A stretch of DNA of 34,816 bases from positions 1-34,816 of the forward strand of contig JAGGXW010000021.1 of the NCBI GenBank assembly GCA_021162815.1, in the 5' to 3' direction. Positions within the stretch are counted from its first letter, which is position 1, and the number at the start of each line of letters is the position of its first letter. Below, one piece after another: positions 1 to 34,816 of the stretch. The stretch comes from Thermoplasmata archaeon. GTDB taxonomy: Archaea; Thermoplasmatota; E2; UBA202; JdFR-43. The position numbers and the translations under genes were made by a program. A model generated the notes under the pieces. The model was given only the letters and a program-made list of their open reading frames with translations. It was not told the DNA's origin and made no database searches.

Positions 1-50
1 TAGTAGTAGTTGTGGGAATGTTTTTGTGGTGGGGGTTTATATTCTTCGGT

Positions 51-527
51 TTATTTATATTTGCTATGTTCTAGCTTATACAAAACTCCTAATGCGCAGA
101 GTTTTTTTAAATATCTATCAAGAATATAATCTGGCAGATCTGTAAATCTTTTAAGAGCAGAAAAAGATAGAGCTGGATATTCTTCCCCTTTTACTTTTTC
201 TATTCCTTGGCTTTCCAGATATTTGATTTTGCTTTTTTCACTAATAATATTGTTGTTTTCGATATATATTATTTCATCTTTTGCAAGTTTAAATGCCCAT
301 AATATTTTTCTAGTTTTATAAGAGTAAGGAGGCTTTTCTATCAAATCCTGTAAGGAGGCTTTACTTAAAATACCATCTTCTTTATTCGTTTCATACCACT
401 TAATTGCTCGTCTTCTTTTTGCTTCATTTCTACATTCTACTGAACAATATTTTTGCCATGTTCTAGTTGGCTTAAATATTTTTCCGCAGATTTCGCATTT
501 GCGGGCTTCAATAGTTTTTTTCTTCAT
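51..527 (-). CDS. Small zinc-finger protein (N-terminal CxxC...CxxxC cluster), function unknown
   Basis: 158-aa ORF; CEICGKIF...YCSVEC motif; divergent from the operon starting at 589. Confidence 0.65.
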   Translation of the reverse strand: MKKKTIEARKCEICGKIFKPTRTWQKYCSVECRNEAKRRRAIKWYETNKEDGILSKASLQDLIEKPPYSYKTRKILWAFKLAKDEIIYIENNNIISEKSKIKYLESQGIEKVKGEEYPALSFSALKRFTDLPDYILDRYLKKLCALGVLYKLEHSKYK

Positions 528-588
528 ATTAATGTTATAAATGATATATGCAAGTATTATTTAAATATTGCTTTCATTTTGTTTCAAT

Positions 589-732
589 ATGAAAAAGCAA
601 TTACCCGTATATTTAACGGATAAACAAATAGAGCAGCTAAAAAAGGAGAGTAAAAGGCTTGGTTCATCTATGGGTTCCATCATTAGACAGGCAATAATGG
701 AATATTTTTCTAAAAGAGGAGGTAAACCATGA
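589..732 (+). CDS. 47-aa ribbon-helix-helix (CopG-like) DNA-binding protein
   Basis: Hand-translated MKKQLPVYLTDKQIEQLKKESKRLGSSMGSIIRQAIMEYFSKRGGKP*; below the ORF-track size cut-off; stop overlaps the start of the next ORF (ATGA at 729-732). Confidence 0.75.
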   Translation: MKKQLPVYLTDKQIEQLKKESKRLGSSMGSIIRQAIMEYFSKRGGKP

Positions 733-1085
733 ATAAGGAGGAAGCAATGAATAGGATCATGCAGCTTTTGCACGAAATAAATGAAGTCATAAGCAGAGAA
801 AAAAGGAAAAAGGGTGAAAAAATGCTACCATATTTACAACAAAATAGGATATTTAAACCCATTCCGAAGATTTTAAATTTCATCGAGGAGAGGGCAAAAA
901 AGGAAAGCTGCCCTTACTTTACAGCAAAGCAGCTTCTAAATGAATATAAATCTACCTTCCCGGATGAGGAGATCCATATCAGCTGGATTGCTCTTGCTAT
1001 CTCCATATTGCATAAAGAAGGAAAAATTCAGAAATGGAATAGCAAGACATGGAAATGGATTGCTAATGGAGGAAAAAATGAGTGA
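729..1085 (+). CDS. Hypothetical protein with winged-helix-like C-terminal part
   Basis: 118-aa ORF, translationally coupled with both neighbours; C-terminal pattern SWIALAISILHKEGKIQKWNSKTWKWI resembles a wHTH. Confidence 0.65.
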   Translation: MNKEEAMNRIMQLLHEINEVISREKRKKGEKMLPYLQQNRIFKPIPKILNFIEERAKKESCPYFTAKQLLNEYKSTFPDEEIHISWIALAISILHKEGKIQKWNSKTWKWIANGGKNE

Positions 1086-2688
1086 GCAGGATTTCGAATG
1101 TCTAAAATGCGGGCACAAAGTAAAACTGGATTATCCTGGAACGGAGATTTATGGGAGGTGTGAATCATGCGGTAGAAACACCATCTTTCGAAAGGTGAAT
1201 ATCGAATATGATAAAGCTAACTATATTCAGGATGGCAAGTTTATTCATCGCTTGCTGGCTGAAGATATAATGAAGAGGCATCATTTTGTTACATTCGAGG
1301 ATACAGATGAAATTTTCATCTACAAAGATGGTATATACGAAGAGGGTGGGGAAGCTTTTATTAAATCGATATGCGAAGATGTACTAAAAGAAGATGCCAA
1401 TACACACAGAGTAGCAGAGGTTATTAATCACATCCGAAGAAGCACATATAAGAATAGAAGGGAGATTGCAGCTAACAACCCAAACCTACTATGCGTTAGA
1501 AATGGCATCCTCGACTTAAGTGAAATATGGGATGGTAAGATTAAATTGTTGCCTCATACTCCTGATATGGTATTTTTGAAAAAATTACCGGTGGAATATA
1601 ATCCAGATACTGACTGCCCAAAGATAAAGAACTTCATTCGTCAGATTGTTAGAAAGGAGGACGTCGCCATAATCCAAGAGATGGTGGGATATTGTCTTTG
1701 GAAAAGATATGACATTGATAAAGCTTTCCTTCTGATAGGAGAGGGAGCAAACGGCAAAAGCACATTGTTAGAGTTGATTATCGGGCTACTTGGCAAGCAA
1801 AACGTTTCATCTATTGCATTGCAAGAGCTGGAAAATAACCGATTTGCAAAGGCAGAATTGTATGGGAAGCTTGCCAACATCTATGCTGACCTGCCTGATA
1901 AGGCTTTAACCCATACTGGAATTTTTAAAATGCTGACAGGAGGAGATTTAATTTCTGCAGAAAGGAAATTCAAAGGGCATATAAAGTTTGTAAATTATGC
2001 AAAGTTGATATTCTCTTGCAATAAAATACCCGAAGCACGAGAGGATACAAGCGCATTTTATCGCAGATGGATCATCATAAACTTTCCATACAAATTCGAG
2101 GGCAAAGATGTGGACCCTCACATCTTGGAAAAAATTGCCACATCTGATGAGTTAAGTGGCTTTCTTAACTGGGCGTTGGAAGGTTTGAGCAGGCTGCTGA
2201 AAAATGGGAGATTTAGTCACTCAAAGACTACAGAGGAAATGCGAGAGGAATACATTATGGCTTCGAATCCTGTCTTGGCTTTCGTTGAAAAGTGCATTGA
2301 GCCTGATGCTGAAGCATGGATAGAAAAAGATGAGCTATATCTCGCATTCTGTAACTTCTGTAAAGATGTCGGATTGCCCATAAAGGCAAAGAATGTCTTT
2401 GCGAGAGAGCTGCCAATGTATGTTAATGTTTCTGTTGAAAGAAAGACAACAGAGGATGGAAGGGCTCGTGTATGGAGTGGAATAAAACTCAATAATGAGG
2501 GCTATAAGTATTTAAATGGACAGGATGTCCAAGATGTCCAGGATATTCTATATTTTAACTATAATCATGACAATAATAATGATAATAAAATAAGAAAAAA
2601 CTTGGACATCCTGGACAACCTGGACAATCCAGCCTCAAAAAAATCTAATCCTGAGGGGGATGAAAATGAAGCAAGAGGAAGTATTTAA
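1078..2688 (+). CDS. Zinc-ribbon + D5_N/SF3 (P4-family) replicative helicase, plasmid/phage primase C-terminal type
   Basis: Start moved from 940 to ATG 1078, preceded by GGAGG. N-terminal CLKCGHK...CESCGRN zinc ribbon; Walker A GEGANGKST; AFYRRWIIINFPYKF typical of the D5/P4 helicase family. Confidence 0.85.
   Translation: MSEQDFECLKCGHKVKLDYPGTEIYGRCESCGRNTIFRKVNIEYDKANYIQDGKFIHRLLAEDIMKRHHFVTFEDTDEIFIYKDGIYEEGGEAFIKSICEDVLKEDANTHRVAEVINHIRRSTYKNRREIAANNPNLLCVRNGILDLSEIWDGKIKLLPHTPDMVFLKKLPVEYNPDTDCPKIKNFIRQIVRKEDVAIIQEMVGYCLWKRYDIDKAFLLIGEGANGKSTLLELIIGLLGKQNVSSIALQELENNRFAKAELYGKLANIYADLPDKALTHTGIFKMLTGGDLISAERKFKGHIKFVNYAKLIFSCNKIPEAREDTSAFYRRWIIINFPYKFEGKDVDPHILEKIATSDELSGFLNWALEGLSRLLKNGRFSHSKTTEEMREEYIMASNPVLAFVEKCIEPDAEAWIEKDELYLAFCNFCKDVGLPIKAKNVFARELPMYVNVSVERKTTEDGRARVWSGIKLNNEGYKYLNGQDVQDVQDILYFNYNHDNNNDNKIRKNLDILDNLDNPASKKSNPEGDENEARGSI
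2518..2632. repeat. Inverted arrays of 9-bp iteron-like repeats flanking an AT-rich spacer inside the helicase gene
   Basis: Left AGGATGTCC-AAGATGTCC-AGGAT; right GGACATCCT-GGACAACCT-GGACAATCC; perfect 13-bp inverted repeat CAGGATGTCCAAG (2521-2533) / CTTGGACATCCTG (2601-2613). Confidence 0.75.
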
Positions 2689-2929
2689 GGCAATAAATGA
2701 GTTTTCGAATACATTAGGAAAGCTCCAAGAAGCTGCCTATTTTGTTTTTGCTGATCCATTAGAAGATGAAGAAATTGAAAAATTAAGATTGCAGTATACA
2801 AAGACATTTTACAGGATGCTGGGGCAATATGCAAATGGAAAAATGAGCAAAGTTATGATAATAAATCATATCAAAGAATATCTTGAGAGTTTAGAGAAAA
2901 TTTTGGAAAATGACTTCCTAGAGGGATGA
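2660..2929 (+). CDS. Hypothetical protein
   Basis: 89-aa ORF overlapping the helicase 3' end; operon position. Confidence 0.6.
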   Translation: MKMKQEEVFKAINEFSNTLGKLQEAAYFVFADPLEDEEIEKLRLQYTKTFYRMLGQYANGKMSKVMIINHIKEYLESLEKILENDFLEG

Positions 2930-2930
2930 A

Positions 2931-3245
2931 ATGAAAAAAGAGCTTCCAATCGTGTTAAAATATAAGGGATGGATAATAAAGAAAGATGCTTATGGTTACA
3001 TTTTGCATCATGTAAATGATAAGAAGATGAGGAATGCGGTATATCCTGGCAGTTTATCATCTGCATTGAAACTGCTATATGAAAAAATATTGCTTGGTAA
3101 AATGAATGGCAATTATGATGGCAGTTTGACAGCATTGAGAAAAGCGATTGATGAAACTAATGCAGAATTTGAGGAGTTACTAAAGCCAAAAGCAATAGCA
3201 CAAATGCGGAGGATTGAGGAGGATGAGCGAAAAACAAGCTGTTAA
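2931..3245 (+). CDS. Hypothetical protein
   Basis: 104-aa ORF; operon position. Confidence 0.6.
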   Translation: MKKELPIVLKYKGWIIKKDAYGYILHHVNDKKMRNAVYPGSLSSALKLLYEKILLGKMNGNYDGSLTALRKAIDETNAEFEELLKPKAIAQMRRIEEDERKTSC

Positions 3246-3281
3246 TGTTATTGCACCTATGGGCATAACAAAAAGGGGAAA

Positions 3282-3887
3282 ATGAAGGCAATAATCTACG
3301 CAAGAGTTAGCACGGAAGAGCAAGAAGAAAAAGGATATAGCCTTGATGCTCAAGTGGATGCATGTAAAAAATATTGTGAGATGAAAGGATGGGAAGTTGT
3401 TAAAATTTACAAAGAAGTTGGATCCGCATGGGATTCTATGGAAAAAAGAGGAAAATTCATGAAAGCTGTAGACCTTGTGGAAATGGGAATAGCAGATATA
3501 ATAGTTGCCTGGAAGCTTGATAGAATTTTGAGATTGACAGAAGATTTAATAAAACTGAAGAAAAGAATAGGATATAAATTCGTGTCAGTAACCGAAAACT
3601 TAGATGGATCTACAGCATTTGGTAGATTTGCCATAGACATAGCCATAAGAGTAGCTGAACTATCAAGTGATTTAACATCTGAAAGGACCAAGCTCATAAT
3701 AAAAAGAAGAATTGAAAAAGGACTACCTCATGGGTATCCAAAAGGAAAAAGCCGCATCCCGGAATGGAAGAAAGAAAAAATCATAGAACTGTATAAGAAA
3801 GATTACACATATAGGCAAATTGCATCGGAAATGAAAGTTTCTTTATGGACGATTCATAATGTTTTGCGAGAAAATAAATTGATTTAA
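3282..3887 (+). CDS. Short serine recombinase (resolvase/invertase family) with C-terminal HTH
   Basis: MKAIIYARVSTEEQEEKGYSLDAQ (nucleophile Ser motif), AWKLDRILR, SERTKLIIKRR; C-terminal TYRQIASEMKVSLWTIHNVL HTH. Confidence 0.9.
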   Translation: MKAIIYARVSTEEQEEKGYSLDAQVDACKKYCEMKGWEVVKIYKEVGSAWDSMEKRGKFMKAVDLVEMGIADIIVAWKLDRILRLTEDLIKLKKRIGYKFVSVTENLDGSTAFGRFAIDIAIRVAELSSDLTSERTKLIIKRRIEKGLPHGYPKGKSRIPEWKKEKIIELYKKDYTYRQIASEMKVSLWTIHNVLRENKLI

Positions 3888-4338
3888 AAATTCTTGGCAT
3901 TGCCATCGCATTTCTTTATTTTTATTTCCGCGCATTGTTTTTGCTTATATATATAGATATATATTATACCATAACGAAAATGTTTCATCCTTTACTCTAA
4001 CAAGGCAAGCAGGAACATGCGATTTTCCAGATATGCATTACCTTGCGTTTGGTAAAAGGAGCCTTTTTCCAAACAAACCCACGAAAAGGGGATGAAATTT
4101 TTTAAATGTGTTAAAATAAAATGCGGAAATAACAATATATCTATATATATAATAAAGAAACTGAATTTTCATTTCCGCTTTGTCAGGCTGGCATGGCAGC
4201 AGGACATGAATTTTACAGGAGTGAAACGAGGTTTGCACACAAAAACACTCGTTATTGTGTGCGAGGGGCGGAAATAAGGCGGAAATTGTTCATTTCCGCA
4301 TTTCAAAAAAAGAAAGAGATGAAGGAAAAGCTATCTTT
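3888..4338. other. Structured, repeat-rich non-coding region (candidate replication origin, recombination site or tandem ncRNA locus)
   Basis: Six GCGGAAAT/ATTTCCGC octamers (3924, 4123, 4171, 4268, 4279, 4292), two AT-palindromic tracts (about 3945-3968 and 4135-4154), two hairpins (4047-4074, 4235-4262) and a duplicated ~25-bp segment (4004-4030 / 4195-4218). Confidence 0.7.
4279..4299. promoter_or_regulatory. Perfect 8-bp inverted repeat GCGGAAAT-tgttc-ATTTCCGC (possible operator)
   Basis: Read directly; same octamer recurs four more times within 375 bp. Confidence 0.6.
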
Positions 4339-4584
4339 TTAGTATTTTTTAATATCTGGATCATCCGGTGTAGTATAATCTATTTTAAGTCTTAAGCTGT
4401 GTTCGATTACTTCCAATTCTGGAAATTCATCTGAAAATCTTTCCATCTCTTCATTAAATGTTTTTACAGCATTATAGCATTTATCAGCCAATATTTGTAA
4501 TCTGTGGATTCTCTCACCAATATAATGGATATACTCCTGTGTTTCTTTTTTAGCCTGTATAGTTATTTCATTTTCCATTTTCAC
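4339..4584 (-). CDS. Small hypothetical protein, likely helical
   Basis: 81-aa ORF; overlaps the upstream ORF by 4 nt (4581-4584). Confidence 0.6.
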   Translation of the reverse strand: MKMENEITIQAKKETQEYIHYIGERIHRLQILADKCYNAVKTFNEEMERFSDEFPELEVIEHSLRLKIDYTTPDDPDIKKY

Positions 4585-4814
4585 TCCTCCATTTCCGTTA
4601 TACCAAAGATCCTGTCTATTTCTTTAAATGTGTTATCTTTCATTTCCACGATCATTGTTTCTAACATCTTCTTTATCTCAGGTGTTAAGGCTCCATAGTT
4701 GTTTAACTTATCATAAAGATATTCTGCCATATCAATGGCCCTCAATTCCCTTAATTTCCTCCTTCTTATTATTTCATCCCTTTTCATTATATCACCATTA
4801 TAACATAATGGCAA
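4581..4814 (-). CDS. Small hypothetical protein
   Basis: 77-aa ORF; shares an AT-rich divergent promoter with the RHH gene. Confidence 0.55.
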   Translation of the reverse strand: MPLCYNGDIMKRDEIIRRRKLRELRAIDMAEYLYDKLNNYGALTPEIKKMLETMIVEMKDNTFKEIDRIFGITEMEE

Positions 4815-4848
4815 AGCATATATAAACCTTATGACATATATATTTTAT

Positions 4849-5025
4849 ATGGGTCTGAAACTTATACAAATAAATCTGAGTCAAGAAATGATTGAGGGAA
4901 TAGATCGGGCCATTGAGCTTGGGGTTGCTACCAATAGGACAGAATTTATAAGAATGGCAATATCAGATAAGCTCAAAGAGTTATCCATCATTGAAGAAAT
5001 GAAGAAAAGAAAACCAAGAGAATGA
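4849..5025 (+). CDS. Ribbon-helix-helix transcriptional regulator (CopG/NikR-N-like)
   Basis: MGLKLIQINLSQEMIEGIDRAIELGVATNRTEFIRMAISDKLKEL; ATG 4849 preferred over 4831 because TATA-like catatataaa (about 4817) lies at leaderless spacing. Confidence 0.8.
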   Translation: MGLKLIQINLSQEMIEGIDRAIELGVATNRTEFIRMAISDKLKELSIIEEMKKRKPRE

Positions 5026-5151
5026 GTTTATTCAAATGCTATACAAAGTTTAGTTAAAGGATATACTTATTGGATTTGGTGTATTATCGCAAAGTATATT
5101 TATTGCGATGTGATTAAGTGTAAGACATATCTTACAAATTATGGTGATAAA

Positions 5152-5421
5152 ATGGTTGAAATAAATATGACCAAAATGAGTTCCAAAGGGCAAATTGTGA
5201 TTCCTGCTGAGATTAGAAAATATTTTAGCAAAGGAGAAAAATTTGTAATAATAAAGGAAGGCGACCTTATAATATTGAAAAGCACTAAAAATATGGATAA
5301 AAACTTTGAGGAAGATTTGGAGTTTGCAAAAAGAACAGAGGATGCTTTTAAAAGATATGAAAAAGGAGAATTTAAAGAAGTCAGTGATGAAGAATTTTTG
5401 AAAATGCTTGAAGAATGGTAG
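5152..5421 (+). CDS. AbrB/MazE-family (SpoVT-AbrB fold) antitoxin
   Basis: MTKMSSKGQIVIPAEIRKYFSKGEKFVIIKEGDLIILK swapped-hairpin signature; start moved to ATG 5152. Confidence 0.85.
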   Translation: MVEINMTKMSSKGQIVIPAEIRKYFSKGEKFVIIKEGDLIILKSTKNMDKNFEEDLEFAKRTEDAFKRYEKGEFKEVSDEEFLKMLEEW

Positions 5422-5663
5422 AGATTGTTTATGATGATGGATTTGCTAAGCAAATAAAAAAGATAAAAGATCAGAAGCTTAAAGAAAGAGTTAAAAAACA
5501 AATCAGAAAGATTATAGAAAATCCAGAAATTGGTAAACCTATGAGATTTGCGAGACAAGGAACCCGGGAGGTTAGAATAAAACCCTTTAGATTGTCATAT
5601 ATCTATTTAAAAAATGAGGATAAGATTGTTTTCTTGGACCTATATCACAAAGATGAACAATAA
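5415..5663 (+). CDS. RelE/ParE-family toxin
   Basis: 82-aa protein overlapping the antitoxin gene; FAKQIKKIKDQKLKERVKKQIRKIIENPEIGKPMRF...REVRIKPFRLSYIYLKNEDKIVFLDLYHKDEQ pattern. Confidence 0.85.
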   Translation: MVEIVYDDGFAKQIKKIKDQKLKERVKKQIRKIIENPEIGKPMRFARQGTREVRIKPFRLSYIYLKNEDKIVFLDLYHKDEQ

Positions 5664-5778
5664 CTTATTATGAAATTTAGATTTAGGCAGAGCTTTTGAC
5701 CCCTGCAATTCTAATTTCGCCGGCGGCTTTCATTGTCATAATTCGCTATATTTTTATCGTATCTGAAAATAAATTTGT

Positions 5779-6177
5779 ATGGACAGCCATGATGAGAATG
5801 AAAAAATTTTATGGAAGGGCAGGAGATGTTTTAGAAGCTTCTGGTTCATCATTTTGATTGGAATTCTGACTTTATGGATTTATGGTATCGGAATAATTTT
5901 CATAGCATATGCGATATTAAAGTGGGTTAGCATTGCTTACATAATAACTGATAAAAGAATTTTGGAGGTCATGGAACATCACGCTTTCATAAAAAGAGAT
6001 ATTAATGAAATAGAATACAAAGATATTCGCGCCATAAAAATATCGCAAACATTTTTTGAAAAAATGCTGAAATACTGGAAAATAGAAATTAATGGAAGAG
6101 ACAGGAGAATTATTTTGAAAACCATCAGCAAAGAAGTGGTGGATTTTTTGGCATGCTATAAATCTCCTGCTGCATAA
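5779..6177 (+). CDS. Membrane protein with bacterial PH (bPH2/YdbT-like) domain
   Basis: EKILWKGRRCF...TM hairpin...YIITDKRILEVMEHHAFIKRDINEIEYKDIRAIKISQTF...IEINGRD. Confidence 0.75.
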   Translation: MDSHDENEKILWKGRRCFRSFWFIILIGILTLWIYGIGIIFIAYAILKWVSIAYIITDKRILEVMEHHAFIKRDINEIEYKDIRAIKISQTFFEKMLKYWKIEINGRDRRIILKTISKEVVDFLACYKSPAA

Positions 6178-6204
6178 GCCCATTGGATAATCCATTATGC
6201 AAAT

Positions 6205-7116
6205 TTACTCACTCATGAATTTTCTGCCTCTTAACCTTATCACCCTGACTATTCTCTTATCATAATCTGCATCAACAGGGGTTACTGTGGCCACAACATC
6301 TACATATTTTTCCATAGGCGAGCCAATAATTTTTTTACCTAATGTCTCTTCAACCTGAAATATGCCCGAAGAGTTTGACATTTCAATTATTAGTTCTATG
6401 GGCTTTTCATTCCCAGCTGCTATGATAACACTTTCCACGGAAAGAGCGGAGACAACATGTATGCTTGTACTTCCCAGATCAAATGCCATTCTTCCTCTAC
6501 CCTTTGTCATATCAGTTGCATCTGCTATACCAACAAGTGATGCTTCCATGGTGAGGTCAGGAATACCAGCATCATGAGCATATATTGCATTCAATATAAA
6601 GCCCCTCACTTCTGTTCTCTTTTCAACATCTTCATAAATCTCCGCCAGCATTCTGTTCAGTATGGGAATGGCAAGATACACACTGTGAAGAGGGTGATTT
6701 TTTCTGTATATCTGGTTTCCAATATCATGGAGCAGGGCGGCAGAAAGGAGTATAAGAGCAACATCATCCTCATCTCCTCCTCCATACTCTATAAAATCTG
6801 TTTTTATTCCTCTTTCAGCAAGTATCTGATACATTTTCAATGCGCTGGCGGCAACTATTTTAGCATGAACTTCTCCATGGTCGTTGTATTTTAATTTTTC
6901 AACTGCAATAAAATTTGCCAGATCCCAGTTAGCTCTCGTTTCCTCATCCTTTACAAGCATTTCAAACATTTTTCTTGCCTTTTCATATCTGGATGTAGCT
7001 TCCAGAATGGAATTAACGGCTTCCTTCTCAAGTTCGGCATATCCCTCCGGAATATCCACTTCTATACCTACATTCTTTAATTCGCTGCTTGTAAAATTTC
7101 TAATATCCTTTTTCAT
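6205..7116 (-). CDS. HD-domain metal-dependent phosphohydrolase
   Basis: HGEVHAKIVAASALKMY...LLSAALLHDIGNQIYRKNHPLHS (HD signature). Confidence 0.85.
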   Translation of the reverse strand: MKKDIRNFTSSELKNVGIEVDIPEGYAELEKEAVNSILEATSRYEKARKMFEMLVKDEETRANWDLANFIAVEKLKYNDHGEVHAKIVAASALKMYQILAERGIKTDFIEYGGGDEDDVALILLSAALLHDIGNQIYRKNHPLHSVYLAIPILNRMLAEIYEDVEKRTEVRGFILNAIYAHDAGIPDLTMEASLVGIADATDMTKGRGRMAFDLGSTSIHVVSALSVESVIIAAGNEKPIELIIEMSNSSGIFQVEETLGKKIIGSPMEKYVDVVATVTPVDADYDKRIVRVIRLRGRKFMSE

Positions 7117-7218
7117 TATTCATTATTAAAAGGTAGTATAAATAGAGATGGCATAATACAATCATAATTCACCGATAATTTTAATAATGAATCAAAATTA
7201 CATTCTTGAGGGTTAAAA

Positions 7219-9132
7219 ATGAGAAGGACGATAGCAATATTGTTGGTGAGTGTATTTTTGTTTAGTGCTGCTTTTGCGGGCATTAACACAAGAGTGATAA
7301 AAGAGACAACAATGATGGATGAGAATATAATAGAGAAAACATATGAGTTTTCACCTCCCTCTGTAAAGGATGATGGAAATTACATGATAGTTTCAATGGG
7401 AGGTGCAGGAAATTCACTGTATGAGGGCTATCCTGTATTGCCATACAAAACAGAAGTACTGAGATTTCCACTGGGAACAAAATTCAATATAGAGACTTCG
7501 GTGGGTAGCATAAATGAAATGAAGCTTGAAAAGAAAATAAAGCCCTATCCAACTGTAGTACAGCTTGATGGAAATGGAAAACCAAGAATTATTGAAAATA
7601 AGGAAGTATATGGAAAAAATGCCTTTTATCCAGAAAAGTGGGTAGAATGGAGAGCAACAGTGGGATTATACAATGGAAAGAGGATGGTTACCCTCTCCCT
7701 ATTCACATATCCATGCAGGTACAATCCGCAGGAGAATAAAATAATATACACAGATAAAGTGGATATAAAAATAAATTATGAACCAGGAAGTGGAGAGAGG
7801 AGTGTCGATAATTATGATTTGCTTATCATAGCTCCAGACAAATGGCTTGATTCTTTGCAACCTTTAGTAGAGCATAAAAACAGTCATGGAATAAAAACAA
7901 AGCTTGTTGGTTTGAGTGAGGCATTGAAAGAAAATGGAAGGGATGATGCCGAGAAGGTTAAGTACTTCATAAAGGATGGGATTGAGAATGATGGAATAAA
8001 GTATGTCATGCTTGTTGGGGGAAGACATGGTGGTATTTTAAATGAGAAGTGGTGGGTTCCTGTAAGGTATAGCCATCTGGATGATAATAGCAAGTGGGAA
8101 GCAAGTTATGCAAGCGACTTATATTTTGCGGACATATACAAATATGAAGATGGAAACGCTGTCTTCGACAACTGGGACAGCAATGGAAATGGAATATATG
8201 CAGAATGGAGTTTTCACGGTAAAGATATACTTGACTTAAATCCTGATATTTATGTTGGCAGACTTGCATGCAGGAATGAATATGAGGTTAAGTTAATGGT
8301 GAACAAGATTATTGAGTATGAAACAAGTGATGCTGCAAATCAAGACTGGTTCAAGAGAATGGTTGTTGTGGGAGGAGATACCTTCCCGGATCCAAGCGAT
8401 ATATATATAGAAGGAGAGATAGGCAATCAGAATGCCTTAGATTATATGAAGCCACTGGTTGTAAAGCCAGTAAAATTGTGGGTCTCAGATGGCAGTCTTC
8501 TTGCAAACAAGACACCTGATACTGCATGGGAAAATGTGGTAAACGCAATAAGTCAAGGTTGTGGTTTCCTGGATTTTGAAGGACATGGAAACCCAATGAG
8601 CTGGGCAACACACCCTTATCAGGATGAGAATACCTGGATAAATGGATTGCTCGTTTCTCACATGCCAAAGCTGAGTAATAAAGGAATGTACCCGATATGC
8701 ATGGTTGGTGGATGTCATAACAGCCAGTTCAATGTAAGTATACTGAATTTACTCAAGCCGGGTAAATTCTATGAGACTTACTACAAATCAGAATGGTCTC
8801 CAGAGTGCTGGGGATGGTGGATTGCCAGAAAGATAGATGGCGGTGCAATAGCCAGCATTGGATGTACTGCTCTTGGATATGGAGCGATAGGAGATAATAA
8901 CCATGACGGCATACCTGATTGCTCACAGCAATACGGAGGATGGATTGACCCACAGTTCTTCAAAAAGATAGGCTATGACAACGCAACAACTGTTGGAGAG
9001 GCTCATGGAGGCGCAATAGCAGATTATGTTGCAAGCTTCCAGGTAATGAAAGACCCGATAGACTGCAAGACCGTTCAGGAATGGGTCCTCCTTGGAGACC
9101 CAAGCCTGAAAATAGGTGGCTACGGCAGCTAA
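7219..9132 (+). CDS. Secreted gingipain-like cysteine peptidase (family C25)
   Basis: N-terminal signal peptide; DFEGHGNPMSWATH (His) and GGCHNSQFN (Cys) catalytic motifs; propeptide-like N-terminal region. Confidence 0.88.
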   Translation: MRRTIAILLVSVFLFSAAFAGINTRVIKETTMMDENIIEKTYEFSPPSVKDDGNYMIVSMGGAGNSLYEGYPVLPYKTEVLRFPLGTKFNIETSVGSINEMKLEKKIKPYPTVVQLDGNGKPRIIENKEVYGKNAFYPEKWVEWRATVGLYNGKRMVTLSLFTYPCRYNPQENKIIYTDKVDIKINYEPGSGERSVDNYDLLIIAPDKWLDSLQPLVEHKNSHGIKTKLVGLSEALKENGRDDAEKVKYFIKDGIENDGIKYVMLVGGRHGGILNEKWWVPVRYSHLDDNSKWEASYASDLYFADIYKYEDGNAVFDNWDSNGNGIYAEWSFHGKDILDLNPDIYVGRLACRNEYEVKLMVNKIIEYETSDAANQDWFKRMVVVGGDTFPDPSDIYIEGEIGNQNALDYMKPLVVKPVKLWVSDGSLLANKTPDTAWENVVNAISQGCGFLDFEGHGNPMSWATHPYQDENTWINGLLVSHMPKLSNKGMYPICMVGGCHNSQFNVSILNLLKPGKFYETYYKSEWSPECWGWWIARKIDGGAIASIGCTALGYGAIGDNNHDGIPDCSQQYGGWIDPQFFKKIGYDNATTVGEAHGGAIADYVASFQVMKDPIDCKTVQEWVLLGDPSLKIGGYGS

Positions 9133-9180
9133 CCCTCTCTCCTTTCCCAAAATTTTTAAATCCTGCTCTTTTTAAAGGAT

Positions 9181-9477
9181 ATGCTTCATTGGATACTCCT
9201 TTCCCTGGTAATCATCTCATTGATTTTACCTCTCATCTCAATTCATTATTTCCGTCAGCTCCTCACATTTATTCGTGTTAGAAGGGCAGGAATATTATCG
9301 GCAGGTGCCCTGCTGATGCTCTCTGGATATTTTTTCTTCATGCTTCCCTGGATAGTAATAGAAGAGGGTATTGAAATTGTAAGAGTATTTTCATATATTG
9401 TTGTGACATCTGGATTGATAATCCTTCTCGGAGGGATAATAAGAATATATATGGACTGGAAAGAGGCCATAAGATGA
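9181..9477 (+). CDS. Small multi-TM membrane protein
   Basis: 98 aa, three hydrophobic segments; ATGA overlap with the following kinase. Confidence 0.65.
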   Translation: MLHWILLSLVIISLILPLISIHYFRQLLTFIRVRRAGILSAGALLMLSGYFFFMLPWIVIEEGIEIVRVFSYIVVTSGLIILLGGIIRIYMDWKEAIR

Positions 9478-11234
9478 ATTACGCCATATTGCTCTCCATA
9501 TTAGATTCAGTAATTGCTCTGATTATTTTCATATTCGGTTTGAAGATATATATGGAGTATAAAAGAAAATATCTCATGTGGTTCCTGGTGGGATTCGTGT
9601 TTTTTCCCCTCATATTCATTTATTCCATCATGGAATACTATCTCTCCACCATGTGCGCTGTGCTCGTCTATCCCATATTCGTCATCATAATAGAAATTTT
9701 CATAATACTGGCTGAAAAGAATCTTTTAATATCAATAAAAAAGGAGGAGATTGAGGAGTATAAAATACTGGTGAGAGAGGATATTGCCATACTCAGAGTT
9801 TTTGAAAGAATGGCTAATTACCTCATAAGGAGATTGATTCCTCTGGTGGGAAGAAAAAGCATTGAGGATATAATTGAAGAATGCAGTTATACGCATGATA
9901 TCATATCCGGTGTTATTCTCTCTCCTAAAGATACACTTGATACCTCAATTATAGAGGAAAAAATAGGAGATGTGACGATATCTGATCTTCTTGAAGCCTT
10001 TACATTTCTGGTGGAAAAGATAATTGATATTTATGCCGCTCTCGTGCCATATGAAAAAATTGCAGAGGACATAAGAAAAATGATAGGAGAGATTGAAAAT
10101 AAAAAAATAATAAAGTGGCTTGTCCCATTTGCAGTAATGAAAACTGTTGTGGAGCCTGTTTTAAGAAAATGCAAGCCTGATGAATTGAGCTGGATAAGGC
10201 TTTCTGTATCCATAACAGGGATCAATATAAACAGAAATGGTGGAATAGAAATGCATGAAATTTATTCATACGACTATGAAGAAATACTGGATAAAATAAC
10301 CAGATTTTTTTCAAGGGCACATTTTCCCCTCACAAGATTGCTGGGTGTTGAGGTGAATAAGGAAATAACAAGAAATTTTAGATTACTGCCGGATAATGTG
10401 AAGGAAGAGCTCTACAGAACAGGATTTATAAAAAGCCTTCCAAGGGGAATCTTGGAGGAAGAAAGAATAACCCTCATGAGCAGGGATAAGCTCGTTGAGG
10501 AACTTGCTGAAAGAAAGAAGAGGCTGGAAGAAGCATACAGGAGATTATCTCAGGCAAAACTGGACAGAATGAAATCAAATTTTATAGACATGATAGCACA
10601 TGAATTAAAGACGCCCCTTACTGTAATAAAAACATATACGGAGCTGCTGAGACATGAGAAGCTTGGGGAACTCAATGAAATGCAGAAGGATAAACTGGAA
10701 AAAATGGCAAAGAACATAGAGAGAATGAATGAACTAATAAATGATATGCTTCAGATACCCTCCATAGATGCAAAAGAACTGGAGTTAAGAAAAGAGAATT
10801 TTTATATAAAAGATGTAATAGAGGATATTGTGAATGAGTTAAGGGAAATTGCAGAAGAGAAAAAGCAAAAGATAGAACTCAACCTGGACAAAAGCATGGT
10901 GACAGGAGATAGAACCTTAATAGAGAGAGCCATCAAAAACATAGTATCAAATGCAATAAAATACACACCGGAAGGCGGAAAAATAGCCATTGAATCCAGA
11001 AAGGGAAGAGGATATGTCCATATAAAAATAAAGGATACAGGAAAAGGAATAAAAAAATCAGATATTGAAAAAATATTTGAGCCCTTCTACAGCAGGCACG
11101 GCGGCGCGGGCCTGGGGCTGGCAATAGCGAAAAATATTGTGGAAAGCCATGGAGGAAAGATATGGGCCGAGAGCGAGTATGGAAAGGGTGCTGTATTTCA
11201 CATAAAATTTAAGCTGGCAAGAGGTGAAACATGA
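9474..11234 (+). CDS. Membrane sensor histidine kinase with uncharacterised cytoplasmic sensory region
   Basis: HisKA FIDMIAHELKTPLTVIKTYTELL; HATPase NAIKYTPEGG...DTGKGI...GGAGLGLAIAKNIVESHGG. Confidence 0.92.
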   Translation: MNYAILLSILDSVIALIIFIFGLKIYMEYKRKYLMWFLVGFVFFPLIFIYSIMEYYLSTMCAVLVYPIFVIIIEIFIILAEKNLLISIKKEEIEEYKILVREDIAILRVFERMANYLIRRLIPLVGRKSIEDIIEECSYTHDIISGVILSPKDTLDTSIIEEKIGDVTISDLLEAFTFLVEKIIDIYAALVPYEKIAEDIRKMIGEIENKKIIKWLVPFAVMKTVVEPVLRKCKPDELSWIRLSVSITGININRNGGIEMHEIYSYDYEEILDKITRFFSRAHFPLTRLLGVEVNKEITRNFRLLPDNVKEELYRTGFIKSLPRGILEEERITLMSRDKLVEELAERKKRLEEAYRRLSQAKLDRMKSNFIDMIAHELKTPLTVIKTYTELLRHEKLGELNEMQKDKLEKMAKNIERMNELINDMLQIPSIDAKELELRKENFYIKDVIEDIVNELREIAEEKKQKIELNLDKSMVTGDRTLIERAIKNIVSNAIKYTPEGGKIAIESRKGRGYVHIKIKDTGKGIKKSDIEKIFEPFYSRHGGAGLGLAIAKNIVESHGGKIWAESEYGKGAVFHIKFKLARGET

Positions 11235-12247
11235 AGATATTGTTTGTTGATGATGATGAGGGTATACTTGAGGCTGCAAAAACGGCTCTTCAGGTGTATG
11301 GATATGATGTGATAACAGCCACCTCGGGAAAGGAGTGTCTGGAGAAGATAGAGGAGGCGGACATAGTTTTTCTGGATATTAAAATGCCGGGCATGGATGG
11401 AATCGAGACATTAAAGGAAATTAAGAAATTGAGGCCAGAGCTGCCTGTAATAATGATAACCGCCTATGCAACCGTGGACAATGCGATTCAGGCAATGAAG
11501 GAGGGAGCATCAGATTACATAAGGAAACCATTCAGGATAGAGGAGCTGGAAGGGAGCATACTTGCAACAATTGAGGATATAAAATTCAGGGAATATGAAA
11601 AGATATATATGGGAAGTGATGCAATCGAATCTTTTAAGAAAAGCAGCAAAAAAATGCATATAGGGCGGGAAAAGGAAATGGATGCAATTTTTATACCCAT
11701 GGAGCATGACCTCAAACCAAGAAAGATAGAGGAAATAATAGAAGATATAGAAAAGAAAATCGAGAGAAATATGTATATTTTTATATCCGACATAGACTAT
11801 ATTTACAGGACATATGGAGAAAAAACAAGGGAATTTCTTGAATGGATAAACAAAAAGGCAGCATCAAATAATTGTAAGTTGTTAATATCTGCAAAAATAT
11901 TGAATCTTGATGAGAGGTCAAGAAAGGAGTTGCAGGAAATAATAACAGATGTGCATCTTGGGATATTAACGGATTCCATATCAAATTATATAAGAAGAAA
12001 GGTAATAAATCTTCTATCAGATGGCCATAAGTATTCCTTCACAAAAATTGCTCAGGAAGTTGGAATAGATGAAAATCCCAAATTGAGTTTCCATCTGAAG
12101 AAATTAAAGGATGACGGAGTTATAGAGCAGGATGATGAAAAAAGATATTATCTAACCACAATGGGAAAGGAAATAGCAAAATTTATAGAGGAAATGAGGA
12201 AGAAGAAATTGAATAAGGATGTAGTATGGAGAGAGTGGATTAAGTGA
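11231..12247 (+). CDS. Response regulator: receiver + DUF835-like + C-terminal winged helix
   Basis: MKILFVDDDEG...VFLDIKMPGMDGIET...MITAYAT...YIRKPF; DUF835-like FISDIDYIYRTYGEKTREFLEWINKKAASNNCKLLISAKILNLDERSRKEL; terminal ArsR-like wHTH. Confidence 0.88.
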   Translation: MKILFVDDDEGILEAAKTALQVYGYDVITATSGKECLEKIEEADIVFLDIKMPGMDGIETLKEIKKLRPELPVIMITAYATVDNAIQAMKEGASDYIRKPFRIEELEGSILATIEDIKFREYEKIYMGSDAIESFKKSSKKMHIGREKEMDAIFIPMEHDLKPRKIEEIIEDIEKKIERNMYIFISDIDYIYRTYGEKTREFLEWINKKAASNNCKLLISAKILNLDERSRKELQEIITDVHLGILTDSISNYIRRKVINLLSDGHKYSFTKIAQEVGIDENPKLSFHLKKLKDDGVIEQDDEKRYYLTTMGKEIAKFIEEMRKKKLNKDVVWREWIK

Positions 12248-13803
12248 GGTTTTTTACTATTGCAGCACTCCTGATCATACTTTTCATCCCCCTCTCTGGT
12301 GCTACAATAATTGTTGGAATAGATAAGAATTATCCTCCAAATGAGTATCTGGTGGATGGAAAAGCAACTGGCTACAATGTTGACATAATGAATGCTATTG
12401 CCAAGGAAATGAATGAAAATGTTACATACATAGCAATGGAATGGAGTGATGCAGTATCTGCCCTGAAAAATGGAGAAGTTGATATCCTTTTCATGGTAAA
12501 AACGGAGGAAAGGGAAAAGAGTTTCATTTTCAGCAAGCCTGTGATTGATGTGAAACTTTCAATTTTCGTTAAAAAGAATGTTTACTACATTCATTCCATA
12601 GAAGATCTAAATGGACATACAGTTGCGGTGGAAAAGGGAGATATTGGGGAAGAAATTTTGAAAAAGGAGGTAAAAAATGCAATATTGATTGAAACAGATG
12701 ACCCTGAAAAAGCAATAAAATTGCTGGAAAACGGGGAGGCAAAGGCGTATTTTGGGAACTATCATGTTGGATGTTTTTATGTGAATAAACACTCATACAC
12801 AGACATAAAAATAACGGGAGAGAAAATAAAGGTAGGGGAGAGGGCAATAGCCGCCATGCCATGGAATAAAAAGCTAATTGAAAGAATAAATGAATCACTG
12901 GATAAAATAAAGGAGAATGGAGTTTATGATAGAATAACAAAAAAATGGTTTGGAGAGGAAATATACCATGAAAAGATACCGTCATGGGCAATAAACGCAG
13001 CCGTAATTTTCATATTTTCAGCCATAGCATCTCTTTCATTGTTAACTCTATGGAACAGAAGTTTATCCAAAAAAGTCAAAGAAAGAACAAGAGAACTTGA
13101 AGAGTACAAGGAGCACCTTGAGGAAATGGTAAAAGAAAAGACGGAGGAAATAAAAACATTGAGTTACTCACTGGCACATGACCTCAAAGCCCCTATAAGG
13201 GGTATAAAAACATTTTCCTCCATTCTTATGAATGATAAACTATCCCAAGAGGATGAGAGAGATATGATAGAAAGAATAAATAAATCAGCTCAGTGGATGG
13301 AGGAACTCATGAACAGCCTTATGGAGTATGGAAGTATCGAAAGATTAGAGCCTGAGATGAAAAAAGTAGATATGAATGAAATTATCAGAGAAGTGCTTAA
13401 TGAACTGGAACACGAAATAGAAAAAAGAAATGCTTCAATAAATGTTGATGAATTACCATCTGTTAAGGGAGATGAAAAGATGCTTAAAAGAGTTATGTTC
13501 AATCTGGTTTCAAACTCAATAAAATTTGTGGAGGAGGGTAAAGATCCGGTTGTTAAAATATATGCCAAAGATATGGGAAAAAGAGTAAGGATATATGTAA
13601 AGGACAATGGAATAGGAATAGATAAAAAGGATAGAAAGAGAATATTTCTTCCATTCGGGAAACTTCACGGAAGAGAGGAATATGAAGGCACAGGTTTGGG
13701 ACTGGCGATGGTAAAAAGAGCGGTTGAAAAAATGAATGGAAGGGTAGGCCTCATAAATAGGAAGGAGGGAGGGAGCATATTCTGGATAGAGCTAGAGAAA
13801 TAA
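12244..13803 (+). CDS. Histidine kinase with extracytoplasmic SBP_bac_3 (amino-acid-binding-like) sensor domain
   Basis: GTG start; signal/TM; GIDKNYPPNEYLVDGKATGYNVDIMNAIAKEM...; HisKA SLAHDLKAPIRGIKTFSSIL; HATPase GTGLGLAMVKRAVEKMNG. Confidence 0.9.
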   Translation: MRFFTIAALLIILFIPLSGATIIVGIDKNYPPNEYLVDGKATGYNVDIMNAIAKEMNENVTYIAMEWSDAVSALKNGEVDILFMVKTEEREKSFIFSKPVIDVKLSIFVKKNVYYIHSIEDLNGHTVAVEKGDIGEEILKKEVKNAILIETDDPEKAIKLLENGEAKAYFGNYHVGCFYVNKHSYTDIKITGEKIKVGERAIAAMPWNKKLIERINESLDKIKENGVYDRITKKWFGEEIYHEKIPSWAINAAVIFIFSAIASLSLLTLWNRSLSKKVKERTRELEEYKEHLEEMVKEKTEEIKTLSYSLAHDLKAPIRGIKTFSSILMNDKLSQEDERDMIERINKSAQWMEELMNSLMEYGSIERLEPEMKKVDMNEIIREVLNELEHEIEKRNASINVDELPSVKGDEKMLKRVMFNLVSNSIKFVEEGKDPVVKIYAKDMGKRVRIYVKDNGIGIDKKDRKRIFLPFGKLHGREEYEGTGLGLAMVKRAVEKMNGRVGLINRKEGGSIFWIELEK

Positions 13804-13847
13804 AATTAAATGTGCATAAAGATTAAATATATACTCACCATGAATTA

Positions 13848-15581
13848 TTGGTGGAGGAATTACTGAGGCTGCTGGGCAATGATTACAGAATATTCAGGCT
13901 GGATGGAATTGGGAGAGTAAAGTATACAAATTTTGATGGAAATATTTCTTCATTTATTGATATCATAAAATTTGATGAGAGGGCAAAAGCTGCAAAACTG
14001 TTTATGCAGGCCATGTTGAATGGCTCTTCTGAAGGAAATCTTATGCTGGAGAAAGAGAAGGGATACGAACTTCATCATTTTAGGTTTGTTAAGAATGATG
14101 ATGAGGTCATAGCCATAGGAAAAAAAATTGAGGACAGAGTTCCAGCATTCTCCACAGACTATATGGGAAATGTTTTATCCGCATCAGATGAATGGAGCTC
14201 TCTTCTAAATAAAAATATATTTGAAATTTCAGAGAATAAAGAGAATATCTTCACCATAGTAACAAATGCAATAGAGTATGGAGAGTATGAAGGAAAGGTA
14301 AACATAAATGGAAAAGAAAGAAGACTTATAGTAAGGCCAGGCAATGAAATTGAATTTTATATTGAAGATGATGTATCTGAATTCATATGGGGAATTTTAT
14401 CATCCCGGAACATTGAAGATATTGTCAGAAATCTTGAGAGATTACTTGATAGTATGGGATATGAGGAATACTTTATCAGAATAGAAAATGAAACAGTGGG
14501 CGTGGACAGGGAAGATGCACCCATAACCATACCATTCAGCAGAGGCGTAATAAAAATATATGATGGAACAAGAAAGGAGATACTTTCTGCACTTCCACCC
14601 ATCCTGAATTTTTCTTTGTCAAATACATTGAGTGCTTCCCTGATAATGAATAAATTCGCAGTGTATGGAGTGGATGAAGATGGAAATATCATATACATCA
14701 ATGAAAAATTCGAGGAAATGATGGGATACGGAAAGGAGATAATAGGCAGAAACATTTCAGAATTCTGCAATGAACATGAAAAAAATATGAAAGATGGCAT
14801 ATTCAAATGGAGAACCCCGCTATCTGAGATATACGTAAAGGAATATATTATGCCAGTAAATGGTGTCATATATTCAATAATATTTGATGTTACAGAAGAA
14901 AGAGATGCAATGAGAGAGGCGGAGTTTTACAACTCATTGCTCAGACATGATATATACAATAAAAATCAGATTGCCATGGGATATCTGGGTTTATTGAAGA
15001 AGACAAACACAACAAAGAAGCAAAAAGAATTGCTGGAAAAAACGATAAAGGCGATAGACGAAGGAAATAAGCTAATAGAGTCAGTAAGGAAAATGGAGGA
15101 GATAAAGAAAAATGCGAGAATAAGGAAGGTAAGACTGAATCCGGTTGTCAAGAATATCTGCTCCTCCTTAGAGGAAGCTGCAAGGGCAAACAGTATTGAA
15201 ATTGAATACGAAAATCTGAATTCAACCATTATTGCAGATGATTTTGTTGGAGAGATATTTCTCAATATCATAGGAAACGCAATAGAGCATTCTGGGGCAA
15301 AGCACATAAGAATTTATGGAATTGATGAGGAGATTACATACACGGTTGTTGTTGAGGATGATGGAAAAGGAATAGAGAAAGAAGACATGAAAAGAATATT
15401 TGAGGAGGGATGGAAGAAAAACAGCAGGGGAAGTGGAATAGGACTCTATATAGTTAAAAAATTGATGAATAGATATGGTGGAAAGATAGAAGTGGAAAGC
15501 GAAGTTGGAAAAGGCTGTAAATTTAAAATAACATTTAGAAAGGCAAGAGGAAAGGATGAATTTTTAAGAATCCGTTTCTGA
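13848..15581 (+). CDS. Cytoplasmic PAS-containing histidine kinase (archaeal LRHD type)
   Basis: PAS DGNIIYINEKFEEMMGYGKEIIGRNISEF; NSLLRHDIYNKNQIAMGYLGLL; HATPase DDGKGI...GSGIGLYIVKKLMNRYGG. Start is TTG 13848 or GTG 13851, uncertain. Confidence 0.88.
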   Translation: MVEELLRLLGNDYRIFRLDGIGRVKYTNFDGNISSFIDIIKFDERAKAAKLFMQAMLNGSSEGNLMLEKEKGYELHHFRFVKNDDEVIAIGKKIEDRVPAFSTDYMGNVLSASDEWSSLLNKNIFEISENKENIFTIVTNAIEYGEYEGKVNINGKERRLIVRPGNEIEFYIEDDVSEFIWGILSSRNIEDIVRNLERLLDSMGYEEYFIRIENETVGVDREDAPITIPFSRGVIKIYDGTRKEILSALPPILNFSLSNTLSASLIMNKFAVYGVDEDGNIIYINEKFEEMMGYGKEIIGRNISEFCNEHEKNMKDGIFKWRTPLSEIYVKEYIMPVNGVIYSIIFDVTEERDAMREAEFYNSLLRHDIYNKNQIAMGYLGLLKKTNTTKKQKELLEKTIKAIDEGNKLIESVRKMEEIKKNARIRKVRLNPVVKNICSSLEEAARANSIEIEYENLNSTIIADDFVGEIFLNIIGNAIEHSGAKHIRIYGIDEEITYTVVVEDDGKGIEKEDMKRIFEEGWKKNSRGSGIGLYIVKKLMNRYGGKIEVESEVGKGCKFKITFRKARGKDEFLRIRF

Positions 15582-15908
15582 ATCCTTTCCTTCCTGAAGA
15601 TTTTCAAATATTTCATCCGGGTTAGGGACAATGAACTTCGGATATATCTGGGGATTGGTAAATGCTGTGAATTCCGTCATGTAGTATGTATGGTCTCTGC
15701 TTATTATTCCCGATATTTTGAATGTTGCCTCTCTGCCTGCAAAATTTATGTCTCCATCTGTAAATTTTACAAAAACCCCCTCAGCCTCGATCTTGCCCGT
15801 AAGAACAATTTCGAGATTGAATATACACTCTCCCAAACGATTACCATTCTCTATTACGTCACCTATCCCTGCATAAAGACCCAGCATCTCCTTTTTATCA
15901 ATCTCCAT
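15564..15908 (-). CDS. Hypothetical protein
   Basis: 114-aa ORF, convergent with the kinase and overlapping its 3' end by 18 nt. Confidence 0.65.
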   Translation of the reverse strand: MEIDKKEMLGLYAGIGDVIENGNRLGECIFNLEIVLTGKIEAEGVFVKFTDGDINFAGREATFKISGIISRDHTYYMTEFTAFTNPQIYPKFIVPNPDEIFENLQEGKDSETDS

Positions 15909-15918
15909 GCATGGTTAT

Positions 15919-16125
15919 TTATTTTTCATATAAAAATCTCATGGAAACATATTTATACACAGGATATGGAATCATAACCGCCCAGAGAATGGCGCCGCCA
16001 AGCAGGGCGTAAAGTTCTGGAAGATTTGTCATGGCAATTGCAAAGTACAGGAAGGATACAAACGGAAGCACTATGATAACATAAAACAGGAAGAGTGCAT
16101 CAACCATCAAATTTTTATTTTCCAT
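15919..16125 (-). CDS. Small membrane protein
   Basis: MENKNLMVDALFLFYVIIVLPFVSFLYFAIAMTNLPELYALLGGAILWAVMIPYP...; start shifted to ATG 16125. Confidence 0.6.
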   Translation of the reverse strand: MENKNLMVDALFLFYVIIVLPFVSFLYFAIAMTNLPELYALLGGAILWAVMIPYPVYKYVSMRFLYEK

Positions 16126-16156
16126 GCAATGTAAATAGATAATCAAATAAAAATAT

Positions 16157-17071
16157 TTAGTATCTCATATATTCCATTATTTCAGTGCTGCTGAAAGTGT
16201 GATTTCTGCCACCTGCCACAATGTATCCTTTCACGGCAGCATGATATCGCCAGTAATTTATGAGGGGGAGATGGATGTAGTGCACAGAAATGGATGAAAA
16301 TTCTGCTTTTATTTCATTCCCCTCATCGCTTCCGTAAACTTCAAATGAAGAAGGAATAAAATGCCATTTAAAAAACACATAATTTTTTGCATGTATGGAC
16401 ACATTATGAATTATGTGATATGTTCCATTGAAACTCAAAACAATGAATTTCTCTGGCAATGGATAAAGAATTTTTGCCCAAACAAATGATATTCCATCTA
16501 ACATCACCTTTCCATCTGCATATCCTCTGCTTATCAACGGGCTATAGAATCTGAATATATTGTGATCATGGTATCCCCTTCCCATCACTTCATGGACGAT
16601 TCCGTCAACATAAACATAACCTTCCATGTCCATATCAGGCACAGCAAGCCACATGGTGTCATCATGCATCACCCACCCTCTGGTGATATTTCTCATAATA
16701 ACATTGATTCCATTATCACCATCAATAAAATTGATACGGTAAACCAGGGTGTCATTCTCTATCATACCCTCTATGATTTTATTTTCGTTGATGGAAAGCA
16801 TTGGATGAGATGATGAGAGCTCAAATTCATGGAATGTCTTTCTTCCATATTTTATGAGATTACAATTCTCATAGATGTAATATCCAATGGTTACACTACC
16901 CACAAAATAGGTTATCATCAGAACGAAACTGTGATTCTGGGAAATTCCCTCAAAATACCATGTTTCAATTGAAACATCATGGAATGCATCCTCTCTAAGG
17001 GAAAAATCATCAACATGCCAGCTATATGGAAAAAAGAGAAGGAGTATTATAAAGAAGGTTAATGCTTTCAT
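16157..17071 (-). CDS. Secreted CrtC/AttH-like (lipocalin-like) protein
   Basis: Signal peptide; ETWYFEGIS near the N-terminus and VMGRGYHDHNI, resembling the GxGYHDHNWG motif of this superfamily. Confidence 0.65.
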   Translation of the reverse strand: MKALTFFIILLLFFPYSWHVDDFSLREDAFHDVSIETWYFEGISQNHSFVLMITYFVGSVTIGYYIYENCNLIKYGRKTFHEFELSSSHPMLSINENKIIEGMIENDTLVYRINFIDGDNGINVIMRNITRGWVMHDDTMWLAVPDMDMEGYVYVDGIVHEVMGRGYHDHNIFRFYSPLISRGYADGKVMLDGISFVWAKILYPLPEKFIVLSFNGTYHIIHNVSIHAKNYVFFKWHFIPSSFEVYGSDEGNEIKAEFSSISVHYIHLPLINYWRYHAAVKGYIVAGGRNHTFSSTEIMEYMRY

Positions 17072-17715
17072 CTCTCTATTGCCTTCCTTACTTCCTCAAG
17101 GAAAACTTTCTCTGGAACCAGCCCAACAACTTCGACTTTCTCATTTATGATTGTCTTGGGAACGCCCATCACCTGATACTTCTGCGCAAGATGGGGAAAT
17201 TCTATGGCCTCAACCATGTCCGCAGTAATCTTATCATTCTCTATTGCCATCTGATGGGCATTATGTACCATCTGAGGACAATATGGACATGTTGGGGTTA
17301 CAAAAACCTGGATATGAATATCTGCATCTATTTTTCTTATTTCTTCCTTAACTTCCTCTTTTAAATGACTCTCTCCTCTGGATGCATTAACTATGTCCTC
17401 CAGCAGTGCTGAAAATTCATATCCAGATGGAATTCCAAAGTATCTGATGTTATATTCTCTCTTACCATGTATTATCGTTGCAGGTATTTTATCAATCTTG
17501 TATTTAGCAACCATTTCCTTATCGTTTTCAAATTCATATATTTCCAGCTCTATTTTATCGCTCAATTCCTTCAATGTTTCAAGTATTTCTCTTGTTTCCT
17601 TGCAGAACTGACAGTTAAAATGCTCGGTGAAGTAAATGATTCTGACATTACCATCCATCTCCTTTTCAAATTTTTCTTTTATGAACTTTTTATCTTCTTC
17701 GCTTATAAGGCTCAT
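17068..17715 (-). CDS. pdo: Protein disulfide oxidoreductase (tandem glutaredoxin/thioredoxin fold)
   Basis: Two CxxC motifs: FNCQFCKE and TPTCPYCPQM; archaeal PDO architecture. Confidence 0.9.
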   Translation of the reverse strand: MSLISEEDKKFIKEKFEKEMDGNVRIIYFTEHFNCQFCKETREILETLKELSDKIELEIYEFENDKEMVAKYKIDKIPATIIHGKREYNIRYFGIPSGYEFSALLEDIVNASRGESHLKEEVKEEIRKIDADIHIQVFVTPTCPYCPQMVHNAHQMAIENDKITADMVEAIEFPHLAQKYQVMGVPKTIINEKVEVVGLVPEKVFLEEVRKAIER

Positions 17716-17747
17716 GTTCGGGTAAAAAAGAGGTTATATATAAAAGT

Positions 17748-18401
17748 TTACTCAATTCCCTCTGATGTGATGTAAAATTTAATGCTTCTTCCTTCTGGAA
17801 TGCTTCTGTGTTTTACAATTGTTGCCAGTCTTGCCTCCTTTCCATCCTGTTTTTCATTTAACTTCTCAAGCCTTATAATTGTCTTGGCCATGTGGTCAAT
17901 GCTTCTTCCGGCAAACGGCTTTATATCACTCCCAGAAGAGTAAACCTGAGAGGTTATAATAACCGGTATCTTTCTTTTCCTGGAAGTTATCTGAAGATTT
18001 ACAAGTTGCTTCGTGAGAGAACGTGTTGCTGCCGTTTCATCCTCCATCTCAAGCCTGTAGAATAAATTTATGCTGTCAAGTATTATCAAACCACAATCAA
18101 TTTTTGATATCTTTTCTACCATTTCTTCCTGCTCTTTCAGAGAGAAGGGAAAAAAGAATAATATTTTGCCAACCTGCTTCCTGTCTCCAATAACCTGCAT
18201 AACCCTTTCCTTTGATATCCCCTCCGTATCCACATAGACAACTTTCTTCCCCATCCCTGTGCAGCTTTTCGCCGCCTGGATGCATATATTAGTCTTTCCT
18301 GTGGCCCCCTCACCATATATTTCTGTTATTATTCCTGCCTCGATTCCTCCTTCAAGAAGTTTGTCAAGAGAGCAGTGAAGAGGGAGTTTTTCATCTTCCA
18401 C
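17748..18401 (-). CDS. radB: DNA repair and recombination protein RadB
   Basis: GEGATGKTNICIQAAKSCTGMGKKVVYVDTEGISKERV; short RecA/RadA paralogue. Confidence 0.9.
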   Translation of the reverse strand: MEDEKLPLHCSLDKLLEGGIEAGIITEIYGEGATGKTNICIQAAKSCTGMGKKVVYVDTEGISKERVMQVIGDRKQVGKILFFFPFSLKEQEEMVEKISKIDCGLIILDSINLFYRLEMEDETAATRSLTKQLVNLQITSRKRKIPVIITSQVYSSGSDIKPFAGRSIDHMAKTIIRLEKLNEKQDGKEARLATIVKHRSIPEGRSIKFYITSEGIE

Positions 18402-18405
18402 ACCC

Positions 18406-18921
18406 TTAAAAGGTTTTGGGAATAATAATCTTTTCTTTGCTTCCTACTTCAACAGCCCTTCCATTCCACCATAGCTTTGCAGTGTAGGCTGCAAGATATG
18501 CATCTACCTCATGCCTGTTTTTTGCATTTATTTGCAATTTCAACGCCATTTCCCTGTAATCTCTGCTGTACACACCTATAATTTTTGCTGTTGCTGTGGA
18601 GAAAACCTCTATTACCTGTACACCTATCTTCTTTGACAGATTCCATGCTCTTCTTGAAAGCTCCGCCATTGATGGCATGCTTGGAGGCATGGCACCATAT
18701 TTTTTAAGCTCTCTGTCCGCATCTCTCATCCTTGGATTTGCCATTATGGGAGCATCTATGGCAACAATGTTTGGAGTCATGCTGTGGATAAATTCAAGTA
18801 TTTCATCATCTTTATAAACCGTGTCAAGAAAAATATCATCATTTATGATGCATATGCCAGTGGGATTTTTTTCTCTTGCAGCAAGGTCTATACCTGCAAA
18901 TTTAACCATATTATATACCAT
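18406..18921 (-). CDS. DUF429 family protein (predicted RNase H-fold nuclease)
   Basis: FAGIDLAAREKNPTGICII...NIVAIDAPIMA...NRHEVDAYLAAYTA; alternative start at 18909. Confidence 0.8.
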   Translation of the reverse strand: MVYNMVKFAGIDLAAREKNPTGICIINDDIFLDTVYKDDEILEFIHSMTPNIVAIDAPIMANPRMRDADRELKKYGAMPPSMPSMAELSRRAWNLSKKIGVQVIEVFSTATAKIIGVYSRDYREMALKLQINAKNRHEVDAYLAAYTAKLWWNGRAVEVGSKEKIIIPKTF

Positions 18922-18953
18922 AAATTATATAACCAAATTTTTATTAAAGGGGT

Positions 18954-21900
18954 GTGAAATTGAAAGGCAAAATTTCAGTTTTAGTCCTGATGCTCATGCT
19001 AATGTCAAATGTCTCCATAGCGCAGGGCGGATATGACATTTATGTAAAGGATGCTACATATTCTCCAGCCCACATATATGAAGGCGATGAGGTAAGAGTA
19101 AATTTCACTGTCGGAAATTATGGAGATGATACAGCAACCGTTAAAGTTGCTCTTTTCATAGATAATAGAAGCAGAGTTATCGATGAAATTACCATAACTC
19201 TGAATGGAAAGGAGAGCAAGCAGGAGAGCCTTTACTGGTTTGCAGAAGAAGGGCATCACATAATATACATATTTGCGGATTATGACAATCAGATAAATGA
19301 GATAGATGAAGATAACAACATGATAAGCATCGATATAAATGTGGAAAAACCAAACTATCCTGTTTTTCCTCCAGAAAATGAGAACTCTTCATGGTGGGAT
19401 GGCAGATGGCATTATAGAGTGCCTGTAACAGCATCCATGTTTGGGGAAAGGCAGGGATATGATTACGGAAACAAGATGGTTTTCTGCAACATCAATTTCA
19501 CCTCCCTCATGAACAGGATATACTACATGCAGGCTGGTAGCTTTTCAAAAAGAACATTCCTTCCATCTTCTGTAAGAGTTATAGAATACAGGCTGGATAA
19601 TAAAACATGGATTCCTTACAGAAATGTTGGTTGCAGTGTAATTCTAAATGACGATTATGATGCAAAGGATAATGCAAATGTCACTGTAATGTGGGTAATG
19701 CAGGGTGAGTTATCACCCCATGAAAGGAGATATTATTACATTTACTGGGATACTGAAGAGAATGGGGAAAAGCCCGGAAATGCAGATATATATTCTGGCA
19801 TAATGAATGGAGAATTTGAGGATGCTTCAAGCACTGCATGGAAGAATTATACCGCAGGGACATCAAAATGGGAAATGGGCTATGAAAAAGATCCATTGCA
19901 GGGAGATGAATGCTACGGAATGCATATAGCGGGACTGTATGGGCAGGGATTCATATGGGCAAAGGATGCAGAGGCAAAGATATCACAGCAGTTTGATGTT
20001 CCTGATGAGGGGCAGAGTTATTACATCCTGCATGCCAAGGTATATGTGTATTCTGACATAAACATATTTGAATGGAAACTCAACATAGGAGGTAGTACAG
20101 TTGCAAGCGGGGACGTTACCTCAGGATGGATGAATATAACAAAGAATGTCACCTCATATCTTAAAGACAGGAGTACCTCTTCCATATCATTTTCCTTAAA
20201 AGTAACTCAATCCAATGTATATTCGGCTCCCCATGTGATAGATGCATATATTGATTCGGTATGGATAGAAACAGAGAATGCAGATGTTAAACTGTATGAG
20301 AACTCCACCCATGGATGGTGGGGAGATGTAATGGTGAAGAGAGATTACATAGCGGGTGTCGATGGCGAGAATATACTTACAAACATTTCAATCATATCAT
20401 CTGCCTATCCGAAGGAAGTCATGGCAGAGCTTTACTCTCCAGAAGGAAAGCTTGTTGCGGCATCCATGCCCTTGCCTGATCCAAGTTTTGAAGAAGGATT
20501 ATTTTCATTTTTCATATCTGATGAAAAAACTGCAAGAGCAAAAGTGAGCGAGATTTCCCACAGCGGGGACAAATCTGTCATGCTCAAACTGACAGACTAT
20601 ATAGGAAATTTCAGATTTGAAGATGAAAATGTTAAGGCAGGAGATACTGCAGGATTCAGAGAAAATATAACCCACGGGATACCCATGGCATCCATACCAT
20701 CCCTCTACTTCTGGTACAAAGTGGAAAAATCTTCTGCCAATGCCAATTTGAATTACACCATCCTCACCATAGGGTCCAAACCAAGATTTCACACAATTCA
20801 CCTTTCTGACCTCACCCAAGATGGTCAGTGGCACAAATATGAAATACCTGCCTCCACACTCGCCAGCTGGCGCTCTCTTGGCGGCATGTTGGCGGCGGTG
20901 GAAATAAGGCTTGTTGCCATGGCGGATGATACGGAGAGTAGCGTATATATTGATGACCTTGGGTATTCGTTCATGCCTGCAAATGCAACCGATAGAACAA
21001 AATGGATTCTGGATGATTTTCACAAATTCACAAAGGGCAGTGATGCAGGAAAATGGAGACTGGATATAACCATGACAGATGGTTCGGATTACAGAATAGA
21101 GAAGAGTGTGATTCTCAATGTGGATGCAGCCGCCAACATAAACGTTTTTGATATTAAATTGCCAGAAGAGTTGAAAGAGGGAGAGAAGGGAACATTTGTT
21201 GTGTATCTTAAAAATGAGGGGCCGAAAGGCATAGATGAAGATACCCCCATAAATGTCTCTCTTACCATTTCACAGGATTCATCAACAATAAAGATGAGTA
21301 AGAGCATAGCTGGACTTGCAGTAAATGAGATCAAGAAGGTGGAATTTGAATGGGTTGCTTCCTATGGAGAACCATCATATAACGGAACATGGCAGGTGAT
21401 GGCAAGAGCAAATGAGGACGGAAGAATACCGGAGTGGAACAAAGCAGATAACTGGGATGTGAAAACAATCAAAATCGTACCAAGACCGGATATGAAAGTT
21501 AGTATGGAAGATATATCTTTCTCGCCATCCCATCCCGGAAATGGGAGCAGCACAAACATTTCAATCATTGTTCACAATATTGGATACATGGATGGATTCT
21601 GCAGGATCAAGATATATGAAAAGAGGGAAGGGGAACGAAGATACACTCTGATTCAAAATGGAAGCGTGGAGAAAACAATTGGAATGCAAGGAGAAGAAAA
21701 GATAACCATTCCGTGGAAAGCAGAGAATAATGGAACGTATCATATAAAAGTAGAGGTAGAATGCGATGATGAGATAAACGAAGACAACAATGTGGCAATT
21801 AAAGACATAAAGGTTGGCGGAGATATGGATATCTTACCTCCAATAATAAACAATGTGATGGCAAATCCTGATGAGCAGGCTATAGGAGAGGAGGTAAACA

Positions 21901-22844
21901 TATCCGCAATAATATATGATGAGAACACCACCATTGATAGGGCAATTTTACATATTTTGAACTCCACATCAAACACCTCATACTTTATGAAACGTGTTGG
22001 AGAATCGGATGTTTATTATGCCAGGGTAAGAATAAATGAAATAGGCACATACACATACTATATAGAAGCATGGGATACATCCATATATGGAAATAAAAAT
22101 GATAGTTCAAAATACTCCTTCAGAATAATATATGCCGGAATTGAAACCCAGCCGCCAGAGATAAAGGGAATAACCGCCACCCCAGGAAGACAGGTGGTGG
22201 GAAAGAAGGTCAACATAACAGCCTACATAAATGACGATACAGGAATTGAATCTGTGGAGATATATGTGGAGAAGGATGGAAATGCACAGATGCATGAAAT
22301 GAAGAATAAAAACGGAACAAAGATATACTACTATTCATCCAGCTATGAGACTCCCGGAGAGTATGTGTATTACATAGTGGCTGTGGATTCTTCTGCAAAC
22401 AGAAATAAGAATATATCCTCCAGCTATTCATTTGAGATTCCCGAAGATTTTGATGGAGATGGAATACCGGATGAGGAAGAAATAAACATTGGGGCAAATC
22501 CAGAAAATGCAAGTGATGCAATAAATGTAGGTGTGGATGGATATGATGGATATCTTATATGGATAGAGAGTGGAAAGAAATATGTTTACTGGGATGCTGA
22601 TGATAACACAATAAGAGATACAGAATTAAAGGATGTTGATGGTGACGGAGTTCTTGACATACTATTTGATGCCAGCGGAAATGGAGTATTTGACCACTAC
22701 TACAGCAAGGAAACCAAGAGTATTGGCCTGTATTCAGTAGAGGAAAAACAGCCAAACGAGCTCTGGTGGATTATACCTCCTGTTATACTATTCATAATAG
22801 TGGCAGTAGCATTTGTGATGATAAGGAAGAGACAAACTATATGA
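18954..22844 (+). CDS. Large secreted, membrane-anchored CARDB-domain protein with DUF2341-like region and calcium-binding-like repeats
   Basis: GTG start, signal peptide; several CARDB-like segments; WWDGRWHYRVPVTA; DFDGDGIPDEEEINIGANPENASD; C-terminal TM plus basic tail. Confidence 0.85.
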   Translation: MKLKGKISVLVLMLMLMSNVSIAQGGYDIYVKDATYSPAHIYEGDEVRVNFTVGNYGDDTATVKVALFIDNRSRVIDEITITLNGKESKQESLYWFAEEGHHIIYIFADYDNQINEIDEDNNMISIDINVEKPNYPVFPPENENSSWWDGRWHYRVPVTASMFGERQGYDYGNKMVFCNINFTSLMNRIYYMQAGSFSKRTFLPSSVRVIEYRLDNKTWIPYRNVGCSVILNDDYDAKDNANVTVMWVMQGELSPHERRYYYIYWDTEENGEKPGNADIYSGIMNGEFEDASSTAWKNYTAGTSKWEMGYEKDPLQGDECYGMHIAGLYGQGFIWAKDAEAKISQQFDVPDEGQSYYILHAKVYVYSDINIFEWKLNIGGSTVASGDVTSGWMNITKNVTSYLKDRSTSSISFSLKVTQSNVYSAPHVIDAYIDSVWIETENADVKLYENSTHGWWGDVMVKRDYIAGVDGENILTNISIISSAYPKEVMAELYSPEGKLVAASMPLPDPSFEEGLFSFFISDEKTARAKVSEISHSGDKSVMLKLTDYIGNFRFEDENVKAGDTAGFRENITHGIPMASIPSLYFWYKVEKSSANANLNYTILTIGSKPRFHTIHLSDLTQDGQWHKYEIPASTLASWRSLGGMLAAVEIRLVAMADDTESSVYIDDLGYSFMPANATDRTKWILDDFHKFTKGSDAGKWRLDITMTDGSDYRIEKSVILNVDAAANINVFDIKLPEELKEGEKGTFVVYLKNEGPKGIDEDTPINVSLTISQDSSTIKMSKSIAGLAVNEIKKVEFEWVASYGEPSYNGTWQVMARANEDGRIPEWNKADNWDVKTIKIVPRPDMKVSMEDISFSPSHPGNGSSTNISIIVHNIGYMDGFCRIKIYEKREGERRYTLIQNGSVEKTIGMQGEEKITIPWKAENNGTYHIKVEVECDDEINEDNNVAIKDIKVGGDMDILPPIINNVMANPDEQAIGEEVNISAIIYDENTTIDRAILHILNSTSNTSYFMKRVGESDVYYARVRINEIGTYTYYIEAWDTSIYGNKNDSSKYSFRIIYAGIETQPPEIKGITATPGRQVVGKKVNITAYINDDTGIESVEIYVEKDGNAQMHEMKNKNGTKIYYYSSSYETPGEYVYYIVAVDSSANRNKNISSSYSFEIPEDFDGDGIPDEEEINIGANPENASDAINVGVDGYDGYLIWIESGKKYVYWDADDNTIRDTELKDVDGDGVLDILFDASGNGVFDHYYSKETKSIGLYSVEEKQPNELWWIIPPVILFIIVAVAFVMIRKRQTI

Positions 22845-24315
22845 ACATTCTTATGCGTGGGATAATCAGTATGGAGAGTATTGCAATCAGAATTATCCAT
22901 GATATTACAGTTGTGATATTTCCTGAGATTTTCTCTACTTTATCTCCTCTTAACCTACCTGCTCTTTTAATTATGTACCCCACCCCATCTCTGAAGATAT
23001 AACCACCATCAAGTGGAATGGCTGGAAGAGCATTGAATGTTCCCAGAGCAAAATTGAGCCAGAATAACCAGTAGAGGAAGTTCATTGCCACCCAGAATAC
23101 TGGGGAAAGAGGAACATGATAGAGAGAGGCGAGTTGCGAAGGAAATGGGGATAATCCATGAAACGGAAGAGAAAGAAACATGAATAGGTTTGTTTTGAAT
23201 GGATTGTATATATTTGCGTAGAACGATGGTTCCACGCACATTCCGTCAAGCTCTGCAGCCATTATACCTATGAATCCCTTTCCTCTATCCTTATCATTTT
23301 CTGTAAAATCATATTTATCCGCAAGAGTTATGCTGATATTATAAAAACTTCCATTATAGCAACTTAACCTGATTACTTCCCCCGGGCCAGTGGAGTTCAT
23401 AAGATTGAAAAAGGTGGTGAGATTATTCATACTCGTGTTGTCTATGGAGTATATTACACTGCCAGAAGATATATTTCCATATGCCGGAGCACCTTTAACC
23501 ACACCTGCCACAATTATTCCGTGAAGATATTTCTTTTCCATACTTTTTTCTTTCCAGTATGTGATATTGTAAAATCTTCCAGCCTGCATTTTTGATACCA
23601 TCTCCTTCACACCATCCATACCTGTAATTTTTACTCCATCAATGGAAGATATTATCCCCCATTTTTCCATATCCACGACATTTCCAGTTAAAATGACTCC
23701 ATTTTCCTTAGGAGTTATGGCAGGTGAAAAAACGAATGCAATTATGAGCATTGATGCCACAGCTATAAGTATATTTGTGGCTGGCCCGGCTGCAAAAACG
23801 CGACTTCTTTTCCTTGCCTTTGCCTTCATGAGTTTCTCCTCATCTGGTTCAACAAAGGCACCCACCGGCAATATGAGGAATAAGATGCCAAGAGAGTTAA
23901 CCCTTATCCCCCCATATCTTGCCAGTATCCCATGAGAGAATTCATGAAAAACAATGGCAAGAGCCAAGGCGGCGATTCCATACCATAGGGGAATCACAGG
24001 ATTTATACCTGGTATGCCGAGTATGAGACGGGGAGACGGAGCATTTTGAGGAGGTATTTTGAATGATATCACAACATTCCATATTATGAGATATGTAGTG
24101 AATATCATCGCTATAACTGTTATTATGATGGCAATATCACCATATACCCCCCAGAATTTCTTTCTTGCAAGTTTATCTATTAACTTCCTTCCTCTCTCTG
24201 TCTTCCACATTACGAGAGGACCCATCAATGTGAAATGCTTTCCTCCCTTCTTCTTAACAGCATATAGAATTGCTATCCACACCCCAAATATAACAACAAT
24301 TGTTTCCAGTATCAT
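22837..24315 (-). CDS. Site-2 protease-like membrane metalloprotease (M50) with PDZ-like region
   Basis: HEFSHG zinc site; NALPAIPLDGGYIFRDG second motif; multiple TMs. Confidence 0.9.
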   Translation of the reverse strand: MILETIVVIFGVWIAILYAVKKKGGKHFTLMGPLVMWKTERGRKLIDKLARKKFWGVYGDIAIIITVIAMIFTTYLIIWNVVISFKIPPQNAPSPRLILGIPGINPVIPLWYGIAALALAIVFHEFSHGILARYGGIRVNSLGILFLILPVGAFVEPDEEKLMKAKARKRSRVFAAGPATNILIAVASMLIIAFVFSPAITPKENGVILTGNVVDMEKWGIISSIDGVKITGMDGVKEMVSKMQAGRFYNITYWKEKSMEKKYLHGIIVAGVVKGAPAYGNISSGSVIYSIDNTSMNNLTTFFNLMNSTGPGEVIRLSCYNGSFYNISITLADKYDFTENDKDRGKGFIGIMAAELDGMCVEPSFYANIYNPFKTNLFMFLSLPFHGLSPFPSQLASLYHVPLSPVFWVAMNFLYWLFWLNFALGTFNALPAIPLDGGYIFRDGVGYIIKRAGRLRGDKVEKISGNITTVISWIILIAILSILIIPRIRMFI

Positions 24316-25385
24316 TCTCTTCCCCTGTAAATGTCTTCCACAATATGGTATAGCATCATACCTATAAATGCTATTAGTATGGCTCCAACAATTTTTGTTA
24401 TGAACGGCAATGAAAATGCAAGTTTATTTATTACTGTACTTATTGACTCCTCACTCAGTATTTCAAATATTACTGTCATGGAGGCAGAAAATATAAGCCC
24501 TATGGAAATCAGAGAAAAAGGTATTATAACATACTGCCACAGAACCCTTCTCTCTTTAAAATAAGCATCCACAAACCTGCCTGCAGGTACAAGAAGGAGG
24601 GCTACTATAACCCATATCAGGATTTCATTTATTCCCTCAACAATCTGCTTTGCATCTCCACTTGCAATAACTTTTTTTGTTGATAGAATTGCTATTGTTA
24701 TTATGAATGTGGAAAGGATAGCAGCAACAACTGTCAATCTCCCGCTTTTAAGTCCCGCAACAACCTCCTTTCCTGCCTTGGATAGATATTTCTCAAAATG
24801 GAATACTCTGCCAAAGAGGTACAAGCCCAATACGAGAATTATAGCGGAGGAGCCAATGGAGATGGAGCCAAAAAGAGCTGCCAGGCCCCAGACAATGAGA
24901 ACTATGGAGAGAGGAAGCATAAACTTCTTCTGTAATTTTTCATCCTCCATGAATTTGGTGAGAAGATAATAAGCCCCTTCCAGTGTCTTGCTCTGCTTTA
25001 CAACCACCCTCTTTATTCCATCTATTTTTATTCTTGACTCGATTATTGGAATGATGTATTCATCTTCTGCTCCATCGCTTATGAGTATAACACTGTCTGG
25101 CTTAACCTTTGAAAGAACCTCATCAAGCTCCTCGGCAATTTTTTTATCGGACATCACTCCAATATTTACATCACCACATATGGTTGCTATTTCAGAGTCC
25201 TCAATTTTATCATGGGTAGCTATTGCAGAAAACATGCAATTCACGTCAGAGTCTTCAGGATCCGCAAGTGCAAGTTTTTCTGCCGCCTTCAGATTCGCCT
25301 CTCTTCCAATTACAGGAGATTTTATCTCGGTCTTTCTGCCTAGGTCATTATCTCTGTCAACACAGAGAACCAATGTTTTGCTCAT
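24312..25385 (-). CDS. DUF373 family membrane protein
   Basis: MSKTLVLCVDRDNDLGRKTEIKSPVIGREANLKAAEKLALADPEDSDVN; C-terminal TMs; ATGA overlap with the M50 gene. Confidence 0.88.
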   Translation of the reverse strand: MSKTLVLCVDRDNDLGRKTEIKSPVIGREANLKAAEKLALADPEDSDVNCMFSAIATHDKIEDSEIATICGDVNIGVMSDKKIAEELDEVLSKVKPDSVILISDGAEDEYIIPIIESRIKIDGIKRVVVKQSKTLEGAYYLLTKFMEDEKLQKKFMLPLSIVLIVWGLAALFGSISIGSSAIILVLGLYLFGRVFHFEKYLSKAGKEVVAGLKSGRLTVVAAILSTFIITIAILSTKKVIASGDAKQIVEGINEILIWVIVALLLVPAGRFVDAYFKERRVLWQYVIIPFSLISIGLIFSASMTVIFEILSEESISTVINKLAFSLPFITKIVGAILIAFIGMMLYHIVEDIYRGRE

Positions 25386-25418
25386 TACATTAAATCATCT
25401 TCAAATTATATAATAAAA

Positions 25419-26363
25419 TTACGCTTTTATCTTCTCTTTCATCCATTCATCTATTAGCTTTCTCAACTCATCAAGTCCATTTCCATTGGCACAGGAAATT
25501 TTTATGAAGTTCGTTTTCCCGCCAGATATATCAACCTTATTTTCCACCACTATAATATCAGCATCAAAATGCCTTTTGATATCCTCAAGTAAATTCATCT
25601 GTTTTTCCAGTTCATAGCCACAATGCATGGAGGCATCCACAATAAATATTATTAAATCTGCTAGGTGACGAAGAGCTGCCAGCGCCTGCATCTCTATTTT
25701 GTTCCTTTTTTCTATTGGTCTGTCAAGCAGACCGGGAGCCTCTATCACCTGTATTTTTTTCTTTTCATGGTCTGTTTCAAGATAAATATGGCCAACTATC
25801 AGTGTTTTTGTGGTGAAGGGATATGAGGCGATTTCCGGCTTGGCCCTTGATAATGCTTTCAGCAAACTGCTTTTGCCAACATTTGGGTAGCCTGCTATTA
25901 TTATGGTTGGCATGTCAACATCTATGCTTGGCATATCCTTTATTTTGTTTCTGAAATCTTCAAGAAAGATGAGATTATCATCTATCTTGTATAGAATAGA
26001 AGAGATACGCCCATAAACCATTTTTATTATTCTTCTATAATCTTCTTCCCTCTTAACCTTTCTTATGCCATATCTGGCAATATAGTTTATTTTCTTCCTT
26101 GCCCAGTCCACAGAATATATTGCCTTCCTGACCCTGTCTATACCCGCTATTATATCAAAAAATTCATGATAGAATGGATGTAGGTTCTGCATTGTGGGAA
26201 ATGCCTTCACAATTCTACCCAGCTCATTATCGAGAATCATTCTAACCGTGGAGATTTTATTCATGGTCTTTGCTCTCTTGTCCCTATCCCTTATCTTCTT
26301 TGCTCTCCCAAATGCCTTGTCCAGCAGTTCATCTGCATTCTTGATTGGAGGAATGTCAAACAT
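25419..26363 (-). CDS. NOG1-family Obg-like GTPase
   Basis: NOG1-type N-terminal helical bundle; GYPNVGKSSLLKALSRAKPEIASYPFTTK; VENKVD. Confidence 0.9.
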   Translation of the reverse strand: MFDIPPIKNADELLDKAFGRAKKIRDRDKRAKTMNKISTVRMILDNELGRIVKAFPTMQNLHPFYHEFFDIIAGIDRVRKAIYSVDWARKKINYIARYGIRKVKREEDYRRIIKMVYGRISSILYKIDDNLIFLEDFRNKIKDMPSIDVDMPTIIIAGYPNVGKSSLLKALSRAKPEIASYPFTTKTLIVGHIYLETDHEKKKIQVIEAPGLLDRPIEKRNKIEMQALAALRHLADLIIFIVDASMHCGYELEKQMNLLEDIKRHFDADIIVVENKVDISGGKTNFIKISCANGNGLDELRKLIDEWMKEKIKA

Positions 26364-26424
26364 AAATGTTAAAGCGGAGCAAGTATAAAAAGAAAAAGTT
26401 TATGATACAAAAATCAATTTAGTT

Positions 26425-26673
26425 ATGATCAAAATGAATGAGGGATTTATTCTTTCAAATAAGATAAGACTTGCCATATTTACTGAGATAGCCTCTGGAG
26501 AAAAGAGAATAGACAGAATAGCCAAGAAAAACCACATCATAGAAAAGGCAGCCATGCAGGCGGCGGAGGAGCTGAAGCAGCACGGTCTGATAGAAGAGAA
26601 GGAAGAAGGATACGAATTAACAGAGGAAGGAAGAAAAATATACGCAAAAATGAAGGGCAGTCAAGAAATATAA
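26425..26673 (+). CDS. Small winged-helix protein (HTH half of an HTH-RibK pair)
   Basis: 82 aa wHTH; its TAA stop abuts the ATG of the in-frame RibK ORF. Confidence 0.8.
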   Translation: MIKMNEGFILSNKIRLAIFTEIASGEKRIDRIAKKNHIIEKAAMQAAEELKQHGLIEEKEEGYELTEEGRKIYAKMKGSQEI

Positions 26674-27330
26674 ATGAAAGGAAAGGTCATTTCGGGAATT
26701 GGAGAGGGAGCAAAATTCATTTCCATGAAGGAGTACAGAGAAAGGATAGAGAGTATAGTGGGTTTTTTTCCCTATCCCGGCACACTAAATATTGAATCGA
26801 ACATAAATCTCCTAAAAATAGAGGGAATTAAAGTAGATGGGTTTGTAAAAAACGGAAGGAATTTTGGAGGGTTGAATATCTTTCCGGCAAAGTTAAATGG
26901 AATGAATGTGGCTGTAATAGTTCCTGAAAAGAGGAGGCACGGGCATATTGAAATAATAGCATCAGAAAATCTAAGAATAAAATATGGACTTAATGACGGA
27001 GATTATGTGGAGTTCCGCTTCATTCCATTTATAAAGAGGAGGAGAAAATACAGGCTCAAATGCAATGGAAATGGAAACATAAAGATATTTTACGAGCCCC
27101 CATACAGAAGGAATGCCATTTTCGAAGAGTGTGTTGAGGATGGTAAAGGAAAAAAATTGTTGCCAGCTGCAAGTGTGGCATCATACATATTTGCAGGAGA
27201 TTATAAAAAAACATATCCCACATTGATGAAATGGGTTAAAAAAAGATATCAGATAATGTCACCTGCAGTGCTGATTGAATATGGAAAACTTAAAGAATGG
27301 CAGGTGGAAGTAAAGTTAAATTCCATGTAG
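26674..27330 (+). CDS. ribK: CTP-dependent riboflavin kinase (DUF120) with ~100-aa C-terminal extension
   Basis: GKVISGIGEGAKFISM...FFPYPGTLNIE...NFGGLNIFPAKLNG...VPEKRRHGHIEIIASENLR; C-terminal ~100 aa not explained by the DUF120 core. Confidence 0.88.
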   Translation: MKGKVISGIGEGAKFISMKEYRERIESIVGFFPYPGTLNIESNINLLKIEGIKVDGFVKNGRNFGGLNIFPAKLNGMNVAVIVPEKRRHGHIEIIASENLRIKYGLNDGDYVEFRFIPFIKRRRKYRLKCNGNGNIKIFYEPPYRRNAIFEECVEDGKGKKLLPAASVASYIFAGDYKKTYPTLMKWVKKRYQIMSPAVLIEYGKLKEWQVEVKLNSM

Positions 27331-27331
27331 G

Positions 27332-28063
27332 CTATCTGCCAAGAGTCTCATCAAAGAAGGTTCCTATCACCCCACTCCTGCCAGATGTATTCTGGTGTGG
27401 AAGGAATGGATATATGGCCATTGCAAGATTATGAAGGGTCATTGATTGAAGTATGACTTTACCAGGTCCTTCAAGAATTGTGAGAAATAGTCCTTCGCCG
27501 CCAAAAAATATGGTTTTTATTCCCCTTACAGTTGTTATTTCATATTTTACTGACTCTTCCCATCCAACAACACTGCCTGTATCCACCTTTATTTTTTCTC
27601 CTTCCTTCAGCTCCATCTCCACAAAATCACCACATGCATGTATGAACGCCTTTCCATTGCCAGATAATCTTTCCAGTATGAAGCCTTCGCCTCCAAAAAA
27701 GATGGAGCCAAGTCTTTTCTGAAATGCCATGCTGAGTTCAACACCGTCCTCTGCACACAGAAATGCATCCTTCTGAACAATGAAGCTGCTTCCATTCAGT
27801 TCTATCTCCTTTATTTTCCCGGGGGCATTTCCTGCAAATCCCACATAACCCTTTCCATGCTCTGGATAAAATTCCGTCATGAAAAATGTCTCTCCCATGA
27901 GCTTCCTGCCTATCCCCTTCAGCAGGCCGCCTCTCGCCTTCGCCTCCATTTTTATGTTGTCGCTCATGTAAACCATGGAGCCTGCCTCTGCGTAAATTTT
28001 CTCCCCCTCATTCAAAAATAGAGTAACTATCTGAAGATTATCTCCTGTTATTTTATATTCCAT
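27332..28063 (-). CDS. AIM24/TIGR00266 family protein
   Basis: MEYKITGDNLQIVTLFLNEGEKIYAEAGSMVYMSDNIKMEAKARGGLLKGIGRKLMGETFFMTEF; start moved to ATG 28063. Confidence 0.88.
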   Translation of the reverse strand: MEYKITGDNLQIVTLFLNEGEKIYAEAGSMVYMSDNIKMEAKARGGLLKGIGRKLMGETFFMTEFYPEHGKGYVGFAGNAPGKIKEIELNGSSFIVQKDAFLCAEDGVELSMAFQKRLGSIFFGGEGFILERLSGNGKAFIHACGDFVEMELKEGEKIKVDTGSVVGWEESVKYEITTVRGIKTIFFGGEGLFLTILEGPGKVILQSMTLHNLAMAIYPFLPHQNTSGRSGVIGTFFDETLGR

Positions 28064-28202
28064 GATAATATAGATTGGATAAAATATAATGTTTTTCATT
28101 TTTGTATCTTTCCATCGACAAAGTGATTTCCGCAATATAAAAAACTCTGTGTTATTTCATCATCCATCCATAAAAATAAAATTTGTGGCAGTAATACAAA
28201 TC

Positions 28203-29174
28203 ATGGCAAGGATATTCATAACACGAAGATTGCCGGAAGAAGGGCTGAGAATGCTTGAAGGGCATGACATTGAAATTTACGAAGGTGATGCACCTCCATC
28301 AAAGGAGGAGATAATTGAGGGTGTCAGGAATAAAGATGCTCTCATATGCCTTTTAACAGATAAAATAGATTCTGAAGTTATGGATGCCTCTCCAAAATTG
28401 AAAATCATAGCCAACTATGCTGTGGGATATGACAACATAGATATCAGAGAGGCAACGAAAAGAGGGATAGTGGTTACAAACACTCCCGGAGTGCTTACGG
28501 AGACTGTTGCGGATCTGGCATGGGCCTTGATAATGTCGATTGCAAGGAGAATCGTTGAAGGAGATGAGTTTATGAGGGAGGGTAAATTCAAAGGATGGGC
28601 CCCAATGCTCATGCTTGGTGGTGACATATATGGAAAAACTCTCGGCATAATAGGAGCAGGAAGAATAGGAAGGGCTGTCGCAAAAAGGGCAAGGGGTTTT
28701 GACATGAAAATTCTTTATTACAGCAGAAAAAGGAATGAGGAAATGGAAAGCTACGGAGGAAAATTTGTTGATATGGAAACACTTCTAAAAAAAGCAGATT
28801 TTGTAACATTGCATGTTCCTCTGACGGAAGAAACATATCACATGATAGGAGAAAGAGAGCTTAAAATGATGAAGAAAACAGCCTATCTGATAAATACAGC
28901 CAGAGGAAAGTGCGTTGATGAGGATGCATTATACAGGGCTCTTGCAAACAGGGAAATTGCAGGCGCCGCCTTAGATGTTTTTGAAAACGAGCCAAGCGTT
29001 CATGAAGGGCTGCTCAGGTTAAAGAATGTTGTTTTAACGCCCCACATAGGCTCTGCTTCCTATGAAACAAGGAGCAGAATGGCTGTGATGGTGGTAGAGG
29101 ATGTTCTCGCCGTTTTGAATGGACAAAAGCCCAAAAACTGCGTGAACCCGGAAGTGTATGGTGATATTTCATGA
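28203..29174 (+). CDS. D-isomer specific 2-hydroxyacid dehydrogenase (glyoxylate reductase-like)
   Basis: MARIFITRRLPEEGLRML; GKTLGIIGAGRIGRAVAKRARGFDMKILYYSR; INTARGKCVDEDAL; LTPHIGSAS; start moved to ATG 28203. Confidence 0.9.
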   Translation: MARIFITRRLPEEGLRMLEGHDIEIYEGDAPPSKEEIIEGVRNKDALICLLTDKIDSEVMDASPKLKIIANYAVGYDNIDIREATKRGIVVTNTPGVLTETVADLAWALIMSIARRIVEGDEFMREGKFKGWAPMLMLGGDIYGKTLGIIGAGRIGRAVAKRARGFDMKILYYSRKRNEEMESYGGKFVDMETLLKKADFVTLHVPLTEETYHMIGERELKMMKKTAYLINTARGKCVDEDALYRALANREIAGAALDVFENEPSVHEGLLRLKNVVLTPHIGSASYETRSRMAVMVVEDVLAVLNGQKPKNCVNPEVYGDIS

Positions 29175-30247
29175 AATGGATATATGCAGTTATTGCCATA
29201 TTCCTCACAGGATGCATTCTCATGCCTGATATAACAAGGGAGGGATTCACTGAAAAGGATTTGATTGCACCACATCCATGGCATGGTTATCTGGATACAA
29301 AGCCATATGGAAAGGATAGCTTTATCCATTACGGGAGATATGACATAAAATGGAGTATTGGAAAACTTTATCCGGGATATAATGGAGTGGTGAAAATAGA
29401 TATTGCAAATATTGGAAGCACCGATATTTTCATTTACAACATTGATATGAAGGTGGATGGAAAATCAAACATGTGGCTTGATGATAATAATCACGGGTTA
29501 TATGTGAATAGGGGAGAGACAAAAACATTTTATGTCTCTTTTAAATGCCCCTCGGCAGGAAAGCATAACTATAGCATAGGAGTATACTACATGGCGAGAA
29601 AATTTTTATGGTATGACTGCGGCTCATATTACACTGGCACATATATTCTCAACATATCCCATTACGGGAATAAAATAAACTACAGATATATCAAGAATTA
29701 TTATGTTTATTTCGATAAGATAAACAAGCTGGTAAACACAATTGACCCAACGGTCATGAATAAGGAGGCGATAGCAACGGCAGGATATGGAAGTGACTAC
29801 AACATCGCCAAAGTATGTGCCATCTTCAATTACGTTCTAAACAACATGCAGTACAAAAACGACACAGATGGTGACATATGGAACAGCCCATCCACAGCCC
29901 TGCTGGAAGGAGGAGACTGCGAAGAATTTGCCATGACCATGGCAGCCATGACGGAGGCGGCGGGAGGCACCACAAGGGTGTATCTGACAGATAATCATGC
30001 GTTTGCCGCCATTTATATAGGAAAGGATTTGAATCTGCTGAACAGCATAGATTCCTTTTACCATGCCAATTTGAGTTATGCCCTCTTCAATGACAGTCTT
30101 GGCTACTGGATAGTTGCTGATCCATTATCCTCCTCTTACCTCGGTGGGCTTCCTGTAGGAGGATTTGCATATGGTAAAGATGGGAAGACATATAAGTGGA
30201 GCATCTCGACAAATGAACTTTATTCAATAGATGTAATGAAGGATTGA
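29171..30247 (+). CDS. Transglutaminase-like (papain fold) predicted lipoprotein
   Basis: Lipobox-like FLTGC; GGDCEEFAMTMAAMTEAAG...DNHAFAAIYI triad context; ATGA overlap with the upstream gene. Confidence 0.82.
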   Translation: MKWIYAVIAIFLTGCILMPDITREGFTEKDLIAPHPWHGYLDTKPYGKDSFIHYGRYDIKWSIGKLYPGYNGVVKIDIANIGSTDIFIYNIDMKVDGKSNMWLDDNNHGLYVNRGETKTFYVSFKCPSAGKHNYSIGVYYMARKFLWYDCGSYYTGTYILNISHYGNKINYRYIKNYYVYFDKINKLVNTIDPTVMNKEAIATAGYGSDYNIAKVCAIFNYVLNNMQYKNDTDGDIWNSPSTALLEGGDCEEFAMTMAAMTEAAGGTTRVYLTDNHAFAAIYIGKDLNLLNSIDSFYHANLSYALFNDSLGYWIVADPLSSSYLGGLPVGGFAYGKDGKTYKWSISTNELYSIDVMKD

Positions 30248-30323
30248 TGCCATGACAACATTAATAAAATGGATGTGCATATATAAAAACAATATTTAGA
30301 TGCAACCTAAAAAGGTGGAAAAT

Positions 30324-31601
30324 ATGGAAAAGAAAAAGATATTCGTGTACACAAGCAGAACATGCATCAGAAGAAAACTTGATGCGAGGAGGATAGCTGA
30401 CTATTTCGCAGCCAACGGACATGAAATTATCTTTGATCCGAGAAAGGCGGATTACATAATACTTGTTACATGTTCTGATACAAATAGCAGAATGGAAATC
30501 TCTCTGAAATATGTTAAGAGATTCATGAAGTATAAAGGAGAGTTGATTGTTGCTGGCTGTCTTCCTGGAATAGACCCGGATAAGCTTGAAGAGATATTTC
30601 ATGGAAAAACCGTTGTTACGGAACACCTGCACAAAATAGATGAGTATTTCCCGGAGCATAAGATAAAGTTCAATCAGATTCCTGATGCCAACATCCCATG
30701 GCAGAATATAGATGAAAGCAGACCATACTGGGCATTGCTCAATTTGATGAAAAAATCAAAGACTGTTAGAAGTACTTACAAAAAAATGCTGAAATTAATA
30801 AGAAACAGCGCCTTGTGGAAAACAGCAGTTACAACATGGTATGGAACCTTTGCAGAAAACCCCTATATAATAAGAACATCATGGGGATGCACCGGGAACT
30901 GTGCATACTGCGCCATTAAAAAGGCCATAGGAAGATTGAGGAGTAAACCGATTGAGGTAATATTGTATGAGTTCAAACAAGGACTGAAAAAGGGATACAA
31001 ATATTTCATATTTGATGCTGATGACATAGGAGGATATGGAATCGATATAGGGGAAAATCTTCCAAGGCTCCTGGATGCAATAACCAGTGTTCCAGGAGAT
31101 TACACCATGGATGTACATTACATACACCCGGGATGGATTGTTAAATATGCAGATGAGCTTGTTGAAATACTGAAAAGAGGAAAAATAAAGAGAATTGGTT
31201 CTTCAATCCAGTCAGGCAATCCGAGGATTCTGAAGCTCATGCACAGATATTCAAATACAGATAAAATGAAAGAAGCATATAAAAGAATAAAGGAAGCATA
31301 TCCTCCCCTTATCATCGAAACAGAATCCATATGTGGATTTCCATCAGAAACATGGGATGAATTCATGGATACATTGAATTTCATAACGGAAGTGGGATTT
31401 GACTGGGGTGTAATATTTCCATTTTCAGAGAAGAGAGGTACAGAGGCGGAGAAAATAGAGCCAAAGGTTCCACAGGATGAGATAATGAGGAGAATGAAAT
31501 ATGCCAAGAAATTCCTCAGGAAGAATGGATATGATGTGAGATATGAACTCTATCTCAAAAGCCTTTCAGAGAATATACTGGTGTATAGTAAAATAAAGTA
31601 A
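30324..31601 (+). CDS. MiaB/RimO-like radical SAM protein, divergent, no TRAM domain apparent
   Basis: N-terminal Cys residues in TC(IRRKLD), TC(SDTN), GCLPGID; radical SAM GCTGNCAYC; start moved to ATG 30324 after aaaggtgg. Confidence 0.82.
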   Translation: MEKKKIFVYTSRTCIRRKLDARRIADYFAANGHEIIFDPRKADYIILVTCSDTNSRMEISLKYVKRFMKYKGELIVAGCLPGIDPDKLEEIFHGKTVVTEHLHKIDEYFPEHKIKFNQIPDANIPWQNIDESRPYWALLNLMKKSKTVRSTYKKMLKLIRNSALWKTAVTTWYGTFAENPYIIRTSWGCTGNCAYCAIKKAIGRLRSKPIEVILYEFKQGLKKGYKYFIFDADDIGGYGIDIGENLPRLLDAITSVPGDYTMDVHYIHPGWIVKYADELVEILKRGKIKRIGSSIQSGNPRILKLMHRYSNTDKMKEAYKRIKEAYPPLIIETESICGFPSETWDEFMDTLNFITEVGFDWGVIFPFSEKRGTEAEKIEPKVPQDEIMRRMKYAKKFLRKNGYDVRYELYLKSLSENILVYSKIK

Positions 31602-31676
31602 GCCAAACAAAAATATGATATGAAAAGAATTTGAATGCCCTTTAAATTAATGCAGTTCAAATAAGCAGGAAGAATA

Positions 31677-33995
31677 TTATATAAAAGATATAGAATCCAT
31701 GAACCATGATACAAAATATTGAAGCAATATTTTTAGAAAATATGATTCAAAGAGATTGGATATGGGTCCATGTAAACCAAGAGGTTGTGTATCCATTATT
31801 TTCTTTACTGCCACAATTCTGTCCACATATATTCTCTTGCTTGCATTTCCACATGATATCCATGCAATCTTATTACTCTTAGAAACGGTCAATGGAAACC
31901 TAAAAACATGATATTTTCCATCCATCAATCTGTAAACTTTCTGCTCCTTTTCTTTTCCTGGATAGATTCCCATTACAAAAGCAGTATCTGATGGTTTTGC
32001 ATTTTCCTTAATATCTGCCCTAACATATGCATAAAGACTCCAGTTGCCTGATGGCAGAAGATACATTGGAAGATTTATTGCCCATTCATTGCCAGAATAT
32101 ACAACCGCTCCATGATCAGATGCATTCATATCCTCAATAAAAGTGGCGCCACAGCAAATGGAAAAATCCATGTCCTGAAAATCAATCCATTTTCTTCCAA
32201 AAGCAATTCCCGGCGAGGGCGGCATGATGCGGGTTATGTTTATGGCATCCAGCAGGCAGGAAACCGGGAGATCTTCGGAATAGTATGTGATATTTGCTTC
32301 CCTTATATATCTTTCAAATCTGGCTTTTCTTTCAGGATTATCTCTCCATTCTTCCCCCCTTTCTTCAGCTTCATGTTTATAAAGATGTTTTCTAAGCAGA
32401 ATCACCATATCAACTCCGAGACGAACACTATGAATATGTTTTGAGTATATTCCATCAACACAACTATCGGCCTTTTCCATGAGTTCATCTGCTTTTTTAA
32501 TAAAATCAAGATTGAGATAATCTGCAGTTACAGGCTGTTTTATCATGAGAGAGCCATTTGATTCAGCAAATGATTGATGCAGGAGTTCTATATACTCCTT
32601 TATATATGGCGAGGCATTTCCATAGTAATAATCACAGAATTCATTTATGAGATTATGATAATCCTGCTCTGGATCCCATAGCAAACGGGATGCAACCCAT
32701 GCTCTCAGATATGCAAATTCAGCTCCCTGAGTATTGTATGCGCCCTCTCCAAAATAGGATTTTAAAGATTCAAGAGAGGAAAGATATTTTATATTCTCCA
32801 TCATGGGATATATAGTGGGCCATGGCTGAAGGTAATTCTGAAAATTGGTTATATAATCCCAGATTGCCAGAGAGGATGCTATCTCATTCCAGCCATTAAA
32901 GGCTTCCTGCTCCTTAAAATTATGTGTATCATTATATGGATAACCAAAATTTGCCTCTATGGGGGCAATCTCGATCATAACATAGGGCGGGATTTTCATA
33001 TCCAATGGAGGCATGAAACTCCACTGATATGCAAGGGTGCTTAGATGGGCAGATGGATAAACCTTCCTCACCCTATCCGTAACATTGATTACAAGATCAA
33101 CAATGGGCGCAGATAGCCTGCCGCCATGTTTTTCGGCAAATTTCAAGGATTCCTCATCCGGTTGCCATCCTCTGTCTTCCTGGGAGAAGGAATACCATGG
33201 CGATATGTCATTGGAGGCTATCTTATTTATGAAATAATCTGCTGCTTCCTTTCTCACCTCCTCGCTCATAGCAAGTACCTGTCCTCCATAATGGTATTCG
33301 GGAGATATTATTTCCTGAAAATTATGTCCTCCGTAAGGAGCATCTTTTGACCATGTATTTATTTCTGGAGGATAATCCATGTATTCCCTATGCGTTCCTC
33401 CTCTGCATCCATTCAGCAAATTGTGCTGCCTGTAATATGCGTCATCAGTGTCTCCACTAAAGATCTCTCTATACAGAAAACGAGGGTTCTGGATGTCATC
33501 TGTATGATTGACGGCAAGTAAATTGGTAGATGGAATAACCTCAAAATCGGGAGAGAGCCATCTCACACCCAGATAATGGTCAAGAAAGTAATAGACACCG
33601 TACAATGTTCCTCTGTCAATATTTCCGGCAATGTAAATATTGTCTCCATATGTTAAAATTTTAAACCCATCTGCAATAATGGAGTCAAATTCCATTTCAT
33701 TTTCTATTCTCCTTGTTAGGGGATTATTTTTTCCAATAACAATTAAATTTTTTTCATCACCGGGAGAGGTAATTACTCTGAAGGGTGCAGAGGAGATTTT
33801 CTCAAGATAAAATGCAAGTTCTTCAGCAGCATGTTTAATAATTTCACTTTCATTTGCACCATAAAAAATTGAATAATATGACTTTCCATTTAATGCTATG
33901 ATTATTTCATCATTTGCTGTGACATTTATAGGATAGAATGATGAGGTAAAGATTAACACAATTATGAAGATTGATAACAGAGATTTTCTCATCAA
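31677..33995 (-). CDS. Secreted DUF4838 (alpha-glucuronidase/GH67-like) protein
   Basis: Signal peptide; AEELAFYLEKISSAPFRVI...IVIGKNN...DGFKILTYGDNIYIAGNIDRGTLYGVYYFLDHYLGVRWLSPDFEVIP. Confidence 0.8.
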   Translation of the reverse strand: MMRKSLLSIFIIVLIFTSSFYPINVTANDEIIIALNGKSYYSIFYGANESEIIKHAAEELAFYLEKISSAPFRVITSPGDEKNLIVIGKNNPLTRRIENEMEFDSIIADGFKILTYGDNIYIAGNIDRGTLYGVYYFLDHYLGVRWLSPDFEVIPSTNLLAVNHTDDIQNPRFLYREIFSGDTDDAYYRQHNLLNGCRGGTHREYMDYPPEINTWSKDAPYGGHNFQEIISPEYHYGGQVLAMSEEVRKEAADYFINKIASNDISPWYSFSQEDRGWQPDEESLKFAEKHGGRLSAPIVDLVINVTDRVRKVYPSAHLSTLAYQWSFMPPLDMKIPPYVMIEIAPIEANFGYPYNDTHNFKEQEAFNGWNEIASSLAIWDYITNFQNYLQPWPTIYPMMENIKYLSSLESLKSYFGEGAYNTQGAEFAYLRAWVASRLLWDPEQDYHNLINEFCDYYYGNASPYIKEYIELLHQSFAESNGSLMIKQPVTADYLNLDFIKKADELMEKADSCVDGIYSKHIHSVRLGVDMVILLRKHLYKHEAEERGEEWRDNPERKARFERYIREANITYYSEDLPVSCLLDAINITRIMPPSPGIAFGRKWIDFQDMDFSICCGATFIEDMNASDHGAVVYSGNEWAINLPMYLLPSGNWSLYAYVRADIKENAKPSDTAFVMGIYPGKEKEQKVYRLMDGKYHVFRFPLTVSKSNKIAWISCGNASKRIYVDRIVAVKKIMDTQPLGLHGPISNLFESYFLKILLQYFVSWFMDSISFI

Positions 33996-34080
33996 ATTAT
34001 TAAAAAGCGAGGATATATATTGATTATTGTGAAAATAAATAATTAATGATAGAACATCAATCTTTCTTGCCTCATAATCT

Positions 34081-34254
34081 CTATCTATATTTCAAAATCA
34101 GGATAAAATAAATTATGGCCGCAAGTATAAAGCTGAATAAAAGTCCGAGCCATGGAGTTCCAGAAGCAAATGCCACTATCCATATAAACCATACAATAAT
34201 CATGCTGAGCAAAGCAATTAAAATCCATTTTTTAAGAGATATCTCCTCTTCCAT
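34081..34254 (-). CDS. 57-aa two-TM membrane protein
   Basis: Hand-translated MEEEISLKKWILIALLSMIIVWFIWIVAFASGTPWLGLLFSFILAAIIYFILILKYR*; below the ORF-track cut-off. Confidence 0.6.
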   Translation of the reverse strand: MEEEISLKKWILIALLSMIIVWFIWIVAFASGTPWLGLLFSFILAAIIYFILILKYR

Positions 34255-34309
34255 GCTTTCACCTATTTATTTTGCACAATATCATTAAATAAATTTTTTT
34301 CCATACTTT

Positions 34310-34816
34310 TTATCTTTCATACTCATATGGAAATAAACGGGGCATCCAGTCGAATTTGACACAAGGCTCAAAATCTAATCCATATCCGTGAATTGGTTTT
34401 GGTAAGGGCAATTTCCATGTGTCCCAATAATTTCTCAACCACAGAGTAATTGGTGCAGCAATAAAAGTTTCATCTTTTTCATTTTTTAAAAAATTATTTC
34501 TCAATATTGCATTCACAAAACAAAGGGTCATATTTATACCGCATCTGTTACCCTTAAAATTATTTTTTGATATCATGTTCAGAGCAGAGAAAATGGCAAT
34601 ATCCAATCCCTGCTTATTATTCTCAAAAGAATTTCTTCTTATAATATTCACAAATGAACTCCATATCAAGCATCCATCATAGGTGGAATTGGGGTTTGTC
34701 GAATAAATCAGAATGAATAAGGAAATTGCCATGTAGGTGTTTATGTTATGAACGATAGCCATGGCAATTATATGTTTCATTCTCATTGATTTTTTCCTGT
34801 ATCTTGTGAATAATAA
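34310..34816 (-). CDS. Right-handed beta-helix (NosD-like) protein, C-terminal part; 5' end off the window
   Basis: NSFENNKQGLDIAIFSALNMISKNNFKGNRCGINMTLCFVNAILRNNF...NYWDTW; frame is open to the right edge, so the annotated Met 34786 is probably internal. Confidence 0.65.
   Translation of the reverse strand, partial: LLFTRYRKKSMRMKHIIAMAIVHNINTYMAISLFILIYSTNPNSTYDGCLIWSSFVNIIRRNSFENNKQGLDIAIFSALNMISKNNFKGNRCGINMTLCFVNAILRNNFLKNEKDETFIAAPITLWLRNYWDTWKLPLPKPIHGYGLDFEPCVKFDWMPRLFPYEYER

Follow-up and report, generated by a model that had tools for sequence, protein, structure and literature searches.

Tandem Paralogous Non-Coding Modules with Covarying Hairpins in an Integrated Mobile Element of an Archaeon

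Genomic Setting of the Non-Coding Region

The window analyzed here is the whole stretch of 34,816 nucleotides, which constitutes the entire contig C60 of the 1.2-Mb genome assembly of a Thermoplasmata archaeon. Its left end is part of an integrated mobile element. The contig begins inside the element, which is therefore incomplete; no left border was found, and synteny with related chromosomes starts only at about position 6205. The element encodes a P4/D5-type helicase, followed by small ORFs and by the gene of a small serine recombinase (Table 1). The subject of this report is the non-coding region beside the recombinase gene, at positions 3888–4338, which is separated from the helicase gene by 1.2 kb and three genes. 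The short ORFs of the region comprise 61 and 66 amino acids. It is followed by two small genes on the minus strand and by a gene for a ribbon-helix-helix (RHH) protein (4831–5025), located 0.5 kb from the region. A MazE/AbrB-like gene and then a small RelE-like gene, the second recognized by eye, occupy positions 5110–5663 and are likely a toxin-antitoxin pair of the element. No cognate Rep endonuclease (HUH or Rep-Arvir) was recognized among the window proteins searched, the element being cut by the contig end.

Table 1. Features of the element and of the non-coding region (window positions; a dot marks features without strand)
Feature	Position	Strand	Remarks
P4/D5-type helicase	940–2688	+	D5_N, DUF5906 and Pox_D5 domains
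pRN1-like origin candidate within the helicase gene, at its 3' end	2521–2622	.	Arms 2521–2540 / 2603–2622; AT-rich loop of 62 nt
Small serine recombinase	3282–3887	+	Pfam Resolvase, 1.8e-29
Module M1	3917–4104	+	Octamer, AT tract, shared segment, hairpin, T6; R2 match 3916–4047, R1 match 4002–4104; homologs G013:C6:15707–15845 and G014:C75:3031–3089
Octamer ATTTCCGC	3924–3931	+	Upstream of M1 AT tract
AT tract of M1	3945–3968	.	Near-palindromic, putative TATA box; tract kept in L034 and L035
Predicted closing stem of M1	3982–4098	+	Arms 3982–3993 / 4087–4098, then T6 at 4098–4103; fold z −3.0
Shared segments	4004–4030 (M1), 4195–4218 (M2)		
Terminal hairpin of M1	4047–4074	+	GTTTGG...CCAAAC
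Module M2	4113–4300	+	Layout as M1, period about 187 bp; R1 match 4189–4292, R2 match 4134–4223; homologs G013:C6:17894–17994 and G000:C68:6181–6275
Octamer	4123–4130	−	Upstream of M2 AT tract
AT tract of M2	4134–4154	.	Putative TATA box
Octamer	4171–4178	+	Also 5' arm of M2 closing stem
Terminal hairpin of M2	4235–4262	+	GCACACAA...TTGTGTGC; covaries with homologs
Octamer	4268–4275	−	Also 3' arm of M2 closing stem
Octamer	4279–4286	−	11 bp past the 4268 copy; pair and spacing kept in the C68 copy, and in the G013 copy with one mismatch
Octamer	4292–4299	+	Forms palindrome with 4279–4286; missing from homologs

Two Diverged Copies of One Module

The region contains two modules, M1 and M2, of about 187 bp each, which follow one another with a tandem period of 186–187 bp. 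An earlier note, made from the letters alone, had described such a tandem arrangement, and each of the strings it named (octamers, AT tracts, shared segments and hairpins) is present at the position it gave. The AT tracts that it took for palindromic and TATA-like lie at those positions and are near-palindromic, so that direct and inverted copies of the tract are an identical thing. The duplication with a common layout was corroborated by cross-detection with two models and by a shuffle test of M1 against M2. Model R1 was built from M2-type sequences only (those of the window, of contig C68 of the same genome and of genome G013), and model R2 from M1-type sequences only. R1 matches M1 of the window across the whole module as its next-best hit, with 25.8 bits and a rough E-value of 0.0065, the following match having 18.5 bits. 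R2 in turn matches M2 of the window and M2 of the G013 provirus (E-values, likewise rough, of 4e-5 and 2e-4). The local alignment of M1 with M2 scores 48.5, a value reached by none of 500 dinucleotide shuffles (maximum 37); with the AT tract removed the score is weaker (28) and was reached by 7 of the 500. Because models lacking either copy type still detect that type, M1 and M2 are, as judged by sequence comparison, true, diverged paralogs, and the duplication is not due to chance.

The octamer ATTTCCGC occurs six times within 376 bp, in both orientations, against 0.03 copies expected from the shuffled region. The earlier note had located the copies at 3924 and 4123 correctly, but its count of two missed the other four. 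Region-overlapping stretches aside, no octamer with at least three G/C exceeds three copies in any 451-bp stretch of the 34.8 kb. M1 carries a single octamer, and none was found in M1 of G013. The 11-bp spacing of the octamer pair is retained in three copies. A palindromic pair arises only once, from the octamers at 4279 and 4292 around a 5-bp centre, and the homologs do not have it.

Conservation of the Terminal Hairpin

The letters of the terminal hairpin vary between copies, with the pairing retained. The arms are GCACACAA/TTGTGTGC in M2, TTTTACCA/TTGTAAAA in the G013 copy and GACAAAA/TTGTGTT in the C68 copy, and M1 has the GTTTGG stem. That the hairpins differ in sequence while their layout is kept had also been remarked from the letters, and it agrees with a covariation check on four sequences: in alignments made without regard to structure, six of the eight pairs of the 8-bp hairpin display changes on both sides, and 90–91% of the cells pair. 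The covariation score and the share of paired cells were reached by none of 500 shuffles, and every slid control was lower. The register of the arms is fixed by conserved letters flanking the loop.

Both modules of the window also have a predicted closing stem (TTTCATCC/GGATGAAA in M1, ATTTCCGC/GCGGAAAT in M2) at the same relative position and composed of different letters; the AT tract precedes it by 34 nt in M1 and by 36 nt in M2. The fold z-score is about −5 for M2 and about −3 for M1 of the window, compared with a background mean of −0.3 in which 1 of 70 values lies below −3. Both strands fold equally well. M2 of G013 and the C68 copy have no closing stem, and their folds are no better than those of shuffles, so that of the two structures the terminal hairpin alone is general.

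Homologs in Other Elements and Genomes

The homologs number at most five. Among 81 genomes of the class, M2 has two further copies, one on C68 and one on contig C6 of G013 (Table 1). The motif GCGGAAAYNNGGCGGAAAT was found only at the three M2 places in 100 genomes, and the reversed control gave no matches. M1 recurs on the same contig of G013 and, cut by the contig end, in a third genome, G014. Exact-pattern and protein searches of viral and genome collections retrieved no relatives, and a loose pattern search returned unrelated matches only, none with the second octamer. Weak R1 matches in G013:C39, G019 and G077 (E about 0.05) were discarded, as they contain no module and the longer two look like coding sequence. 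No Rfam family matched at its gathering score; the weak matches below it were put down to chance, the best reaching 20.5 bits against a cut-off of 36.7.

The G013 copies belong to a provirus-like element, about 27 kb long, that is located between a tyrosine integrase and tRNA-Lys and bounded by a 32-bp direct repeat that is common to the element and the tRNA-Lys gene. The layout thus recurs in a related provirus, and the absence from related elements that the earlier note had held against its own proposal is not observed. A D5 helicase was not found in this provirus; because it has modules without D5, the modules are not tied to that helicase. The element (loci L034 and L230; G013:C6, about 6.6–34 kb) encodes a ParB-like protein, a serine recombinase, an ATPase and large putative surface proteins. 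A candidate Rep of this provirus (L230:7281–8225) was set aside, having no match in phages and a single-sequence structural model with an uninformative pLDDT of 42. The elements that carry M1 also encode a small protein family (..VFIRPVDVAEYIYDKLNK..), at 4581–4814 of the window, L035:1290–1490 and L034:10101–10286, in each case on the minus strand.

The C68 copy is a 95-bp block between tRNA-Met, whose 3' end is about 400 bp distant, and an RHH-ftsZ pair, with no AT tract upstream. This copy may be the relic of an integrated element, and the modules are probably element-borne.

A pRN1-Like Stem-Loop at the End of the Helicase Gene

A long stem-loop lies at 2521–2622, where the helicase gene approaches its 3' end. 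Its 20-nt arms (CAGGATGTCCAAGATGTCCA / TGGACATCCTGGACAACCTG) give a stem score of 17.4; none as high was found in 226 other stretches. Its tandem TGTCCA repeats, spaced by 9 nt, resemble the stem repeats of pRN1 (TTATGTCCATAGTGTCCAACT), an element whose origin stem-loop is essential (PMC4234260). The pRN1 control scores 22.4, and the best stem of 3888–4338 scores 9.2, below the window maximum elsewhere of 10.7. A pRN1-type origin is marked by a long, perfect or near-perfect stem that closes a loop of about 60 nt and is placed directly 3' of a helicase gene; 2521–2622 shows this pattern and 3888–4338 does not. The former is the best replication-origin candidate of the element, and the helicase-linked candidate is therefore not the region described here.

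Fourteen other D5-helicase loci were scanned, and three of them have octamer arrays in both orientations at the D5 3' end. A strict definition, which asks for four or more copies inside 400 bp with each orientation represented at least twice, is satisfied by two of these three arrays and by the region of the window, and by nothing else in those loci or in control sequence totalling 128 kb. The D5-end arrays form the arms of long stem-loops, in which the loop measures about 60–80 nt. A stem score of at least 13 near the D5 stop occurs in 5 of 15 loci, a count that is descriptive, since the stem criterion was chosen after three loci had been seen; in overlapping stretches elsewhere such a score occurs in 0 of 1372. 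pRN1 and the stem-loop at 2521–2622 are more independent checks of that criterion. A D5 profile returned one distant locus only from viral contigs.

Similar long stems, with loops of 61–79 nt, lie in other genomes of the class directly 3' of D5-type helicase genes, at L060:6665–6762 (G050:C20), L237:8755–8851 (G038:C86), L235:1375–1497 (G048:C19) and L062:3474–3586 (G055:C332); the arms of the first two are perfect 18-mers of repeats at 9-nt spacing. An octamer cluster of another kind (ACCCCTAT and AAGGTGAA, on both strands) is located at L036:690–1107 (G016:C1), about 3.2 kb from a serine recombinase gene, and no D5 helicase was found in the G016 genome. The contrast between 3888–4338 and 2521–2622 suggests the 3' end of D5 helicase genes as the place to seek P4/D5-type archaeal origins.

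Interpretation of the Modules

We tentatively favor, as the likeliest of the readings considered, that M1 and M2 each specify a small structured RNA under a TATA promoter of its own, the two RNAs being paralogous. Transcription from a TATA box in each AT tract would begin some 25–30 nt further on, where the 5' arm of the closing stem starts or shortly before it (near 3980 in M1 and near 4170 in M2). Each module would then give rise to a short structured RNA of about 100–120 nt, which would adopt a closed fold with the covarying hairpin at its end and, in M1, run into the T6 tract. The promoter-side octamers may serve as operator sites for a regulator of the element, for which its RHH protein is an obvious candidate, and in M2 two octamers would additionally build the closing stem. 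The RNAs could control copy number, immunity or gene expression of the element. This is the most economical reading because of the position of the start sites relative to the closing stems, the T6 of M1 and the covarying hairpin. The closing stems that keep their place with different letters, the fold z-scores of both window copies and the recurrence of the module in a provirus devoid of a D5 helicase likewise count in its favor. Counting against it, DNA hairpins would yield an equal fold signal, the two strands folding alike; M2 of G013 and the C68 copy have neither a better fold nor a closing stem, and the latter has no AT tract. The octamers at 3924, 4123 and 4292, moreover, fall outside the proposed RNAs and need a separate explanation. 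Of the pair of diverged ncRNAs proposed earlier, the paralogy is thus supported by cross-detection and the hairpin by covariation.

The chief rival sees in the region a cis-acting DNA site that serves replication or maintenance (crr-, iteron- or centromere-like), at which one of the element's proteins would bind the octamers, the AT tracts would melt and the hairpins might extrude. Such a role is possible and almost as likely, since origins also show hairpin DNA and octamer arrays and since the two strands of the modules fold equally; hairpin DNA is essential at the origins of pRN1 (PMC4234260) and SNJ2 (PMC13107129). The six octamers, in both orientations, are confined to the region, and the conserved spacing of the octamer pair also fits a bound site. 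The window helicase, P4 alpha and pRN1 ORF904 have D5_N, DUF5906 and Pox_D5 in common, and beside alpha the crr of P4 consists of two 120-bp repeats with a 180-bp period and five octamers each. The repeats of crr are the same as those of P4 ori. In the region, two direct modules and six octamers are present, with one octamer in M1, but the TGTCCA repeats of 2521–2622 are absent. Also against a replication site are the pRN1-like stem-loop that the helicase gene has of its own, with these other repeats, the distance between region and helicase gene, the G013 provirus with modules and no D5 helicase, the lack of an octamer in its M1, and the failure of R1 to detect a module at 13 other D5 loci. 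A P4-crr-like origin, which the octamer arrays at three D5 ends had suggested as the best reading, takes second place, these arrays being arms of pRN1-like stem-loops, of which the window has its own.

The remaining alternatives are less probable. For an action site (res-like or inversion site) of the small serine recombinase speak the end of its gene one base before the region and a recombinase of 44% identity in the G013 element with modules. Cleavage by small serine recombinases takes place at a 2-bp centre, and a res site would have inverted half-sites around such a centre and repeated subsites beside the gene; the sole palindromic octamer pair of the region has a centre of 5 bp and no counterpart in the homologs, and the recombinase gene of G013 lies 2.6 and 4.7 kb from its modules. 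We consider this site very improbable. The origin or recombination site that the earlier note had offered as its other option keeps some probability; against it speak the stem-loop at 2521–2622 with its different repeats and an octamer geometry unusual for a small serine recombinase. It is improbable, too, that the octamers are only repressor operators, for instance of the RHH protein, with the hairpins as regulatory leaders or decayed, functionless copies: the octamers flank both AT tracts and the RHH gene is close by, but the hairpin pairing survives changes of letters and, within the region, no plus-strand gene follows M1 or M2. A short peptide (MNFT...RK) encoded by M2 is scarcely credible, and its codon pattern and frames led to its rejection. 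All three M2 copies have an open ATG frame of about 20–30 codons (by eye); the M1 frame, however, stops after 12 codons, the codon differences between the window and the C68 copy are all non-synonymous (by eye), and the similarity to the C68 copy extends to sense and antisense frames alike. No protein explains the region, which agrees with the earlier view that no ORF does so convincingly.

A wider proposal, which we regard as unlikely, is that the module is of a so far undescribed kind and occurs in diverse archaeal elements irrespective of the replication gene, as a tandem pair of structured RNAs or else of DNA hairpins that can extrude. The octamers that bind protein at the promoter would also make up the closing stem, and binding together with folding could then act as a switch on the element. 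The module is a defined control element common to a D5-helicase element and a provirus lacking D5 helicase; control regions are little known for archaeal mobile elements seen only as metagenome assemblies.

Comparison with Known Systems

The favored pair of small RNAs resembles generic small ncRNAs of plasmids and viruses in its promoter-like tract, structured body, T-run and tandem paralogs; the modules differ in matching no Rfam family at gathering score. The crr of P4 (X51522 4291–4590) is similarly a non-coding region with two direct repeat modules (180 vs. about 187 bp period) and 8-bp repeats in both orientations, in an element with a P4/D5-type helicase. It differs in its location directly beside alpha and in sharing its repeats with P4 ori, whereas in the present element the helicase gene ends in repeats other than the octamers, the copies are more diverged and the hairpins are conserved. 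The hairpin origin of SNJ2 (Rep-Arvir; PMC13107129) is, like the modules, a non-coding hairpin of an archaeal provirus with an adjoining binding repeat; no Rep-Arvir protein was identified in the present element, and its modules are duplicated and have AT tracts. The origin of pRN1 from Sulfolobus (PMC4234260) is likewise a stem-loop, about 100 nt long, of an archaeal element that encodes a P4-family helicase, and its structure can persist while the sequence changes. By contrast, the single stem of pRN1 measures 21 nt, closes a loop of 58 nt and follows immediately on the replication gene, and 3888–4338 has short stems 1.2 kb away; the true pRN1 look-alike in the window is the stem-loop at 2521–2622.
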